From Paenibacillus swuensis (GTDB taxonomy: Bacteria; Bacillota; Bacilli; Paenibacillales; DY6), in NCBI RefSeq assembly GCF_001644605.1, contig NZ_CP011388.1, forward strand, positions 4,445,501-4,509,500: a DNA stretch of 64,000 nt, read 5' to 3'. The notes beneath the pieces are model-generated. The model worked only from the letters and a program-made list of their open reading frames with translations, was not told the origin of the DNA and did no database searches. Shown in pieces: positions 1-64,000 of the stretch. Every line of letters starts with the position of its first letter. Within the stretch, counting starts at the first letter, position 1. Made by a program: the position numbers and the translations under genes.

Positions 1-463
1 ATATAAGAGCTCTGTACGTATTTTGAAGTTCAAAAATATTGACCATCAGAATATACAGCGGAACCTGTGTTACCTGATACGGAATCATCATGGAGACAAG
101 CAGGATGCCGAACAGCACATTTTTGCCCCGAAACTTCAATTTGGAAAACGCAAACCCCGCCATGCTCGCGAACACTACGTTGGAAACCGTAACCGCAACC
201 GCTACGACTAACGAGTTCAGAATCCAACGGTATGAATACTCACTGTATTCAAAGAAGAATTTGAACGAAGCCAGCGTAAACTTACTGGGAAAAATGGAGT
301 AACTGACCGCGCCGGCTTCCACCGGATCGCCGAGAGCCGAGACAACCATGAAATAAATCGGAAAGATCGTGGCCAGAGCGAATAAAAGCAATGCAGTGAA
401 AATAATCGCATTCCGTGTAAAGCGGACCCGGGGTCTTCCGGTGTGATTGCTGTATAATGCCAT
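1..463 (-). CDS. Carbohydrate ABC transporter permease, MalG type (partial, N-terminal half)
   Basis: Inner-membrane permease subunit of a binding-protein-dependent sugar importer. The visible 154 residues begin MALYSNHTGRPRVRF and contain a first membrane segment at about residues 18-38, then the typical MalG N-terminal topology with a second hydrophobic stretch at about 85-105 and a third at about 117-135. The family is usually about 275 residues, so roughly the last 120, including the EAA loop that contacts the ATPase, lie beyond the left edge. The ATG at 463 follows an AAGGGGG ribosome binding site. It lies 15 bases after the MalF-type permease gene and belongs to the same minus-strand operon as the solute-binding protein and murQ. 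Confidence 0.9.
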   Translation of the reverse strand, partial: MALYSNHTGRPRVRFTRNAIIFTALLLFALATIFPIYFMVVSALGDPVEAGAVSYSIFPSKFTLASFKFFFEYSEYSYRWILNSLVVAVAVTVSNVVFASMAGFAFSKLKFRGKNVLFGILLVSMMIPYQVTQVPLYILMVNIFELQNTYRALI

Positions 464-478
464 ATGGAATCCCCCTTC

Positions 479-1384
479 TTAATACTCGACGTTCTTACCG
501 GCGTATTTAAACTGGATAAACGAAATGATGGCGATCACGAATGCCAGAACGAGCGACTGGGCCGCGGCTTTACCGAACTCGAAATAAGTAAACGCATTGT
601 TGAAAATCAGCAAACCTACCATCGTCGTTGCATTGTCCGGTCCGCCGCCCGTCATAAGGTAAGCGTTCTGGAACACCTGGAATGATCCGATGACACCGGT
701 TACCAACAGGAACAGCGTTGCCGGTCTCAAGCTTGGAATGACGATATGCCACACCTTCTGCACAAAGTTCGCGCCGTCCAGCTCCGCCGCCTCATAGTAG
801 GTCTCGTCGATGCCCAGCAAGCCCGCGAGGTAAATGATGATGCTGGTGCCGTGGCTGGAAAGCCAGGACATCAACACCAGAGAGAACATGGACGTACTGC
901 TGGAACCAAGCCAGTTCTGGCTCGGAATTCCGAAAAACTGAAAAACCTGATTAAGAATCCCTCCTGGTAGAGCGTCAAAAATCCACAGCCATACGACGGA
1001 CAGAGCGACACCCGACGCCACAACAGGCAAATAGTAAACGGCTTTAAAAAACGATTGTGTTTTCTTGCTGAACGGCAGCACCATAATGGCGATCGCAAAC
1101 GAGATGAACAGGTTTACGGGTACTGTGAGTATCGTATAAACGACCGTGTTCTTCATGGATTTCCAAAAGAGGGCGTCCTTTAACGTAGCCGTGTAATTGT
1201 CCAATCCGATATACGTGGAACCAAGAGGCTTATATTTCTGCAAACTGATAATAAATGCACTCACAAAAGGGTAGGCGGTAAACATGGCGAAAGTGGTCAG
1301 CGCCACTGCAATAAACAGATAACCCCAGACACCGTCCGATTCCAGCTTGTTTCTCTTCCTTACTTTACTAAGCGTATTCATCAT
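479..1384 (-). CDS. Carbohydrate ABC transporter permease, MalF/UgpA type
   Basis: A 301-residue inner-membrane permease that would pair with the MalG-type subunit to form the channel of a sugar importer. The N-terminal charged stretch leads into a membrane segment at about residues 22-45, with several further helices. The cytoplasmic EAA-like loop is visible as YYEAAELDGANFVQKVWHIV at about residues 195-215. Length and order are normal for CUT1 importers. A terminator-like hairpin separates it from the solute-binding protein gene upstream, which probably lowers its expression relative to that protein. No ATPase gene is present here; such importers in Bacillales often share an MsmX-type ATPase encoded elsewhere. 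Confidence 0.93.
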   Translation of the reverse strand: MMNTLSKVRKRNKLESDGVWGYLFIAVALTTFAMFTAYPFVSAFIISLQKYKPLGSTYIGLDNYTATLKDALFWKSMKNTVVYTILTVPVNLFISFAIAIMVLPFSKKTQSFFKAVYYLPVVASGVALSVVWLWIFDALPGGILNQVFQFFGIPSQNWLGSSSTSMFSLVLMSWLSSHGTSIIIYLAGLLGIDETYYEAAELDGANFVQKVWHIVIPSLRPATLFLLVTGVIGSFQVFQNAYLMTGGGPDNATTMVGLLIFNNAFTYFEFGKAAAQSLVLAFVIAIISFIQFKYAGKNVEY

Positions 1385-1420
1385 GTCTTACCCCGTTTCG
1401 ATCACTCGGTATTGTGAGGT

Positions 1421-1461
1421 AAAAAGTTCGGATAGCCGCTCAGCGTACAGGGCTATCCGAA
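1421..1461 (-). terminator. Intercistronic hairpin/terminator between solute-binding protein and permease genes
   Basis: An 11-bp perfect stem (TTCGGATAGCC at 1427-1437 with GGCTATCCGAA at 1451-1461) is followed on the minus strand by a run of five T. It sits directly after the solute-binding protein gene and 37 bases before the permease start, so it probably acts as a partial terminator or 3'-end stabiliser that keeps binding protein in excess. Confidence 0.75.
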
Positions 1462-1490
1462 GGATTACCGTATGATTATGCGTTCGATTG

Positions 1491-2933
1491 TCAATCTTTC
1501 ACGATTCCGTCTTCGCCGAAGGCTGCTACAGCTGCTTTCTTAACTGCTTCATACATTTCTTCCGCTTTAATCTCGCCCGCAATCAATGCCTGGAATTTAG
1601 GAATGATGACTTCGGTCTCCAGCTTAATCGCTTTAGCGCTCAGCTCGGTAGGGATATCTTTACGCGCCGGTGTTGCGTTCTTCACCATAAACTCTACTGC
1701 GGCCACGTTATCCGGGTTGCGTTCCAAGGTCATACTTTGGGCCGCTTCTTTACCGCTTGCCGTAATTTGTTGAACCATCAGTTCGCTGTTCGCCGTTGCC
1801 GCTACGCTGCCGCTTGCCAGGAAGTAAGCCGCTTTAACAACGTTTGCTTTGTGCTCGGCGGTCGGCTCTTTTTTGCCTCGGAACGTTACGTATCCGTCTA
1901 CAACAGCAGCTGTAGAGATCTTCGCGCCTTGGAATGTCGGAGCGGGCAGAACGATGTAATCGGCAGGAATGCTCTCTTTAACAGCGCTCGCATCTTTAGC
2001 TTCCAGCTTCGCATTGTTCTGATTAGCAGAGTTCTCGAACGTTGCCAAGCCTTTACCCGTAATCATCGTCTGACCGGTCAGGAACATGTTCCAGCGTTTG
2101 CCGGCATCCACGGAGCTAAGCTCTTTCGGCATGGAGCCGTCATCGATCAGCTGTCGCAGATCCTTCAGGAGACCCAGATAGTTCTTGCTGGTGTAAGCGT
2201 ATTTGTTATCTTCTGTAATGGAATGAGGCATGCCCGCATTTTTCGCCATGATGCCGAGGTAATCCTTAGCGGCTACCCCTTTCACAGCGAACACAAAACC
2301 GTAACGGGTTTTTCCGTTTTCTTTCACGACACCTTTCTTGATGGCTTCGCGGAATTCGTCGTAAGTCCAGCCGTTCTGCTGCACTTTCTTGTAATCAATG
2401 CCCGCTTTCTCAAGGAACTGCTTATTTCCGCCAAGGGCGTGAATTTCCATGTAAGCCGGGAAGCCGTAAAGTCCTTCGCCGTTCTTCATATATTCCAAAG
2501 GCGCTTTGTCGAAGTCATTGATCATATCAGGCGTCGCTGCATCCGTAATGTCCATAACCATGCCTTGATCGGCATACTTAGCAATGCTCTCGGACCCCAT
2601 AAAAGCAATGTCCGGCGGACTTCCCGCGTTCACTTGAGTATCCAGCTTCTGCGTCATATCTTCCCAGCTTGCCGGTTCGATCTTAAGCGTCAGGTTCGGG
2701 TATTTCGCATTGAAATCTTTGGTAATCTGGTCAAACGTCTTCTGGTAATTCGGGGAAACCGGCGGCAGCAACGCAGTGATGGTGTCTTTCGCTTCCCCTT
2801 TCGGGGTATTTCCGCCATTGTTGCTTGGAGCGGCGGTGTTATTATTGTCTGCGGAATTTCCGCATCCTGCCAGGACGGAGAAAGCCATGGTTGCGGCGAA
2901 TACGGAAGTTAACATGCGGTTGTTCTTCTTCAT
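1491..2933 (-). CDS. Extracellular sugar-binding lipoprotein of an ABC importer
   Basis: A 480-residue family-1 extracellular solute-binding protein. It has a lipoprotein signal peptide: charged MKKNNR start, hydrophobic core, and lipobox LAGC with Cys at about residue 23. A low-complexity Asn/Ala-rich linker follows, then the two-lobed binding domain. It would be anchored to the outer face of the membrane and hand ligand to the two permeases. The gene starts 29 bases after murQ behind a GGGAGGTC ribosome binding site, so the ligand is likely a murQ-related amino sugar (MurNAc, MurNAc disaccharide or anhydro form). That assignment is by context only. Confidence 0.92.
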   Translation of the reverse strand: MKKNNRMLTSVFAATMAFSVLAGCGNSADNNNTAAPSNNGGNTPKGEAKDTITALLPPVSPNYQKTFDQITKDFNAKYPNLTLKIEPASWEDMTQKLDTQVNAGSPPDIAFMGSESIAKYADQGMVMDITDAATPDMINDFDKAPLEYMKNGEGLYGFPAYMEIHALGGNKQFLEKAGIDYKKVQQNGWTYDEFREAIKKGVVKENGKTRYGFVFAVKGVAAKDYLGIMAKNAGMPHSITEDNKYAYTSKNYLGLLKDLRQLIDDGSMPKELSSVDAGKRWNMFLTGQTMITGKGLATFENSANQNNAKLEAKDASAVKESIPADYIVLPAPTFQGAKISTAAVVDGYVTFRGKKEPTAEHKANVVKAAYFLASGSVAATANSELMVQQITASGKEAAQSMTLERNPDNVAAVEFMVKNATPARKDIPTELSAKAIKLETEVIIPKFQALIAGEIKAEEMYEAVKKAAVAAFGEDGIVKD

Positions 2934-2962
2934 GAGTAAAGACCTCCCAAGGAATATATTCT

Positions 2963-3877
2963 CTATACGACTTTCTGAAACTTGCTAATGGCTGTTTTCA
3001 AGTGTCCGTCACATTGCTGTAACGCTTGGTCCGCTTCTTCCGCGGAGAGTCCTGTCTTAATCATCATGATCGCTAATTTGCAGTTGTTGGAAGCGCTCTC
3101 TAAATGGGCTGCAGCGGACTCATAATTGACGCCTGTAGCCGCTCTGATGATACGAACAGAACGATCATACAACTTCTTATTGCTGGCTTTCAAGTCTACC
3201 ATGAGGTTATTGTACGTTTTGCCTAACTTTACCATTACACTGGTGGACAGCATGTTCAATACCATCTTCTGTGCCGAGCCTGCTTTCATTCTTGTGGACC
3301 CCATAATGACTTCCGGCCCTACCACCGGTGAAATACATACGTCGCAAACGGGTTCCAGCTTCGAATTCTTGTTGTTTACTACGCCGATCGTTACGGCACC
3401 GAGTTCTCTGGCTCTCTGCAATCCGGATATTACGAATTGCGCGCTTCCGCTGGCTGTAATTCCGATGACCGCGTCTTTGTCGGTTACACCGCACCGCTCG
3501 ATGAGCGCGATCCCTTCTTCAGCGCTGTCCTCAAATCCTTCTACCGCCGTCCGCAGCGCCGTGTCTCCGCCTGCGATATGGCCTTGCACCATATTCGGAT
3601 CGATTCCAAACGTAGGCGGACATTCCGATGCGTCCAGTACACCAAGCCTGCCCGAAGTACCGGCGCCGATGTAGAGCATTCTGCCGCCGTTCTTCAGCAC
3701 GCGGTGCAGCAAGTCGACCGCCAGCGTGATCTGCGGAATTTCCGCCGCAACCGCGCCGGGAACCTTGGTGTCCTGCTCGTGCATGAGCCGCAGCATCTGT
3801 TCCGTGGAGCATTCATCTATCATGAACGTCTGCGTGTTGATCTCTTCGGTGGTTAGCCCTGATAGATACTCATCCAT
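2963..3877 (-). CDS. murQ: N-acetylmuramic acid 6-phosphate etherase
   Basis: Cytosolic lyase that splits the lactyl ether of MurNAc-6-phosphate to give GlcNAc-6-phosphate and D-lactate. The 304-residue length is normal. A SIS sugar-phosphate-binding domain is visible, with the motif YIGAGTSGRLGVLDASECPP at about residues 69-88 and VEGFEDS at 112-118. Glu85 and Asp117 align with the acid/base pair reported for E. coli MurQ. The C-terminal helical part (from about residue 240) is typical. It is the first gene of the transporter operon and has its own promoter upstream. The nearby RpiR-type regulator is the expected MurR partner. Confidence 0.96.
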   Translation of the reverse strand: MDEYLSGLTTEEINTQTFMIDECSTEQMLRLMHEQDTKVPGAVAAEIPQITLAVDLLHRVLKNGGRMLYIGAGTSGRLGVLDASECPPTFGIDPNMVQGHIAGGDTALRTAVEGFEDSAEEGIALIERCGVTDKDAVIGITASGSAQFVISGLQRARELGAVTIGVVNNKNSKLEPVCDVCISPVVGPEVIMGSTRMKAGSAQKMVLNMLSTSVMVKLGKTYNNLMVDLKASNKKLYDRSVRIIRAATGVNYESAAAHLESASNNCKLAIMMIKTGLSAEEADQALQQCDGHLKTAISKFQKVV

Positions 3878-3945
3878 AGCCTAATCTCCTGTTCTTGATG
3901 TGTTGTATTTATGGTGTTTGTGGTTGTTATGCTTTTCTTGCCTTC

Positions 3946-3993
3946 ATCGTAACGAATTATTTCTTTTTGGTCAATAGATTTTAAAATTTTATT
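3946..3993 (-). promoter_or_regulatory. murQ operon promoter with upstream A/T palindrome
   Basis: On the minus strand a -35 TTGACC (3969-3974) and -10 TACGAT (3946-3951) are separated by 17 bases. Seven bases upstream of the -35 lies TAAAATTTTATT (3982-3993). The identical 12-mer occurs beside the -35 of the divergent GH4 gene (5156-5167). It may be a regulator site (MurR-like) or simply an UP element. The rest of the 303-base gap between murQ and murR holds only this promoter and the murR terminator. Confidence 0.55.
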
Positions 3994-4068
3994 TTATTAT
4001 GGAGTAAATTTATGGTTTTTTATTTTTATCGGACGTCTCTTGAACCCTTGTTCGCCAATCATCATGAG

Positions 4069-4100
4069 GAAACAAAAATAGGCACCCTGTCAGGGTGCCT
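4069..4100 (-). terminator. murR terminator
   Basis: A 10-bp perfect inverted repeat, AGGCACCCTG / CAGGGTGCCT with one central base (4080-4100), is followed on the minus strand by the T-rich TATTTTTGTTT. It is well placed to end the murR transcript before the murQ promoter. Confidence 0.8.
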
Positions 4101-4144
4101 TGTAACATACATATGGCCGTTCCGGCTCAAAGTCCGCGAACCGT

Positions 4145-4170
4145 CTTGCTTACCAGCGCAAGTAAGCAAG
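4145..4170. repeat. Inverted repeat just downstream of murR
   Basis: CTTGCTTAC (4145-4153) and GTAAGCAAG (4162-4170) form a perfect 9-bp inverted repeat with an 8-base loop, 10 bases beyond the murR stop codon. There is no T-run on either side, so it is not a terminator by itself. It could be an RNA 3'-end structure or a protein site. Confidence 0.45.
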
Positions 4171-4180
4171 CAGCGCCGAC

Positions 4181-5044
4181 TTAATTTCGGTGCTTGCTGG
4201 CAATAATATCGTGCGTCTTCGCCAAATATTTCTTCACGCTCTTGTACTCCGCGCTCGCGACGCCGGCAAACAGAATATCGATCACCGTCAGCATGGCGAT
4301 CCGGGAACCCATCGCGCCGCTGCGAATGGTCATCTCCGGCGTAGAGATGCTCAGCACAATATTCGCTTTGTCGGCCAGCTCGCTTTTGGTGTACTTTGTG
4401 ATGGCAATGATGCAGGCTCCGTTCTTTTTGGCAATTTCCATGGCGTCCAGAATTTCACCCGTCCGGCCGGAATTCGATATGAATATGGCGACGTCGTTCT
4501 TCTCCAGCAGCGTGGCCGCTGTCAGTTGGCTGTGTCCGTCCGTGTAGGTGTGGCACATCTTGTTAATCCGGGAAAACTTCTGCTCCGCATCGATACCGAC
4601 CAGGCCGGAAGCGCCAATTCCAAAAAACGCGATTCGCTTGCTCTCCCGCAGCACCTGCACCGCACGCGCGATCCCGTTCTTGTCAATGACCTGAAGCGTA
4701 TCCTCAATGGATTTCATGTTGTTCCGGGAAATATTGGAGATGATCACGGGCAGCTCGTCGCCGGGCTGTATGTCCGTATATTGATCCTTCTCCGTCTCAT
4801 CCATGGAGCCAAGCGAAGCGGAAATGCTGACGATAAAGCCCCGGTAGCCGCTATATCCCAACGTCTTGCAGAACCGCAGCACCGATGCGTCGCTTGTATT
4901 CGTCAACTGAGCCAGCTGCTTGATCGACAGATGCGGAATATCCTCCAGATGCTCCAAAATATAATTAGCCACCAGCTTTTCCACCGGGGTCAGGCTATCT
5001 TTCATATCACGAATTTTGATCAAAATATTATCATGAATCGACAT
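4181..5044 (-). CDS. MurR/RpiR family transcriptional regulator with SIS domain
   Basis: A 287-residue DNA-binding regulator. The N-terminal RpiR-type helix-turn-helix (about residues 1-75; LSIKQLAQLTNTSDASVLRF is the recognition part) is followed by a SIS domain (about residues 125-255; FFGIGASGLVG and FISNSGRTGEI phosphosugar-binding loops). Members of this family sense sugar phosphates; by context MurNAc-6-P or GlcNAc-6-P is likely. The ATG at 5044 is spaced six bases from an AGGGA site; an in-frame ATG two codons upstream is possible. It lies between the murQ operon and the divergent GH4-kinase pair, the usual place for a local regulator. Whether it activates or represses cannot be read from the sequence. 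Confidence 0.93.
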   Translation of the reverse strand: MSIHDNILIKIRDMKDSLTPVEKLVANYILEHLEDIPHLSIKQLAQLTNTSDASVLRFCKTLGYSGYRGFIVSISASLGSMDETEKDQYTDIQPGDELPVIISNISRNNMKSIEDTLQVIDKNGIARAVQVLRESKRIAFFGIGASGLVGIDAEQKFSRINKMCHTYTDGHSQLTAATLLEKNDVAIFISNSGRTGEILDAMEIAKKNGACIIAITKYTKSELADKANIVLSISTPEMTIRSGAMGSRIAMLTVIDILFAGVASAEYKSVKKYLAKTHDIIASKHRN

Positions 5045-5154
5045 GAACATTCCCTACTTATCCTATAAATTTCAATTTCATTTTAAGCTTATTCTATTAT
5101 CATATCATTTAGAAAACGAGAATGGAAATTTTATTTCTATATGACACTTATACT

Positions 5155-5216
5155 ATAAAATTTTATTACAAAATTCCGAAGGCAATGTTATAATTACTGC
5201 GAAGAGAGCGTTTACT
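5155..5216 (+). promoter_or_regulatory. GH4-kinase promoter with palindrome and cre-like site
   Basis: A -10 TATAAT (5189-5194) lies 17 bases after a weak -35 TTACAA (5166-5171). The perfect palindrome ATAAAATTTTAT (5155-5166) abuts the -35. At the expected transcription start lies AGAGAGCGTTTACT (5203-5216), which matches the cre consensus TGWAARCGYTWNCW at 12 of 14 positions. This suggests a local regulator site plus carbon catabolite repression by CcpA. Confidence 0.55.
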
Positions 5217-5241
5217 ATAATATCAATGCTAGACTGGAAGG

Positions 5242-6555
5242 ATGAATTCGCTGATGAACACGAAGTTGAAAATCGCTATTATTGGCGCAGGCAGCACCTA
5301 CACGCCCGAGCTCATTGAGGGCATGATCAAACGCAAGGACGTTCTCCCGATCAGCGAGCTGGTCCTGATGGATATTGATGAAAGAAAGCTGTCCATTGTC
5401 GGCAGCCTAAGCGAGCGTATGATTGAAGCCGCGGGCCTTTCCTGCCGCGTTATCAAGACCGACAACCTGGAAACAGCATTGACGGATGCGGACTTTGTAC
5501 TCGCTCAAATGCGTGTGGGCAAGCTGCCGGCGCGGGTGCTCGACGAGACCATCCCGCTGAAGCATAACCTGATCGGCCAGGAGACTTGCGGGATCGGCGG
5601 TTTTTTTAAAGCGATGAGAACGATTCCCGTGATGCTGCAAATCGCCAAGCGCATGGAAGAACTGTGTCCGGATGCCTGGCTGATCAACTTCTCCAATCCG
5701 GCCGGCATTATTACGGAAGCCCTGCTGAACCACTCCAAAGTGAAGATGCTGGGGCTATGCAACGTTCCTTACAATATGTTCAAAAGCATCCGCGAGACCC
5801 TTAATCTCAACCAACCGGATATCACGTACTTGGGACTGAATCATCTAAGCTGGATTACCGCAATTGAAGAGAACGGACAGGACTACCTGAAAACCGCGTT
5901 GGACATGGGTTTGAACAGTGAAGCAATGAAGAACATCCCTTCCTCCGGCTTCTCCAAAGAACTGGTGCAAATGGTGGGCGCCATCCCGTCTTCTTATTTG
6001 GAATATTACTATTTTAAAGAGAAAAAGTTGAAACTGCTGCACGAAAGCGAACTGACGCGCGGACAACAATGTATCCAGATTGAAGAAGAACTTCTCGGCA
6101 TTTATGAGGATTCGGAGCTTCATGCCAAGCCGGAACTGCTCTCTACCCGCGGCGGCGCAAACTATTCGGAGGTGGCGATCAGTTTGGTGGATGCCATCTA
6201 TAACGACAAGCAGGAAGTTCATGTGGTGAATCTGCTGAACAACGGGGCGCTGGAATTCATGGAAGACAACGATGCGGTGGAAGTATGTGCCGTAATCGGC
6301 AAAGACGGAGCCAAGCCGGTTCCGGTTCCGGGCTTCGACAATCGCCACATTATCGATTACATGCGGATGGTCAAGGCTTACGAGCGTGAAACTGTCTCAG
6401 CGGCGGTAACCGGAAGTGAAGATGCGGCCATGCGCGCGCTGCTGATGAATCCGCTGGTGGCCGACTATAACGCCGCTTACGACTGCTTCCAAGAGCTGAA
6501 AGAGGTGCATAAAGAATATTTGCCGCAATTTTTTCCTGCGGTAAGAACGGTTTAG
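5242..6555 (+). CDS. 6-phospho-beta-glucosidase-type glycoside hydrolase, family GH4
   Basis: A 437-residue cytosolic enzyme of family GH4. This family hydrolyses 6-phospho-glycosides by an NAD+- and Mn2+-dependent redox/elimination mechanism. The N-terminal Rossmann motif IIGAGSTYTPEL is at about residues 13-24. The metal ligands are Cys173 in the LCNVP motif and His201 in the GLNHLSW motif; CNVP marks the 6-phospho-beta type rather than alpha-glucosidases. The first ATG touches the GGAAGG ribosome binding site, so the ATG at 5254 (MNTKLKIAIIGAG) may be the real start. It is co-transcribed with the kinase gene four bases downstream. With no PTS nearby, its phosphorylated substrate must be made in the cell, presumably by that kinase. 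Confidence 0.93.
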   Translation: MNSLMNTKLKIAIIGAGSTYTPELIEGMIKRKDVLPISELVLMDIDERKLSIVGSLSERMIEAAGLSCRVIKTDNLETALTDADFVLAQMRVGKLPARVLDETIPLKHNLIGQETCGIGGFFKAMRTIPVMLQIAKRMEELCPDAWLINFSNPAGIITEALLNHSKVKMLGLCNVPYNMFKSIRETLNLNQPDITYLGLNHLSWITAIEENGQDYLKTALDMGLNSEAMKNIPSSGFSKELVQMVGAIPSSYLEYYYFKEKKLKLLHESELTRGQQCIQIEEELLGIYEDSELHAKPELLSTRGGANYSEVAISLVDAIYNDKQEVHVVNLLNNGALEFMEDNDAVEVCAVIGKDGAKPVPVPGFDNRHIIDYMRMVKAYERETVSAAVTGSEDAAMRALLMNPLVADYNAAYDCFQELKEVHKEYLPQFFPAVRTV

Positions 6556-6559
6556 ATCC

Positions 6560-7570
6560 ATGAGCGCAAACTATGTGATCGGCGTCGACGGCGGCAACAG
6601 TAAAACCGATTATTTCCTTTTTGACCTGCAGGGCAATGCCGTAGACCATATTCGCACAGGCACATGCAGCCATGAGCAGTTTACGGATGGCTATGCCAGC
6701 TCGCTGCGAGTGATGAACGAGAACATCAGCATTATGCTGGAACGGAATCAGCTTACGCTGAAGGATGTCGCAGCCGGAGCGTTCGGCCTGGCCGGTGCGG
6801 ACATTCCATCCCAGAAACTCCGATTGAACGAAGTCGTCGAGGAGATCGGCTTTACGACGTACGCCGTGGATAACGATTCGTTCTTGGGCGTGAAAGCAGG
6901 CACCGCCAAAGGGTACGGCATCTGCACGATCAACGGCTCCGGCCACGCGACAGGCGGTGTATCGCCGACCGGCCGGCGCCTGCAGATCGGCGGCATCGGC
7001 AGCGAGCTGGCCGGCGATGAGGCCGGCGGTTACTATTTGGCGAGAAAGGTGCTGCGGACCGTCTATGACAGCTTCTACCGGCTGGGTCCGGAGACCGCGA
7101 TGACAGCGCCCGTGATGGAACTGCTGAAGGTGCCAAGTAAGGAAGTATTCATGGAGTACGCTTGGGAAGGGATTTTAAACAATACCCTCCCGTATACCCC
7201 ATTAATACAGATTCTGTTCGCCTGCGCGGACCGGGGAGATACGGCCGCCTTAGCCGTGCTGGACCTTTCCGCCAGACAGCTCGCTCATTCTACGGCAGGA
7301 TGCCTGCATAACCTCGACTTCGAATCTGAAGTGGACATTATTCTCGCCGGCTCCATCTGGGTGAAAGTGGAAAGTCCCGTGCTGATAGAAAAGTATAAAT
7401 CCTATGTTCGGCAGCTTACCACCAAGCATTGCAACTTTATCCTGCTGCATGTTCCTCCGGCCACGGGTGCCGTCCTTTGGGCGCTGGAACTCGCCCACGG
7501 CCGAACAGTCGATCTGGACACGCGCGGGAAAGTGATCTTCGCCGTAGAAGAGCTTCAAAAAGGATTGTAA
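6560..7570 (+). CDS. BadF/BadG-type N-acetylhexosamine (GlcNAc/MurNAc) kinase
   Basis: A 336-residue sugar kinase of the BadF/BadG/BcrA/BcrD ATPase (ASKHA) family, which includes eukaryotic GlcNAc kinase and the clostridial murein-sugar kinase MurK. The phosphate-1 motif is visible as GVDGGNSKTDY near residues 8-18. The second-lobe motifs INGSGHATGG and GGIGSELAGDEAGGYYL fall at about residues 123-132 and 142-158. It is predicted to phosphorylate the 6-hydroxyl of an imported amino sugar or disaccharide in the cytosol, supplying GH4 and MurQ. It is translationally close to the GH4 gene (four-base gap, weak ribosome binding site). Whether the substrate is GlcNAc, MurNAc or a disaccharide is not decided by sequence. 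Confidence 0.88.
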   Translation: MSANYVIGVDGGNSKTDYFLFDLQGNAVDHIRTGTCSHEQFTDGYASSLRVMNENISIMLERNQLTLKDVAAGAFGLAGADIPSQKLRLNEVVEEIGFTTYAVDNDSFLGVKAGTAKGYGICTINGSGHATGGVSPTGRRLQIGGIGSELAGDEAGGYYLARKVLRTVYDSFYRLGPETAMTAPVMELLKVPSKEVFMEYAWEGILNNTLPYTPLIQILFACADRGDTAALAVLDLSARQLAHSTAGCLHNLDFESEVDIILAGSIWVKVESPVLIEKYKSYVRQLTTKHCNFILLHVPPATGAVLWALELAHGRTVDLDTRGKVIFAVEELQKGL

Positions 7571-7687
7571 AATAACCTATATCGAGGCCTTTCAGGAAGA
7601 GCGACCGCGTTTAAAGGTTGGTTATTAAGCCAATTGGGTAGCGTGTTTTCACGAATGAAAACATATCTTTCCAATGTGGTAAAACAA

Positions 7688-7728
7688 AAAAAGCACATCA
7701 CCCGCCCGCGGGCTGCGATGTGCTTTTT
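7688..7728. terminator. Bidirectional terminator between the kinase and TPR genes
   Basis: AAAAAGCACATC (7688-7699) and GATGTGCTTTTT (7717-7728) form a 12-bp stem with an A-run on one side and a T-run on the other. It serves the plus-strand kinase and the minus-strand TPR gene that ends at 7740. Confidence 0.9.
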
Positions 7729-7739
7729 GCTATCCTGCT

Positions 7740-8417
7740 TTATAATGTCAGCCTTTTCCACAAACTCCGCACAATCCATTTCCGTTCCTGCTTTCGCTTA
7801 TATTTCGGCAGGGCCCGGTAAATGGCTATATTCTCATCCAGGGCTTCCTTCGCTTCTTTCTTCTTACCTAACTGATTCAGAATCCCCGCCAGTAAATAGT
7901 AAGCTTCGCAGGAAGAGGTATGAATTTCTCTGAACCGGTCAAGGTATTGTAACGCTTTAACATGATTTGTTTTGGCGAAATGATCGGCAAGCAACAAGTA
8001 AGGGGCTCCGTATTTGGATCGTGGATTAATCGATAAACCTTTAAGTATTTCGCTCTCCCCTTCAGCGGACTGTTGGAGCTTAATCTTCACAGTTCCCGAA
8101 TCCACCCAGTAATCCGCCGAATCCTCAAGTGGTCTTCGAAGTCCCTCCAGCCGTTTCCCAGCGGATTCATACTTGCGGCGCTCCATTTCTAATCTCGCCA
8201 ACTCGTATTTGGAGGATGTATCGTTCGGATTTAGCGCGATCGTTTGCTTTAAGCGGCGAATATGCTGCAGACGTTTAAACGGTTTTCGGAGGGATGGAAA
8301 GATTCCGACAAATTGCCGATCCAGCACATAAATAACAGCAAGCATAACCAACAGCGCGAGGAACGGATTTCCCAGCAGATACCACAGAAAAGAAAAGATA
8401 AAAAATTTACCCAGCAT
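7740..8417 (-). CDS. Membrane-anchored tetratricopeptide-repeat protein
   Basis: A 225-residue protein of unknown role. The first 33 residues are hydrophobic (one long or two short membrane segments), followed by a basic stretch (LRKPFKRLQHIRRLK). Helical repeats of TPR type then run to about residue 205; repeats with the A-x-L-x-P/NP pattern are visible around 58-95, 125-160 and 165-200. The soluble repeat part probably faces the cytosol and acts as a protein-binding scaffold. A GGGGTG ribosome binding site precedes the ATG. It lies 7 bases after the YitT-type gene on the same strand, so they are probably co-transcribed. No family name is assigned. Confidence 0.75.
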   Translation of the reverse strand: MLGKFFIFSFLWYLLGNPFLALLVMLAVIYVLDRQFVGIFPSLRKPFKRLQHIRRLKQTIALNPNDTSSKYELARLEMERRKYESAGKRLEGLRRPLEDSADYWVDSGTVKIKLQQSAEGESEILKGLSINPRSKYGAPYLLLADHFAKTNHVKALQYLDRFREIHTSSCEAYYLLAGILNQLGKKKEAKEALDENIAIYRALPKYKRKQERKWIVRSLWKRLTL

Positions 8418-8429
8418 GCGTACACCCCG

Positions 8430-9125
8430 TCATTCAGTCTCACTTTTAGTTATAGCATAAACCGGGAGGGGTGGAAATGATTTTCCATCAGATGAAGCTT
8501 CGGGAATATGGATTTCGTAGCTGCCTCTTGGCGGGTATACGCTGCCTTTCTTCGCTGCGGCCTGAAGCTTCTTCTTACAAGCTCCGACGACCATGGATGT
8601 GACGGCTACGGAAAGAATGGAATACAAGGCGAGTTTCAACCCCACAGTGTACACCCCCGTAAGTACCACAAAGAAATCAAAGATAAAAATCGGCACACCC
8701 GGATTGATCCCATAGCGGTCATGAAGGTATAGGGCAAGAATATTCGCCCCGCCTAAAGAAGATCGATTCAAGAACAAGACGGTTACGCCTACGCCGATGA
8801 GCCCCCCTCCCATAACCGCACCCAGTAACGGAGATAGTGGAAACTGGGGCAAATACCGGTCTGCCGCCGCGGCAACAGATAACAGTGATATAGAAATCAG
8901 CGTCGACCATGTGAACGAAGCTCCCATCCTTAAGAACGCGAAGACATAGAACGGGATATTTATAAGGAAGAACAACAACGGAAAAGATCCGCCCGTCATA
9001 TAACTTACATTCAATGCTAATCCCGCCGTGCCGCCTGTAAGCACGAATGCGTGCTTTAGCATAATTAAACCCGCCGCCGTTAACAAACAACCGCAGAGAA
9101 TGGTAAACCATCTTTTCAATTTCAT
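8430..9125 (-). CDS. YitT family membrane protein (short form)
   Basis: A 231-residue integral membrane protein of the YitT/DUF161 family, function unknown. Five or six hydrophobic segments occupy about residues 7-170, with family-typical Gly-rich motifs (GGTAGLALNVSYMTGG at about 31-46, GVGVTVLFLNRSSLGGAN at about 111-128). The C-terminal cytoplasmic domain (DUF2179) of full-length YitT proteins is missing; a short basic and then Pro-rich tail replaces it. The ATG at 9125 follows GAGGGGCGG; an upstream GTG one codon earlier is possible. Divergent from the Lrp-type regulator, which may control it. A second, full-length YitT protein lies 3.4 kb away. Confidence 0.85.
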   Translation of the reverse strand: MKLKRWFTILCGCLLTAAGLIMLKHAFVLTGGTAGLALNVSYMTGGSFPLLFFLINIPFYVFAFLRMGASFTWSTLISISLLSVAAAADRYLPQFPLSPLLGAVMGGGLIGVGVTVLFLNRSSLGGANILALYLHDRYGINPGVPIFIFDFFVVLTGVYTVGLKLALYSILSVAVTSMVVGACKKKLQAAAKKGSVYPPRGSYEIHIPEASSDGKSFPPLPVYAITKSETE

Positions 9126-9205
9126 CACCGCCCCTCTTTGTTATTTTGTTAGAAATCGCATAGACTAATGAGGAATACATTCGAAACTTTACTTAAAGAA
9201 AGGCG

Positions 9206-9655
9206 GTGTTCCGCATCGATTCTACGGATATTCGCCTCTTGCATGTGCTGCACAAAGACAGCCGCATTACCGTAAGTGAGCTTTCCAAGCAATTATCGTT
9301 AAGCCGCCCCAGTGTCACCGAACGAATCCTCCGTCTTCAGGAGAAAGGAATCATTGAAGGTTTTACGTTACAACTATCGCTCGCTGGCCTTGGCCGCGGT
9401 ACCCTGGTCTTTATTCAAGTTAGTGAATTAAAAGTAACACCCATGGAATTTGAACGGGTCATTACAACGTTCCGCGAAGTGTTGGAATGCCATCGGGTAA
9501 CAGGGAATATCGGGTATATCCTTAAAGCCGCTTTGACCGGGATGGATGAATTAAGAGCATTGGTAGACAGATTAATCCCATATGGTACTCTCCAAACCTC
9601 GCTCGTCCTGACATCGCCCGTGTTGAATCGTAATCCGCTCCCGCAAGGACCTTAA
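9206..9655 (+). CDS. Lrp/AsnC family transcriptional regulator
   Basis: A 149-residue regulator with an N-terminal winged helix-turn-helix (about residues 4-60; ITVSELSKQLSLSRPSVTER covers the recognition helices) and a C-terminal RAM/AsnC ligand-binding domain (about 70-145). The usual length is 145-165 residues. It starts with GTG behind AAAGG and is divergent from the YitT-family gene at 9125, the common arrangement for a local Lrp-type regulator. The effector, normally an amino acid or related compound, is not known. Confidence 0.9.
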   Translation: MFRIDSTDIRLLHVLHKDSRITVSELSKQLSLSRPSVTERILRLQEKGIIEGFTLQLSLAGLGRGTLVFIQVSELKVTPMEFERVITTFREVLECHRVTGNIGYILKAALTGMDELRALVDRLIPYGTLQTSLVLTSPVLNRNPLPQGP

Positions 9656-9789
9656 ACAGCCTTTTCTTCTCTTCATTATAAGGAAACAAGGAAATGACTG
9701 TATATGAACTAATGTAAAGAAAGGTGACATCCTGTTTTACAAAATGGAGCATTAAAGCCTATTTCTTGTGCAACTTCATAACATTCAAT

Positions 9790-9818
9790 AACCTGCTCAA
9801 CGAAGAGTAGGTTTTTTT
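9790..9818 (+). terminator. Intrinsic terminator downstream of the Lrp-type gene
   Basis: AACCTGCTC (9790-9798) pairs with GAGTAGGTT (9805-9813) with one mismatch, followed by seven T. The 130 bases between it and the Lrp-type gene contain no convincing gene. Confidence 0.7.
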
Positions 9819-9886
9819 GTTTCATTTTTCGTCATATGGGGCAAGTAAACTAGTAAAAACCATTGCATGAAAGGCGGTGCTGCATC

Positions 9887-10546
9887 ATGGATTTATGGAT
9901 ATACTTATTGTTGACCGCGGCTTATGCCGTAATTCTTACGGCGGGAATTCGGCGTTTGACCAAGCTTGGATGGAATCATGGCTCGAATTTCCTCTTACTT
10001 GTAGCCTTCGGGTTGTTTTATGACAACGGGTTAATTGCGATCGGCAAATGGGTGGGTGAAGGCGAAAGTTTGAAGAACCTAAGTTATCTCCGGTATTGGA
10101 CCCATGCTTTTTTTACACCCACACTGATTTTAGTAGGACTGAATATTCTGCGGCGATCCCATTTCAAATGGGCTTCGATGACGCCCGCCAAAGCAACGGC
10201 CTGGATCCTTACCATCGGTTTGGTTCTGTATCAAATAAAGGTCAATACACTTGAAGAGGTTGCAAGCCTGGTTCCTCTGAGGGAATACGGCGTATTACGC
10301 TATGTGGCGGAAGCTGAAGGCGGCGGCCCCGTCATGGTCATTATCATTGCCACACTTTTATTTGTTGCAGGTTTATTGATGGCCTTTAAACGGCGTTGGA
10401 TCTGGATGGCGCTGGGGGTTGCCGTGCTGTTTGTCGGCCGTTCCCTGCCTATGCCGATTGACAGTTCCGCCCTTACGAACATTTACGAACTCATTCTTAT
10501 TGTTTCGCTGTGGTTTACCATTCGTCATCTGGATCGAGAAAATTAA
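9887..10546 (+). CDS. Seven-helix membrane protein of unknown function
   Basis: A 219-residue integral membrane protein with about seven hydrophobic segments (roughly 3-22, 30-50, 70-90, 105-122, 150-168, 175-192, 200-214). I do not recognise a family. The ATG at 9887 (MDLWIYLLL) is used because an AAAGGCGGTG ribosome binding site lies seven bases upstream; an in-frame TTG at 9863 has none. It is followed 84 bases later by a tiny lipoprotein gene on the same strand, ahead of a shared terminator, so the two may act together. Confidence 0.75.
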   Translation: MDLWIYLLLTAAYAVILTAGIRRLTKLGWNHGSNFLLLVAFGLFYDNGLIAIGKWVGEGESLKNLSYLRYWTHAFFTPTLILVGLNILRRSHFKWASMTPAKATAWILTIGLVLYQIKVNTLEEVASLVPLREYGVLRYVAEAEGGGPVMVIIIATLLFVAGLLMAFKRRWIWMALGVAVLFVGRSLPMPIDSSALTNIYELILIVSLWFTIRHLDREN

Positions 10547-10630
10547 ATCGATAGGTGTTTCCTTTCCGAGGAATGGGGTTATATCCATACTAGACATGAC
10601 AATCCCACAAAATAAAGGAGCGAATTTCTC

Positions 10631-10765
10631 ATGAAAAAACTAACTTCCACGGTACTTACTCTTACACTGGCTGCAGCTATGGTATTTGGTCTGGCGGGTT
10701 GCGGTGACGGTAACAACAATAATAACAACAATAACAATGCTACGAACAATGCAACAACTGAATAA
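10631..10765 (+). CDS. Small Asn-rich lipoprotein (44 residues)
   Basis: A very short gene with complete expression signals: AAAGGAG ribosome binding site (10614-10620), ATG, stop, then a strong terminator. The product begins MKKLTSTVLTLTLAAAMVFG and has a perfect lipobox LAGC with Cys24. After cleavage only about 21 residues remain, including nine consecutive Asn encoded by AAC/AAT repeats. It should be tethered to the outer membrane face of the cell. Similar Asn-rich stubs are common as linkers of larger lipoproteins, so this could be a remnant of one, but the intact start, stop and terminator argue for a real small lipoprotein. Confidence 0.7.
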   Translation: MKKLTSTVLTLTLAAAMVFGLAGCGDGNNNNNNNNNATNNATTE

Positions 10766-10777
10766 TGAATCGTGAAT

Positions 10778-10829
10778 AAAAGGGCAGCCCCCGCGTCAAG
10801 AAATACTTGACGCGGGGGCTGCCCTTTTT
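10778..10829. terminator. Strong bidirectional terminator
   Basis: A 19-bp perfect GC-rich stem (10782-10800 with 10806-10824; core GGGCAGCCCCCGCGTCAAG) has a five-base loop, an A-run before and five T after. It terminates the small lipoprotein gene on the plus strand and the ktrB gene on the minus strand. Confidence 0.95.
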
Positions 10830-10842
10830 GATAAATTCAAGT

Positions 10843-12180
10843 TTAGCCTATAACGATATCGCCGGTGGGGTGACGATAGAGTTGCTTTCCTTTTCCCGGA
10901 CTTAAAGCGAAGGCTAACGTAATCAGCCCGACCCTCCCGGTAAACATCAACAGAATAATAATAGCTTCGCCTGCGGGAACAAGTTCACGAGTCAAGCCCA
11001 TACTCAAGCCGACAGTGCCGAATGCTGAAGTTGCCTCAAACAGGACCATCAGAAAAGGCTGGGGCTGCAGGGTTAATAAAATTAAGGTTGAGCCAAGTAG
11101 TACGATCATTCCGATAAACGCAAGCGTCAGCGCTCTGTAGATGTCATCGGACGGGATGCGTCTGCGGAACAGGACAACCGATTCCTTTCCTCGAAGCGTA
11201 GACCATAAGGCTGCTGTCAGTAACGTAAATGTGGTTACTTTAATACCGCCTCCGGTAGAACCCGGGGCCGATCCGATAAACATCAGGATCACCATCAGGA
11301 ATAACGTCGCGCTTCGCATCGCTCCGACATCCACCGTGTTGATTCCCGCTGAACGCAAGCTAATGGAATGAAAGAACGAAGCCATGATTTGATGACCTGC
11401 ATGCATAGGACCAAGCGTTAAAGGATTGGTGCGCTCGAACACAAAGATCAGAAGCGCCCCTAGCAGGGTGAGCACCGAGATGGCCGTGAGCACCACTTTG
11501 CTATGTAGTGACAGTTTGCGGGTCCTGGGGTATTCCATAACGTCCGATATGACAATGAATCCCATCCCTCCAAGCAATACCAATACCATCGCGGCGATGT
11601 TCATTCCCGAATCATTCACATAGAGTGTTAAGCCTCTGAAATCCCCGAATAACTCAAAGCCCCCGTTATTGAAGATCGAGACTGCATGAAAAACACCGAA
11701 ATAGATGGCTTTGGCCAACGGCATCTCATCCATCCATCGAAACGCGAAATACAGAGCGGCGACAGACTCAATGGTGATGGAATATAAGAATACTTTACCA
11801 ATCAGTCTGACGATTCCCTCAATCGTATTCTGATTCATCGTTTCTTTGAGGATCAAACGTTCCCTGAACGAAATGCGCCGCTTCATCATCAATGTAAACC
11901 ATGTGGCCACCGTCATGAACCCCAATCCGCCGAGTTGCAACATGAATAAGATAACGATTTGACCAAATATGGAGAAGTATGTACCTGTATCCACAACGAC
12001 CAAGCCGGTAACGCACGTCGCGGATGTAGCTGTGAACAATGCATCCAACAAAGGCAAACGTTCACCGCTTTGGGATGCTGCGGGTAACGAGAGCAGCAAG
12101 GTGCCGATCATAATAATGACAGCAAAACCTGCGGCCAGTACCCGCGGGGGAGACCAATGATTTCTTAAATTTGAAAGCAC
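10843..12180 (-). CDS. Potassium uptake protein KtrB/KtrD (TrkH family)
   Basis: A 445-residue K+-translocating membrane subunit of a Ktr system, the same length as B. subtilis KtrB. Four M1-P-M2 repeats carry filter motifs: TSATCVTGL, FNNGGFEL, SLRSAGINT and SAFGTVGLS. A gating-loop region, SAPGSTGGGIKVTTF, follows the third filter. It needs a cytosolic KtrA/KtrC RCK subunit, which is not in the window. The GTG at 12180 is chosen because GAGGAGGT lies eight bases upstream; an in-frame TTG 63 bases earlier has no ribosome binding site and would add an atypical tail. The start region is covered by a 40-bp dyad (separate entry). Expected regulation by c-di-AMP acts mainly on the RCK partner. 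Confidence 0.92.
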   Translation of the reverse strand: MLSNLRNHWSPPRVLAAGFAVIIMIGTLLLSLPAASQSGERLPLLDALFTATSATCVTGLVVVDTGTYFSIFGQIVILFMLQLGGLGFMTVATWFTLMMKRRISFRERLILKETMNQNTIEGIVRLIGKVFLYSITIESVAALYFAFRWMDEMPLAKAIYFGVFHAVSIFNNGGFELFGDFRGLTLYVNDSGMNIAAMVLVLLGGMGFIVISDVMEYPRTRKLSLHSKVVLTAISVLTLLGALLIFVFERTNPLTLGPMHAGHQIMASFFHSISLRSAGINTVDVGAMRSATLFLMVILMFIGSAPGSTGGGIKVTTFTLLTAALWSTLRGKESVVLFRRRIPSDDIYRALTLAFIGMIVLLGSTLILLTLQPQPFLMVLFEATSAFGTVGLSMGLTRELVPAGEAIIILLMFTGRVGLITLAFALSPGKGKQLYRHPTGDIVIG

Positions 12181-12218
12181 AATGGGAGACCTCCTCTCTT
12201 GAGGATATCTCCCATTGT
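12179..12218 (-). promoter_or_regulatory. 40-bp interrupted palindrome over the ktrB promoter, ribosome binding site and start codon
   Basis: ACAATGGGAGA (12179-12189) and TCTCCCATTGT (12208-12218) form an 11-bp inverted repeat, and inside it TCCTC (12192-12196) pairs with GAGGA (12201-12205); 16 of 20 symmetric positions match. On the minus strand the dyad holds a plausible -10 TACAAT (12214-12219; -35 TTGTTA at 12238-12243, 18-base spacer), the GAGGAGG ribosome binding site and the first bases of the GTG start. It is either a repressor operator or, if transcription starts further upstream, an mRNA hairpin that hides the translation start. Confidence 0.65.
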
Positions 12219-12276
12219 ACAACTTGTATATGAACTTTAACAAATGTTGAAACCATGAATACGGTTTAAGGAACCG

Positions 12277-12465
12277 TTATCTTTGCTTAGCCCTGTCCGA
12301 CACAACCCATTGTACTACTGCTACAACCGCTGTATCTACGACAGTTGCCAGCAATGCAAGGGTAAACCAATCGTTATTCTCCAATGTGTAGTACAGAATG
12401 CCGTGGAATGCGAATAAGAGAACGAATAACCATAGCAGATTTACATTTCGGATCCAGTTAAGCAT
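12277..12465 (-). CDS. Small two-helix membrane protein
   Basis: A 62-residue protein, MLNWIRNVNLLWLFVLLFAF at the start, with two hydrophobic segments (about residues 9-27 and 33-54) separated by a short acidic loop (ENND) and ending in a basic tail (SDRAKQR). It has a good AAAGGTGG ribosome binding site eight bases before the ATG, so it is very likely a real gene. It lies between a YitT-family gene and the ktrB promoter on the same strand. No family is recognised; a small accessory membrane peptide is possible but unsupported. Confidence 0.65.
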   Translation of the reverse strand: MLNWIRNVNLLWLFVLLFAFHGILYYTLENNDWFTLALLATVVDTAVVAVVQWVVSDRAKQR

Positions 12466-12555
12466 CGTCTATTCCACCTTTCTCTTCCCGATAGTTATGT
12501 GTACTTTAATTATGTACCCATTTTCGAGAGAACATACTACAATTCTGAACTGATA

Positions 12556-13392
12556 TTATCCGTTGGGGAAACCATTGCCAATCACTTCCTTCACATCGCT
12601 GAACGTTACGAATGCCAAAGGATCTTCCCGAGTAACCAGTTTCTTAAGACGGATTGTCTCCTTCCGACTAACAATACAATATATAACCTCTCTTTGTTTG
12701 CCCGAATATCCGCCCTTACCTTCCAGATAAGTAATACCGCGGCTCATTTCATTCATAATGGCCGAAGCCGTTTCTTGTGGGCGGTTCGTTATAATAAAGG
12801 CGGCTTTCGCTCCGTTGCTACCCTCCAGCATAAAATCGATAACACGCGCCCCTACCAGCAGTGCTACTAACGTGTACATCGTCCGGTTCAGGTCCAGGAA
12901 GAGTAAGGAGAAGAGTAGGATGATAAAGTCCAGCATAAAGATCGTGCGGGCAATACTCCAGCCATAGTGCTTCTGCATTAATTTGGCGATGATATCCGTG
13001 CCCTCCGTCATGCCTTCAAAGCGAAACACGATACCAAAGCCCAATCCGACAACGCCCCCGGCATACAGGGAAGCAAGAAGGGAATCTTCCAACGGTAACG
13101 CGAACTCCGCGAACAGCCACAGAAACAGAGAGACGGATAACATTCCTGTAATTGTATAAATCAAGCTTGTTTTACCCAACATCTTCCAGCCAATGAAAAG
13201 AAGCGGAATGTTCATAAGTAAACTGGTCCACGCCGGGCTCCAGCCCGTCACATATTTAAGAAGCAGAGAGACGCCCGCAATGCCGCCTTCCGCCAAGCCG
13301 TTCGCAATATTAAAGTAGTTCATGCCGAAACTGAGTATGGCAGAGCCTACGATAATACCAGCGATGTTACTCCATTTGAAAGAATTGTTCAC
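12556..13392 (-). CDS. YitT family protein with C-terminal DUF2179 domain
   Basis: A 278-residue integral membrane protein of unknown function. The N-terminal YitT_membrane part (about residues 10-205) has five or six hydrophobic segments with Gly-rich motifs (GLAEGGIAGVSLLLKYVTGW at about 31-50, GVVGLGFGIVFRFEGMTEGTD at about 113-133). The soluble DUF2179 domain (about 213-268) contains AFIITNRPQE and YLEGKGGYSG, typical of full-length YitT proteins. It starts with GTG behind AAGGAGA. A lone small membrane protein gene follows it. B. subtilis has several such paralogues with unclear roles. Confidence 0.9.
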   Translation of the reverse strand: MNNSFKWSNIAGIIVGSAILSFGMNYFNIANGLAEGGIAGVSLLLKYVTGWSPAWTSLLMNIPLLFIGWKMLGKTSLIYTITGMLSVSLFLWLFAEFALPLEDSLLASLYAGGVVGLGFGIVFRFEGMTEGTDIIAKLMQKHYGWSIARTIFMLDFIILLFSLLFLDLNRTMYTLVALLVGARVIDFMLEGSNGAKAAFIITNRPQETASAIMNEMSRGITYLEGKGGYSGKQREVIYCIVSRKETIRLKKLVTREDPLAFVTFSDVKEVIGNGFPNG

Positions 13393-13492
13393 AGGGATTC
13401 TCCTTACTTTAATTATTACTTCACTTTACTTTACTGGTAAAATCCGCGGCAAGCAAGGACCTTGAGAATTTGACGCATCAGCCGAAAATACC

Positions 13493-13534
13493 AAAAAACC
13501 GTGTACATCTGCACAAGGCAAACATACACGGTTT
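13493..13534 (-). terminator. Terminator of the phosphate transporter operon
   Basis: AAACCGTGTA (13496-13505) and TACACGGTTT (13525-13534) form a 10-bp stem, followed on the minus strand by a T6 run. It lies 15 bases past the Pit stop codon. Confidence 0.85.
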
Positions 13535-13548
13535 ATCATGTTTCACTC

Positions 13549-14550
13549 TTAGATCCCGGTTACCAATGCTATCACTTGGTAGATTAACGCCGCAAGTACC
13601 GCGGACACGGGAATGGTAATCACCCAAGCAATTACAATCCGACCGGCTAATCCCCACTTTACCGCGGAAAACCTCTTTGCGGAGCCTACACCCAGAATGG
13701 AAGATGTAATCGCATGTGTCGTACTGACTGGCAACTCATTCATTGTCGCGGTCAGAATAACGGTCGCGGATGATAAGTCCGCCGCGAAGCCGTTGGCCGG
13801 CTCGATCTTGAAAATTTTCGTGCCCATCGTCTTGATGATTTTCCATCCGCCGATTGAGGTTCCGAGAGCCATCGCCAAAGCGGCGGAAACTTTAACCCAC
13901 AAGGGAATGGCTTCGTCCATGGAAGTCTGGTAGCCGCCGGCGACCAAGGCAAACATGATGATCCCCATCGCTTTCTGTGCGTCATTCGTGCCGTGTGTAA
14001 AGGATTGAAAAGCCGCTGTAACCACCTGCAATGAACGAAATCCTTTGTTCATCTTGTGAGGGTTGGTTTTGGCGAGAACAACTTTGATCAGATACATGAC
14101 AATAAAACCTACCGTGAACGCGATCAAGGGCGAGAACAGAAGACCAAGCAAGATTTTCTTGAAGCCGCCTGAGTTCAAAGCCGCGAAACCCGCTCCCGAA
14201 ATGACAGCCCCTGTTAACGAGCCGATCAGCGCGTGTGACGAAGAAGACGGAATGCCGTACCACCAAGTGATTAAGTTCCACGCGATGGCCGCGAGCAGAG
14301 TAGCCATGACAATCTCCATGCCGTGGGCTAGCGTCGCGGGGTCGGCAATATCTTTACCGATGGTCTTGGCAACGCCTGTAAAGGTCATGGCGCCGACAAA
14401 GTTTAATGTAGACGCTAGAATGATCGCTCGGCGCGGGGTTAGCGCGCGTGTGGAGACCGAAGTGGCAATAGCATTCGCCGTATCATGAAATCCGTTAATA
14501 AAATCAAAGGCAAGGGCAAGGAAGATGACAATAATGATAGCCGTCAACAT
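13549..14550 (-). CDS. pit: Inorganic phosphate transporter, PiT family
   Basis: A 333-residue low-affinity phosphate (metal-phosphate) symporter in the cytoplasmic membrane. The duplicated PiT signature is visible: FDFINGFHDTANAIATSVST at about residues 15-34 and QSFTHGTNDAQKAMGII at about 182-198. The ends of both halves carry GIPSSSSHAL (about 119-128) and ELPVSTTHAI (about 275-284). About ten membrane helices; length as in Bacillus Pit. It follows the DUF47 gene by three bases, so the two are translationally coupled and probably function together. Confidence 0.95.
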   Translation of the reverse strand: MLTAIIIVIFLALAFDFINGFHDTANAIATSVSTRALTPRRAIILASTLNFVGAMTFTGVAKTIGKDIADPATLAHGMEIVMATLLAAIAWNLITWWYGIPSSSSHALIGSLTGAVISGAGFAALNSGGFKKILLGLLFSPLIAFTVGFIVMYLIKVVLAKTNPHKMNKGFRSLQVVTAAFQSFTHGTNDAQKAMGIIMFALVAGGYQTSMDEAIPLWVKVSAALAMALGTSIGGWKIIKTMGTKIFKIEPANGFAADLSSATVILTATMNELPVSTTHAITSSILGVGSAKRFSAVKWGLAGRIVIAWVITIPVSAVLAALIYQVIALVTGI

Positions 14551-14553
14551 AAC

Positions 14554-15165
14554 TTAGGAATTCCCCATGATCACGGATTCAAGCGTGTGAGCAACCTTCT
14601 CGCAGCAATCGGTTGCCGCTTCGTATTTCTCATATATTTCTTTCTTCTTGATTAATTCAATGGGATCTTTAATTTTAGCGAAAGCTTCTTTAATGCTGAT
14701 CCGGTAAGCATCGTCCGCCACGTTCTCCAGCTCGTTAATACGGATACAATGCTCTCTCATCGCAAGCAATTTCTTCGTGCTCAGCATACGCATGGCGGTC
14801 TGGATCTCTTTGGTGCATTCCACCAAAATTTCGCCAAATTTCTTCATATGCGCGTCCATGGAACCAATTTCGTACATTTCAAACCTGGAAGCGCATGCCT
14901 CCATCTCATCGATAACGTCGTCCAATGCAGAGGTTAAAGCTGCGATATCATCGCGCTCAATCGGAGTAATAAAGGTCTTGTTTAATTCCTTATAAATAAG
15001 GTGCGTGTAACGATCCCCTTTGTTCTCGTAGTCTTTCATCACTTTTGCGAATTCCGCAAGCTTGTCCGGAGAATCAATTCCTTTGGCGAAGTAAAGTGAC
15101 GCCTCTAGCAGATTATCGGAAATGGCTTCCAGCGTTGTGAAAAATACATCCTTCTTCTTAAACAT
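14554..15165 (-). CDS. DUF47 (PhoU-like) protein, Pit accessory
   Basis: A 203-residue all-helical cytosolic protein of the DUF47/PhoU_div family, which is nearly always encoded beside PiT transporters and is thought to modulate them. PhoU-like metal-binding patterns are visible as ENKGDRYTHLIYKEL near residues 48-62 and the acidic ALDDVIDEMEACA near 80-92. It is the first gene of the two-gene operon; the 111-base upstream gap contains AT-rich sequence suitable for a promoter. Confidence 0.92.
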   Translation of the reverse strand: MFKKKDVFFTTLEAISDNLLEASLYFAKGIDSPDKLAEFAKVMKDYENKGDRYTHLIYKELNKTFITPIERDDIAALTSALDDVIDEMEACASRFEMYEIGSMDAHMKKFGEILVECTKEIQTAMRMLSTKKLLAMREHCIRINELENVADDAYRISIKEAFAKIKDPIELIKKKEIYEKYEAATDCCEKVAHTLESVIMGNS

Positions 15166-15264
15166 TGATCAGACCACCTAATGCGAATTTTGGCGAAAAT
15201 TGTTCCCGTTCTATAGTATCATATCTTTACAATATCTTAATAATTTATTGATAAAAAAAATGTG

Positions 15265-15303
15265 ACAAAACAAAAAACATCCCCGCTTGATAAGCGGGAA
15301 TGT
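15265..15303 (-). terminator. Terminator of the lactonase gene
   Basis: ACATCCCCGCTT (15277-15288) and AAGCGGGAATGT (15292-15303) form a 12-bp stem with one mismatch and a three-base loop, followed on the minus strand by TTTTTTGTTTTG. Confidence 0.88.
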
Positions 15304-15320
15304 ACCGTAATTGGATGAAA

Positions 15321-16406
15321 TTACATGTATACAGGCTTTACACAGACAGGTTTGGAGAGATGGACATCATTTCCTGTGTATTGCAGCCTTCCGGAATCCG
15401 AATTTATCTTGAACACTGCAATATTGTTCGTGTCCCGGTTGGCACAGAGCAGATAACCTCCTCCGGGTGTCAGCGCAAAGTGGCGCGGATGTTCACCTTC
15501 CGTGGAAACATGCTGAACAAGCGACAACTTTCCTGTACTCACATCCACCGCGTACACCGCGATGCTGTCATGTCCACGGTTCGATCCGTATACATATTTA
15601 CCGTCTTCGGAAACCGCGATTTCCGCCGTAGAGTTCTCACCGGCAAAGTCGGCAGGCAGGGTCGAGATGGTATGTACAGGCGTCAAGCTGCCATTCTCAG
15701 CACTATAAGCGAAAGCAGTGATCGTGGAATCCATTTCATGGATGACATAAGCATAGGATCCGGAAGGATGAAAAGCCAAGTGACGCGGACCGGACCCGGG
15801 ATTGGTTTCGGTCACACCTTCCAAGCGGAGGGTTTGGCTCTCTTCCACAATCGAGTAGGTAAAGATCCGATCCAATCCTAAATCCGGAATCAGCAGGAAA
15901 CGATTGTCCGGACTAAAGAAAGCGGAATGCGGATGAGGACGGTCTTGCCGTTCGGGATTGACGCTTGACCCCTCATGCTGTTCCACATCCAACACTTGAC
16001 CAATGAGACCGTCTTCCGTAATCGCTTGCAACCCCGCCATCCCTTCATGATAACTCACGACAACCAGATACCGGTCATTCGCGTCGCGTTGAATATGGCA
16101 TGTAGGTCCTTCCGTTGTATTCCTCCTGTTTAATATTTCGATTGAGCCTGAAGGCAGAATGTTGAATGCGACGGCCTCGCCAGCCTTCTTCCCTGAAGGC
16201 GCGGTCACCTCGGATATCGCGTATAATTTCCGGTTGGACGCATCCACATTCAGAAAAGTGGGGTTCTTTAACCCCGCTGCGCTGTCCAACAGTTCAAGAC
16301 TTCCGCTTGTTTCATTGAATTCATAAACATAGACACTGTTATCCCCCGCCTCGGCGTACGAACCTGCGAAAACCAGCATGCGCCCGGTATGTTGTTGTGA
16401 ACTCAT
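15321..16406 (-). CDS. Lactonase family protein, 6-phosphogluconolactonase (YkgB/Pgl beta-propeller type)
   Basis: A 361-residue seven-bladed beta-propeller of the lactonase family, whose characterised members hydrolyse 6-phosphogluconolactone in the oxidative pentose phosphate pathway. Blade-like repeats with Y-V/A-x-N/E motifs run through the chain. Conserved lactonase motifs include DRPHPHSAFF (about residues 151-160), GSGPRHLAFHPSG (about 205-217) and EHPRHFALTPGGGYL (about 305-319), whose His and Arg residues line the propeller centre. The ATG at 16406 (MSSQQHTG) has GGAGG ten bases upstream; a longer in-frame start at 16457 has no such site. Monocistronic. Confidence 0.9.
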   Translation of the reverse strand: MSSQQHTGRMLVFAGSYAEAGDNSVYVYEFNETSGSLELLDSAAGLKNPTFLNVDASNRKLYAISEVTAPSGKKAGEAVAFNILPSGSIEILNRRNTTEGPTCHIQRDANDRYLVVVSYHEGMAGLQAITEDGLIGQVLDVEQHEGSSVNPERQDRPHPHSAFFSPDNRFLLIPDLGLDRIFTYSIVEESQTLRLEGVTETNPGSGPRHLAFHPSGSYAYVIHEMDSTITAFAYSAENGSLTPVHTISTLPADFAGENSTAEIAVSEDGKYVYGSNRGHDSIAVYAVDVSTGKLSLVQHVSTEGEHPRHFALTPGGGYLLCANRDTNNIAVFKINSDSGRLQYTGNDVHLSKPVCVKPVYM

Positions 16407-16536
16407 AACTTGATTCCTCCTTTGGATATTTTGGATTAAAACAGCCATTCGTATCATATGTTCTTAGAAACAGGATCCCTGTCCTTCAGTATACCTTAAG
16501 TACACATCCATGCGCATCAGCGGGTCAGCTAAGTTC

Positions 16537-16550
16537 TGTTAGCGCTTTCT
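16537..16550 (+). promoter_or_regulatory. Candidate cre site (CcpA) upstream of the catalase gene
   Basis: TGTTAGCGCTTTCT matches the cre consensus TGWAARCGYTWNCW at 13 of 14 positions and lies 24 bases before the catalase start, between promoter and ribosome binding site. A CcpA roadblock or repression role is inferred. Confidence 0.5.
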
Positions 16551-16573
16551 AAAAGGAAAGGTGGTCATCGTCC

Positions 16574-18094
16574 ATGAATGAAAAGCAAGGTTCATCCCAA
16601 GGTCAGACACCGCAAACCGATAATTACACTCTTACGAATCGTCAAGGCCATCCCATTACGGATAATCAGAATGTAAGGACAGTCGGACGCCGAGGCCCCA
16701 CAACTTTGGAAAACTACCACTTTATTGAGAAAATCACACATTTTGACCGGGAACGTATTCCTGAACGTGTGGTGCATGCGCGAGGCGCGGGTGCTCACGG
16801 TGTGTTTGAGGCTTACGGTACGGCGGGTGATGATCCGGTGTCGAAGTTTACCCGAGCGAAGTTATTTCAACAGGCCGGCAAACAAACACCGGTTTTCGTT
16901 CGCTTCTCCACGGTTGTCCATGGCGGTCATTCCCCGGAAACGTTGCGCGATCCGCGCGGCTTTGCGGTTAAATTCTATACCGAAGATGGGAACTGGGATC
17001 TTGTCGGTAACAATCTGAAGATTTTCTTTATTCGGGACCCGCTTAAATTCCCCGATATGGTACACGCGTTCAAACCGGATCCGATTACGAACACGCAAAG
17101 TATGGAACGTTTCTTCGATTTCGTCTCTTTAACGCCGGAGGCGACTCACATGGTCACTTTCTTGTTTTCTCCGTGGGGTATTCCGGCCAATTATCGGCAA
17201 ATGCAGGGCTCTGGCGTGAATACATATAAGTGGGTCAATAGCGAAGGGGCCGGATTCCTGGTGAAATACCATTGGGAGCCGCTCAAACAAGGATTGCTGA
17301 ATCTCCTTCAGAAGGATGCTGAAACCATTCAATCCACAGAGTTCAATCATGCAACCGTTGACCTGTACCAAGCCATCGAGAACGGTGACTATCCGGAGTG
17401 GGAGCTCTGCGTGCAGATCTTGAGCGATGACGAGCATCCGGAACTGGATTTCGACCCGTTGGATCCTACGAAGCTGTGGCCTGAGGAGCAAATTCCTTTT
17501 CTGCCGGTAGGCAAAATGACCCTTAACCGCAACCCCGAAGATTACTTCACCGAGGTGGAGCAGGCAGCCTTCGGGACTGGCGTTCTGGTGGACGGTCTCG
17601 ACTTCTCCGACGACAAGCTGCTGCAAGGCCGCACGTTCAGCTACTCGGATACGCAGCGCCATCGTGTCGGGGCTAACTACCTCCAACTGCCTATCAACGC
17701 CCCTCGCGCACGGGTAGCGACCAATCAGAGCGGCGGCCAGATGCAATATCGGGTAGATCGGGCCCCGGGCCAGAATCCGCATGTGAACTATGAGCCTTCC
17801 TCTTTGGGCGGGCTTGAAGAAGCGCCTAAACCGGGCAAGGACCACGAGCCGCACGTTGATGCCCGTTTAGTTCGGGAGAAGATTGAGCGAACGAATGATT
17901 TCGGTCAGGCCGGTGATACGTACCGCAACTTCGCTGATTGGGAACGCGATGAACTCATCTCCAACCTTGCGGGAGCGTTACGCACCTGCCAAACGGATAT
18001 ACAGGAGCGGATGATCGGTTATTTTACCAAAGCGGATCCAGAGTACGGTCAGCGGGTGAAGGAAGCCATTTATGGTTCCGGTGAACTGAAATAG
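16574..18094 (+). CDS. katA: Haem catalase, monofunctional
   Basis: A 506-residue cytosolic haem enzyme that disproportionates hydrogen peroxide. The catalytic residues are visible: distal His68 in [12 protein letters not shown], distal Asn146 in GNWDLVGNN, and the proximal haem ligand Tyr357 in [14 protein letters not shown]. Length fits small-subunit catalases. The start follows AAAGGAAAGG, and a perfect terminator follows the stop. A cre-like site lies just upstream; no PerR box was identified with confidence. Confidence 0.97.
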
Positions 18095-18097
18095 GGT

Positions 18098-18129
18098 GAA
18101 GCCCCGGTCCGCGGACCGGGGCTTCCTTT
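18098..18129 (+). terminator. Catalase terminator
   Basis: A perfect 28-base palindrome (18098-18125, half-site GAAGCCCCGGTCCG) is followed by CTTTT. It begins three bases after the catalase stop codon. Confidence 0.9.
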
Positions 18130-18230
18130 TGGGGACATAGGAGATTGATAATACGTCTTTTCTTGCGCCAGCGGCTGGATCTGATTATGATGGAGTATGT
18201 CTGCCAACTATGATACCGGAGTGTGAACCT

Positions 18231-18662
18231 ATGAGCTTGAGACTGCGCGGCCACCATTTGCTGTGTTTGTTGGGATTTCGGGATATGGGCTACTCTCCTG
18301 AATTTACGTTAAATATGAAAGTCGTATATGAAGCTCTTCGTGAAGAACCCTCCACGATGGTGCTGCTCGTGGAAGGACCGGATGATCTTTGTCAGTGTTA
18401 CCCTGCCGACAAGCCCAATCACTGCAGGTCCGAAAGCGTGGATCGCCGGGACCAAGCCGTTCTGGATCGGCTTGGTCTCGTTGCGGGTACATTCATCGCA
18501 TGGGAGGACATCCTGAAGAGGATCAGGCTTCACATGGAACCTGAGCTGATTCCCCATCTCTGCGCATCCTGTCCTTGGGAACCATACGGCGTCTGCCGGG
18601 ACGGTCTTACACGGATTGGTCAGGGCGAAGGTTTGCCGGAATTGCCGGCTGCTTCGGAGTAG
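18231..18662 (+). CDS. DUF1284 domain protein
   Basis: A 143-residue protein of the DUF1284 family, function unknown. It has the N-terminal family motif LRLRGHHLLCLLGFRDMGY and a conserved set of cysteines suited to metal or iron-sulfur binding (Cys in HLLCL, DLCQCYP and a C-terminal CASCPWEPYGVC). The ATG at 18231 is chosen because GGAG lies nine bases upstream. Its 3' end overlaps the convergent gene at 18620 by 43 bases, so the two transcripts are antisense to each other at their ends. Confidence 0.85.
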   Translation: MSLRLRGHHLLCLLGFRDMGYSPEFTLNMKVVYEALREEPSTMVLLVEGPDDLCQCYPADKPNHCRSESVDRRDQAVLDRLGLVAGTFIAWEDILKRIRLHMEPELIPHLCASCPWEPYGVCRDGLTRIGQGEGLPELPAASE

Positions 18663-19153
18663 GGCAAGTAAGCAATTTCAAACCGGGAACCCAGCGGTAT
18701 GATCTCATACAAATATTTATGGACTAGTTCCTTATCAAAGTCGGTCACGGCGTAATCCACACTGAGATCATAATAGATCGTGCCCGTCTTCTCGTTGTAA
18801 CTCCTGAAGGTCATCCGCCCCCGCTCGAACATGGAACTGATGACATCCACAATCATATATTGATCCAGCTTGCGGCTCATGGCCGCGGCAACGACAGGCT
18901 CCGGCAGATCATCCGTCGGAGGTACTTTATCCGTTTGAATCGCGGAGTATCCTTTCACTTGAAAGCAGACATGCGGCAGGAAATAATTCGACGCGAAACA
19001 CATCAGATCGGTCATCTCAGTGTTCGTTAAACTCAAATCCTCATTCCAGGCATATATAACCGCCGAGTGCCTTCCGCTCGTATGCACTCTTACGTATTTC
19101 AGATGCGGATGATGCTTTTTGATTAAATATTCGGACCATAACCGAGTACCCAT
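18620..19153 (-). CDS. Hypothetical protein, 177 residues
   Basis: Not recognised. It is a soluble mixed alpha/beta protein, with no signal peptide or membrane segment when started at the ATG at 19153 (MGTRLWSEYLIKKHHP), which follows GGGGTG. A longer frame opens at 19270 but adds sequence lying across the promoter. The frame is intact with normal codon use. It converges on and overlaps DUF1284 by 43 bases. A cre-like site lies 51 bases upstream, suggesting catabolite control. Confidence 0.6.
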   Translation of the reverse strand: MGTRLWSEYLIKKHHPHLKYVRVHTSGRHSAVIYAWNEDLSLTNTEMTDLMCFASNYFLPHVCFQVKGYSAIQTDKVPPTDDLPEPVVAAAMSRKLDQYMIVDVISSMFERGRMTFRSYNEKTGTIYYDLSVDYAVTDFDKELVHKYLYEIIPLGSRFEIAYLPYSEAAGNSGKPSP

Positions 19154-19203
19154 TCGGATCACCCCACACTCGTATTCGTATATATAAGATTTGAATAAAT
19201 CAA

Positions 19204-19217
19204 TGTTAACGCTTACA
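19204..19217 (-). promoter_or_regulatory. Candidate cre site upstream of the 177-residue hypothetical gene
   Basis: TGTTAACGCTTACA matches the cre consensus at 13 of 14 positions (the site is near-palindromic, so strand is nominal). It is 51 bases from the ATG at 19153, a position suited to repression near the promoter. Confidence 0.5.
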
Positions 19218-19314
19218 TATATGATTAGTTTATGCCGCATCGAACCTGATCTTGACAACATTAGGCACATACAAATAACCTGACCCCTCGGTCAGGTTAC
19301 ATAGGTTAGTTCAT

Positions 19315-20655
19315 TTAAAGAGAAACGCCGGCCGACGCGTATCGGTTCGCCGGGCGATCCAATCCGAAATGACCGCGCAGCGTGGCGCTGTCATATTCCG
19401 TCCGGAACAGGCCCCGCCTCTGAAGCTCAGGCACAACTTGTTCCGCAAATTCCTCCAACCCGCCGGGTAAATAAGGCGGCATCACATTGAATCCGTCGCT
19501 TGCTCCAGTTTGGAACCACTCCTCGAGCTGATCTGCCACCTGAACCGCCGTGCCCGCGAAGGTTCGATGCCCCCTCCCGCCTGCAAGGCGATGAATCAAT
19601 TGGCGAATGGTCAGGTTTTCTCTCTGCGCCAAGTCGGCCACCAGTTGATATCGACTCTTGTTTCCGTTGATCTCGTTTACACCCGGCAACGCGGGCAGAG
19701 GACCGTCCAACGGATACTGAAACAGATCAATCTTCAGCATATTCGACAGTTGATTTAACCCGTAAGCAGGCACGGTAAGCTCGTTGAGATAGGCTTCTTT
19801 CTCCTTAGCCTCCGATTCCGTAGCACCCAGAACGGCGCAGATCCCCGGCAGAATTTTAAGCTGATCCGGATTTCGTCCGTATCTGGCAGCCCTGGATTTC
19901 ACATCGGCATAAAATTGCTGGGCTTCTTCAAGTGTCTGCTGGGCCGTAAATATAGCTTCCGCATGCCGGGCCGCAAACTCTCTCCCGTCCTCGGAAGAGC
20001 CCGCCTGCACCAACACCGGATATCCTTGCGGGGATCTGGATATATTCAACGGTCCCTGTACATGGAACGTCTCCCCCGCATGGTTCAGTTCACGGACCTT
20101 AGTGTCATCCGCGAATATACCGGCTTGTTTATCGCTCACGATCGCGTCGTCTTCCCAGCTGTCCCATAAACCTGTTACCACTTCCAGAAACTCCCTTGCA
20201 CGCTCGTAACGCTTGCTGTGCTCAAGGTGTCCGTTCTTGCTGAAATTTCTCGCTTCATACTCGCTGCCGGAGGTTACAATGTTCCAACCCGCACGGCCCT
20301 TGCTGATGTGATCTAAAGAGGCGAATTTACGAGCCAGATGAAACGGTTCATTATAAGTAGTTGACACCGTGCCGATCAGACCGATGTGTTCGGTTACAGC
20401 CGCTAAGGCGGACAGTAACGTAAACGGCTCCAACCCGATGTAGGCGCCATGCTTAATATTTTGGGAAACGGCTAACCCGTCCGCCAGAAACAACGAGTCG
20501 AATTTCGCCGCCTCCGCGATTTGCGCAAGTTTCTTGAAATAATGTATGTCGGTTATATTCTGCGGTTCCGTGTGCGGATGTCTCCATGCCGCCTCATGAT
20601 GTCCCACATTCATTAGAAATGCGTTTAAATTCATTTGCCGATTCGGTTTACTCAC
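19315..20655 (-). CDS. FMN-dependent monooxygenase, NtaA/SnaA/DszA family
   Basis: A 446-residue flavin-dependent monooxygenase of the bacterial luciferase superfamily, in the nitrilotriacetate monooxygenase/DszA branch. These enzymes use reduced FMN from a separate reductase to oxidise organosulfur or aminopolycarboxylate substrates. Typical motifs include AAWRHP near the N terminus, FDSLFLADGLA (about residues 53-63), GLIGTVSTTYNEPFHLARKF (about 92-111), GRAGWNIVTS (about 120-129) and QAGSSEDGREFAARHAE (about 217-233). GTG at 20655 is used because GGAGGCG lies seven bases upstream. The gene is preceded by a leader with a terminator hairpin, so transcription attenuation is likely. Substrate unknown. 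Confidence 0.9.
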   Translation of the reverse strand: MSKPNRQMNLNAFLMNVGHHEAAWRHPHTEPQNITDIHYFKKLAQIAEAAKFDSLFLADGLAVSQNIKHGAYIGLEPFTLLSALAAVTEHIGLIGTVSTTYNEPFHLARKFASLDHISKGRAGWNIVTSGSEYEARNFSKNGHLEHSKRYERAREFLEVVTGLWDSWEDDAIVSDKQAGIFADDTKVRELNHAGETFHVQGPLNISRSPQGYPVLVQAGSSEDGREFAARHAEAIFTAQQTLEEAQQFYADVKSRAARYGRNPDQLKILPGICAVLGATESEAKEKEAYLNELTVPAYGLNQLSNMLKIDLFQYPLDGPLPALPGVNEINGNKSRYQLVADLAQRENLTIRQLIHRLAGGRGHRTFAGTAVQVADQLEEWFQTGASDGFNVMPPYLPGGLEEFAEQVVPELQRRGLFRTEYDSATLRGHFGLDRPANRYASAGVSL

Positions 20656-20700
20656 GCTTATCGCCTCCAAAAGAAATTTATAGATTTCCACCTTTAACGC

Positions 20701-20734
20701 AAAAAAGAGACACCTCATCTTATGAGCGCGTCTC
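20701..20734 (-). terminator. Leader terminator (attenuator candidate) upstream of the monooxygenase gene
   Basis: On the minus strand GAGAC...CTCAT pairs with ATGAG...GTCTC (20707-20718 with 20722-20734; an internal loop of two against three bases and a three-base loop), followed by six T. It lies about 45 bases before the monooxygenase start. The preceding gene already has its own terminator (20824-20861), so this hairpin sits inside the monooxygenase leader. Confidence 0.6.
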
Positions 20735-20823
20735 CGGTGGTCCGGTCGGTATAAAACATATAATTCCAATATGTATAGTATGATTTAACTAGATATTAAA
20801 CGCAACTCTGTTTGATGTCAAGC

Positions 20824-20861
20824 AAAAAAAAGACTCGGCCGTGGTAACAAGCCGGGTCTTT
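20824..20861 (-). terminator. Terminator of the acidic protein gene
   Basis: AAAGACTCGGC (20829-20839) pairs with GCCGGGTCTTT (20851-20861) with a G-T wobble, followed on the minus strand by a T-run. Confidence 0.8.
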
Positions 20862-20894
20862 GTTAAGCAGGTTTTATTACATTGCGCACCACAA

Positions 20895-21128
20895 TTACTC
20901 TGCCTGTTCTTCTTCCGCTGCAGCTGCTTCTTCGTCGGCTGCTGCAGCTTCTTCCTCGGCTGCCGCAAGCTCTTCCTCCGCGGCCTCTTGGGCTTCCGCA
21001 GCAGGCTGTTCCGCAAGTTCTTCGGCGGCTTCTTCCGCTTCCGCTACTTCCTCCGCAATGATTTCCTCGGTTAGATCTTCCGCATCAATCTCGGTGATTT
21101 CCTGAACGATTTCCTCGTCTTGGCTCAT
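20895..21128 (-). CDS. Highly acidic Glu/Ala-rich low-complexity protein (77 residues)
   Basis: Begins MSQDEEIVQEITEIDAEDLT and after about residue 25 consists almost only of Glu, Ala and a few Gln/Asp in AAEEE-type repeats. It would form one long acidic helix with very low pI. ATG at 21128 follows AGGTG by six bases, and a clear terminator follows, so it is a complete transcription unit. No signal peptide and no family recognised. Low-complexity coding of this kind can vary in length by slippage. Possible roles (acidic chaperone-like or nucleic-acid-mimic peptide) are speculation. Confidence 0.6.
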   Translation of the reverse strand: MSQDEEIVQEITEIDAEDLTEEIIAEEVAEAEEAAEELAEQPAAEAQEAAEEELAAAEEEAAAADEEAAAAEEEQAE

Positions 21129-21221
21129 GTATATCACCTGCCTTTATCTATAATTGTAGCGCTTACATTTGGGCGCGACAAGAGGTGTAAAATGTCGGTT
21201 TATAGGAAGTTATGCGGAAAA

Positions 21222-21260
21222 ACGAACAGGGCTGAAGATGTGTATCCTCTCCTCAGCCCT
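21222..21260 (-). terminator. Probable terminator of the 279-residue gene
   Basis: AGGGCTGA (21228-21235) and TCAGCCCT (21253-21260) form an 8-bp stem with a 17-base loop, followed on the minus strand by GTTCGTTTTT. Confidence 0.55.
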
Positions 21261-21272
21261 TAAGGTTCCGCT

Positions 21273-22112
21273 TTAAAGCTTTTTGATTTTTGAAGGATTA
21301 TTGATCTTGTACCGCACTTCCTTGTTCAGCTTCCGGTCGGCGAATTTGGCTTCGAACGAAATCTGTCCGCCAAGCTCCAGCTCCAACTTCTTCAGCGTAT
21401 TGCTGTTACTGGACCAGGCTGATTCAATCGCCAGCTCTTCCCCGTTCGCCAACGTTAGCACCACGTCTTTATAAACGATAATCTCATCTTCCGTTTCGTT
21501 AAAGTGATTATATTTGGTCGTAAATTCTTCTATGGTGGCCGTTGCCGCCACCTTATCTTCAGGCAGGTTAATTTTCGGTTTCTTTTCTTTCTTCGTCGCC
21601 TTGGCTGGTTTCGTTTCCATCCCGGTGAAGTTCTCCGGATCTGATATGTCAACAACACCGGGCATCGTTGCTTTAGGCTTTGGTACCGCGGCGGGCGGTG
21701 AACTAACCTCCAACTGCTCCGCATCAACCTTAGCGCGGTCATCAGTATCATCACCAGACTCATCCGAATCAGGCTCGCCTTCGCCGTTGTCGTCCGAAAT
21801 CACTTTCACGCCGGCGCTGAAGCTGGCAGCTTGCATTTCTTTAAGATATGCATAATGAACATTATGGAGATTGCCGTCCTGGAACTCCACTACACAAGTC
21901 AGCGGATGATCATATCCGACCAGTTTACATAAACGCTTGTATCCTTTGCCTTTGTACCAATATTCATCTTTGGTCTTCGCCTTTTCATTAATCAGGCCCC
22001 ATTCCAGAGCTTTATCCCGCAGCTCTTCTTCACTTTCGAATCGGGTCAGATCACTGGGTCGAATGTACGGTGTAAGTTGACTTTCTTCCAAATGCGGCAA
22101 ATCGGTTTTCAT
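21273..22112 (-). CDS. Hypothetical two-domain protein with charged linker (279 residues)
   Basis: Not recognised. An N-terminal domain (about residues 1-105) contains KDEYWYKGKGYKRLCKLVGY and YAYLKEMQAASFSAG. An acidic stretch follows (DDNGEGEPDSDESGDDTDD at about 107-125), then a Pro/Lys-rich linker (about 138-185, ending KKEKKPK), and a C-terminal beta-rich domain (about 190-279). There is no signal peptide or membrane segment, so it is probably cytosolic. The ATG is clear and the frame intact. It lies upstream of the acidic 77-residue gene on the same strand but is separated from it by a hairpin. Confidence 0.65.
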   Translation of the reverse strand: MKTDLPHLEESQLTPYIRPSDLTRFESEEELRDKALEWGLINEKAKTKDEYWYKGKGYKRLCKLVGYDHPLTCVVEFQDGNLHNVHYAYLKEMQAASFSAGVKVISDDNGEGEPDSDESGDDTDDRAKVDAEQLEVSSPPAAVPKPKATMPGVVDISDPENFTGMETKPAKATKKEKKPKINLPEDKVAATATIEEFTTKYNHFNETEDEIIVYKDVVLTLANGEELAIESAWSSNSNTLKKLELELGGQISFEAKFADRKLNKEVRYKINNPSKIKKL

Positions 22113-22161
22113 CGCGGACTACTCCTGTCTACATATGTATAGCTTATATTATATCCCTTAT

Positions 22162-23259
22162 TTACGTTAAAGCTACCAAACGTTGATGGAGCAAGTCAAA
22201 TGCTTTCTTCACCGATTCCTTTGAAATCTTTGTATATCGGTCACCTATATTGACCTCAAAGGAACATGTAGAATTTCCATTATTCCCGGTTAAATAAGAG
22301 GTCAATCCAATCCCTGTTTGCTCATATAGAGCAATGAGCTCAGGCTCCAGTTTCTCTGCCGGAATTGCAGCATGCACATGAAACATATTAGATACGGGCA
22401 CGTAAGGGACCGTGGTTAAGCCAGAACAGGCGTTATACAACGCAGCCAGCTCTCTCGATTGCTCATAATACTCGTCCATCTTAGGCAACCTTTGCTTTAT
22501 GTAATACTCAGCGCTCAGAATATAGGGATAAAGGCTGATTAAATCGCCGCCGAGACGTCTTTTCCAAACTTTAGTTTTCTCTGTAAATGAAAGATCACCC
22601 GCAAGGATCGCTCCGGCGACCCCGCCGATCCCTTTGTAGAATGAGATATATACACTGTCAAACAACTGACAAACTTCCGCTGCGGTTTTCTTATAATGGG
22701 GCAACACTTCAAACAAACGCGCCCCGTCCATATGCAGTTTGATACCAAGTTCACGGCAATACTTTGAAATCGCTTCAAGTTCTTCATATGTCGGCAACTG
22801 ACCGCCGATCTCGCGTTGAGGTAATTCCAACAGCACACAAGAAATATCGGCTTTCATCTGTTTGATATCTTCCAAGCGGATAAGCCGATCAGGTTCACCT
22901 AACAGCACCGTTTCAATCTGATGTAGCTCTCTCAGGCAATCCTCTTCATGAATTTCCGGATGGGCCAAGGGATGATAGGCTACCCGCCTCCATCCTTTCT
23001 CATCACACCATAATCTTAGAGCGATCTGCTGGGCCATCGTACCGCTCGGGAAGAATACGGCGGACTCTTTCCCAAGCATCGTTGCCATTTCGGTTTGAAA
23101 ATGTTCTATAAGCTCGCCTGTACCATAAATATCGCTTTCCATATTCCCAGGGTAAGAGGATAAAGCATCCATTAATACTTGCACATCTCTTGGCCCATGG
23201 CCGTTTAATAGGTATGGCGTTAACTTGTAGGCTTCCTTTAAAGTCAGAGACTCTTGCAT
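22162..23259 (-). CDS. Threonine aldolase family protein (PLP-dependent beta-eliminating lyase)
   Basis: A 365-residue fold-type I PLP enzyme of the beta-eliminating lyase/low-specificity L-threonine aldolase family, which cleaves L-threonine or allo-threonine to glycine and acetaldehyde. Visible are the N-terminal YGTGELIEHFQTEMATMLGK (about residues 45-64), the FFPSGTMAQQIAL cofactor region (about 69-81), MDGARLFEV with the PLP-pyridine Asp (about 177-185), and the Schiff-base Lys in SFYKGIGG (about 206-213). Start has AAGGAG. The N-terminal extension is slightly longer than in LtaE. Substrate not proven. Confidence 0.88.
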   Translation of the reverse strand: MQESLTLKEAYKLTPYLLNGHGPRDVQVLMDALSSYPGNMESDIYGTGELIEHFQTEMATMLGKESAVFFPSGTMAQQIALRLWCDEKGWRRVAYHPLAHPEIHEEDCLRELHQIETVLLGEPDRLIRLEDIKQMKADISCVLLELPQREIGGQLPTYEELEAISKYCRELGIKLHMDGARLFEVLPHYKKTAAEVCQLFDSVYISFYKGIGGVAGAILAGDLSFTEKTKVWKRRLGGDLISLYPYILSAEYYIKQRLPKMDEYYEQSRELAALYNACSGLTTVPYVPVSNMFHVHAAIPAEKLEPELIALYEQTGIGLTSYLTGNNGNSTCSFEVNIGDRYTKISKESVKKAFDLLHQRLVALT

Positions 23260-23314
23260 TCGATGAAACTCCTTCCGGATCGTGAAATCCCCTCCATTTT
23301 AGCATATCTGTATA

Positions 23315-24400
23315 TTACTGCTCCAAGATTTCTTCTACTTTGTCTTCCATGAACACCTCAAAGATTTGCTTCATAATAATTTTAATCATCATATAGACCG
23401 GAATCGCAAGCAACATCCCCAGAATCCCAAAGAAATTACCCGCGATTAATAAGATCAGAATCGTTGTGAACGGGTGTATATCCAGTGTTTTCCCAAAAAT
23501 AAGCGGCGATAATAAATTATCCTGAATCTGTTGCGCAACGACAATGATCAGAACCACCCATAATGCCATCTGAGGGGATTCAATAAATGCGATAATGATT
23601 GGCGGAATCGCGCCAATAAACGTACCTACAAACGGTATGAGCGACAACACAGCAGCTACCGTAGTGAGCAACAGGGAGTAAGGCAGCCCGATCAACAGAA
23701 AGCTGACATACATCATCACCGCTAGAATCAGGGTGCTGATCATCCGGCTGGCGATGTAACCGCTTAGGGCATGGTCAATCTCGTCAAGCGCTTTATTCGC
23801 CTTAGGCCGATACGTTCTGGGAATAACCTTCAGAATATGCTGGGGCGCTTTCTCTCCATCCTTAAGAAGAAAGAACAGTATAATGGGAGCCGTACCGATT
23901 ACCACAATGAATCTGGAAATAAAGGCAAGCACCATATTCGTATAATCCGTAACTACGGAAAAAGCGCGATTCGCGTATTCCGACAATTTATCCGATAGAT
24001 TAAAATCCTCCGTGTTCAACATCGACAGATAATCCTGATCCAGAAACGCCATCGTTTGACCGCTTAGCGCGTTCACCAACTCCGGGAAGTTCTTCACAAA
24101 CTCACGAACCTGCTCGACCAATACCGGCCAGGCGGCAACAAAGGTAATGACCAGAACAACCACGATTGAAAAGTAAATCAGGAGAACAGATACAATACGC
24201 TTGGTGTTCCGCCTGTCCAGATAATGCAATGCCGGTCGCAGAACATAATAGAAGAATCCTGCCAACACGAACGGAACTAACAGGAGATTGATGATTTCAA
24301 CGACAGGTCCAAACACGAATCGTACCTTGTACAACAAATAGATAATTAACAGTACCGCAATGATGCCGGCGCAATTTTTAAGAAATCGGTTCGTTACCAC
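23315..24400 (-). CDS. AI-2E family transporter (PerM/YtvI-type permease)
   Basis: A 361-residue integral membrane protein of the AI-2E (PF01594) family. Two hydrophobic segments open the protein (about residues 10-25 and 35-55), then one at about 68-90, a soluble helical region (about 95-150), and a cluster of membrane helices (about 155-340). Members include AI-2 exporters and Na+/H+ antiporters, so substrate is uncertain. The GTG start follows AGGGGGAG. Divergent from the SDR gene; monocistronic. Confidence 0.88.
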   Translation of the reverse strand: MVTNRFLKNCAGIIAVLLIIYLLYKVRFVFGPVVEIINLLLVPFVLAGFFYYVLRPALHYLDRRNTKRIVSVLLIYFSIVVVLVITFVAAWPVLVEQVREFVKNFPELVNALSGQTMAFLDQDYLSMLNTEDFNLSDKLSEYANRAFSVVTDYTNMVLAFISRFIVVIGTAPIILFFLLKDGEKAPQHILKVIPRTYRPKANKALDEIDHALSGYIASRMISTLILAVMMYVSFLLIGLPYSLLLTTVAAVLSLIPFVGTFIGAIPPIIIAFIESPQMALWVVLIIVVAQQIQDNLLSPLIFGKTLDIHPFTTILILLIAGNFFGILGMLLAIPVYMMIKIIMKQIFEVFMEDKVEEILEQ

Positions 24401-24467
24401 AATAAATCTCCCCCTATCATCTCTAACTCTATTTCTTACCCTGTTTGCTGTGAGCGCACACCTTGTT

Positions 24468-24495
24468 TTGGAAAAAAATAATTTATTGATATAAT
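24468..24495 (+). promoter_or_regulatory. SigA-type promoter of the SDR gene
   Basis: -35 TTGGAA (24468-24473) and a perfect -10 TATAAT (24490-24495) are separated by 16 bases, 37 bases before the SDR start. Confidence 0.6.
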
Positions 24496-24531
24496 ATTTC
24501 TTGATAAAGCCGAGAAATAAGGAGTGTTCAC

Positions 24532-25371
24532 ATGAGTAAAATCATTGCGATTACAGGAGCTTCAACGGGTATAGGATTAGCCACCGCTTTGAAATTGGCG
24601 GATAACGGGTGGACGGTCTACGCGGGAACCAGAAATGTTGAACGCGATCAAGTCAAATACGGGGATAAAGCTAATTTGCGTTTCATCGAAATGGAAGTGA
24701 CCGATCCGGGTTCCTTGCAGCGCGCATTCGATCAGATTGAGTCTGCGCACGGGTACCTGGATGTTCTCTTCTGCAATGCCGGGTTTGGGTTCCTTCGCGC
24801 CTTGGGACAAGCGGATCCGGCCGATATTGAACGCGTGTTTGATACGAATGTGTATGGTGTCATGCATTCCATTCGTGCGGGTCTTCCCTTGCTTCGCAAA
24901 GCGGCGTCGGGTCATATTATCGCCACAACCAGCGTAGGCGGCTTGGTCGGACAACCGTTTAACGAAATTTATTGCGCCAGTAAATTCGCGGTTGAAGGCT
25001 TGATTGAAAGCTTGGCCACTTATTACAAACCTGCTTTCAATATTGATCTGACTCTGCTGGAACCCGGGGCCGTTGCAACCCAATTTAACAGCACCGTGAT
25101 GGGACATGTGGAACAAACCGGCGGTATACTTGAAGATGAATATAAGCCGATGCTCACGAAGTATATAGATACGTTTCGAAGCAGGACCACGGCGCCGCAA
25201 ACAGCCGAAGGCGTGGCAGAAGTCGTATGGGAATTGCTTCATATGGAACCGAAACCGCTGCGAATCCGCACTTCCGAAGGGGCGGAACAATTCGTTCGGT
25301 TTAAGGTACAGAATGATCCCACAGGTCTTGAAGGGGTGCTGAACACCAGGAAATTACATTTGAATCTGTAA
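24532..25371 (+). CDS. Short-chain dehydrogenase/reductase (SDR), classical
   Basis: A 279-residue NAD(P)-dependent oxidoreductase. The cofactor motif TGASTGIG is at about residues 9-16, the NAG motif at about 82-84 (FCNAGFG), the catalytic Ser in TTSVGG at about 125-130, and the catalytic YCASK at about 143-147 (Tyr143, Lys147). The C-terminal part is extended as in SDRs that act on lipid or steroid-like substrates. The ribosome binding site AAGGAG and a good promoter are present, and a bidirectional terminator follows. Substrate unknown. Confidence 0.92.
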   Translation: MSKIIAITGASTGIGLATALKLADNGWTVYAGTRNVERDQVKYGDKANLRFIEMEVTDPGSLQRAFDQIESAHGYLDVLFCNAGFGFLRALGQADPADIERVFDTNVYGVMHSIRAGLPLLRKAASGHIIATTSVGGLVGQPFNEIYCASKFAVEGLIESLATYYKPAFNIDLTLLEPGAVATQFNSTVMGHVEQTGGILEDEYKPMLTKYIDTFRSRTTAPQTAEGVAEVVWELLHMEPKPLRIRTSEGAEQFVRFKVQNDPTGLEGVLNTRKLHLNL

Positions 25372-25386
25372 TTGTTGCTTCATAAC

Positions 25387-25429
25387 ACAAGCTGTTCCCA
25401 TAATCGTTATTAGGGAACAGCTTGTTTGT
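25387..25429. terminator. Bidirectional terminator between SDR and P-type ATPase genes
   Basis: ACAAGCTGTTCCC (25387-25399) and GGGAACAGCTTGT (25413-25425) form a 13-bp perfect stem, followed by TTGTG on the plus strand and an AT-rich stretch on the other side. Confidence 0.75.
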
Positions 25430-25434
25430 GCACA

Positions 25435-27558
25435 TTACTGTGTTTGTGGCTTCTTGTCGGATAGGAGCACCGTCAGACTGACCAGCGTTACGAAGATCGT
25501 CGCGCCCATATCGGACAGAATCGCGATCCAGAGTGTAAGCCATCCCGGAATGGTGAGCAGCAAGGCAATCAACTTCAAACCAAGCGCGAAGGTTATATTA
25601 AACTTAATAATCGCATTTACCCTTCGGGCAACGGAGATCGCTTCCGGAAGCTTGCCCAAATGATCCTGCATCAGAACAATATCCGCGGTTTCGATGGCGC
25701 TGTCCGTCCCTTTTCCCATCGCGATGCCAAGGTCGGCACTCGCTAAAGCAGGGGCATCATTAATACCGTCTCCGATCATAGCAACCTTCCCTCGGGTTGC
25801 CAAATCCTTAATCTTGGCCACTTTATCCTCGGGCAACAGATTGGAGAAGTACTCTGTAACGCCTACGGCTTTGGCCACTTTTTCCGCTGTTTGGGCATGA
25901 TCTCCGGTCAGCATAACAGTACGCTTGATCCCGCTTTCATGCAGAGCGCGAATAACGGACGGGCTTTCTTCACGGATTTCATCCGAAATAGCGAAGATCC
26001 CTAACACGCTCGCTTCATCGGCGACCAACACTAATGTGAATCCTTCAGCTTTAAGTGCCTGGATATCTTGAAGGATGTGATCTGGTATGGATAGATGCCG
26101 CATACTATGTTCATTGCCAACCGTATACATTTGGCCCTGTATTCTAGCTTTTATGCCTTGTCCGGATACCGTCTGTATTTCCTCCGCTTCCAGAGGAACC
26201 ATCCCTTTGCTGCTTACAAAACTTACGACCGCCTTAGCGAGCGGGTGAGAGGATGACTTTTCAGCGGCATAAGCAATCTTGTAAAGCAGATGTTCATCAT
26301 AAGCCCGTACTTGTTCAACATGCGGTTCCCCTTTGGTAAGCGTTCCTGTTTTGTCAAAAGCTAACGTATCCATTCGCCCAAGCTGTTCCAGAAACACGCC
26401 GCCTTTGATCAGAATACCGTTTCTCGCATTCCTTGTAATCCCGGAAACGATAGCGATCGGGGAGGAAAGAATCAGAGCGCACGGACATCCTACAATGAGC
26501 ACCGCAAGAGCTTGATAGATCCAGTGTTCCCAAGCCCCGCCTAAGAAGACAGGTGGGATGAACAGGACGAGTAAACTGATCAGAATGATTGCCGGCGTAT
26601 AATATCGGGCAAACCGATTGATAAACAGCTCTGTTGGTGTTTTCGTTTCTTGCGCTTCTTCTACCAGATGCAGAATCTTAGCCAGTGAGGAATCCTGATA
26701 GGCTTTATCCATTCGGATTTTCAATACGCCTTCGTTGTTAATGCTTCCTCCGTATACCGGCTCTTGCAACCCCTTCTCGACAGGAAGCGATTCGCCAGTG
26801 ATAGCCGCCTCATTCACCGAGCTCTTCCCTTCGATAACTGTTCCGTCTGACGGGATTTTCTCCCCGGAACGCACCAACACGATATCGCCGGCACGTAACG
26901 AAGAAATCGGCACCACCTGCTCTTGCCCTCCTGAGATGACAGTCGCCTCTTTTGGAGCTACTTGCAGGAGAGCCTCCATGGATTTACGAGCTTTCTCCAT
27001 TCCAAGACCTTCCAGAAGTTCATTCAACCCGAAAAGCAATGCTACCAGGGTAGCCTCTTTCCATTCGCCGATCCCGATGGCGCCCACAAGGGCAATGGTC
27101 ATCAGTGTATCAATATTAAATTTCAAGCGAAGCAGGTTTTTCATGCCCTTCAGGAATGTCTTGTACCCGCTTAAGGCCATGGAGAGAAGATACAAGATAA
27201 CGGCTGGAACATCGGGAATTTGAGATTCAATCGCAATGACAGCAACGAACAAGATCGCGCCAACAAACAACAGTCGCTTCATCATGTCATTCCCCTCATG
27301 ACTGTGGTCATGGGCATGGCCATGGTTGTGGTCATGGTGATGAGCATGATGGGGATCACCCTGAGCCGAGTCAATAAAAGCACCGTCGGATTTAAGCACT
27401 TTCTTTACAGCATCTAAGGAAACCTTCGGATCAACCGTCAGCTTACCGCTGTTGTAGCTGAGCCTGGCCGATTCCCCGTACTCCAACCGATTTAGTTGTT
27501 CCTGGAGTCCTTGCGCGCAATTGGCGCAAGTAAGTCCTTTCACTTTATACTCCTTCAT
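25435..27558 (-). CDS. cadA: Zn2+/Cd2+/Pb2+-exporting P1B-type ATPase with His-rich loop
   Basis: A 707-residue heavy-metal export ATPase (CadA/ZntA group). From the N terminus it has an HMA metal-binding domain with GLTCANC (Cys11, Cys14), then a His-rich loop (about residues 68-90, with repeats of HHD/HGHAHDH), and membrane helices from about 93. Next is the actuator motif with TGES, the metal-site VGCPCALI in helix 6, the phosphorylation motif DKTGTLTKGE, the HP motif (SSSHPLAKA) and the hinge GDGINDAPAL. The ATG at 27558 is used; a TTG eight codons earlier would overlap the regulator gene. It sits directly downstream of the ArsR-type repressor, so expression should respond to metal. The His-rich loop favours Zn handling, but metal specificity is not settled. 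Confidence 0.93.
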   Translation of the reverse strand: MKEYKVKGLTCANCAQGLQEQLNRLEYGESARLSYNSGKLTVDPKVSLDAVKKVLKSDGAFIDSAQGDPHHAHHHDHNHGHAHDHSHEGNDMMKRLLFVGAILFVAVIAIESQIPDVPAVILYLLSMALSGYKTFLKGMKNLLRLKFNIDTLMTIALVGAIGIGEWKEATLVALLFGLNELLEGLGMEKARKSMEALLQVAPKEATVISGGQEQVVPISSLRAGDIVLVRSGEKIPSDGTVIEGKSSVNEAAITGESLPVEKGLQEPVYGGSINNEGVLKIRMDKAYQDSSLAKILHLVEEAQETKTPTELFINRFARYYTPAIILISLLVLFIPPVFLGGAWEHWIYQALAVLIVGCPCALILSSPIAIVSGITRNARNGILIKGGVFLEQLGRMDTLAFDKTGTLTKGEPHVEQVRAYDEHLLYKIAYAAEKSSSHPLAKAVVSFVSSKGMVPLEAEEIQTVSGQGIKARIQGQMYTVGNEHSMRHLSIPDHILQDIQALKAEGFTLVLVADEASVLGIFAISDEIREESPSVIRALHESGIKRTVMLTGDHAQTAEKVAKAVGVTEYFSNLLPEDKVAKIKDLATRGKVAMIGDGINDAPALASADLGIAMGKGTDSAIETADIVLMQDHLGKLPEAISVARRVNAIIKFNITFALGLKLIALLLTIPGWLTLWIAILSDMGATIFVTLVSLTVLLSDKKPQTQ

Positions 27559-27578
27559 ACCATCACCCTCAGCCTTTC

Positions 27579-27905
27579 TCAATCATGACATGCATGAATT
27601 ATGGCTTGCTCCAGCAAATCCATGACGTGTTTATCATCATGGGAATAAAACAGCGTCTGTCCCGCTCTTCGAAATTTCACGAGACGTAAATTTTTCAGAA
27701 ATCGAAGTTGATGGGAAACCGTAGACTGCAACAAGCCAAGTTGTTCCGCAATCTCATTTACAGAGTATTCACGCTGAGCCAGCAAGTGAAGAATGCGAAT
27801 TCGCGTAGAATCCGATAAGGCTTTAAAAGTCTGGGATACGATAAATAAAGTTTCTTCATCCAACGGTTGGCAAGGTTGTTTACTAGTATCGGTATTGCTT
27901 TCCAT
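27579..27905 (-). CDS. ArsR/SmtB family metal-responsive repressor, CzrA-like
   Basis: A 108-residue winged-helix repressor: [11 protein letters not shown] at about residues 29-39 and recognition region [20 protein letters not shown] at about 50-69. The alpha-5 zinc site is complete: Asp91 and His93 (DKH) and His104 and His107 (HACH), with exactly the D-x-H-x10-H-x2-H spacing of CzrA. The N-terminal CxC motif of CadC-type Cd/Pb sensors is absent, so Zn or Co is the expected inducer. ATG at 27905 follows GAGGTG by six bases. It represses itself and the downstream ATPase by inference; a matching operator lies just upstream. Confidence 0.92.
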
Positions 27906-27927
27906 TTCATTCACCTCAATAACTAAT

Positions 27928-27947
27928 ATATGAGTATATGTTCATAT
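27928..27947 (-). promoter_or_regulatory. Candidate ArsR-family operator
   Basis: ATATGA (27928-27933) and TCATAT (27942-27947) form an inverted repeat around GTATATGT, within the sequence ATATGAGTATATGTTCATAT. AT-rich dyads of this kind are typical for SmtB/CzrA repressors. It lies 23 bases upstream of the repressor start. Confidence 0.65.
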
Positions 27948-28000
27948 GTTACTTTATGTAAAGGTGATTTGTCAATTCCAGTCATGATGCCTTTATACAC

Positions 28001-28024
28001 AAAAAAGCCGCATAATAAGCGGCT
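28001..28024 (-). terminator. asnB terminator
   Basis: AGCCGC (28006-28011) and GCGGCT (28019-28024) form the stem, with six T following on the minus strand. Confidence 0.85.
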
Positions 28025-28043
28025 CATCGTGCTATAGAATTCC

Positions 28044-29906
28044 TCATGCGATTTGGGTAGGCTTAATGTAAGTTGCGTGCCAAAGGGAAAAGATATATAT
28101 GGTCCATAATTTACGGGAGTAGTCGCCTTGACCGTTGCGATGTTTGTTCAACATGGCTTTGACTTCTTCCATCCGGAACCATTCGTCCGAACCGCTCCCC
28201 TTAATCTGTTCTAACATCTGATCGCCCCATTCTGTATGCAGCCATTTCCGTAAAGGAACCGGAAACCCGAGCTTTGGTCTGCTCAATACATGATCGGGCA
28301 CAATCCCTTCCATAGCTTTGCGCAACACATATTTGGTTGTACCTTGCGCAAGCCGATAGTTATGCGGGATCTTTCGCGCAATCTCAAATACGTTCTTATC
28401 CAGGAACGGGACACGCAGTTCCAGGGAGTGGGCCATGCTCATTTTGTCAGAAACCATTAAGATGTCGTTCGGGAGCCAGAAGTTTAAATCAATCGTTTGC
28501 ATTTGGCTTACTTCATCCAAGTGAGCAAACTTTTCATAAATCGGACGTGTCAGCTCTTGTGAGACTACCCAGGGTTTAAGCCAATCCTGCTGATTCAGGA
28601 CCAGGTGCTTCTTCTCATCTTCCGAGAAAATTTTCGCGTTGCCCACAAACCTGCCCTCCAAAGGTGTAAGCCCCCGAAGCAAATAGTTTTTCCCATAGAA
28701 GGATCCGGGTGTTTGACGCAGCAGCCTCTCAAGTCCAGACTTCAGTCCGTCGGGAACCCAGGAAATCGGCCTTAACGAGGAGGGCTCTCGATAGATGCCA
28801 TAACCACCGAATAGTTCATCCGCCCCTTCCCCCGATAATACGACCGTAACTTGCTCTCTTGCCAGTTTGGACAAACGAAAAGTTGGGATTGCCGCCGGAT
28901 CCGCAATAGGTTCATCCATATGCCAGACCGCTTCCAGCGTATCCGCAAAGAAAACTTCCGGTGATATAAGCTCCTCATAATGCTCTGAACCGATAGCCGC
29001 TGCCGTCTCGGCCGCATACACCGTCTCGTTGTGCTCACCCGCGAATCCAACGGAAAACGTTTTTAGGGAACGATCCATCGAAACATAGGAAGCTATGGAC
29101 GAAGAATCTATGCCTCCCGACAAGAAGCATCCAAGCGGAACTTCACTATGCATATGATCTTTGACAGATTTCTTCAGGCTGTGGCGCAATTCTTCAATAA
29201 ACGTTTCAATGGGGCGGTTTTCAGGTTCAAAAGCAGGAGCCCAGTAAGGTTGTTTCGTGACTTTTCCTGACTTGTTAATGTGAATATAATAACCCGGTTC
29301 CAGTTTTCGGATGCCTTCAAACATCGTTTCCGGGTGAGGAACATACTGAAAAGTCAAATAATGCATAAGACTATTCGCGTTCACCATCGGAATTACGTCG
29401 TCGACCGTAAGAATACTTTTGATTTCCGAAGCAAAAATAAACTGGTCCTTATCCTGATAATAATAGAAAGGCTTAACGCCAAAGTGATCCCGGGCCGCAA
29501 ACAGCTCCTGTGTTTCTATATTCCATATCGCAAAAGAAAACATGCCCTGTAAGTGCTCCAAGCATTTCTCTTTATATTCTTCATAAAGGTGCAAAATAAC
29601 TTCGGAATCCGTATGGGTGCGAAAAATATGACCTTTGTCTTCCAACTGCATTCTAAGGGATTGATAGTTATAAATTTCGCCGTTGAACACCAACCATATA
29701 CTGCTGTCTTCGTTCGGCATAGGCTGCGCGCCTTGTTCGAGATCAAGGATGGATAAACGGTTGAAAGCTAATCCCACTTGTTCATGAATTTGAATTCCGT
29801 TCTGATCCGGTCCCCGGTGAGTCATGGTGTTTGTCATTTTTTGCAACATATTATAACTGGGTTTCCGGTCGGGGTTAAAATATACAATTCCTGCAATGCC
29901 GCACAT
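28044..29906 (-). CDS. asnB: Asparagine synthase (glutamine-hydrolysing)
   Basis: A 620-residue cytosolic enzyme that makes asparagine from aspartate, ATP and glutamine. The N-terminal glutaminase domain begins MCGIAGIV, so Cys2 becomes the N-terminal nucleophile when translation starts at the ATG at 29906, which has AAAGGA nine bases upstream. The synthetase domain shows the ATP-pyrophosphatase motif LSGGIDSSSIASY (about residues 260-272) and LSGEGADELFGGY (about 348-360). In length and C terminus it is close to the B. subtilis AsnB/AsnO group. Monocistronic, with a terminator after it and a 145-base leader containing three 9-bp repeats. Confidence 0.95.
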   Translation of the reverse strand: MCGIAGIVYFNPDRKPSYNMLQKMTNTMTHRGPDQNGIQIHEQVGLAFNRLSILDLEQGAQPMPNEDSSIWLVFNGEIYNYQSLRMQLEDKGHIFRTHTDSEVILHLYEEYKEKCLEHLQGMFSFAIWNIETQELFAARDHFGVKPFYYYQDKDQFIFASEIKSILTVDDVIPMVNANSLMHYLTFQYVPHPETMFEGIRKLEPGYYIHINKSGKVTKQPYWAPAFEPENRPIETFIEELRHSLKKSVKDHMHSEVPLGCFLSGGIDSSSIASYVSMDRSLKTFSVGFAGEHNETVYAAETAAAIGSEHYEELISPEVFFADTLEAVWHMDEPIADPAAIPTFRLSKLAREQVTVVLSGEGADELFGGYGIYREPSSLRPISWVPDGLKSGLERLLRQTPGSFYGKNYLLRGLTPLEGRFVGNAKIFSEDEKKHLVLNQQDWLKPWVVSQELTRPIYEKFAHLDEVSQMQTIDLNFWLPNDILMVSDKMSMAHSLELRVPFLDKNVFEIARKIPHNYRLAQGTTKYVLRKAMEGIVPDHVLSRPKLGFPVPLRKWLHTEWGDQMLEQIKGSGSDEWFRMEEVKAMLNKHRNGQGDYSRKLWTIYIFSLWHATYIKPTQIA

Positions 29907-30026
29907 CTGCAAATTCCTTTCTAATGGCCTTGTTCAGAAGGCGTTTCATATTCACCTCTTCTAATACCATAAACGATTGCGAACGTGATGTTGTTGCGTG
30001 AATGTAAAACAGTATTTCTAAGTTGT

Positions 30027-30050
30027 AAACATTACAAACATTGCAAACAT
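30027..30050. repeat. Three 9-bp tandem repeats upstream of asnB
   Basis: AAACAT occurs at 30027-30032, 30036-30041 and 30045-30050, each starting a 9-base unit (AAACATTAC, AAACATTGC, AAACATGAA). They lie about 120-145 bases before the asnB start, just past the DUF455 gene terminator. They may be a regulator site or chance AT-rich sequence. Confidence 0.45.
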
Positions 30051-30086
30051 GAAAAAACACATGCGAGGTCAAGCATGCATGTGTTT
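30051..30086 (-). terminator. Terminator of the DUF455-type gene
   Basis: AAACACATGC (30055-30064) and GCATGTGTTT (30077-30086) form a 10-bp stem followed on the minus strand by TTTTTTC. Confidence 0.85.
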
Positions 30087-30103
30087 AGATTACTATAAAC
30101 TTC

Positions 30104-31399
30104 TTATAATCGGTCGTAGCTTAAATTCTTGAATTCAATCCGCCCGCAGAAGGCGAAGTGGGAAATGCTCTTGCGTTCCGCTTCGGGCAATTCCTGCATG
30201 ACACCCTCAATCATCCCGCGAATAAGCTCCTCCAGCGTTCGATGATCTCCCAGCCGCTGGCTGAACATCGGCTCAAGCCATTTCTTGCCGAATTTTACGT
30301 GGGACCGTTCGTCCACAATATCAATTTCCGCTGTCATGCCTGAAATGATGTCGCCTTTCTCGTAGAAAGCCTCCATGGATTTCTTCTTCCGGGAGAAGGA
30401 GCAGGTTTCGCCAAGCATTGTCAGGTGAAGATAATATTGCTCCAGCTCGGTTACCGGCTTCTCATCGTATGGCAGCGGAAGCTTCTTCGGATCATAACCC
30501 ATCTGCTCCAGGCGGCGAACGCCCATGAGATGATGACGGACTTCATCCCAGATATGCCGGCTGAAATCAACGAAGAATTCAAACGGCATATCGTCCATCC
30601 CGTAGAAGACGTAGCACATGGGATCAATAACCTGAATTTCCGTCGCGTAATGCCACATGAACGTCTTCAGAGTACCGGCGAATTCCTCCGGGAATTCATC
30701 GAGTTTGACGTTGGTGTCGAGCCAATCGGGCATTGAACGCTTTTCCGGCGCGGGTCCGTAAGGTTCGGCTGGCGCAACCGGCTGCGTGCACAAGGATTCT
30801 TCCTTCTCCAGCAAGCCGCCGATGTATAGCAAGTATTTCTTCGTATAGCTTCGCCAACGTTCGACCGAGCTCAGCGTTTCCGGTACTGCGACCGCATTGT
30901 GAATGACCTTGTGGGCCCATTCCAGTTGTTTCCGTTTCTTCGGAATAATCTCTTCCAGCAACTCAATCGTAGGCGCATCAAAGATCGGATCGCAGACATA
31001 CAGGTAATGCTCGTAAGATGCGACTAAATCGCGTTGCACCTCTAGGAACCAGCCGCCCATGAACGCATGAAAGGAGTCGGCCCTAGCCACGTTCTGCAGC
31101 AGCTCTTCGAGCTTCTGCGATGGGATCACAATCTTCGCATTGCCGGCAAGCTCTTCCTTCCGCTTGCGGAGCTTTTCAGCGATGGTCATATTTTGCCACA
31201 TATAATAAGTCAGTTGCGTCTTCCATTCGAATTCGGCCGCAGCCGGCACCCATCCCGCGATCACCCGCGAAGAGACCCATTCTATAAATAGTAATCTGTT
31301 TACCAGCTGAATTTGGTCGGACACGGTCACCCAGTATTGACGCAGCTGGCTCTGCACCTCACCGGATTCAAATTTCTCGATCTCGAATTTCTGTAACAT
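30104..31399 (-). CDS. DUF455-like ferritin-fold protein with di-iron motifs
   Basis: A 431-residue, probably cytosolic helical protein. The C-terminal half contains a complete ferritin-like di-iron ligand series: Glu254 (YATEIQVID), Glu286-x2-His289 (DEVRHHLM), Glu331 (LGETCSFS) and Glu364-x2-His367 (DERSHVKFG). This resembles the DUF455 family of ferritin-like proteins, whose function is unknown. The N-terminal 240 residues are helical and do not match a family I know. The ATG follows AAGGAGG perfectly. It is divergent from an AraC-type regulator with a direct repeat between them, so that regulator probably controls it. An oxidase or oxygenase acting on a small substrate is possible. Confidence 0.75.
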   Translation of the reverse strand: MLQKFEIEKFESGEVQSQLRQYWVTVSDQIQLVNRLLFIEWVSSRVIAGWVPAAAEFEWKTQLTYYMWQNMTIAEKLRKRKEELAGNAKIVIPSQKLEELLQNVARADSFHAFMGGWFLEVQRDLVASYEHYLYVCDPIFDAPTIELLEEIIPKKRKQLEWAHKVIHNAVAVPETLSSVERWRSYTKKYLLYIGGLLEKEESLCTQPVAPAEPYGPAPEKRSMPDWLDTNVKLDEFPEEFAGTLKTFMWHYATEIQVIDPMCYVFYGMDDMPFEFFVDFSRHIWDEVRHHLMGVRRLEQMGYDPKKLPLPYDEKPVTELEQYYLHLTMLGETCSFSRKKKSMEAFYEKGDIISGMTAEIDIVDERSHVKFGKKWLEPMFSQRLGDHRTLEELIRGMIEGVMQELPEAERKSISHFAFCGRIEFKNLSYDRL

Positions 31400-31440
31400 G
31401 ATATAATCCTCCTTAAGAAGTAACTGCTTTCATTGTACAA

Positions 31441-31477
31441 ATTTGACGCGTAGACCCGCTTGGAGGATTTGACGCGT
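31441..31477. promoter_or_regulatory. 26-bp-spaced direct repeat in the DUF455/AraC divergent promoter
   Basis: ATTTGACGCGT occurs at 31441-31451 and again at 31467-31477, an 11-bp perfect direct repeat with a 26-base period between the two divergent genes. Two direct half-sites on nearly the same helix face are typical of AraC-type regulator binding. The second copy lies just upstream of the AraC start. Confidence 0.55.
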
Positions 31478-31493
31478 TTCATTGGATTATCTT

Positions 31494-32414
31494 ATGAACA
31501 CGATTCGTGAAAGGCAGGCCAGCGGGATGGTTATGTACCGGAGCAGCGATTATTTACAGAGTCCCGAGTTCCCTTTTCATATGGATAAGTATGAGATTCG
31601 GGCAGGACAGTTTGTTGAAGAACACAGCCATGAATTCATAGAATTCGTGTTTATCGCGGGGGGACGGGGCATTCATCGCTATCAGCAAGAAGAGTATACG
31701 GTCGCCAAGGGCGATGTCTTCGTGATTGGACCGGGGGTTGCGCACGGATATCGTGTGGATGCGGGCGATACGCTTGAAGTATACAATCTGTTGTTGGAAC
31801 CACCGTTGTTGTCCGGTGAATTGGAAGCGCTCTTTAAAGTAACGCCTTTCGTTAACTTTTTCTATGTGGAACCTTTTTTACGCAAGACCGTCGAATTTCA
31901 ATCCAGGCTTACTCTGGATGCCGCCCAAATTATTGAGCTTCAATATCTCATCGGCAAAATCAAGCAAGAATACCTCAACCAAGATGCCGGCTATCAAGTT
32001 TTAACGAAGACGATGCTGATTGAGCTGTTCATCTTCCTCAGCCGCATCTATGATCGGAATAAAAAAAATCCGCTGGCCGCGCTCACCGATGAAGGCAGGC
32101 TGTTCCAGCAGGTTTGTGAATTTATCCGGATGCATCATATGAAGCCGCTCACTCTGACCCAAGCTAGCCAGATGTGCGGATACAGTCCCTCCGCCTTCTC
32201 GGCCAAGTTCAAGCAGCATACCGGCAAGACGTTCGTGGAATACCGGAATGAAATTAGGTTGAACGTTGCCGGTGAATTGCTCAAAGGCACGGAGTTGAAG
32301 ATTCTGGATATCGCGTTGAAAGTAGGTATTGATGACCTGAGCTACTTCAACCGGATGTTCAGGGGATTGTTCGGCGTAACGCCCGGAGTTTATCGTCGGG
32401 ATGCCGGAAATTGA
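31494..32414 (+). CDS. AraC family transcriptional regulator with cupin sensor domain
   Basis: A 306-residue regulator. The N-terminal cupin domain (about residues 10-165) has the metal-cupin-like EEHSHEFIEF and VFVIGPGVAHGY motifs. The C-terminal AraC domain has two helix-turn-helix units (about residues 205-300; TLTQASQMCGYSPSAFSAKF and ILDIALKVGIDDLSYFNRMF). Start at ATG 31494 is a choice: no strong ribosome binding site is at the ideal distance, and an in-frame TTG 12 bases earlier is possible. Divergent from the DUF455-like gene, its likely target. Confidence 0.92.
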   Translation: MNTIRERQASGMVMYRSSDYLQSPEFPFHMDKYEIRAGQFVEEHSHEFIEFVFIAGGRGIHRYQQEEYTVAKGDVFVIGPGVAHGYRVDAGDTLEVYNLLLEPPLLSGELEALFKVTPFVNFFYVEPFLRKTVEFQSRLTLDAAQIIELQYLIGKIKQEYLNQDAGYQVLTKTMLIELFIFLSRIYDRNKKNPLAALTDEGRLFQQVCEFIRMHHMKPLTLTQASQMCGYSPSAFSAKFKQHTGKTFVEYRNEIRLNVAGELLKGTELKILDIALKVGIDDLSYFNRMFRGLFGVTPGVYRRDAGN

Positions 32415-32446
32415 AAGGCGCTGACCAATGCGGTCAGCGCCTTTCA
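32412..32446. terminator. Bidirectional terminator overlapping the AraC stop codon
   Basis: TGAAAGGCGCTGACC (32412-32426) and GGTCAGCGCCTTTCA (32432-32446) form a 15-bp perfect stem. The stop codon of the AraC gene lies in the stem. It also serves the large convergent gene ending at 32449. Confidence 0.8.
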
Positions 32447-32448
32447 GT

Positions 32449-35400
32449 TCATGGTGCAATCAATTGCTGCAGCCCTTTCACAGACTTCATTAACAGATCT
32501 GCCGTTGCAGGTGTCAAAGTCGTTCTGTTCTTATCAATCTCTTGAATCAGCTGCGGAAACCACTTTGTTCTCAGCTCGTTCTTGGTTGCCGCGGACATGT
32601 TGGCTGACTTCATCTTGATGATTGTAATGATGGCACAGATCCCGTCCGCAAGCTTCTTGTTAGTCACTTTCTGCTTCACCAGTCTGCACAACCCGTCAAA
32701 CGTAATCTTCACCTGGAAGCTTACTTGTGTGTCCGCTCGGTTGCCGGCACGGTCTACCGCGTTGTAGGCTGCGGTGTTAGCACCGAAGTTATACGTATAA
32801 GCCGGTTTAGAGGATGATGTGCATGCGGCTGTTGCGATTCCGGACGTAGCGTCACTGGAGGTGCATGTCAGCAAGACGGTGTGATCCGCGTCGTATACGG
32901 ACTTATCGGATGTTGCAGTAAGTACCGGCTTCGTCATATCTAATACGATCTCGTCCGAGAACACCGTGCTCACATTACCGGCCTTATCCGTAATTCTGAC
33001 AAACAGCTTATGTGCTCCGTCCCCCGCAGGTAAATTCAGTGATTTTTCCTGTACAAAAGGCTCTTCCTCGGACCACTGCTTGCCGTCCCAGGAGACACTC
33101 ATCATGGCAAGCCCGCTTCCGTTGTCGGAACCCGTCAATACAGCTTTAACCACTGTCGTTCCTGTGAATGCGGCCCCTTGTTGAAGCTGAACCTCGCCTG
33201 TCGGAGCAGTAAGGTCCACCACGAATGTGGTTACCGCCCCTTCCATCGTGCCCTGACTATTCACAATGACGGTGTAATCCCCTTCCGTTGCGTTAGGAAG
33301 TGTGAAGGAGACGACGTATTGGCCGGTGTAACCACTCACCGTCTGACCTACGTATACGATGCGGCCGTATTCATCGGTCACCTTGACCGCCACCGGTTTG
33401 CGGTTTCCAGACGTAACTGTGCCTCTGATATTGACTTGATCATTGGCGTTAAGGAATGAAGCTTGAACGGTTACTGACGCATGCGCTGTGGTGACCGGCA
33501 CAATTTCTGATGACTCAGAGATAAGTCCCACCTCATCTTCTGCGCGTACTGTAAACGAGTACGGTGTGTTCGGATCCAGATTGTGTATAGTCCAGGTTGT
33601 ACCCTCTGTAAATCCAGCCAGTCGGATTCCATCATAGACTCTGTAGCCCTTCACCTTGTAGTTATCCGTGGAAGGATTCCAGGAAAGCGTCACACGGGTT
33701 TCCTTCACATTGGAAGCCGTGACGCCCTGAGGCGCGCTTGGAGGAAGTGCGTCTCCGTCTTTACCGAACATTTCCAACTCGGACACATTCGCATCCTTGC
33801 CGGGTGCAGGCATATATCGGATGTATCGATATCCCTTCACATTACGAATGACCACTTCGTTCCATCCTTCTGCCGGTTGTATGCGCATCGTATACAGCGT
33901 ATCATAACCGCCATCAGCCGATAATGCAGATCCTTGGAACTTACCGCCTTTCATATCCGCAGCTTTGGCGCCGTCAACGAAGAACCGAATTTTAGTTATC
34001 TGCTTGTATTGATTCTCACCCATATCCATGCCGACATATCCGCCGCTGCCCGTCATTGCCGCATAAGAAGTAGACGTATCGCCATCGAACGCTTTCGTCA
34101 CATCACGGTTTGCATCGATTCCCTCGGTTCCAAACGGCGTTCCTTGCAGCCGAGTGTAGGGAGGATCCGTAACTACGCTGACCGGTAAGCTGGATGCAGA
34201 CACGTTTCCTGCTTCATCTTTCGCTTTCACCGTGAATGTGTAAGTTTTGGACGGCTCGAGGTTTAATACGCTGTATGCCGTCCCTTTCGTACTGCCCACC
34301 ATGTTGTCATTCGCGAACACATCATAAGTTACCGTTGTTTCGTAATCCTTAGCGGCTTGCCATAACAAGGAAACCATCGTATCCGTATGGGCATTAACCG
34401 CAAGTCCCGCAGGCACGGTCGGAGGCGTTGTATCCGGCTCGCCGTACCCCGAGTACGTGATACTGTCAATCCACAATGTAACAGGATCATTGGCAAAAAT
34501 ATTGAATCCGAGACGCTCGGATGGCGAATCTCCTTGCGTAAAATCTACGCTGTACGTGTTCCATTCGCCCTTCTTCAAGTTCGCGCCGTCTGCCCAACCT
34601 CCGTTAAACGTCCATCCCGCGCCGAATATCATAGGCTGCAGCGCGGAAATCTTCGAATCTGCCGGAATGTACACGCGGAACGTTATCGTCTGGTTCTTAT
34701 GAATCCTTGGATCCGGCCGGTCAATGCCTACGCCAACAACGCCGGTTGAAGCGCTTCCTGCGAATTGTACCTTCACAGACCCTTCTCCCTTGTAGGCGAA
34801 TGCGGAATCCAGGGACACCGTTGCCGCGGTCCCGTCGAACACTTTAAAGCCGTGCATATCCCCGTTCTCAAAATTATAACGGGTGAAGTCCGCAGGCTCC
34901 ACAGTTGCGGCTTGCAGCGGAGTACTTTCACCGGACGCATTGCCTTCACCGTCCAACGCACGCAGGATAATCGAATAATTTGTTTTGAACGTTAACCCGC
35001 GCACCGTAAATTCCGTTTGGGACGTTGTCCCCTTCAGCGCGCCGTTCACCAGAATCTGATAATCCGTGACACCAACATTATCAGTCGCTGCGTTCCAGCC
35101 CAGGGTAAGCGTCGTATCCGTTGCGCGCTGCAACGTTAAACCTTCCGGGCTTTGAGGAGCTTCGGTATCTAATACCGTCGGTAAGGCCGCACTGTACTTC
35201 GTAGCGATCCGAATTTCATCGAACGAACTCTGATTGGGACCGCTTCCTCCATAGTAGACCATGTTGAGGAAAGTCAGATCTGCCGAGGAAGTCGCAATGG
35301 CATCCGGTTGCGCCGGTGGAGAAACGAAGTCCGCAGGATCGACATACATACTGATTAAGGTCGTCGGGTTATAGTCGATTCTCATCAGAACCAGCGTAGG

Positions 35401-37017
35401 TTTTCCGACGATAACCGGTATGTTGCTTCGATATACATTGTTATCTATTTTTAAGGACCAATAGCGTTTGCCGTCCGCGTTCGATGCGGAACCGAAATAT
35501 CCGGCTTGCACCCCTTGCTGCCAATATTCGTTACCGTAGCTAAGCTCGTCATTGTTGTTCTGGTCTTTGCGCAGCAGGGCGCTGAACCAGAGGGTCTTTC
35601 CGTGCTTGCCTGCTTTGCCGTTCTCGAGTAATTCTGCGAAAGGACCTGAAGGACTTAAATCCAGTCCGCGATAAGCGGTCAGATAGGATTTCCCACCCGC
35701 ACTATAGCCGCCTTCCTGATACAATCCAGGATAGGTTAATGGCGATGCGTCACGCACTTCGTACCCGGGAACACTGTTGTTCCCGTCCTGCACCTCCCAG
35801 TCGGCTTTCCAGCCGCGACCGCCGCCGCTTCCGTTCAGCTTGCCGGTCGCGGCACCAAACGGTTCCCACGCCAGCAGCTTGCCTGGAACCGGATCAACGG
35901 TCTCCGGCGGTGTCGTCACATCCAGAACCTCACTGGACTCGGATACGTTGCCCGCATAATCCACAGCTCTCACTTGGAACTGATAGCGCGTGTCCGGCTG
36001 CAAGCCGGCTGCATCGTAGCCGGTAGTGACGGTGTCCGCAAGGTATGCGCCATCGTTATAAATCTGATATTTGGCCACCGCGTCATCATCCGACGAGGCT
36101 TGCCAGTTCAATTGAAGATAGGTTGATAACAAGGTACCCGCAGCGACACCGACAGGCGCTGAAGGCGGGCTCGTATCCTTGGCCGTCGGGGCAACCGCAC
36201 CGAAAGAGGTGCCGATTCGCAGCTCATCGAATAGTCCCTTGCCCGGACTGTTTCCTGCATAGAATGTCACATTGGAGAAGGACAAATCCGCAGCTGTCTC
36301 CGCTTGGGCCGAAGGAACAGACGGCTCGCCGCCGTTTAACGCCGGATTCACGTATAAGGAAACTTTATTTGGGGTCCCGTACTCCACCTTCAGCGCAAGG
36401 AACGAAGCTTCATTCGTTACGATCGGCACCGTGCTTGGATACGTGACACCGTCTAACTGGAATGACCAATAGGTCGTTCCGGTAACGGTCGGCTCCGCAC
36501 CGAAATATCCGGCCTGAAGCCGCATGGAGTTCCATTCATAACCGAAGGAAAGGTGATCTCTGTTATAGTGATTCTTGCGCAGCATGCCGCTGAACCATAA
36601 CGTAGTTCCGGGCTTGCCAATCTTTCCGCCGCTGGTAACGTACTCTGCGAACGGTCCAGTATTGCTCACATTCATGCTCCGGTAAGCGGTTTTGAAAGAA
36701 GATCCTCCGGTAGCGTAACCTCCTGCGGTGGTCAGGTTGGAATAGACGGGAGGCTCCGACGTCTCCGTCTGGTATCCCGGTAACTGCGTGTCGCTGTCCT
36801 GAATCGTCCAGCTGCCACCAAAGCCGCGTCCCCCGTCAGCAAGTTGTAAAGAGGCGTTGTTATTATAAAGAAACGGATCATAGGCCAGCAATTCCCCCGA
36901 ATCCTCTGTTAGGGCGGGCGTTTCCGCCGTTTCGGCCATAACGGGCACCACCATCATGTGCAACAGCAGAACAAAGACTAGAGAAACAGATACCATTTTT
37001 CTGAATATACAGCTCAT
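32449..37017 (-). CDS. Large secreted multi-domain protein with FN3, F5/8C and duplicated lectin-like modules
   Basis: A 1522-residue exported protein. A Sec signal peptide occupies residues 1-28 (cleavage near VMA). Domains in order: lectin-like module A1 (about 44-281), FN3-1 (283-370), module A2, a clear duplicate of A1 (381-614), FN3-2 (618-706), carbohydrate-binding-module-like domain (711-858), and FN3-3 (864-951). Then come F5/8 type C discoidin-like (954-1086), FN3-4 (1093-1178), two or three Ig-like domains (1181-1438), and a helical C-terminal domain (1439-1522) resembling the FIMAH type. No catalytic domain is recognised, so it is likely a surface or secreted adhesin that binds polysaccharide. 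ATG 37017 has GGGAGG ten bases upstream. It follows the GH-A-like gene by 18 bases and is probably co-transcribed. Confidence 0.82.
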   Translation of the reverse strand: MSCIFRKMVSVSLVFVLLLHMMVVPVMAETAETPALTEDSGELLAYDPFLYNNNASLQLADGGRGFGGSWTIQDSDTQLPGYQTETSEPPVYSNLTTAGGYATGGSSFKTAYRSMNVSNTGPFAEYVTSGGKIGKPGTTLWFSGMLRKNHYNRDHLSFGYEWNSMRLQAGYFGAEPTVTGTTYWSFQLDGVTYPSTVPIVTNEASFLALKVEYGTPNKVSLYVNPALNGGEPSVPSAQAETAADLSFSNVTFYAGNSPGKGLFDELRIGTSFGAVAPTAKDTSPPSAPVGVAAGTLLSTYLQLNWQASSDDDAVAKYQIYNDGAYLADTVTTGYDAAGLQPDTRYQFQVRAVDYAGNVSESSEVLDVTTPPETVDPVPGKLLAWEPFGAATGKLNGSGGGRGWKADWEVQDGNNSVPGYEVRDASPLTYPGLYQEGGYSAGGKSYLTAYRGLDLSPSGPFAELLENGKAGKHGKTLWFSALLRKDQNNNDELSYGNEYWQQGVQAGYFGSASNADGKRYWSLKIDNNVYRSNIPVIVGKPTLVLMRIDYNPTTLISMYVDPADFVSPPAQPDAIATSSADLTFLNMVYYGGSGPNQSSFDEIRIATKYSAALPTVLDTEAPQSPEGLTLQRATDTTLTLGWNAATDNVGVTDYQILVNGALKGTTSQTEFTVRGLTFKTNYSIILRALDGEGNASGESTPLQAATVEPADFTRYNFENGDMHGFKVFDGTAATVSLDSAFAYKGEGSVKVQFAGSASTGVVGVGIDRPDPRIHKNQTITFRVYIPADSKISALQPMIFGAGWTFNGGWADGANLKKGEWNTYSVDFTQGDSPSERLGFNIFANDPVTLWIDSITYSGYGEPDTTPPTVPAGLAVNAHTDTMVSLLWQAAKDYETTVTYDVFANDNMVGSTKGTAYSVLNLEPSKTYTFTVKAKDEAGNVSASSLPVSVVTDPPYTRLQGTPFGTEGIDANRDVTKAFDGDTSTSYAAMTGSGGYVGMDMGENQYKQITKIRFFVDGAKAADMKGGKFQGSALSADGGYDTLYTMRIQPAEGWNEVVIRNVKGYRYIRYMPAPGKDANVSELEMFGKDGDALPPSAPQGVTASNVKETRVTLSWNPSTDNYKVKGYRVYDGIRLAGFTEGTTWTIHNLDPNTPYSFTVRAEDEVGLISESSEIVPVTTAHASVTVQASFLNANDQVNIRGTVTSGNRKPVAVKVTDEYGRIVYVGQTVSGYTGQYVVSFTLPNATEGDYTVIVNSQGTMEGAVTTFVVDLTAPTGEVQLQQGAAFTGTTVVKAVLTGSDNGSGLAMMSVSWDGKQWSEEEPFVQEKSLNLPAGDGAHKLFVRITDKAGNVSTVFSDEIVLDMTKPVLTATSDKSVYDADHTVLLTCTSSDATSGIATAACTSSSKPAYTYNFGANTAAYNAVDRAGNRADTQVSFQVKITFDGLCRLVKQKVTNKKLADGICAIITIIKMKSANMSAATKNELRTKWFPQLIQEIDKNRTTLTPATADLLMKSVKGLQQLIAP

Positions 37018-37035
37018 CCTAATGCCCACCTCCCT

Positions 37036-40000
37036 TTATTTACGGAAATCATCGACATTCAGTGATTCGTAGATGGAAGAACCCTTCAGATTATACAAGG
37101 ATTCCATATTCAATTTCTCAGAAGCCACAACAGGCGCTTCTTTAATATCCCCCCGTCTGTACATCAGCGCGTAGGCGGGGAACTGACCCATAATACCTGG
37201 TGTATTGATCGGCCATTTGTCAATCTTGGTGGACCATCCCGGTTTGTTCATGGCAAACCAGTGCAATACGTCAATACCTTGCATCGCTCCGTATGCAGCC
37301 ATAAAGAATGCGCCTTCTGCCGTATAAGGTGTAGGATTCGTCCACGTAATTTCCGAGATCATAGAAGGATGACCTTCGTTATGAATCATCTTTACCGGAT
37401 TCGTGTCCGGCTTGGTAACCACCGGCTCGGGCTTGAACGTATCGCCGGTCTGAACGGTATATACCATTCCGTTCGTAGCGCCGTGATTAGCTTCGAAATA
37501 AGCGTGACGATCAATGATATCCGCCGGCTCGTAGCTGTAGCGTTCAAGCGCTTCCAGTTTCTGCGGATCGGCCGTGATCCAGTTACTTGCACTGATCATA
37601 CTTTCCGAGCCGATGTCGTCCCGCATGAAGTCAACCATCTCCTGATAGAAGTCGCGGCTGGTCTCAACAAGGAACCTCAGTTGGTCTCTGCGCCGCTTAT
37701 GGTCGCCCTCTTCACCCGTCGCCCATGGAGTAGGTCCGATTTCTTCCACTTGCATCACCGTCTGCTCGGGAACGTCCGCCCATTCCTTCTGTAAAGGTCC
37801 CCACGCGTCATATGCCGCATCGATCGAACCGTAACGCGCTACAAGCCACTGGCCGAATTGACTGTACAGGTTCTGCTTCACTTTGTCAGGGTATTTCCAA
37901 TCGGCGAACGTCCAGAACAAGAAGCTGTCTTCATTCTGAATTTCCAAATTGGCAATAGCGGGCTCCTTCGCGAGCGGGGTTCCGTTCTCGTAAGGATTCG
38001 GCGCCGTCAACATCTTGCGCAGCCCTTTCTTGTATACCTCTTGCTGCTTCTTGTCGAATAGCAACAATCCGAACGGATTCTTGTTCCAGTCGTAGAATTC
38101 ATAACCGGGTTGCTTATAATCCTGCGCATTGGTCATATCCGACCACAGCACGAAATAATAGCTGAGATTCGTATAAATCCCTTTGTTCTTCATGGCATGC
38201 ACGAAGTAATGCATGCGGCTCAGTGTGTCATCGGTGATTACGCCATTCTCATCGAACAATTCTCCATGAAGACGTACAGCATTCACACCATACTTCGCAA
38301 GTTGGCCTGCCATATAATCCATGTCCGAATTTTCCAGGTTGAGCACTTCCAGCCCGCTGTTAATGCCCCAAAAGCGCGCTTCCTGGCCGTTCCCGAGCAG
38401 AAGCTTCTCGCCTTCTGAGCGGATGAAGCCGGATTGCCCCGCCCGCTTCTCATTCAGGTAGGTCAAGTCGATCGGTGTTACCTGACCCGGTTGCTCGAGG
38501 TCCGGCTCGAATGCCCAATAACCCGGTTCGGCTAGTCCAAGCTTTTCACCGGGACGCACTAGCCCGCTTGGAAGAAAGGACTGCTTTGTGAGCAGGAAGG
38601 CATCCAGGGCCGCAACCGATTCTCCCGTTTCCTTCATTAACTTGATCTCAAAGGTATGCTTGCCCGGTGTTAACGCTACTCCGCCCATAGACACCCAGTT
38701 TGCGCCGATAAATCTGCGCAAGAACGTGTCGTCAAGCAGTGTAATATTGCGGTCCAGCGTCTTCCATTCCCCTCCGTCAAACCTCCAGTGGAAAGGCCCG
38801 TGCAGCCAGAATTTACGGACAAAGAAAGAATATTGACCATTCTCCGGCACGTTGATCTCGTATGTAGCCGAAGGCGGATTCGCTTCATCGACTTGCGTCG
38901 GTCCCAAATCCAGCCAATCGCCGCCCGATAACAAATGTCGGGTTGTCGGGAGCGTCTCCGCGCCGAAATCCGAATTGGCGAACTGACCGAAATTGGTGGA
39001 TACCGGGGATTCGCCTTCCCACCAGACGTAGACCGGCGGTTTATTTACAATTGGAGCGGGAACATAAGGGTCCTGCAGACCGTTGCGTTCCACCAGAGTG
39101 TACATGGTATCCGCAGGAAGCTGGACGGTGACACCGCCGCTTACGGTGGTAACCGGCAGTTCCCGCTGAACTCTGCCGTTGCTGTCTAGGGCATACACCT
39201 TGCTGATATCGTTCATCTGCTTCAACAACACGGTTGCTTCAATATTACGTACATTCATGGGACCTCCGCCCAGTGCCGTAATCTTGCGGGTGCCGTCCGT
39301 TCCCGACGCCTCTGTTCTGAAACCGTAAGGTATATTCTCGGTGAAAGCTTGAATCAACAGTTTCCTGGACGTTTCAATAGGACTGCCGTCCATGGAAGTA
39401 ACGGCAATATTACCGAATTCATTGGTAGAGGTAATCCGTACGTCTTTCAGTTCTACTCCGTTTGCGGCTGCAAGTTTTCCCGTTACGGCTTGACTTCGGG
39501 CTGTATTCAGCCGAACATGGCCTTGACCGTATTTCCACTCCAGCTCTCCTGTGGCGCTGGTAATTTTTTTGGCGTTCTCATCGATATATTGCGTAACATC
39601 TGCGGCAAGCTTCATGGCTGTGTCCGTTGAGAAACTTCGCGTGACTTTGCCTGTGAACAACAAGTAAGGATTTAATTTCGCCTCGGTTACGGGGGAAAGA
39701 GAAACCGTATTGACTTCCACGGAATGGGAAAGCGGCCTCAAATCAGTCAGGTTGTCCCAACTCATCAGTTTAACGGAACGGACAGATTGAGCATCTACCT
39801 CCCCGACGGGAATGACAACCGCTCTTGTTTCGCCAGCTTGCATTTCTGTTACTTCCGTAACGGCATGAATTAAACGATGTTCCTCCCCATAAATTCCGAT
39901 TACCAGTGTCATAGCCAAAGAGCCTGAGGTTTCATTCTTCAACGTACCCGACACCGTGTTCGTGCTTCCGTTCCAGGTCACTGAGGACCAGGTAACCGCA

Positions 40001-40110
40001 TAGGCTGCCGCAGCCTGGATAACCCTCTCGTCCGATGTTACGCCCATACCTCCTGCTGAAGTCAGTAACATGGCCGAAATTGTAGTGCGAACACATAATC
40101 CTCTCAGCAT
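37036..40110 (-). CDS. Secreted clan GH-A-like glycoside hydrolase with carbohydrate-binding module
   Basis: A 1024-residue exported protein with a signal peptide at about residues 1-36 (ends VIQAAAA). A beta-rich region follows (about 40-345), then a CBM6/35-like jelly-roll (about 360-510; WWEGESPV, SFFVRKFWLHG), and a (beta/alpha)8 barrel (about 545-990). Candidate acid/base Glu727 lies in LEIQNEDSF and candidate nucleophile Glu920 in MISEITWTN, as in clan GH-A. The family number is not assigned. The chain ends about 35 residues after the barrel, without the C-terminal beta-domain that many such enzymes have. The start at ATG 40110 follows AAAGGTGG; a GTG five codons earlier is also possible. 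A cre-like site lies about 100 bases upstream. Confidence 0.8.
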   Translation of the reverse strand: MLRGLCVRTTISAMLLTSAGGMGVTSDERVIQAAAAYAVTWSSVTWNGSTNTVSGTLKNETSGSLAMTLVIGIYGEEHRLIHAVTEVTEMQAGETRAVVIPVGEVDAQSVRSVKLMSWDNLTDLRPLSHSVEVNTVSLSPVTEAKLNPYLLFTGKVTRSFSTDTAMKLAADVTQYIDENAKKITSATGELEWKYGQGHVRLNTARSQAVTGKLAAANGVELKDVRITSTNEFGNIAVTSMDGSPIETSRKLLIQAFTENIPYGFRTEASGTDGTRKITALGGGPMNVRNIEATVLLKQMNDISKVYALDSNGRVQRELPVTTVSGGVTVQLPADTMYTLVERNGLQDPYVPAPIVNKPPVYVWWEGESPVSTNFGQFANSDFGAETLPTTRHLLSGGDWLDLGPTQVDEANPPSATYEINVPENGQYSFFVRKFWLHGPFHWRFDGGEWKTLDRNITLLDDTFLRRFIGANWVSMGGVALTPGKHTFEIKLMKETGESVAALDAFLLTKQSFLPSGLVRPGEKLGLAEPGYWAFEPDLEQPGQVTPIDLTYLNEKRAGQSGFIRSEGEKLLLGNGQEARFWGINSGLEVLNLENSDMDYMAGQLAKYGVNAVRLHGELFDENGVITDDTLSRMHYFVHAMKNKGIYTNLSYYFVLWSDMTNAQDYKQPGYEFYDWNKNPFGLLLFDKKQQEVYKKGLRKMLTAPNPYENGTPLAKEPAIANLEIQNEDSFLFWTFADWKYPDKVKQNLYSQFGQWLVARYGSIDAAYDAWGPLQKEWADVPEQTVMQVEEIGPTPWATGEEGDHKRRRDQLRFLVETSRDFYQEMVDFMRDDIGSESMISASNWITADPQKLEALERYSYEPADIIDRHAYFEANHGATNGMVYTVQTGDTFKPEPVVTKPDTNPVKMIHNEGHPSMISEITWTNPTPYTAEGAFFMAAYGAMQGIDVLHWFAMNKPGWSTKIDKWPINTPGIMGQFPAYALMYRRGDIKEAPVVASEKLNMESLYNLKGSSIYESLNVDDFRK

Positions 40111-40207
40111 ACCGTTACTCGCCACCTTTCCATATCAGTTATAGGGCATCTAGGCTTTTCATTGACCTATAATAACTTCAAAACGCCCTCATGCTTTACA
40201 TCATAAA

Positions 40208-40221
40208 TGTAAGCGAATACA
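40208..40221 (-). promoter_or_regulatory. Weak cre-like site upstream of the GH-A-like gene
   Basis: TGTAAGCGAATACA matches the cre consensus at 12 of 14 positions. It lies 98 bases before the start, in a 263-base gap that otherwise holds only a hairpin (40309-40341). Confidence 0.35.
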
Positions 40222-40302
40222 TAATAAACGGAAAATGATCCTTTCTTATGTGAAAACGGTGCTCTGAATGTAATGACATGACCATTTTCCCACATCAAAA
40301 AA

Positions 40303-40341
40303 CGATGCCTAAGGTATGTTGCAACAACTCCATAACCTTAG
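40303..40341 (-). terminator. Probable terminator of the GH78-like gene
   Basis: CTAAGGTATG (40309-40318) pairs with CATAACCTTAG (40331-40341) with one bulged base. A run of six T follows after six bases on the minus strand, so it may be weak. Confidence 0.5.
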
Positions 40342-40373
40342 TGCACCGTTGTTTAAATTTTATATTTCTATAT

Positions 40374-42845
40374 TCAAGACTGCAGTACCTGCGGCACCGA
40401 GCTTGGGCAAGTCGCTGTACACTTGTCGCCGCCTATGCAGTATACTGCGGTGCCGTCCGGCATCATCAGCTTGACAGGAATGCGCGGCGGAGCGGTCGCT
40501 TCAATGAAGAAAGTGTCTTGATCCACACGCCAAGAAACGTATACTTCACCGTGCGGCGTCGCAACAGTTCCCTTCGCCCATGTCAACGGACCTGGCTTCG
40601 GTGAGACAAGAATCTCCGCGTAACCCGGAAGGCCCGGCTTCACACCCAGCACCTCGGCTGTGAAATCATAGAGCGGCACGGCTCCCCACGCATGGCAATC
40701 ACTGCGCTGCATAAACGGGTCCTCCGCCCACGAGGTCATGTTCAAGCCGACCATTCGGTGCCAAGGCTCCCATGCCGCGTAAGCTTCCTCATAGATGCCT
40801 GCCAGCGCCAGCGCGCGGAATACGTAGAAGCCGTTGGAGTACGACATCTGCGGCAGTTCCTTGTCGCTCAGCGCGCGGCGCAGTAACTCTCTGGCATCTT
40901 CGCCAGAGACAAGCCCCGCCAGCACGCCGTATACCTGCATGTGCTGGCTGTAGGCCTCAACGTCCGGAGAATCGCGGAACATCCGCTTCTCCGGCGACCA
41001 CGCGCGCGATAGCAACGCCGCGCGCACATCGCGGGACCGCTGCCTATACTCGGCTGCCGCGTCCCCGCGCCCCGTCGCCTCGCACAGCTCGGCGACGTAA
41101 TCCAGCGCCACCGCGTACTTCATGCTGTACGCGGTGTTCGCGCCTGCATGCGTGGCCGGCGGAATCCCGTCGGGCCACGCCTCCACCCAATCGACCCAGT
41201 TCCAATACGCGGGGTCGTTAGGACCTACCAGCCCGGCATCGTCCAGCCGTCGCTCAAACCAGCCCAGTACGGCCTCCATCGTCGGCCGGTAACGCCGAAC
41301 AAGCTCAAGATCGCCGAAGTATTGATAATGATCCCAGACGATTGAAGTCCAGTCCAGTGCGAAGCCCGGGATGACCTGAGGCTCGACCGAAGGATAACGG
41401 CTTTGCAGAATGCCCGAAGGGAGCAATGAGCTGTGATAATCGTATATCGCGCGCCTAGCAAGGCGGTCGTCCGCGCTGAGTTGATACGTAAACAGGATCT
41501 GCAATCTTGTATCAAACGTGTATTGCAGCTGCTCGTAGAAAGGACAGTCCTCATATGTTTCATGCATACAACGTTGCAGCGTGTTAAGCGAAATTCGCCA
41601 CAGCGGAGCCAAACGCTCGTCCGACGAGTTGAACAACGCCTTAACCTCAAGCGGATAACCTGTTTCCCGATAGGAGAAACGCAGCAGCGTCATTGGTTGT
41701 TCGTCCGTCTGAATTTCCAATCGAATATAGCGAAACGTTCGGAACCAGAACGGTTCATATATTTCCGATGCTGCCCCCTGTGCCGCTGATCCGCACCCCG
41801 CGGCGATATATTCATCCCCGTCTCCGGCAAGAAATGTGTCTTGGAGCGAATCGCGCAACCCTTTGTTGCGCTTTCCGTGCTCAACGGGTTCGCTCTCGTA
41901 GCATTCCGAAGACAACATACGCACCCTGCTGGCTTGGCCTCCCGCAAGCTCTGCTCGCAGATACCCCGTTGTCAGCTCGCCCGCATCCAGTTCAACGATG
42001 TAAGTTGAATGGGGTTTAAGGACGAGCGGCGCTATCGCATCCTGTCCCGACAGTTGATCAGCTTTCGAAGTAAAGAACATGGATTCGTGATCCGCCTCGA
42101 CACTTCCGCTTGCAACACGGCGGGAAATTGCCCGGAAGGCGGACGGCCGTTCGAACAGAAATGGAATCGGACGAGGAGCCAATTGCCAAGGAGGAAGAAT
42201 ACCCGCGCCCAATATGGTGTCGCTTATAATAACAGCCGGCTTCCAGCTTGATGCGTCATACCCTTCAAGCTCCCATCCATGCGGCAATTGCCTACCGTCT
42301 ACACGTTCAACACCACCGAGGAATATAGATGTCATCCACGATTCCTGCTCAAAGGTAAGCGCTTCATCTTTGGAGCATAACCATTGTTCGTCCGTATGCA
42401 GGGATGCCACCACAACACCTGTATCCGCCAAGCGCAACTCTCCATCCAGCAGAAACACACCGGTATCCGCTCGCCATACGGAGGTCATCCCCGCACCGGG
42501 ACGAAAGGGTTCGGATGTGGCATAGTGCAGCACCTTCGCCGCAATCACATTGTTGCCATGCTTTATATATTCGGATACATCCACCGTTTCATAATAATGG
42601 GTGTTTCGATCCCCCTTGCAGGGGCCTATCGCTACTGAGAATCCGTTCACATAAAGCCGATACCGGCTATCCGCTGAAACCCGCAGTACAAGGCTATATT
42701 CCTCTTCGGAAGGAACCTGGAACGATTTACGGAAATAGACCAACTCATGACCTCCGGTTATGGATTGACGAGGCATGCCCTCATCCCAAATCCATTTGCC
42801 GCGAAACCGATGTGTCTCTTCCGGTGTGTGTATGTTTAGAGCCAT
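40374..42845 (-). CDS. Alpha-L-rhamnosidase-like glycoside hydrolase (GH78-type)
   Basis: An 823-residue protein without a signal peptide, so probably intracellular. An N-terminal jelly-roll domain (about residues 10-150; KWIWDEG, YVNGFSVAIGPCKG) and further beta-domains lead to an (alpha/alpha)6 barrel (about 405-745). The barrel contains the GH78-typical HETYEDCPFYEQLQY region near 395-410, where the acidic residues of the active site are expected, and WNWVDWVEAWPDG at about 551-563. A C-terminal beta-sandwich follows. It should release rhamnose, or a related sugar, from imported oligosaccharides. ATG 42845 lies 11 bases after GAAAGGG; a longer start at 42878 is less likely. It follows the sugar-catabolic operon on the same strand. 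Confidence 0.85.
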   Translation of the reverse strand: MALNIHTPEETHRFRGKWIWDEGMPRQSITGGHELVYFRKSFQVPSEEEYSLVLRVSADSRYRLYVNGFSVAIGPCKGDRNTHYYETVDVSEYIKHGNNVIAAKVLHYATSEPFRPGAGMTSVWRADTGVFLLDGELRLADTGVVVASLHTDEQWLCSKDEALTFEQESWMTSIFLGGVERVDGRQLPHGWELEGYDASSWKPAVIISDTILGAGILPPWQLAPRPIPFLFERPSAFRAISRRVASGSVEADHESMFFTSKADQLSGQDAIAPLVLKPHSTYIVELDAGELTTGYLRAELAGGQASRVRMLSSECYESEPVEHGKRNKGLRDSLQDTFLAGDGDEYIAAGCGSAAQGAASEIYEPFWFRTFRYIRLEIQTDEQPMTLLRFSYRETGYPLEVKALFNSSDERLAPLWRISLNTLQRCMHETYEDCPFYEQLQYTFDTRLQILFTYQLSADDRLARRAIYDYHSSLLPSGILQSRYPSVEPQVIPGFALDWTSIVWDHYQYFGDLELVRRYRPTMEAVLGWFERRLDDAGLVGPNDPAYWNWVDWVEAWPDGIPPATHAGANTAYSMKYAVALDYVAELCEATGRGDAAAEYRQRSRDVRAALLSRAWSPEKRMFRDSPDVEAYSQHMQVYGVLAGLVSGEDARELLRRALSDKELPQMSYSNGFYVFRALALAGIYEEAYAAWEPWHRMVGLNMTSWAEDPFMQRSDCHAWGAVPLYDFTAEVLGVKPGLPGYAEILVSPKPGPLTWAKGTVATPHGEVYVSWRVDQDTFFIEATAPPRIPVKLMMPDGTAVYCIGGDKCTATCPSSVPQVLQS

Positions 42846-42952
42846 AGTCAATTCAACCCTTTCCTGATCATGTAACAAAAATCAAGCGTCCCATATATCA
42901 TATAAGACGCCGCGTTCTGATACTATTATCTTTTGTTGATGTTTGTTATCTA

Positions 42953-43618
42953 TTAAGCGATGCAATCTCTGAACTGCTTCGTGAGTTCCTGGATATTCTC
43001 GCCCTTGCGGAAAATACTGGACGTACCCGCCACGAAGATATCCGCGCCGGCCTCGCGCATCCGCACGGCGTTCTCCCAGCTTACATTGCCGTCGACTTCA
43101 ATCTCAATATCGGGGTAGCCTTGCGCCGCCAAATAAGTCTTGACGTTGGAAAGCTTCTTTAGCGTGGCCGGCACTAGCTTCTGACCGGCGAAGCCGGGGT
43201 TGACCGTCATGATGAGCAGCACATCGATGTCATCCAACACATGCTCCACGGTATAAACAGGTGTCGCCGGATTTAACGCAACGGCTGCCTTCGCCCCGCG
43301 CTCGCGAATGGCCTGCAGTGTGCGCTGCAAGTGGGTTGTGGACTCCTGATGGACGGAAACGATGTCGCCCGGCCGGATGTCGAACAGGTGAAGATGATCC
43401 TCAGGACGCTCCATCATCAGATGCAGATCGAACGGAATCGCCGTCAGTTCCCTCACACAGTTCATCAGATCCGGACCTAATGTGAAATTAGGAACGAATC
43501 GTCCGTCCATAATGTCCCAATGCAAATATTCAACGCCAGCCTGCTCCAGCTCGCGCACTTGATCCTCCAGACGCCGGAAATCCGCGCACATCATGGAGGG
43601 GGAGATTTTGCCTGCCAT
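42953..43618 (-). CDS. Ribulose-phosphate/allulose-6-phosphate 3-epimerase family enzyme
   Basis: A 221-residue TIM-barrel ketose-phosphate 3-epimerase. Metal-binding and catalytic motifs: KISPSMMCADF (about residues 4-14), HWDIMDGRFVPN (about 33-44), DLHLMMERP (about 64-72), MTVNPGFAGQ (about 139-148) and EVDGNVSW (about 172-179). The VNPGFAGQ and ADIFVAGTSSIF motifs look closer to D-allulose-6-P 3-epimerase (AlsE) than to housekeeping Rpe, but both activities are possible. ATG 43618 has a perfect AAAGGAGG. It ends the operon of isomerase and two dehydrogenases. Confidence 0.9.
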   Translation of the reverse strand: MAGKISPSMMCADFRRLEDQVRELEQAGVEYLHWDIMDGRFVPNFTLGPDLMNCVRELTAIPFDLHLMMERPEDHLHLFDIRPGDIVSVHQESTTHLQRTLQAIRERGAKAAVALNPATPVYTVEHVLDDIDVLLIMTVNPGFAGQKLVPATLKKLSNVKTYLAAQGYPDIEIEVDGNVSWENAVRMREAGADIFVAGTSSIFRKGENIQELTKQFRDCIA

Positions 43619-43670
43619 AAGAGGTCCTCCTTTCGTTAAAGGGTTGGTTCCTGTTGCTTGCATATGTCGG

Positions 43671-44708
43671 TTAGGGCTTCACAATGACACGGAAGCCTTC
43701 GTGGCTCTCCGCTTTGGCAATCGCTTCGTTAATGTGCTCCAGCTTGAATTGATCCGTCGCGTACTTCTTCATATCGATCGTGCCGTTGTTAATCAGCTCC
43801 ACGGCCTGGCGGTGATGTCTTGGCAATGACCCATGCGCGCCATGCACGAACAATTCCTTATAGTGAATGATATTGGTGTCAATCGTCACTTTGGAGCGGT
43901 CCTTCGGCAATCCGCCGAACAGATTGACGCGGCCGCGGTTGCGAGCCATGTAGATCGCATCGGATTGGGCTTCCGGGGATGGATTGCAAGTGATGACCAC
44001 TTCCGCTCCCAAACCGCCGGTTTCTTCCAGCACACGCTCGATGCTGTTTTCTTCCGCGGCGCAAATATACACATGGGCGGCATCAATCTTCTTGGCCATC
44101 TCCAGCCGCGGTCGGGAACGGTTCACCAGAATGACCCTTGCCCCCATGTTACGCGCGACTTCGCACAGCATACATCCGATGGGACCCGCGCCAAGGACGA
44201 CAACGGTGTCGCCAATGTTGACATTTGAGAGTTCCAGACCGTTCAACACGCATGCTAACGGCTCAGCCAGGGCGGCTTCCTCGAACGTGACATGATCGGC
44301 GATTTTGTGAATCGGACCGTAATTGACAACCATTTTGTTCAAAAGAACGTATTCCGCAAAGCTCCCCGCAAACTGGTATCCCATCGCATAGTTGATTTGG
44401 CAGTTGTTGCCTTGCCCTGCTTCGCAAAAGATGCATTCGCCGCACGGCACATCCGCGCCAAGGGATATGCGGTCTCCCGCCTTGAACCGCTTCACATTCT
44501 TGCCGACCGCTTCAACGCGGCCCGATGCCTCGTGACCCAACACTTGCGGCAATTGGACCCGGGCGTTGCCATGGTGATAAATCCGAATATCCGAACCGCA
44601 AATGCCTACCGCTTCCACTTTCATCAGAATGCTGTCGTCATCCACCTCGGGAACGGGCAAATCCTTTACAACCATCTGATCCAATGCTTCCAGTACCGCT
44701 GCTTTCAT
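43671..44708 (-). CDS. Zinc-dependent medium-chain alcohol/polyol dehydrogenase (first of two)
   Basis: A 345-residue MDR-superfamily dehydrogenase. Catalytic zinc: Cys37 in VGICGSDI, then GHEASG with His59. Structural zinc: four Cys in CGECIFCEAGQGNNC (about residues 90-104). NAD-binding motif GAGPIGCMLCEVARNMGARV at about 173-192. Related enzymes oxidise sorbitol, threonine or phosphorylated polyols. It lies 21 bases downstream of the GatD-like gene with a separate ribosome binding site. A paralogue rather than a duplicate: the two share only the family pattern. Confidence 0.88.
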   Translation of the reverse strand: MKAAVLEALDQMVVKDLPVPEVDDDSILMKVEAVGICGSDIRIYHHGNARVQLPQVLGHEASGRVEAVGKNVKRFKAGDRISLGADVPCGECIFCEAGQGNNCQINYAMGYQFAGSFAEYVLLNKMVVNYGPIHKIADHVTFEEAALAEPLACVLNGLELSNVNIGDTVVVLGAGPIGCMLCEVARNMGARVILVNRSRPRLEMAKKIDAAHVYICAAEENSIERVLEETGGLGAEVVITCNPSPEAQSDAIYMARNRGRVNLFGGLPKDRSKVTIDTNIIHYKELFVHGAHGSLPRHHRQAVELINNGTIDMKKYATDQFKLEHINEAIAKAESHEGFRVIVKP

Positions 44709-44729
44709 CGTAATCCCTCCATGTCGTCT

Positions 44730-45776
44730 TTAGGATAAGTTCGTATACATGACTTTGTTATAAAATGCCGTCCGGTCGCGCATCATCTCCATCGCTTCGC
44801 GCAAACCGTCCAGATCAGTCCGGTGTGTGATTAGTCCTTTCAGGTTGAGCCGACCTGCAACCATGAAGTCCAGCGCCAGCTTCCATTCGTTCTTGGGCAT
44901 GCTCGCATACGACGAATTCCAGGTGCCGCTCACGGTAAGCTGCTTGCGCAATATTTCCCAATATCCGTTCTGGGAAAGCTTCATCTCGCCGGCCGGATTG
45001 CCCATCAGCACGACACGGCCGCCGGAACGCGCCGCCTTGAGGCAATTCTCCCATGACGGCGAAGAACCGGCTCCTTCGACACAGACGTCTGCCCCGCGGT
45101 CATTCGTCACGGAGCGCACCCATGCTTGCACATCCTGCTCAAACGCGTTCACCGTGTGCTCGAAGCCCTGTTCGCGGGCGAATGCCAGCTTCTCAGGGTC
45201 GATATCCGCAAGAAGAACGCGGCTTGCGCCCCACGCCTTCGCCCACAGTCCGAGCATGATGCCGATCGGACCTGCGCCGCTGATGAAGACGGCGTCGCCG
45301 ATGTCGATCTTCGCCTGTCGGAGCGCATGGATGGCGACCGCCGCAGGTTCCGCCATGGCAATCTCTTCGTAGCTTAACGCAGCCGGCGCGGGAACGATGT
45401 TCCACAGCGGACAAGCGATATATTCCGCGAAAGCCCCGTCCGAGCGGGATCCCATGTAGTCATAATTCGAACAGGTGGCATAGTCGCCAATTTCGCAGGA
45501 AGGGCAGCTGCGGCAAGGGAGGAGCGGGAACACCGCGGCGCGCATGCCGATCAGAGAGGCGTCGACGCCCTCGCCGACAGCCGATATTTCTCCCGCGAAT
45601 TCATGTCCCGGCACCGTTGGGAACGAATACGTGCCTTTCGTGAAGACGCGCGGAATGTCGGAGCCGCATACGCCGCAGGCGCGGACCTTTACGAGAACTT
45701 CACCGGCCCCCGGTGACGGCATGCCGATGTCCTCTACCCTCAAGTCGGAAATGCCGTGCAGAACAGCTGCTTTCAT
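44730..45776 (-). CDS. Zinc-dependent dehydrogenase, galactitol-1-phosphate 5-dehydrogenase-like (GatD)
   Basis: A 348-residue MDR dehydrogenase. Catalytic zinc ligands: Cys in ACGVCGSDIPRVF and His-Glu in PGHEFAG. Structural zinc: C-x2-C-x2-C-x7-C in CRSCPSCEIGDYATC (about residues 89-103). NAD motif ISGAGPIGIMLGLWAKAWGA at about 165-184. The DIPRVFTKGTYSFPTVPGHE region resembles GatD, which oxidises galactitol-1-phosphate to tagatose-6-phosphate; the real substrate here is unknown. The gene has AAGGAG upstream, and a 40-base GTTT/GTTC tetranucleotide tract lies directly before it. Confidence 0.88.
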   Translation of the reverse strand: MKAAVLHGISDLRVEDIGMPSPGAGEVLVKVRACGVCGSDIPRVFTKGTYSFPTVPGHEFAGEISAVGEGVDASLIGMRAAVFPLLPCRSCPSCEIGDYATCSNYDYMGSRSDGAFAEYIACPLWNIVPAPAALSYEEIAMAEPAAVAIHALRQAKIDIGDAVFISGAGPIGIMLGLWAKAWGASRVLLADIDPEKLAFAREQGFEHTVNAFEQDVQAWVRSVTNDRGADVCVEGAGSSPSWENCLKAARSGGRVVLMGNPAGEMKLSQNGYWEILRKQLTVSGTWNSSYASMPKNEWKLALDFMVAGRLNLKGLITHRTDLDGLREAMEMMRDRTAFYNKVMYTNLS

Positions 45777-45795
45777 CAGGTTTCCACTCCTTCAC

Positions 45796-45835
45796 GTTCG
45801 TTTGTTCGTTTGTTTGTTTGTTCATTCGTTTGTTA
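45796..45835. repeat. GTTT/GTTC tetranucleotide microsatellite between two operon genes
   Basis: Ten consecutive tetramers of the form GTTT, GTTC, ATTC or GTTA fill 45796-45835. The tract ends in the TAA stop of the isomerase gene (45833-45835) and lies about 20 bases upstream of the GatD-like start. Such tracts can change in length by slippage and alter intercistronic spacing. Confidence 0.75.
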
Positions 45836-46735
45836 CGCTTTGACGAATTGTCTCCAGTAGTTCACGGAATCCACATGATCCTGAATAATCTTGAATTCGC
45901 TTCCCCAAGCCTCGCGGTGCCCAATTTCGAAGATCAGCTCCGCCTCCTCCGCGCCGGAAGCTTCAATCGCCTCAAGAAGCGGTTCCCCAAGGACGATGCC
46001 TACCTTGTTATACTCCTCGGTGAACGGCCAATGACGGCTGTGGTTCAACTCCGTTTGCTGAATATGAATAATCGGCGAGTCCTTGCCGAGCTCCCGAACC
46101 CAGCGGTACGGATCCCGATCGTTCGGATGCGGCGCGTGGCCTACATCGAGACAGATTTTGAACGGAAGACCTGCCCCGTCATTTAACCGCTCCAAGAGCT
46201 CCTTCGTATCTGCCACGGTATTGGCCATCTCGCGGGGAATCGACATCGGTTCGAACATCAGAAATTCCATCCCGAGATCGCGGCAATGCCAGCTGAGTTC
46301 TTTCCAGTGCTTCAAGCCTTCCTCGATGATATATTCACGGCGCTTCGGATCGTCATAATTCGCGAACGTGAGAATGCCGAAGTGGCTGCCGGTTGATTTG
46401 GCTCCCATTTCCGTGGATATCTGCGCGAACTTCTTGAACCAATCAAGCCAAACTTTGCGCATCGCCGCATCCGGATGCATGAAGTGGTTAACGCGAGTGA
46501 AGGCGCTGGTGAAGGTGCTTGTGATTTCGAGCCCGTATTTAGCCGTGTTTTCATTTATAAGATGGACCTGCTCCTTGACAACCTCTTCCGGCAAAAACAC
46601 ATTCAGCAAATCCGCAACAAACTGCACATACTTGAGTCCCATGTCTTCCGCGACAATCTTCGTCCACACATGCGGCTCCACATATTTGTTGATGGCAAAA
46701 CCCAGATTGATTCCAAGCTTTAAATTTGCGGGCAT
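45833..46735 (-). CDS. Sugar phosphate isomerase/epimerase family protein (xylose-isomerase-like TIM barrel)
   Basis: A 300-residue protein of the AP-endonuclease-2/xylose-isomerase-like TIM-barrel superfamily. Candidate metal ligands are Glu in FEPMSIP (about residue 158), Asp-x2-His in CLDVGHAPHP (about 195-198), His in IIHIQQTE (about 223) and Glu in IFEIGHRE (about 270). It probably isomerises or epimerises a ketose or ketose-phosphate in the cytosol. First gene of the operon with the dehydrogenases and the epimerase; its promoter contains the regulator's apparent operators. GGAGGTG precedes the ATG. Exact substrate is unknown. Confidence 0.85.
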   Translation of the reverse strand: MPANLKLGINLGFAINKYVEPHVWTKIVAEDMGLKYVQFVADLLNVFLPEEVVKEQVHLINENTAKYGLEITSTFTSAFTRVNHFMHPDAAMRKVWLDWFKKFAQISTEMGAKSTGSHFGILTFANYDDPKRREYIIEEGLKHWKELSWHCRDLGMEFLMFEPMSIPREMANTVADTKELLERLNDGAGLPFKICLDVGHAPHPNDRDPYRWVRELGKDSPIIHIQQTELNHSRHWPFTEEYNKVGIVLGEPLLEAIEASGAEEAELIFEIGHREAWGSEFKIIQDHVDSVNYWRQFVKA

Positions 46736-46755
46736 TCCGGCACCTCCGTGTGATA

Positions 46756-46799
46756 TGTATTACTGATATAATTTAATACTATTTTGTATCAGTGATACA
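46756..46799 (-). promoter_or_regulatory. Operator pair of the GntR/LacI-type regulator at the isomerase operon promoter
   Basis: GTATCAGTGATAC (46786-46798) is a perfect palindrome with one central base. A near-copy, GTATTACTGATAT, is at 46757-46769, so the centres are 29 bases apart. On the minus strand the first lies in the 17-base spacer between TTGCAT and TAGTAT, and the second lies just past that -10. A third related site, GTATTAGTAAAAC, is found in the regulator's own promoter (48133-48145). This pattern is what a dimeric repressor with two operators would give. Confidence 0.65.
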
Positions 46800-46819
46800 T
46801 GCAACCCCTTACGCAAATT

Positions 46820-46859
46820 AAAAAAACTCTATGATCGTTGTTAAACGTTCACAGAGTTT
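46820..46859 (-). terminator. Terminator of the GntR/LacI-type regulator gene
   Basis: AAACTCT (46824-46830) pairs with AGAGTTT (46853-46859), with an inner CGTT/AACG stem, followed on the minus strand by seven T. Confidence 0.8.
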
Positions 46860-46863
46860 ACCT

Positions 46864-48081
46864 CTATTCCATGCCTATTCTGCTGACACTTTCGCGCAGC
46901 ACCAATTCGGTCGGGAGCTTCACGGTCAACGCCTCCGCTTCGGGATGCCGTATTCTTTCGAGCAGCAGCTTTGCCGCGCCTTCGCCTAGCGGCCCCGTCG
47001 GTTTGCGCACCGACGTTAACGGCACGGCCAACACCCTTGCGAATGCCAAATCCGTGAACCCGGCCACGGATAAATCCTCCGGCACTCGGCGCCCGATCCG
47101 TCCAGCCGCGTTCATAAGCTGCAGAGCGACATAATCATTGGAACAGAATACAGCCGTCATGCCCGGATTGTTGTTCAGATATCGCTGCAGTACATCCTCC
47201 GCAGCCTCCGTTTCCTGATGGCGGTCTCCCCACTTCAATAGCACGGCTTCGCTCTGTACCGCCATCCCCCTGTCCGCATGGGCTTGCGTATAACCGTAAT
47301 ACCGATCCTCTCTGCTCATGATCCCTGATATATCCTCCGAGACGAAGCCAATTAACCGATGGCCCATGTCCGCTAAATATTGAGTCAACTGATAAGCGCC
47401 CTGGAAGTGATCATGATATACACTGGACATCCGGATTTCACGGAACATCCGGTCAACGAGCACGATCGGATACTTCTCAAGATGAAGCCGAAGGACCTCA
47501 TCACCGCAAGTTCTCCGATTCCCTGGAAACAGAATGATGCCTTCAATACCCGGAGATGCCTTCAAGTCGCGTATAATTGCTTCTTCCGCGTCCAGCTCGC
47601 CGTCTGAAAACCGAAGCACGGCTTCATATCCTTCGGACTGAAGCGCTCTTGATGCGGCTTCGCACACCTTGCCCGCATATTCGTCCAACGCCGGAACGAC
47701 AATGACGACTGTCCGCGGGACCGACCGGCTCGGGTGGTCCTTTACGGAAGCTTCGAATTGCCGATTATTCCTAATCGGGCTGCCGGAATTCTTTGTTTCA
47801 CCCGACACATTATCACTATGATCTTCCGACAGCTTTACCTCCGCTTTTGCCAAGAACGTCCCTCGCCGGGGTAATCGGTACACGACCCCTTCCTTCGCCA
47901 ACTGAAGCAAGGCCTCCTTGCTGGTCCGCGTGCTCACGCCGAACAGTTTCGCAAGCTCCGCTTCGGAGGGCACCGGATCATGAGGCTGTAATCCTTGCTC
48001 GAGAATCAGCTCCAGAATACGCAACCGCATTTGCTCGTACAAGACAACTGGCCCCTTCTTTAACTGTACTATTTCCCGCAT
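46864..48081 (-). CDS. Transcriptional regulator, GntR-type DNA-binding domain fused to LacI-type sensor (AraR-like)
   Basis: A 405-residue repressor with a chimeric layout like B. subtilis AraR. The N-terminal GntR winged helix (about residues 10-78; VPSEAELAKLFGVSTRTSKE) is joined by a long linker (about 80-125) to a periplasmic-binding-protein-like sugar sensor (about 126-400; IEGIILFPGNRRT, FCSNDYVALQLMNAAGRIGR, VAGFTDLAFA). It should bind a free sugar and release DNA. GGAG eight bases before ATG. It is immediately upstream of the isomerase-dehydrogenase operon, the likely target, and has a candidate site in its own promoter. Confidence 0.92.
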   Translation of the reverse strand: MREIVQLKKGPVVLYEQMRLRILELILEQGLQPHDPVPSEAELAKLFGVSTRTSKEALLQLAKEGVVYRLPRRGTFLAKAEVKLSEDHSDNVSGETKNSGSPIRNNRQFEASVKDHPSRSVPRTVVIVVPALDEYAGKVCEAASRALQSEGYEAVLRFSDGELDAEEAIIRDLKASPGIEGIILFPGNRRTCGDEVLRLHLEKYPIVLVDRMFREIRMSSVYHDHFQGAYQLTQYLADMGHRLIGFVSEDISGIMSREDRYYGYTQAHADRGMAVQSEAVLLKWGDRHQETEAAEDVLQRYLNNNPGMTAVFCSNDYVALQLMNAAGRIGRRVPEDLSVAGFTDLAFARVLAVPLTSVRKPTGPLGEGAAKLLLERIRHPEAEALTVKLPTELVLRESVSRIGME

Positions 48082-48132
48082 GCCAATGGCTCCTTTACAC
48101 TCCGCACAATTTCCTTATTCTACAACTTTTAT

Positions 48133-48145
48133 GTATTAGTAAAAC
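48133..48145 (-). promoter_or_regulatory. Possible autoregulatory operator of the GntR/LacI-type regulator
   Basis: GTATTAGTAAAAC resembles the operator palindrome at the isomerase promoter (GTATYA-S-TGATAC; mismatches only in the right half). It lies 52 bases upstream of the regulator start, in the divergent region shared with the AraC gene. Confidence 0.4.
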
Positions 48146-48351
48146 ATATTTAATCAGAAGATGCAATGCGCACCAAACCGCGCCGATGTGGAAATGGTCT
48201 GATTTTATTTTGAAATTCAAACGAAAATCTCCCGCATTACCGAGGAAAGCACCATTTTCTCATAATGTATAACCGCTTTCTATCCGTAGCTTCGCTGTTG
48301 AGGGCATATAATGGTTACATGCCTTATCAATGTAATGTAGGAGAGAAACTA

Positions 48352-49065
48352 ATGATTCAATTTCCCCCAATCAGCCGCGCGGAAGCCCTGTTGGCCGAGG
48401 ATATGTTGCGCCGGAAGATGAGTCAGGCCTTTCGAATCGAGTTCATGTTCTTTGCGGGGCAGAAGTCCGAATTCATATTGTGGCTGCAAGAATGCACCCC
48501 TGCGGTCCAAGGAGTCTCGTGGGCCATCTGGACCGAGTGGTACTATACGATCGCGACGCCTTTGCTTTCCATAGCCAATCGAATCCATATCAACCGCGGC
48601 AGCGATTCTGTTGTGGACTCGGATACATTAATGCGAATTACCTCGCATCACAGCCGGGATTCCGCGCTAAACTATTTAAGCGATTATGGCGCCAAGCTGT
48701 TCACGTTCCGGGATCTCATCCATGTGACAACGGACAAGGACGCCGAACTCATCGCCCGCTTACACAGTTATATCGCATCCAACCTCCATGCGGACCTTTC
48801 CTTGAGCAGCCTTGCCGATATCGTCCGTCTGAATGGAAGCTACTTAAGCCGATTGTACAAAAGCGTTACGAATCAATGTTTAATGCATTATATTACCGAT
48901 GAACGAGTTAAACGCTCGAGAGCGCTGCTGCGCGACAACCGCCTGAAAGTGCATGAAATCGCCGGAAAGGTGGGCTTTCTATCGCCTCCGTATTTTACAC
49001 GTTTTTTCAAAAAAGAGACGGGAATGACGCCCATGGAATACCGGGAGTTGGTCCTCAATCATTAA
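48352..49065 (+). CDS. AraC family transcriptional regulator
   Basis: A 237-residue regulator. The N-terminal 130 residues are not a recognisable cupin. The C-terminal AraC domain (about residues 135-234) has helix-turn-helix units LSLSSLADIVRLNGSYLSRL and VHEIAGKVGFLSPPYFTRFF, ending with the usual GMTPMEYREL. Start ATG 48352 has GGAGAG eight bases upstream; a longer frame from 48265 lacks one. Divergent from the GntR/LacI-type gene. The target is unknown; the neighbouring esterase and catabolic genes are candidates. Confidence 0.88.
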   Translation: MIQFPPISRAEALLAEDMLRRKMSQAFRIEFMFFAGQKSEFILWLQECTPAVQGVSWAIWTEWYYTIATPLLSIANRIHINRGSDSVVDSDTLMRITSHHSRDSALNYLSDYGAKLFTFRDLIHVTTDKDAELIARLHSYIASNLHADLSLSSLADIVRLNGSYLSRLYKSVTNQCLMHYITDERVKRSRALLRDNRLKVHEIAGKVGFLSPPYFTRFFKKETGMTPMEYRELVLNH

Positions 49066-49066
49066 C

Positions 49067-49107
49067 AAAAGAAAATCTCCCGCGCAAATGGTCGGGAGAT
49101 TTTCTTT
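49067..49107. terminator. Bidirectional terminator
   Basis: AAAGAAAATCTCCCG (49068-49082) and CGGGAGATTTTCTTT (49093-49107) form a 15-bp perfect stem, AT-rich at its base. It serves the AraC gene on the plus strand and the esterase-like gene on the minus strand. Confidence 0.9.
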
Positions 49108-49119
49108 GTAATTCTGTGA

Positions 49120-49959
49120 TTATGGCGCCGTTACAGGGATTGACGCAAACCCGATAGCCTGAAGCCATTGGGCGCAGACAACCGTCCATTTCCCGACATG
49201 CGCGTCGTCCTCAGCCAAGCCCAAACCATGGGCGCCCTTGCGAAATACATGCAAATCATAAGGGACGCCATACTTGGTCAGTGCTTCCGCGAACAACAGG
49301 CTGTTGGTAACCGGGACGCCTTCATCATCTGCGGTATGCCATAGAAAGGCTTGCGGCGTAGAGGCATCGACATTACGTTCCAGGGAGAATCGAACACGAA
49401 TCGCCGGATCAGTTTGACCCTTGAGTAAATTATCGAAGGATCCGGAATGGCTCCCATCGCCCATCGTAATGACAGGATAACCCAGCACCAACGCGTTCGG
49501 TTTCGCATCCAGACTGTCAATCGCATCGAGCGGGTGTCCTTCAGCGAAGCTTACATTTGCGAGTGTGGCAATTGAGCCCGCAAGATGCCCGCCGGCCGAG
49601 AAACCCAGAATACCGATCCGGTCCGGATCAACATTCCATTCTTCCGCGCGGCAGCGGACCGTCCTGATGGCTCTTTGAGCATCCAGCAAAGGGCATGGAT
49701 AGTGGTAATCTGCGTCCGCGGTTCGGTAATGCAATACGAAAGCGGAAATTCCGATACTGTTCAACCAACGGGCAATCGGTTCACCCTCATGCGGCGCTTT
49801 CAGCCAATAACCGCCGCCGGGACAGATTACTACTGCGGCGACAGGTTTATTCGCTTGGACCAGATATGGAGTAATGGACGGACAATCGTCTCTCTCCGCG
49901 CCTTTGGCCAGTGGCGCACCCTCAGGCCATAACAGAATTTCTGAAGTTGAATCAGACAT
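49120..49959 (-). CDS. Alpha/beta hydrolase, acetyl-esterase-like
   Basis: A 279-residue alpha/beta-hydrolase-fold protein without a signal peptide. Oxyanion-loop motif VICPGGGYWLKA at about residues 44-55, nucleophile Ser in GFSAGGHLAG at about 119-128, acid Asp in HTADDEGVP at about 208-216, and catalytic His in FRKGAHGLGL at about 239-248. Related enzymes remove acetyl or feruloyl groups from plant polysaccharides, such as acetylxylan or pectin esterases; here it would act on imported oligosaccharides. It lies 116 bases downstream of the response regulator gene. Confidence 0.87.
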   Translation of the reverse strand: MSDSTSEILLWPEGAPLAKGAERDDCPSITPYLVQANKPVAAVVICPGGGYWLKAPHEGEPIARWLNSIGISAFVLHYRTADADYHYPCPLLDAQRAIRTVRCRAEEWNVDPDRIGILGFSAGGHLAGSIATLANVSFAEGHPLDAIDSLDAKPNALVLGYPVITMGDGSHSGSFDNLLKGQTDPAIRVRFSLERNVDASTPQAFLWHTADDEGVPVTNSLLFAEALTKYGVPYDLHVFRKGAHGLGLAEDDAHVGKWTVVCAQWLQAIGFASIPVTAP

Positions 49960-50075
49960 GATACGATTACCTACTTTCCTTATTCGTTAATTCGGCTGTT
50001 CCGAATTTTCGTCCGTATGGTTTGCATCTGCTTTCGGCAGCAGTAAGCCATTTCCTGCCATATTCATAGTGAACT

Positions 50076-51518
50076 TTAGACTCCGGCACCCGAGCCTATC
50101 CTGGAGGACCGATATTCGCTGGGCAATAATCCTACATTATCCCGAAACACCTTACTAAAGTACCTTTCATCCTGAAATCCGGCTTGCTCTGCAATGCGAT
50201 AGACCGGCATCGTCGTCGTCGTTAACAATTCCTCCGCTTTGCGAATGCGAAATTGCTTCATCAGTTCATTGAAAGGCTGCCCCACCATATCCTTGAAGCA
50301 CTTGCTGAAATAGCCCCGAGAGATGTTGACCTTCTGCGCCACATCCTCCTGATTCATACCGCTCTTCATTCCGCGGCGCATATAGTCAATCGCTTGCAGA
50401 ACGCTCATGGACACTTCCTTAGACAAGTGCAGCTTGGATGCCGCAGCCATAAGCGATTGACGGATTTCCCCCAGCACTTGTTCGCATTCCTGCCAAGACG
50501 TTGCCTTTCGCAAACGCTTCTTCCACGGTTCGTATAAATCTCCCTTCAACAATTCCCCCCAGCCCTCCACCGTCGTGGCCGCAAGCCGCAGGATGTCCTC
50601 ATGAGCCGGTTTAGCTTTAAGAAGCTCTGTGCGAAAGGTTTGCCACGCGCTCTGATCATATACCCATGAGAACCTGTGCCAGATCTTCTCCCATTCGCTA
50701 TGCGCCTCCTTCTTCAGCCCTCCTGCCCCCCTCGTATCCTTGGCAGGACGAAGGTGCGCCCAAGAGATATAGTAGGTTTGTTTCCCATGCTCATACTCAT
50801 AAAACCAATCCCGTTCAAGAAAAGCCGAAAGCCTCGCAGATACCTCCCCAGGATGAAACGGTTCGATTTCATTCACCACAACAACTTCCCAATGCACCGA
50901 GTCCATTTGTTCCCAAACCCGCTCCGACTCCACAACTTCGACGGTAGATTCTCGACGAGGCAAAAACCAGGCGTTGTTCTTCACTTGAAACAGACCCGCT
51001 CCGCTCCATTGGCTCAGTAGAAGTTTTGCTGCATGCGGGAGTTCCGTCTTGGCCATCAGAAGCATCCCCCAATTTATTGGAGCCGACAAAGGGGCGGTAG
51101 TGACAGGCGAATCTTCTGAACCGACCTGTATAGCTTGCAGCTGTTGAATTCGATTCGTAATGCGCTGCAGCACTTCTTCCACGCGTTCTTTCTCTAATTG
51201 TGTCTTGACCATGTAGTCCAGCGCGCCGAGTTTCAGCGCTTCCTGTACGAACTGGAATTCCTGATGACAGGTGAGAACGACTGAAAGTAACCGCGGATGC
51301 TTAGTGCGAACTTTGCGCAACAGATCGAAGCCCCCCATGACGGGCATCGTAATATCTGTAATAAGCAGATCAATCTCGTTACTCTCCAGAAATTCAAGCG
51401 CGGATTCACCGTTATCGGCTTCGCCCACAATGGTCATATTGTGACTGCTCCAAGGAAGAATGTGAATTAATCCTTGCCGAACCAAGTATTCATCATCCAC
51501 GATTAACGTTCTGATCAT
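50076..51518 (-). CDS. YesN-type response regulator with AraC DNA-binding domain
   Basis: A 480-residue response regulator. The CheY receiver domain (about residues 1-125) has Asp55 (LLITDITMPV) as the phospho-acceptor, VDDE near the start and the Lys in VKTQLEKE. A long middle region (about 130-370) follows, then an AraC-type domain (about 375-475; MNQEDVAQKVNISRGYFSKC, RIAEQAGFQDERYFSKVFRD). It overlaps the sensor kinase gene by 26 bases, so the two are coupled. It should activate the LipO/LplB/LplC transporter genes and possibly the glycosidases. Confidence 0.94.
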   Translation of the reverse strand: MIRTLIVDDEYLVRQGLIHILPWSSHNMTIVGEADNGESALEFLESNEIDLLITDITMPVMGGFDLLRKVRTKHPRLLSVVLTCHQEFQFVQEALKLGALDYMVKTQLEKERVEEVLQRITNRIQQLQAIQVGSEDSPVTTAPLSAPINWGMLLMAKTELPHAAKLLLSQWSGAGLFQVKNNAWFLPRRESTVEVVESERVWEQMDSVHWEVVVVNEIEPFHPGEVSARLSAFLERDWFYEYEHGKQTYYISWAHLRPAKDTRGAGGLKKEAHSEWEKIWHRFSWVYDQSAWQTFRTELLKAKPAHEDILRLAATTVEGWGELLKGDLYEPWKKRLRKATSWQECEQVLGEIRQSLMAAASKLHLSKEVSMSVLQAIDYMRRGMKSGMNQEDVAQKVNISRGYFSKCFKDMVGQPFNELMKQFRIRKAEELLTTTTMPVYRIAEQAGFQDERYFSKVFRDNVGLLPSEYRSSRIGSGAGV

Positions 51519-53307
51519 GTTGAGGCTCCGCTCCCTTCATTGTAATCGGCAACAGCATCATCATCCGCGTGCCGAGACCCAGTTCACTGACGATTTCCAA
51601 CCGGTAAGGCTCACCGTAATACACCCGGATCATCTGATCGACATAGCTCAGACCAATGCCTAAACCAACCTTGCGTTGTTCCCCCTCATCTTGCCGTAAC
51701 AGCCTCTGTTGAGTTTCTAACGACATCCCTTCACCGTTATCCTCAACCATTATGAGGAAATGGTTCTCATCCTGCAGCTTAACCGACACCTCAATCGCGC
51801 CGTCCTGCTGACGGAAGCCGTGGTAGATGGCATTCTCCACCAGCGGCTGAAGCAAGAACCGGGGAACCTGCAACTGTTCCACTCCCGCGTCTTCCTGGAT
51901 ATTCACACTGAACTTGTGATTATAACGGATTTGTTGAAGCTCCAGATAATCCCGGAGCGCTTGTACTTCCTGGTGGATCGTAACGATATGGCCGTCTTTC
52001 GCCAGATTATAGTGAAGTACCCTTGTGAACGTGGAAATCAGATTGACGATCTCTTGCTGTTTGTTCATCGCCGCAATCCATTGAATCGTGTTAAGCGTGT
52101 TATGCAAAAAGTGCGGATTAATCTGAAACAGCAGCTTCTCGACCTCCAGATGACGTTTGTTCTTTTCTTTGGTCTCCACCTCTTGCAGCAACTCTACAAT
52201 CCGTTCCTTCATGAAATGGAATTTATTCAGTAGATCGTCATACTCCATAATATTGACATACCGGATTTGCATATCGAACTGGTTGTTGGCAAGCAGTCGG
52301 AAATCCTCCTTGAAATGGGAAATCGGTTTGTAAATCATCCGCCATATAATCCATCCAAGCGCCAAGCTCAGAATAAGCGTCAACATTCCAATCAGCAGCA
52401 GATTACGGAACCACTGATTGATTTCCTGATTGTAAGCGCTCTTATCAATGACAGCCAACAAGCTCCAGCCCGCCTTGCTAATATCCCGAAACATATAATA
52501 ATCTTTCTGTTCCTTGGCCGCGCCCGTCGGTATGCCGCTCAGGGGATACCCTTTCGGAAAGCTTTTCTCGTCTTCGCTATACAGCACTTCTTCATTCTGG
52601 TCGAGAATCAAATGCTTCACCTGGTAACCGTACTGTTCGCTGCTGATCAATTTATTAAATAACTTGAAATTGGTTTCAATATAGATATACGTCTTCTGAG
52701 CAAGCCCTTGTATTTCCGGTTTCTGCGGAATCAACAAGTCCCCTATCGTTTGCTCGACATTCAATTCCCGGACGACCGAGAACACGGTTTGGTTGCCGTT
52801 GCGGTAAAACGTTCGATGAGGACCGTAAAATATGATATTCTTTTCTTTGCTCATGACAGGGTTTGAAAACATATTGGCGTCCAGATCCACAGAAAGACTG
52901 TTAAACAGATATTCATGGGTGGACGGCATATAGTAGGACATGAGGCCCAGACTGGGATTCGTATAATTCGTCAGCGTCATGGAAGCATCAATGTATCGTT
53001 TATGCATCTGCTGCTCGCTTGTCCCCGCCGTTTCCATATACTTCTGTAAACTGTCCCCGATCTTGCCGTCAAGGGCCAATTGCTTGGAAGCGTAATTCAG
53101 ATTCTCGAAGACCTCTTCAATCGCTTCCCGTTCCAAACGAAGATTCTTATACACACCCTTCTCGATCTTGTTCTGCAATATCGAATAGGTAGAATAATAG
53201 GTCATTCCTCCAACCAGCACAAAAGGGACGACTGTCACCAGACCCAGCACTAGCAGCAACCTGTATTTCAGCGCGTAAGGAAGTAATAGATTTCGAATGA
53301 CGGACAT
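51493..53307 (-). CDS. YesM-type sensor histidine kinase
   Basis: A 604-residue membrane kinase. Two membrane segments (about residues 14-36 and 301-324) flank a large extracellular sensor domain. A HAMP-like linker (about 325-380) leads to the His_kinase domain with His399 (FQINPHFLHNTLN) and an ATP-binding domain with N-box LVENAIYHGF (about 489-498) and G-boxes DNGEGM and GLGIGL. ATG 53307 has GGAG six bases upstream; an ATG at 53328 is nearly as good. It probably senses an extracellular sugar or the binding protein in complex with it, and signals to the adjacent response regulator. Confidence 0.94.
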   Translation of the reverse strand: MSVIRNLLLPYALKYRLLLVLGLVTVVPFVLVGGMTYYSTYSILQNKIEKGVYKNLRLEREAIEEVFENLNYASKQLALDGKIGDSLQKYMETAGTSEQQMHKRYIDASMTLTNYTNPSLGLMSYYMPSTHEYLFNSLSVDLDANMFSNPVMSKEKNIIFYGPHRTFYRNGNQTVFSVVRELNVEQTIGDLLIPQKPEIQGLAQKTYIYIETNFKLFNKLISSEQYGYQVKHLILDQNEEVLYSEDEKSFPKGYPLSGIPTGAAKEQKDYYMFRDISKAGWSLLAVIDKSAYNQEINQWFRNLLLIGMLTLILSLALGWIIWRMIYKPISHFKEDFRLLANNQFDMQIRYVNIMEYDDLLNKFHFMKERIVELLQEVETKEKNKRHLEVEKLLFQINPHFLHNTLNTIQWIAAMNKQQEIVNLISTFTRVLHYNLAKDGHIVTIHQEVQALRDYLELQQIRYNHKFSVNIQEDAGVEQLQVPRFLLQPLVENAIYHGFRQQDGAIEVSVKLQDENHFLIMVEDNGEGMSLETQQRLLRQDEGEQRKVGLGIGLSYVDQMIRVYYGEPYRLEIVSELGLGTRMMMLLPITMKGAEPQHDQNVNRG

Positions 53308-53417
53308 GGCTTTCTCCGCCTGAGGCATGCTCTTCCCCGCCTTTCCACATTTCTTCGCCTCTAATTATATCAAAAAAAAGGAATAAAACCGCCATTGTTG
53401 ACGGTTTTCCCTTACAA

Positions 53418-54302
53418 CTACTCTTTCACTGAACCCATCGTAATCCCTGTTATAAAATATCTTTGCATCAGCGGGTAAATGAGCAGCACGGGGATCATGC
53501 TGACAATGATTTTGGCCGAATTCAACGTCTTGTTGGACACCCTCTGTAATCGGTCCAGATCCTCCGAAGTGACGCGGGTCGGATCGATTTGAACGATCAA
53601 TTGCTGCAGGTAGGATTGCAACGGCATATTATCCGGGCGATTAACGAAGATCATCCCTTGGAAAAATTCGTTCCATGTATAGACGATGGTGAATAAAGTA
53701 ATCGTTGCAAGCACTGGCAACGACAGCGGCGCATAGATGCGAGAAATCATGTACCACGGACCCGCGCCGTCGATAGACGCCGATTCGTCCAGTTCTTTGG
53801 GCAAATTGCGAAAGAAGTTAACGACAAGTATAACGTTGAACACATTGACGACCATCGGCAATACAAGTCCCCAGATCGAATCAATCAGGTTCAGATTCTT
53901 GACCACAAGGTACAGCGGGATGAGTCCGCCGTTAAACATCATGACAATCAGGAGCAGCCACATGTAGACGTTGCGAAGCTTGAAATCCCGGGTTTCTCTG
54001 GATAGCGGATATGCAGCTAACAGCGTTACGATTAACGAAATAACGGATACGAGCACAACCCGTTTCAGCGAAACGATAAACGCGGTCCAGAATTTACTGT
54101 CTTCCAGAATGCCGATATAGGAAGCAACCGTGAAGCCCTTGGGCCAGAAAGTTACGAAACCGGCGGAGGCGAACGAAGGCTGACTGAAGGAAACGGCAAC
54201 ACTATGCACTAACGGCGCGATGGCCGTAAACGAAATGATGATGAGCAGCGTATACAACAGGAAATCGGTGAACTTGTCGCTGAAGGTTCTCGATGTAACC
54301 AT
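53418..54302 (-). CDS. ABC transporter permease, LplC/YtcP type
   Basis: A 294-residue inner-membrane permease of the CUT1 branch common in Paenibacillus. Starts MVTSRTFSDK with the first membrane segment at about 13-33, and about six helices overall. The EAA-like loop is ELDESASIDGAGPWYMISRI at about 190-209. ATG follows AAGGGGAG. It lies 39 bases after the LplB-type gene and completes the importer, apart from the shared ATPase. Confidence 0.93.
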   Translation of the reverse strand: MVTSRTFSDKFTDFLLYTLLIIISFTAIAPLVHSVAVSFSQPSFASAGFVTFWPKGFTVASYIGILEDSKFWTAFIVSLKRVVLVSVISLIVTLLAAYPLSRETRDFKLRNVYMWLLLIVMMFNGGLIPLYLVVKNLNLIDSIWGLVLPMVVNVFNVILVVNFFRNLPKELDESASIDGAGPWYMISRIYAPLSLPVLATITLFTIVYTWNEFFQGMIFVNRPDNMPLQSYLQQLIVQIDPTRVTSEDLDRLQRVSNKTLNSAKIIVSMIPVLLIYPLMQRYFITGITMGSVKE

Positions 54303-54341
54303 TGGGGCCCTCCCCTTTCTTTCTGAGGTTGGAAGATGAAA

Positions 54342-55316
54342 TTAGAATATACGATAATTTGCAAACCTGTAGGCCAATCCGTACGTAATGGCGATTAATA
54401 TAAAGCTGACGATAGACTTGGCCAGACCGATTGCGGTAGCAATTTCGTATTGCGCGCTGACGAGACCCATTCGGTACACATAGGTGTCGATAATATCGCC
54501 GGTATCGTATACGAGGGCGTTGTACATATTGAACACCTGATCAAAGCCCGCGTTCAGTACCCCGTTCAGACTCAAGGTGGCCAGCACAACGATGGTTGTA
54601 GCGATACCAGGAAGGGTAATATGCCTCATCTTCCGCCAGCGCGATGCGCCGTCGATATCGGCTGCTTCATAAAGCGCCGGGTTAATGCTGGTCAATGCCG
54701 CGAGATAAATAATAGTACCGAAGCCGAATTCCTTCCAGGTATCGGTAAGGACAAGAATCGGACGAAACCAATCATTACTTCCGAGAAACATAATCGGTTC
54801 CATCTGAAACAGTTTCCCGAGCGACTGGTTGATAATGCCTTCCAGACCGAAGATATCTCTGAAAATCCCTGCCAGAATGACCCAGGACAGGAAATGGGGC
54901 AAGTATACCAAGGTCTGCACGCTTCGCTTGAACCAGCGGACGCGAATTTCATTCAGCATCAGCGCGAACAGGATTGGCGCCACGAGTCCTGCCGAAATTT
55001 TCATAGCCGCAATGATCAGCGTATTTTTTAGAATAATAAGACTTTCGGGATTCTGGATAACGAACTGAAAGTGAGCAAGTCCTGCCCAGGGCGAACCCAG
55101 AATTCCCTTTGAGGGGTTGAAGGTCTTGAACGCCAGCACAATCCCGAACATCGGCGCGATATTAAAGATTCCGATCAGGATCAGGAGCGGCAGCAGCATC
55201 AAATGATAATGAAACCACTTGGTTTTGTAGAAAGGATGTTTCCTCGTTGTTCTGTTGTATAGAGGTTGCGCAGTTGACACCGGCATCGTCATTTTCGCAT
55301 CGGCTGAATCGGCCAT
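54342..55316 (-). CDS. ABC transporter permease, LplB type
   Basis: A 324-residue inner-membrane permease. An N-terminal cytoplasmic tail with basic residues (RTTRKHPFYKTKW) is followed by about six membrane helices from residue 35. The EAA-like loop is ALYEAADIDGASRWRKMRHI at about 213-232. ATG 55316 is chosen because AAGGCGGTG lies at the right distance; GTG at 55325 would overlap it. It pairs with the LplC-type gene, and both are separated from the binding-protein gene by a terminator hairpin. Confidence 0.93.
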   Translation of the reverse strand: MADSADAKMTMPVSTAQPLYNRTTRKHPFYKTKWFHYHLMLLPLLILIGIFNIAPMFGIVLAFKTFNPSKGILGSPWAGLAHFQFVIQNPESLIILKNTLIIAAMKISAGLVAPILFALMLNEIRVRWFKRSVQTLVYLPHFLSWVILAGIFRDIFGLEGIINQSLGKLFQMEPIMFLGSNDWFRPILVLTDTWKEFGFGTIIYLAALTSINPALYEAADIDGASRWRKMRHITLPGIATTIVVLATLSLNGVLNAGFDQVFNMYNALVYDTGDIIDTYVYRMGLVSAQYEIATAIGLAKSIVSFILIAITYGLAYRFANYRIF

Positions 55317-55465
55317 ATCCTCCACCGCCTTCCTGTTACGTTAGTAGAATTAGTTAAGTTTATATTTATTACTATAGAGCAACATGCGGTATTCCTGTGA
55401 GAGAAAGCGGGGTTGAGGACCTGCGAATTTCGTCTACTAATGGCAAAATAGAGCCCGTATTCATA

Positions 55466-55514
55466 ACAAAAAGGCTGCCTAAACACGTCCTGCGGACCTG
55501 TCTAGGCAACCTTT
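55466..55514 (-). terminator. Intercistronic terminator between binding protein and permease genes
   Basis: AAAGG-C-TGCCTA (55470-55481) pairs with TAGGCA-A-CCTTT (55503-55514) around a 21-base loop, followed on the minus strand by TTTTTG. It lies 31 bases after the binding-protein gene and about 150 bases before the LplB-type gene, matching the arrangement at 1421-1461. Confidence 0.75.
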
Positions 55515-55544
55515 CACATAAGTCACAACTTACTGCATCCGTTT

Positions 55545-57248
55545 CTATTTTACAACTGCTTCATTCACTTCGTTCGTAATCTGCTCGCCGCCAAGCTGCT
55601 TCCATTGGTCTACGAATTTATCGAACGAATCTATAGGCTGTTCACCCATAATGATTTTCACATAGGTTTTCATCTGCAGGTCGAATAACGTGCCCCACTT
55701 CGTCTTCATGGATTCTGTCTGACCGTTAAATTCGCTGTATACAATGTTGGACTTGCCGCTAGCTACCGCACCAATGCCTTCCATCCAAGCGGTATATTCC
55801 TGCCAATGGGAGATGTCCTTCTTTGGATTTTCTTTCTCTGACTTGATTTTCGTATAAATGGATTGCTCTGATTCATCCAAGGTATCCTCACCCGCCGTAC
55901 CGTCTTCAACCGCTTTAAATTTCATATAGCTGCGAATCGTGGTATCCGTGTATGCCGGGGCGGTTGTGATCGCGAATGATCCTTCCGCGTTCGAAGCGGA
56001 CCAGCCTTCGCTAAGATCCAGCGCTTTCAGTTCAGGCACCTTCTTCTGGCTGTACATTACACTCCAGTTCATGAACTTAACAGCCAATTCCGGATGGGCG
56101 AAGCCTTTCTTGACGACCGTGTACGTATTCACCACTTTATCCGCGGACGCGTTCATAACGCCGCTTGCGTCCAGCAGAGGGAAAGCTTTCCATTGCGCTT
56201 TCGGATCGTTCTTTACAACCTCGCCAAGCGGCCAGTGAGGAGCCCACCAAGGCTGGAACATCATGCCGGCTTTGCCGGATGTGAGCATTTCTGTTGTCTT
56301 GCCTGCGTCAATGACACCGAAATCCTTGTTGATCAAGCCCGCTTTATACAGCTCAATAATCGACGCCAACGCTTCTTTCACTTTTGGATCGATGCCGCCG
56401 TAGATCAATTTACCGTCTTCACCTTTTAACCAATTCCGCGGATAGGCGTTATTCGCCGAGAACAGCGCATCTAGGGTGTGCATACCGCCGTTCGTGCTCA
56501 TAATATCCTTTTGTACCGCAAGACCCGTTTTACCGTTTTTGGCAAAAGCTTCAGCAACCTTCTTCAAATCCGCCAACGTTTTGGGTTCCGGCAGCTTGTA
56601 TTCTTCGAGCCAATCGGTACGCACCCATACAAGCATCTGTTGGGTCATATCCGCCTGATTGGGCAGCCCCATCAGCTTCCCGTCAAGCGACGCATAATCC
56701 AGTGCTTTATTACTCTCCGATTCGAAACGCGCTTTGACTTCATCGGAGGCATAATTCTTGTATACTTCAGTTAAATCTTCAATCATATCCGCTTTCGCCA
56801 TGCGCTCAAGCACGGTTCTGGCGTCATAACCGAAGTTGGTGTCGCTGATCATGAATATATCCGGAATATCGCCGCTTGCGATCGCCAAGTTCAACTTGTT
56901 GCCGAATACCTGACCGTCGTTGTTTGCCGTCCAGATGACATCCACATCCACGTTCAGCTTCTCTTCGAGGAATTTGATATAATCGTTGTCCTCATACGTT
57001 TGACCTGCCGGAAACTTCGGATCCGGGTTTGTCGAGACAACCGTTGTGAATTTGACTTTCTCAGCCTGCGGACCGAGCGGGTCCGGTTTCTCCTCTTTCG
57101 GTGTTTCGTTCACCGGCTTTTCGTTACCTGCCGCCTCGTTCACTTTCTTACCGCCGTTCGCTTCGTTGACCCCGTTGTTACCGCTGTTGCATGCTGTAAT
57201 AAATACCATGAGCAGAATCAGAGCTGAAAGCATGAATTTCTGTTTCAT
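55545..57248 (-). CDS. Extracellular sugar-binding lipoprotein, LipO type
   Basis: A 567-residue family-1 solute-binding lipoprotein. Signal peptide MKQKFMLSALILLMVFITAC with lipobox Cys20, a long Asn/Glu/Lys-rich linker (about residues 21-65), then a two-lobed binding domain (about 66-560). The large size is typical of LipO-like proteins that bind oligosaccharides of plant polysaccharides. It would be anchored outside and feed the LplB/LplC permeases. A cre site lies about 56 bases upstream, so CcpA control is expected in addition to YesMN. Confidence 0.93.
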   Translation of the reverse strand: MKQKFMLSALILLMVFITACNSGNNGVNEANGGKKVNEAAGNEKPVNETPKEEKPDPLGPQAEKVKFTTVVSTNPDPKFPAGQTYEDNDYIKFLEEKLNVDVDVIWTANNDGQVFGNKLNLAIASGDIPDIFMISDTNFGYDARTVLERMAKADMIEDLTEVYKNYASDEVKARFESESNKALDYASLDGKLMGLPNQADMTQQMLVWVRTDWLEEYKLPEPKTLADLKKVAEAFAKNGKTGLAVQKDIMSTNGGMHTLDALFSANNAYPRNWLKGEDGKLIYGGIDPKVKEALASIIELYKAGLINKDFGVIDAGKTTEMLTSGKAGMMFQPWWAPHWPLGEVVKNDPKAQWKAFPLLDASGVMNASADKVVNTYTVVKKGFAHPELAVKFMNWSVMYSQKKVPELKALDLSEGWSASNAEGSFAITTAPAYTDTTIRSYMKFKAVEDGTAGEDTLDESEQSIYTKIKSEKENPKKDISHWQEYTAWMEGIGAVASGKSNIVYSEFNGQTESMKTKWGTLFDLQMKTYVKIIMGEQPIDSFDKFVDQWKQLGGEQITNEVNEAVVK

Positions 57249-57303
57249 TGTTCCCCTTCTCTCTTTGCTTAGTATTAAAATTATTTACGTATTCATCATA
57301 CTT

Positions 57304-57317
57304 TACAAACGCTTACA
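57304..57317 (-). promoter_or_regulatory. Candidate cre site upstream of the LipO-type gene
   Basis: TGTAAGCGTTTGTA on the minus strand matches the cre consensus TGWAARCGYTWNCW at 13 of 14 positions. It is 56 bases before the binding-protein start, a good place for catabolite repression. Confidence 0.6.
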
Positions 57318-57475
57318 TCATAGAGGGAATTCAATGATCTTAACCTGCGATTTTGGTGCTGATCTGTTCCGCTCGAGTTTAATCCATAGGATTGGTGACC
57401 ATATTCGACATCAGCGTCTACTGATTTCGCACATTTGCATCTGTGTGGCTTCCCCTGTGGTCACTTTAATTACAC

Positions 57476-59089
57476 TTATATCGTACCATGTTTAAGCGTC
57501 GCTGTTTCCATCAGATCGAACCAATCGTATCGGACTTCCTCTCCGCCTAACCGCCATCTGGCGGGACAGCTGTTTTCCAGCCAATCCAGCGGTACTGCCG
57601 CGGGCAACGGTTGCGATGCTGCACGGAAAGCTTCAGCCAAAGCCTCTTCCTGCTCCCTTCCTATTGCCGCCGGATGCGCCGATACAAACAGCGGTGTGCC
57701 GCTATTCGCAAGAAGATGCAGCCATTGCTTGTTCAGATGCCAAGGAATTTGCTCTGTTATGCCGACACAGTCGGCGTCTGCGGCGAAAAAAGCTTGATGC
57801 TGCGGCATTCGGAAGGCAAGCGTGTTCACCCCGTATTTGCGAGTGCGTTCCCATACCTTTCCGCTGGTATCATCGCCTGTGCGCTGCAGATGAACATAGC
57901 CTGCAGCGAGATGCCCAATCGTATTGCAGCCAATGATTATAGCATTTCCTGATGCTTCACGGATGGCACGATACAGGTCTGTAACAATTTCGGCAGTCGT
58001 TCGCGACTGATCGGCGAATGACCAACCGTCATCTGTCGGCTGCGACCCCATCTCGAAACCCCACTTTCCGAACAGATCAAACGTGCTGAAGTCATGTTTA
58101 ATCAGCTCGTAACCCCATGCCGCTACACGTTCAACGTCTTCCCGAATCTGATCCAGCACCCCCGGGATACTAGGATCCATAATGGTTCCTTCAAAAGGAA
58201 AATTCACGTTTCTCCTATTGTTGAGCTGCCACTCTTCAGGAGTCTTCATTGTAGTCAGCAACGGCCTCATCCACAAACCCGGACGTGTCCCCAGCGATTT
58301 CATTTCTCCTGCAAGAGCGGCCATATCGGGAAATTTGTAATTGCCGGCAAACCATGGACCGCCGTTACAGACCCTCGAATGACAGATTTGCCAGCCGTCA
58401 TCAATGATCATATAGGGACGGGGACCGCTTGACGGAGCAAGCGCAGCAATTCGTTTCGTATCTGAGAGAATCTCTCGATGCGAACTTTCCCCGTAAGCAT
58501 AGTACCAGTTATTTCCTCCATATACCGGCTCATCAGGAAGCAAAGGTTGCTCGCACATCACCCGGCAGAATCTATGCATCGATTCCAACAGAGTCTCCCC
58601 CGCTTGTCCCTCATGACGAATGATAACCGCGGCCAGCAATTCCCTTCCGTTCAGTATAACGCCGCAGCCGCCCGAGCGCACATCAAGCCACAGCGTGATG
58701 CCGGATGCGTCCGCTTGCCAGAAACAAAGCGCTGCCGCGCCTGTTTGCACACCAAAGCCGTAGACTTGCCCTTCCGTATAAGCCGTCCAATACCATGGCA
58801 TAACACGCTCACTGATCATCCCGCGCCACTCGAGATCGCCATAACCTCGCTCCCAATGGTCGGCTGCGATATGCGTTCCCTGGGGAAATTCCCCCTTCCA
58901 CCGAATGGCGATACGGAGAACCTCTTCATGATTACTCATGAGATAAACAGCACATCTGCTGCCTGTATCCTCAAGTCTCACCTCGATTCCGGGCGCTGAC
59001 CAGTTCGGACCGTCAGGGTGCAGCCTTCTCCATTCGTTACCTTGCTGTACGATAATTTCCGATGGAGTTTGTTCAAATTTCAGTTCCAT
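57476..59089 (-). CDS. Alpha-galactosidase-like glycoside hydrolase (clan GH-D, GH36-type)
   Basis: A 537-residue protein without a signal peptide. An N-terminal beta-supersandwich part (about residues 1-180) and a (beta/alpha)8 barrel (about 185-475) carry GH-D signatures: MIIDDGWQ (about 227-234), nucleophile Asp333 in LIKHDFSTFD, and acid/base Asp in LQRTGDDTSG (about 401-410). A short beta-domain ends the chain. Shorter than classical GH36 enzymes (about 720 residues). It should release alpha-linked galactose or a related sugar from imported oligosaccharides. ATG 59089 has AGGA six bases upstream; another ATG lies two codons earlier. It lies upstream of the importer on the same strand. 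Confidence 0.85.
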   Translation of the reverse strand: MELKFEQTPSEIIVQQGNEWRRLHPDGPNWSAPGIEVRLEDTGSRCAVYLMSNHEEVLRIAIRWKGEFPQGTHIAADHWERGYGDLEWRGMISERVMPWYWTAYTEGQVYGFGVQTGAAALCFWQADASGITLWLDVRSGGCGVILNGRELLAAVIIRHEGQAGETLLESMHRFCRVMCEQPLLPDEPVYGGNNWYYAYGESSHREILSDTKRIAALAPSSGPRPYMIIDDGWQICHSRVCNGGPWFAGNYKFPDMAALAGEMKSLGTRPGLWMRPLLTTMKTPEEWQLNNRRNVNFPFEGTIMDPSIPGVLDQIREDVERVAAWGYELIKHDFSTFDLFGKWGFEMGSQPTDDGWSFADQSRTTAEIVTDLYRAIREASGNAIIIGCNTIGHLAAGYVHLQRTGDDTSGKVWERTRKYGVNTLAFRMPQHQAFFAADADCVGITEQIPWHLNKQWLHLLANSGTPLFVSAHPAAIGREQEEALAEAFRAASQPLPAAVPLDWLENSCPARWRLGGEEVRYDWFDLMETATLKHGTI

Positions 59090-59240
59090 TGCCATTCCTC
59101 GCTTTCCGTGTTGCCTTTACCATCATCTTAGCAACATCTCGGGAAGAAGAATGTGCGACTCTTGCACGTTGTTGACAGCTAATACTACGAATATGGTCTT
59201 CAGTTACTAACCCATCGACCAAAGTTCACCGCAACGCACA

Positions 59241-59268
59241 AAGGCAGGAGTCTAATTACTCCTGCCTT
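59241..59268 (-). terminator. Hairpin after the GH43-like gene
   Basis: AAGGCAGGAGT (59241-59251) and ACTCCTGCCTT (59258-59268) form an 11-bp perfect stem with a six-base loop. Only TTTG follows on the minus strand, so it may be a weak terminator. Confidence 0.6.
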
Positions 59269-59295
59269 GGGTTATGTTTAATGTATTTCTCAAAA

Positions 59296-60816
59296 CTATT
59301 CCGCGAACCGAGCTCGAACATATGTCCGGGGATCTCCCCAGATCCACCCCGCAGGTGTCCACACTCTTTCTTTGGGCATATCTCGCGAATTTACCTGTAC
59401 CGTAATCGATAAGGGGAGCTCCGTACCTTGACGAAACAACGGGAAATCGGCCGAATCTCTTCCAATTTCAATATGGAAATCGAGCGTCTGTTCTTCCCCG
59501 CGGCTCCATGAAGCAGTAACATATTGCTCCGCATCCGCAGGGAAGCTCGAACCTATGTCGACATAATCCAGATACGTGCCAGTAACTACAGAACACTTTC
59601 CCTCAGGCAACCTAGCGAAGCTATATTGATAATGATTTACCGCAATCCACACATGATCCTTGTCCCAAATCCGATTGGACGGTTCAATCACCCCCGGAAG
59701 CTTTTCCCCGATGAGTCTGATGTGGAATACCAGTCCGTTCTCGTGCCAGGTCATATGAGCGGATGCGCGTAAATCCTTTTTGTCAGGCACAAAATCCAGT
59801 TCTCCGAGACTTGAACCGCCATGAAATGGCCTCTGATTATGCTCTAAAACAGCTCCATGCGGCACTGCTAATTCAGGACCCGCCGCCACATCTATATGCA
59901 CACCGCGGTTAAACGCTTGAAAGTTCCATGAATTCATCCATTCTATATAAATCTGATCGCCTTCGAACTGAATAGGCAGCCATACATGACGGGAGTCGCT
60001 AAGGTTCGGGTATCTCCATCTATCGCACATGAGAATGTACTGATTCTCTTGGCCCGCCACAGTCAGCACATAGGTCGGTTGGGAATGAAACGTGCTTTCG
60101 CGCCCAGTTCCTCTTGCAATCATCCCTTGTACTTTCCACTCGCCCATAATCGAATCCGATACAGCGTAATAGGATGCGTTCGGACTAAAACCCGTGCAGC
60201 CGGAAGCAATCATATAATATTGTTCCTGATGCTTAAACAAGGCGGGCGCTTCGCGAAATTGTCCCTGAAATACTTTCTTGAACCGCCCGTCCATGGCAAG
60301 ATAATCGGCCGTTAACAAGTTGATCTGTAAATTGGCATTATTATCCGTAGCGTGAATCAGGTAAGCTTGACCGTCATCATCCTGATACAGCGTCATATCT
60401 CGGCTCTCTGCTCCATTCGGCCGGAAACTGCCTACATATGTATAAGGTCCGTCAGGCTTGTCACTGACCGCAACTCCTGCATGAGCCAGGCCGTAGCCCT
60501 TATTCTCCACATGCATCCACATGACATAACGTCCGCTTTCCGGGTGTCTGATCACTTTGGGACGTTCAATGATGCGGTCCGGATGGAGCTCATGACCTTC
60601 CGCTTCCACCGGCGCTAGCGCGATGCCCCGATACGTCCAGTTCAATAGATCCTCAGAAGTGTAACAGCTAATACCGGGAAAACTCTTGAACCCGTCTCTC
60701 ATTTCGCCAAACCAATAGTATAGACCTTCATCATAAAGCACTCCCCCGCCATGTGCGCGAATCGGGTTTCCTTCCGTATCCAACCAGCGTTCCCCCGGCT
60801 TGAACCCATTGGTCAT
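59296..60816 (-). CDS. GH43-like five-bladed-propeller glycoside hydrolase with C-terminal CBM9-like domain
   Basis: A 506-residue protein without a signal peptide. The N-terminal motif GERWLDTEGNPIRAHGGGVL (about residues 7-26) and GLYYWFGEMRDG are typical of the GH43 branch that includes exo-beta-1,3-galactanases. Other propeller residues include Glu in RPKVIRHPESGRYVMWMH (about 89-106), ESRDMTLYQDDDGQAYLIHA (about 136-155) and FREAPALFKHQEQYYMIAS (about 186-204). From about 335 to 500 a CBM9-like beta-sandwich (WDKDHVWIAVNHYQYSFARL) follows. The likely substrate is a galactan or arabinogalactan side chain, by family only. First gene of the minus-strand carbohydrate run. Confidence 0.83.
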   Translation of the reverse strand: MTNGFKPGERWLDTEGNPIRAHGGGVLYDEGLYYWFGEMRDGFKSFPGISCYTSEDLLNWTYRGIALAPVEAEGHELHPDRIIERPKVIRHPESGRYVMWMHVENKGYGLAHAGVAVSDKPDGPYTYVGSFRPNGAESRDMTLYQDDDGQAYLIHATDNNANLQINLLTADYLAMDGRFKKVFQGQFREAPALFKHQEQYYMIASGCTGFSPNASYYAVSDSIMGEWKVQGMIARGTGRESTFHSQPTYVLTVAGQENQYILMCDRWRYPNLSDSRHVWLPIQFEGDQIYIEWMNSWNFQAFNRGVHIDVAAGPELAVPHGAVLEHNQRPFHGGSSLGELDFVPDKKDLRASAHMTWHENGLVFHIRLIGEKLPGVIEPSNRIWDKDHVWIAVNHYQYSFARLPEGKCSVVTGTYLDYVDIGSSFPADAEQYVTASWSRGEEQTLDFHIEIGRDSADFPLFRQGTELPLSITVQVNSRDMPKERVWTPAGWIWGDPRTYVRARFAE

Positions 60817-60907
60817 ACCCGGCCTCCTCTCAACTTACGATCTCCTCATCTCATTATAACGAGAAGAATAGAATGCTGACAGGGAGCTGTGTCTTCATTA
60901 GGTTGAA

Positions 60908-62007
60908 TTATGTTGTTTTTAAACTTCGACGGGCTTTGAGCTGTGAAATGATAAAGAGAATCGGGATGTAAGCATACAGTACATAAAAACCAACGGTATT
61001 GTACATCTTGGTCAACTTTTGCAACGTCTCGTAATTGGTTATAAGCATACCCAAGATGCCAATTCCCCCAAGGAGAACCAGCAAACTTATCCACTGCTTC
61101 AGATGAAAGCTTCGCTTGGCAAATCGGCAGGAAACCCAAAGACTAAGGGAAATGTTAGCTAACAGAGGTACCAAGAAAATGGATGTCACCAAATATTCCA
61201 ACCTTTGAAAGAAAGGAAGTTGAATAATCATATACATATGGAAAGTGGGCCAGATCAGGAGCCTCAATTGACCTTCGCTGAAGAACATATAGGTTATAAG
61301 GATCAGTGCCGTATAAAGGACAGTGGCAACTAGAACAGATAATTGTGCCCATTTCTGAGATTTAGCCGGCGATTTGATAAAGGGATAAAGCATGAGTAAT
61401 GCTTCTACACCGATATATTGAAGCGTCATGTCCTTTGAGGATATTAGAAATTCTTGCAGTGTATGGTCGATTAAAGGCTTCAAGTTCAACGGGTGCAGAT
61501 ATTTCCACAATAAGAATACTAATGGAATTTTACACAAAACAACGGCAAGGGTTCCCCACAAGCTTGCTCCGTTAATCGTCCGAAGACCGCCGGAAACCGT
61601 GTAATAAAACAAAATAAGGAGAATAAGTAAAATGGACCATATGGGAATCGTCGGAAAGAGCCAAACTCGGATAACGGCGATATGACTTCTACACATCAGA
61701 AATGCGCCGAATGCAAAATAGAGCAGAAAAAAAAGGTCCACTGCCTTTCCCGCGTACCTTCCAAAATAAACGCGATGGATTGCCGAAATGTCCAGTTCGG
61801 GATGGCCTGCGAAAATCCGGTAGATCATCCAGACCACCGCATGAATGCACAAACCTGTGGCAATAACAGATATCCATGCATTATATCCTGCTCCGTTAAA
61901 TATGTCCCTTTATAGGTTAAGACTCCCAAATCAACCATACTTATGAAAAGCAGGAAGAACAACAACACGGGACTAATCTGAAATTTCTCCTTGATTCCAT
62001 TGATCAT
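60908..62007 (-). pseudogene. Spore germination permease GerAB-type, frameshifted
   Basis: Endospore germinant-receptor B subunit (APC-superfamily membrane permease), normally about 365 residues. The first 38 residues (MINGIKEKFQISPVLLFFLL, then a TYKGTYLTEQ segment) are read in one frame, which stops at about 61825. The rest (GYNAWISVIATGLCIHAVVW onwards to 60908) is in the next frame. The break lies near 61880-61886 and corresponds to one missing base (or two extra) in a non-repetitive stretch. All other membrane segments are intact. It could be a recent mutation, a base-calling error, or an unusual frameshift; the in-frame ATG at 61852 would lack the first helix. It follows gerAC by 38 bases. 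Confidence 0.7.
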
Positions 62008-62045
62008 TTTAGTAAACACTCCAGATCATCATAGTAGCAAAATTG

Positions 62046-63119
62046 TTATTGACCATAACCCGTTTCCAGAATGTTGAGGTTTACATGAATTTCTTCAGTA
62101 AATGCCGGATGCTCTGTTCCAGCATTTCGAATCTGTTTCGTATGTCGAAGCACATAATCGGAAAGTCCCATTGGATCAACCCGTTTATCCTTACACAGCG
62201 CAATAAACTTCTCCAGATCTGTTGTTAGCTGTTTGCGAACTTTGTTCTCCAGTTCTCTAAACTGTTGTGCTTGTTGATCTTCAGATGCCTGCGGCATATC
62301 CTCGATATGAGCGGTAATGTCAAGTTGAATAGAAACTAAAGGACTGCGCTTTTGTTTTATGAACTTATAAGATACTTTAGATGAATTGATTTGCAATACG
62401 GTTTCGGACTTCCGGTTCTCCTGCAGCTGCAATTGCAATCTATAACTTCCATTACGGGCATTCTGCAGCAGCAGTTTAAGCAATAAAGCCTGGTTCAGAC
62501 TAATATGTGTTATGTATTTATCCCTGCGGAATAGAGCCAGACCATCCAATTTTGCTTGGTTTTGCTCCATTATTAGATAGGGTGCAAATAAGTCTCTCCC
62601 TTTTCCGTAATAATCATATAAAGCGATATGGAAATTATGTTCAGGGAGATTTCCTTCTTTCATATTCTGTCTGAGTAAACTGGATAACAAAAAAGAATTT
62701 TGGGAAACCTGGGATGCCTTCAGCAAATCGTATGCTTCCCGGTCAGCAACAGCGAGTTGCATGCGGGTGGAAATTTTCGGGTCATGGCACAAGTTGTTCA
62801 TCACTGCCTCCACGCCGGTCCGGGCATAGTCTTTCCCGAAAATAAGCATATCCAATTGTCCGTATTCCAGCGCACCCATGGTTTTCGTGTTTAGTGCCGG
62901 CATTAGACCAAGTTCCGAACGTGCGTTTGCAACATACATGGTAGCGCTCATCGTTTCCTTTTCCTTATAGTCGCCAACAAGAATGGAAGCTTTGATGTTA
63001 TCGCCTATTTGGTCATAGCCAATCGTATGGACGAGGTCTATTTTGTTTACAATCCGCTCACTGCCGCAACCTGTCAGTGTAAGCCAAAGTATGACGATCA
63101 GAATATACCTTATGATCAT
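62046..63119 (-). CDS. Spore germination lipoprotein, Ger(x)C family
   Basis: A 357-residue C subunit of a germinant receptor. Signal peptide MIIRYILIVILWLTLTGCG with lipobox Cys18; it is lipidated and faces the space between spore membrane and cortex. GerC family motifs follow, such as LVHTIGYDQIGDNIKASILV near the start, then the three-domain fold to residue 357. ATG 63119 has AAGGAGC eight bases upstream; longer frames (to 63260) would overlap gerAA and bury the signal peptide. Thirteen bases after gerAA. Confidence 0.92.
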   Translation of the reverse strand: MIIRYILIVILWLTLTGCGSERIVNKIDLVHTIGYDQIGDNIKASILVGDYKEKETMSATMYVANARSELGLMPALNTKTMGALEYGQLDMLIFGKDYARTGVEAVMNNLCHDPKISTRMQLAVADREAYDLLKASQVSQNSFLLSSLLRQNMKEGNLPEHNFHIALYDYYGKGRDLFAPYLIMEQNQAKLDGLALFRRDKYITHISLNQALLLKLLLQNARNGSYRLQLQLQENRKSETVLQINSSKVSYKFIKQKRSPLVSIQLDITAHIEDMPQASEDQQAQQFRELENKVRKQLTTDLEKFIALCKDKRVDPMGLSDYVLRHTKQIRNAGTEHPAFTEEIHVNLNILETGYGQ

Positions 63120-63132
63120 GAAGTTTAGCTCC

Positions 63133-64000
63133 TTATTCATCATCATCCCATTCCTTTTGCCTCTTCCAGGGTTTAGGATTGTAAAACTTCTTATGTTGTG
63201 TTCGTAAAAACCCCGGCCTGTCGGTAATTTTTTCATAATCGGATCGTATAAAGCTGTCACTGAAATCGCCCGGCCGGAAAGGAAACAACGGTACCATATA
63301 AGGAAAACCCAAGGAGGTCAGACGAGTAACGTGCACGAGCAGGAAACAGACGCCAATGAATATGCCGAGCGAGCCCCAATATGCGGCTAATAAGATAATT
63401 GGAAATCTCAAAAACCGGATCGTATTCGACATCTTGTAGATGGGGGTTGTAAAGGATGCAAGCGCTGAGAGACATACTACTATAATCAAAATATTACTTG
63501 CCAGCGCAGCTTCCACCGCAGCGGTTCCTACGATAATCCCCCCTACAATGCCAAGCGTTTGACCGATCTTGCTAGGGAGTCTGGCCCCCGCTTCCCGAAC
63601 AAATTCAATGATTAATTCTAAAAACAACACTTCTAACACCGGATCGAAGGGAACATTTAATCTGGAATAGATCAGGGGCTTTAACATATCCTGCGGAATG
63701 ACTTCATAATGAAAGGTCATGATAGCCACATACATGGAGCTGGCTATGATGGAAAATATAACGCCAAAGATTCGGATTATCCGAAAGAAAGAACCAATAA
63801 CCCATGGCAGGTAATAGTCTTCCGGGGAAATAAAGAAATCAAATAATGTGGATGGGCCAATGATAAAATAGGGAGAACCGTCGCTTATCACAGCTACTTG
63901 TCCCCGGATTAGGGAATAGGTGACCCTGTCTCTGCGTTCTGTGTTCAGCAACAGAGGAAAAGGTGTGTTAGAGTTATCCGTAATTAACTGGTCCAATTGT
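63133..64000 (-). CDS. Spore germination protein, GerAA family (partial)
   Basis: C-terminal 288 residues or so of an A subunit of a germinant receptor (usually 480-540 residues); the start lies beyond the right edge. Visible are the end of the N-terminal soluble domain (PLLLNTERRDRVTYSLIRGQ), the conserved RGQVAVISDGSPYF motif, and the membrane part with about five helices (from residue 60 to 245). A hydrophilic tail ends KPWKRQKEWDDDE. First visible gene of the operon A-C-B; such operons are transcribed in the forespore under SigG. Confidence 0.93.
   Translation of the reverse strand, partial: QLDQLITDNSNTPFPLLLNTERRDRVTYSLIRGQVAVISDGSPYFIIGPSTLFDFFISPEDYYLPWVIGSFFRIIRIFGVIFSIIASSMYVAIMTFHYEVIPQDMLKPLIYSRLNVPFDPVLEVLFLELIIEFVREAGARLPSKIGQTLGIVGGIIVGTAAVEAALASNILIIVVCLSALASFTTPIYKMSNTIRFLRFPIILLAAYWGSLGIFIGVCFLLVHVTRLTSLGFPYMVPLFPFRPGDFSDSFIRSDYEKITDRPGFLRTQHKKFYNPKPWKRQKEWDDDE

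Follow-up and report, generated by a model that had tools for sequence, protein, structure and literature searches.

The start region of a ktrB-type potassium uptake gene of Paenibacillus swuensis carries a long inverted repeat which, in the mRNA sense, is predicted to fold into a very stable hairpin over the Shine-Dalgarno (SD) sequence and the start codon. A candidate promoter overlaps the DNA encoding the 5' arm of the hairpin. The reading that we tentatively favor, and which we hold to be possible rather than probable, is that this is a ribosome-site hairpin that silences read-through transcripts and has the promoter of the gene built into its 5' arm. The features are listed in Table 1, numbered along the window, i.e., the whole 64-kb stretch of DNA that was analysed.

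Table 1. Features at the ktrB locus, with window coordinates and the basis of each assignment
Feature	Position	Strand	Basis
Strong terminator after ktrB, 23-bp stem	10778..10828	-	Terminator scan
K+ uptake gene, ktrB/trkH family, 445 aa	10843..12180	-	PF02386 and TIGR00933 profiles
GTG start codon	12178..12180	-	SD spacing; N-terminus matches ortholog start region
Dyad; 19-pair hairpin in the mRNA sense, predicted to hide SD and start	12179..12218	-	Symmetry and predicted fold
SD GAGGAGGUC, core AGGAGG, in 3' arm	12188..12196	-	Sequence and predicted structure
Anti-SD UCCUC, inner 5' arm, predicted to pair with GAGGA of the SD	12201..12205	-	Predicted structure
Outer 5' arm GUACAAUGGGAGAU, overlapping the -10 box	12207..12220	-	Predicted structure; promoter scan
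Promoter-like site TTGTTA-18-TACAAT, predicted start ~12207	12214..12243	-	9/12 consensus matches
62-aa ORF upstream of ktrB, same direction	12277..12465	-	Relatives in 14 other genomes of the order
Membrane protein gene, further upstream in the same direction	12556..13392	-	Weak NCBIfam matches only

The gene product scored above the cut-offs of both family profiles, PF02386 (E 9e-50, 170 bits, cut-off 27) and TIGR00933 (E 5.6e-99, 331.9 bits, barely above the cut-off of 331.15), and by these matches it is a TrkH/KtrB transporter, in agreement with the preliminary description, which had called the gene KtrB-type. The only strong TrkA_N/KtrA match in the genome adjoins a ktrB paralog (L002, G000:C1:1716 kb), so the gene studied here is of the stand-alone KtrB/KtrD type, like ktrD of Bacillus subtilis. 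Its AGGAGG is a strong SD, 9 nt upstream of the GTG, and the N-terminus read from that codon fits the orthologs, which mostly start about 10 to 20 codons before a conserved PPR(V/I)L motif. No second in-frame start of ktrB with an SD was seen. A longer KtrB beginning at TTG 12243 was rejected, as this codon is without an SD and lies beyond most ortholog starts.

The dyad 40-mer, ACAATGGGAGACCTCCTCTCTTGAGGATATCTCCCATTGT, matches at 16 of its 20 symmetric positions. From the outside in, there are 11 perfect outer pairs, 2 mismatches and 5 inner pairs, and 2 more mismatched positions at the center leave a 4-nt loop. Given the base composition, 0.024 ungapped 40-mers with at least 16 of 20 matches are expected per 64 kb, and the earlier claim that the symmetry is real and beyond chance thus stands. 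The score is exceeded at one other place in the window, 49068-49107, where AAAGAAAATCTCCCGCGCAAATGGTCGGGAGATTTTCTTT reaches 17/20, the highest symmetry in the window; this dyad is probably a terminator. Scores of 15/20 occur at 18092, 18444, 30552 and 46758, the last being an A/T-rich dyad (46758-46797, TATTACTGATATAATTTAATACTATTTTGTATCAGTGATA) that does not look like a terminator. Further copies of the ktrB dyad are absent from the P. swuensis genome, even with 3 mismatches allowed. Among 392 genomes of the order, places within 3 mismatches occur in 7 other genomes, compared with 2 for a reversed control pattern; these places are dissimilar, and the inner SD pairs are present in none of the 7. 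A hairpin pattern with GGAGG-TCTCCCA gave 16 scattered matches in unrelated taxa among 85,000 genomes, which is about the chance level, and the plasmid records searched held nothing relevant.

In the predicted mRNA fold, the stem comprises 14 + 5 pairs, with G-C and G-U pairs extending the pairing over the GTG. An 81-nt segment folds at -32.7 kcal/mol, compared to -12.9 (sd 2.7) for shuffled sequences (z -7.4), and none of the 200 shuffles is as stable. The stem is stronger in the mRNA sense than in the antisense (-32.2 versus -26.6 kcal/mol) because two of the departures from symmetry become G-U pairs only in the mRNA, a difference that leans weakly toward a role in the mRNA. By these calculations, a long transcript would have its SD and start region paired in a stable stem. 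The dyad is not among the matches of the intrinsic terminator scan and has no U run, its tail being GUGCUUUCAAA. An attenuator or terminator reading was rejected, since no U run follows the stem, and an RNA thermometer reading was rejected because the stem is too stable.

To place the hairpin among the start sites of the genome, we took the cost of opening the SD plus start for 1177 SD-led, non-overlapping called ORFs from 2.06 Mb (41% of the genome), sampled in stretches that include the window. With 26.1 kcal/mol (mean 6.35, sd 3.07, 99.5th percentile 16.9), ktrB ranks 1 of 1177, a rank that is indicative, as the ORF caller is crude; the two next-ranked sites resemble terminators that precede wrongly assigned TTG starts. 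Another inverted repeat at a start lies at ~356.7 kb of G000:C1 (L058:16711-16790), in a gene that by eye encodes an NlpC/P60-like secreted protein; here, 11-bp arms (AACTGAACATG and CATGTTCAGTT) cover the ATG with the SD between them, and the opening cost is 16.6 kcal/mol.

The candidate -10 box (12219-12214) overlaps the 5' arm of the dyad, and promoter matches of this quality (9/12) arise 4.7 times per 2.8 kb of shuffled sequence. The preliminary description had the dyad overlapping a plausible -10, the SD and the GTG, which is borne out, the GTG being only partly within the 40-mer because the start codon runs from 12180 to 12178 on the minus strand, and being covered by the extended stem. 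It had also distinguished transcripts that start upstream and would hide the SD from those that start at about 12207, and the predicted folds bear out both cases, the second with a shortened stem. Opening the segment from SD to GTG is calculated to cost 26 kcal/mol for 5' ends at 12220 or upstream of it, and 11 kcal/mol for 5' ends at 12208-12206, where the fold is predicted to lose its outer stem and to keep the 5-bp UCCUC/GAGGA hairpin. Upstream, the 62-aa ORF is a real gene by virtue of its relatives, and the membrane protein gene beyond it is one that we take to be YitT-like. The scan found no minus-strand terminator between this gene and the dyad.

These elements may work together as follows. 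Read-through mRNA from the upstream same-strand genes would carry the whole dyad and fold into the very stable stem, hiding the SD and GTG so that little KtrB is made. The promoter with its -10 box in the 5' arm would start a transcript at about 12207, without most of the outer arm; keeping just the 5-bp SD hairpin, this RNA would be translated, though damped rather than free, because the remaining hairpin still pairs the SD. KtrB output would then track its own promoter rather than upstream transcription. Promoter use, read-through and the translational block are the inferred parts of this scheme. The RNA hairpin and the operator had been put forward as alternatives; the anatomy fits a third, known type of arrangement that unites the two, with the promoter lying in the 5' arm of a hairpin that silences read-through.

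Silencing of read-through is the favored reading because the layout matches arrangements described for B. subtilis sigG (spoIIIG) and phage T4 gene e (lysozyme). For sigG, a hairpin of 20 or more bp has been proposed to keep read-through transcripts from being translated, whereas the PsigG transcript, which has a GTG start, cannot form the large hairpin and keeps a 5-bp, -6.2 kcal/mol hairpin at the ribosome-binding site (RBS) that lowers translation 2-4 fold (PMC5942855). The predicted ktrB structures share the large RBS hairpin, which would form only in read-through mRNA, the residual 5-bp hairpin and the GTG start. They differ in that sigG has a sigma-F/G sporulation promoter, is another gene behind another upstream operon, and has a small hairpin reported to be common in spore-forming Bacilli. 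In T4, long early transcripts of gene e hide the RBS, with an effect of ~100-fold, and the RBS is free in mRNA from late promoters, which lie in the DNA that specifies the 5' strand (PMC3014915). The ktrB locus would likewise have upstream transcripts folding over the RBS and a promoter within the 5' strand DNA; the phage gene differs in its late promoters and in that its effect was measured. If the reading is correct, a housekeeping K+ transporter uses the insulation device of a sporulation sigma factor and a phage lysis gene, which would suggest that promoters built into RBS hairpins shield genes from read-through more widely, and the ktrB dyad would make a clean natural reporter system for such insulation.

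The sigG gene of P. swuensis itself (L164:1420-1500) has a hairpin of -18.9 kcal/mol over its SD, in the layout proposed for read-through control in B. subtilis. Its opening cost of 10.8 is not exceptional, and the sigma-factor gene upstream of it is probably sigE.

No other member of the genus or family of P. swuensis is among the genomes compared. The 29 nearest ktrB orthologs (L004-L032), at 58-64% identity, all lack the dyad that the preliminary description had proposed to seek before the ktrB genes of relatives; they have ordinary SDs, e.g., GAGGTG, and no SD-hiding stem of this type is found among the most stable 50-nt folds near their starts. None of the neighbors tested is shared within 1.5 kb, the 62-aa gene does not adjoin ktrB in any of the 9 relatives read, and related loci sought by protein in GTDB contigs yielded none confirmed. 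The absence from these orthologs and the unconserved neighborhood count against the favored reading and give no sign of selection on the dyad.

This distribution, a single genome among those compared and no evidence of conservation, is what one would expect of an accident, i.e., a recent chance inverted duplication or a neutral palindrome that has little effect as most mRNA starts inside it. We nevertheless consider an accident somewhat unlikely, as 0.02 such dyads are expected per window, this one falls exactly on the SD and start, and the census shows such stems to be rare at starts in P. swuensis. The strong symmetry of the DNA, with perfect 11-bp arms flanking the predicted transcription start, would also suit an operator, on which a dimeric or tetrameric repressor would bind two arms 29 bp apart (center to center) over the -10 box and start of ktrB. 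This appears unlikely: the genome has no second site within 3 mismatches, and hence no regulon or self-site, no regulator gene adjoins ktrB, and a repressor would explain neither the inner pairing of SD with anti-SD nor the G-U pairs that exist only in the mRNA.

It is also unlikely that the whole stem is present in every transcript and is opened by a protein, small RNA or ligand for KtrB translation, e.g., under K+ stress. The SD is indeed fully paired in the full-length predicted fold, and a stem so stable would need an opener if all transcripts carried it, but it matches no Rfam family, a plain stem closed by a 4-nt loop leaves little room for an aptamer and has no sensor, its stability is too high for a thermometer, no SD-bearing leader ORF was seen by eye, and the 29 orthologs read are without it. 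Most improbable is the broader proposal that a new regulator or ligand actively switches the stem, as RNA or as DNA, and so adjusts KtrB synthesis to K+ or to the osmotic state independently of c-di-AMP. Nothing was found that links the dyad to K+, c-di-AMP or any ligand, and the initial suggestion of a role in controlling K+ uptake is left without support.

The same description had noted that the known c-di-AMP riboswitch is missing at ktrB, and the Rfam covariance model (RF00379) indeed has no match in the 64-kb window. The ydaO riboswitch of this family controls the potassium-uptake genes ktrAB and kimA in Bacillus; the ktrB dyad, unlike it, contains neither an aptamer nor a terminator. That ktrB lacks the riboswitch is ordinary, as in B. 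subtilis reports of it are confined to ktrAB and kimA, and ktrD is constitutive (PMC5573677). The P. swuensis genome has 8 c-di-AMP riboswitches, none of them at this ktrB or at the paralog, and one precedes ktrB at 4 of the ortholog loci. Three of the P. swuensis matches lie within 1.1 kb (G000:C1:2793094-2794216; L033, L036 and L037), a plus-strand tandem pair and a third, divergent one on the minus strand.
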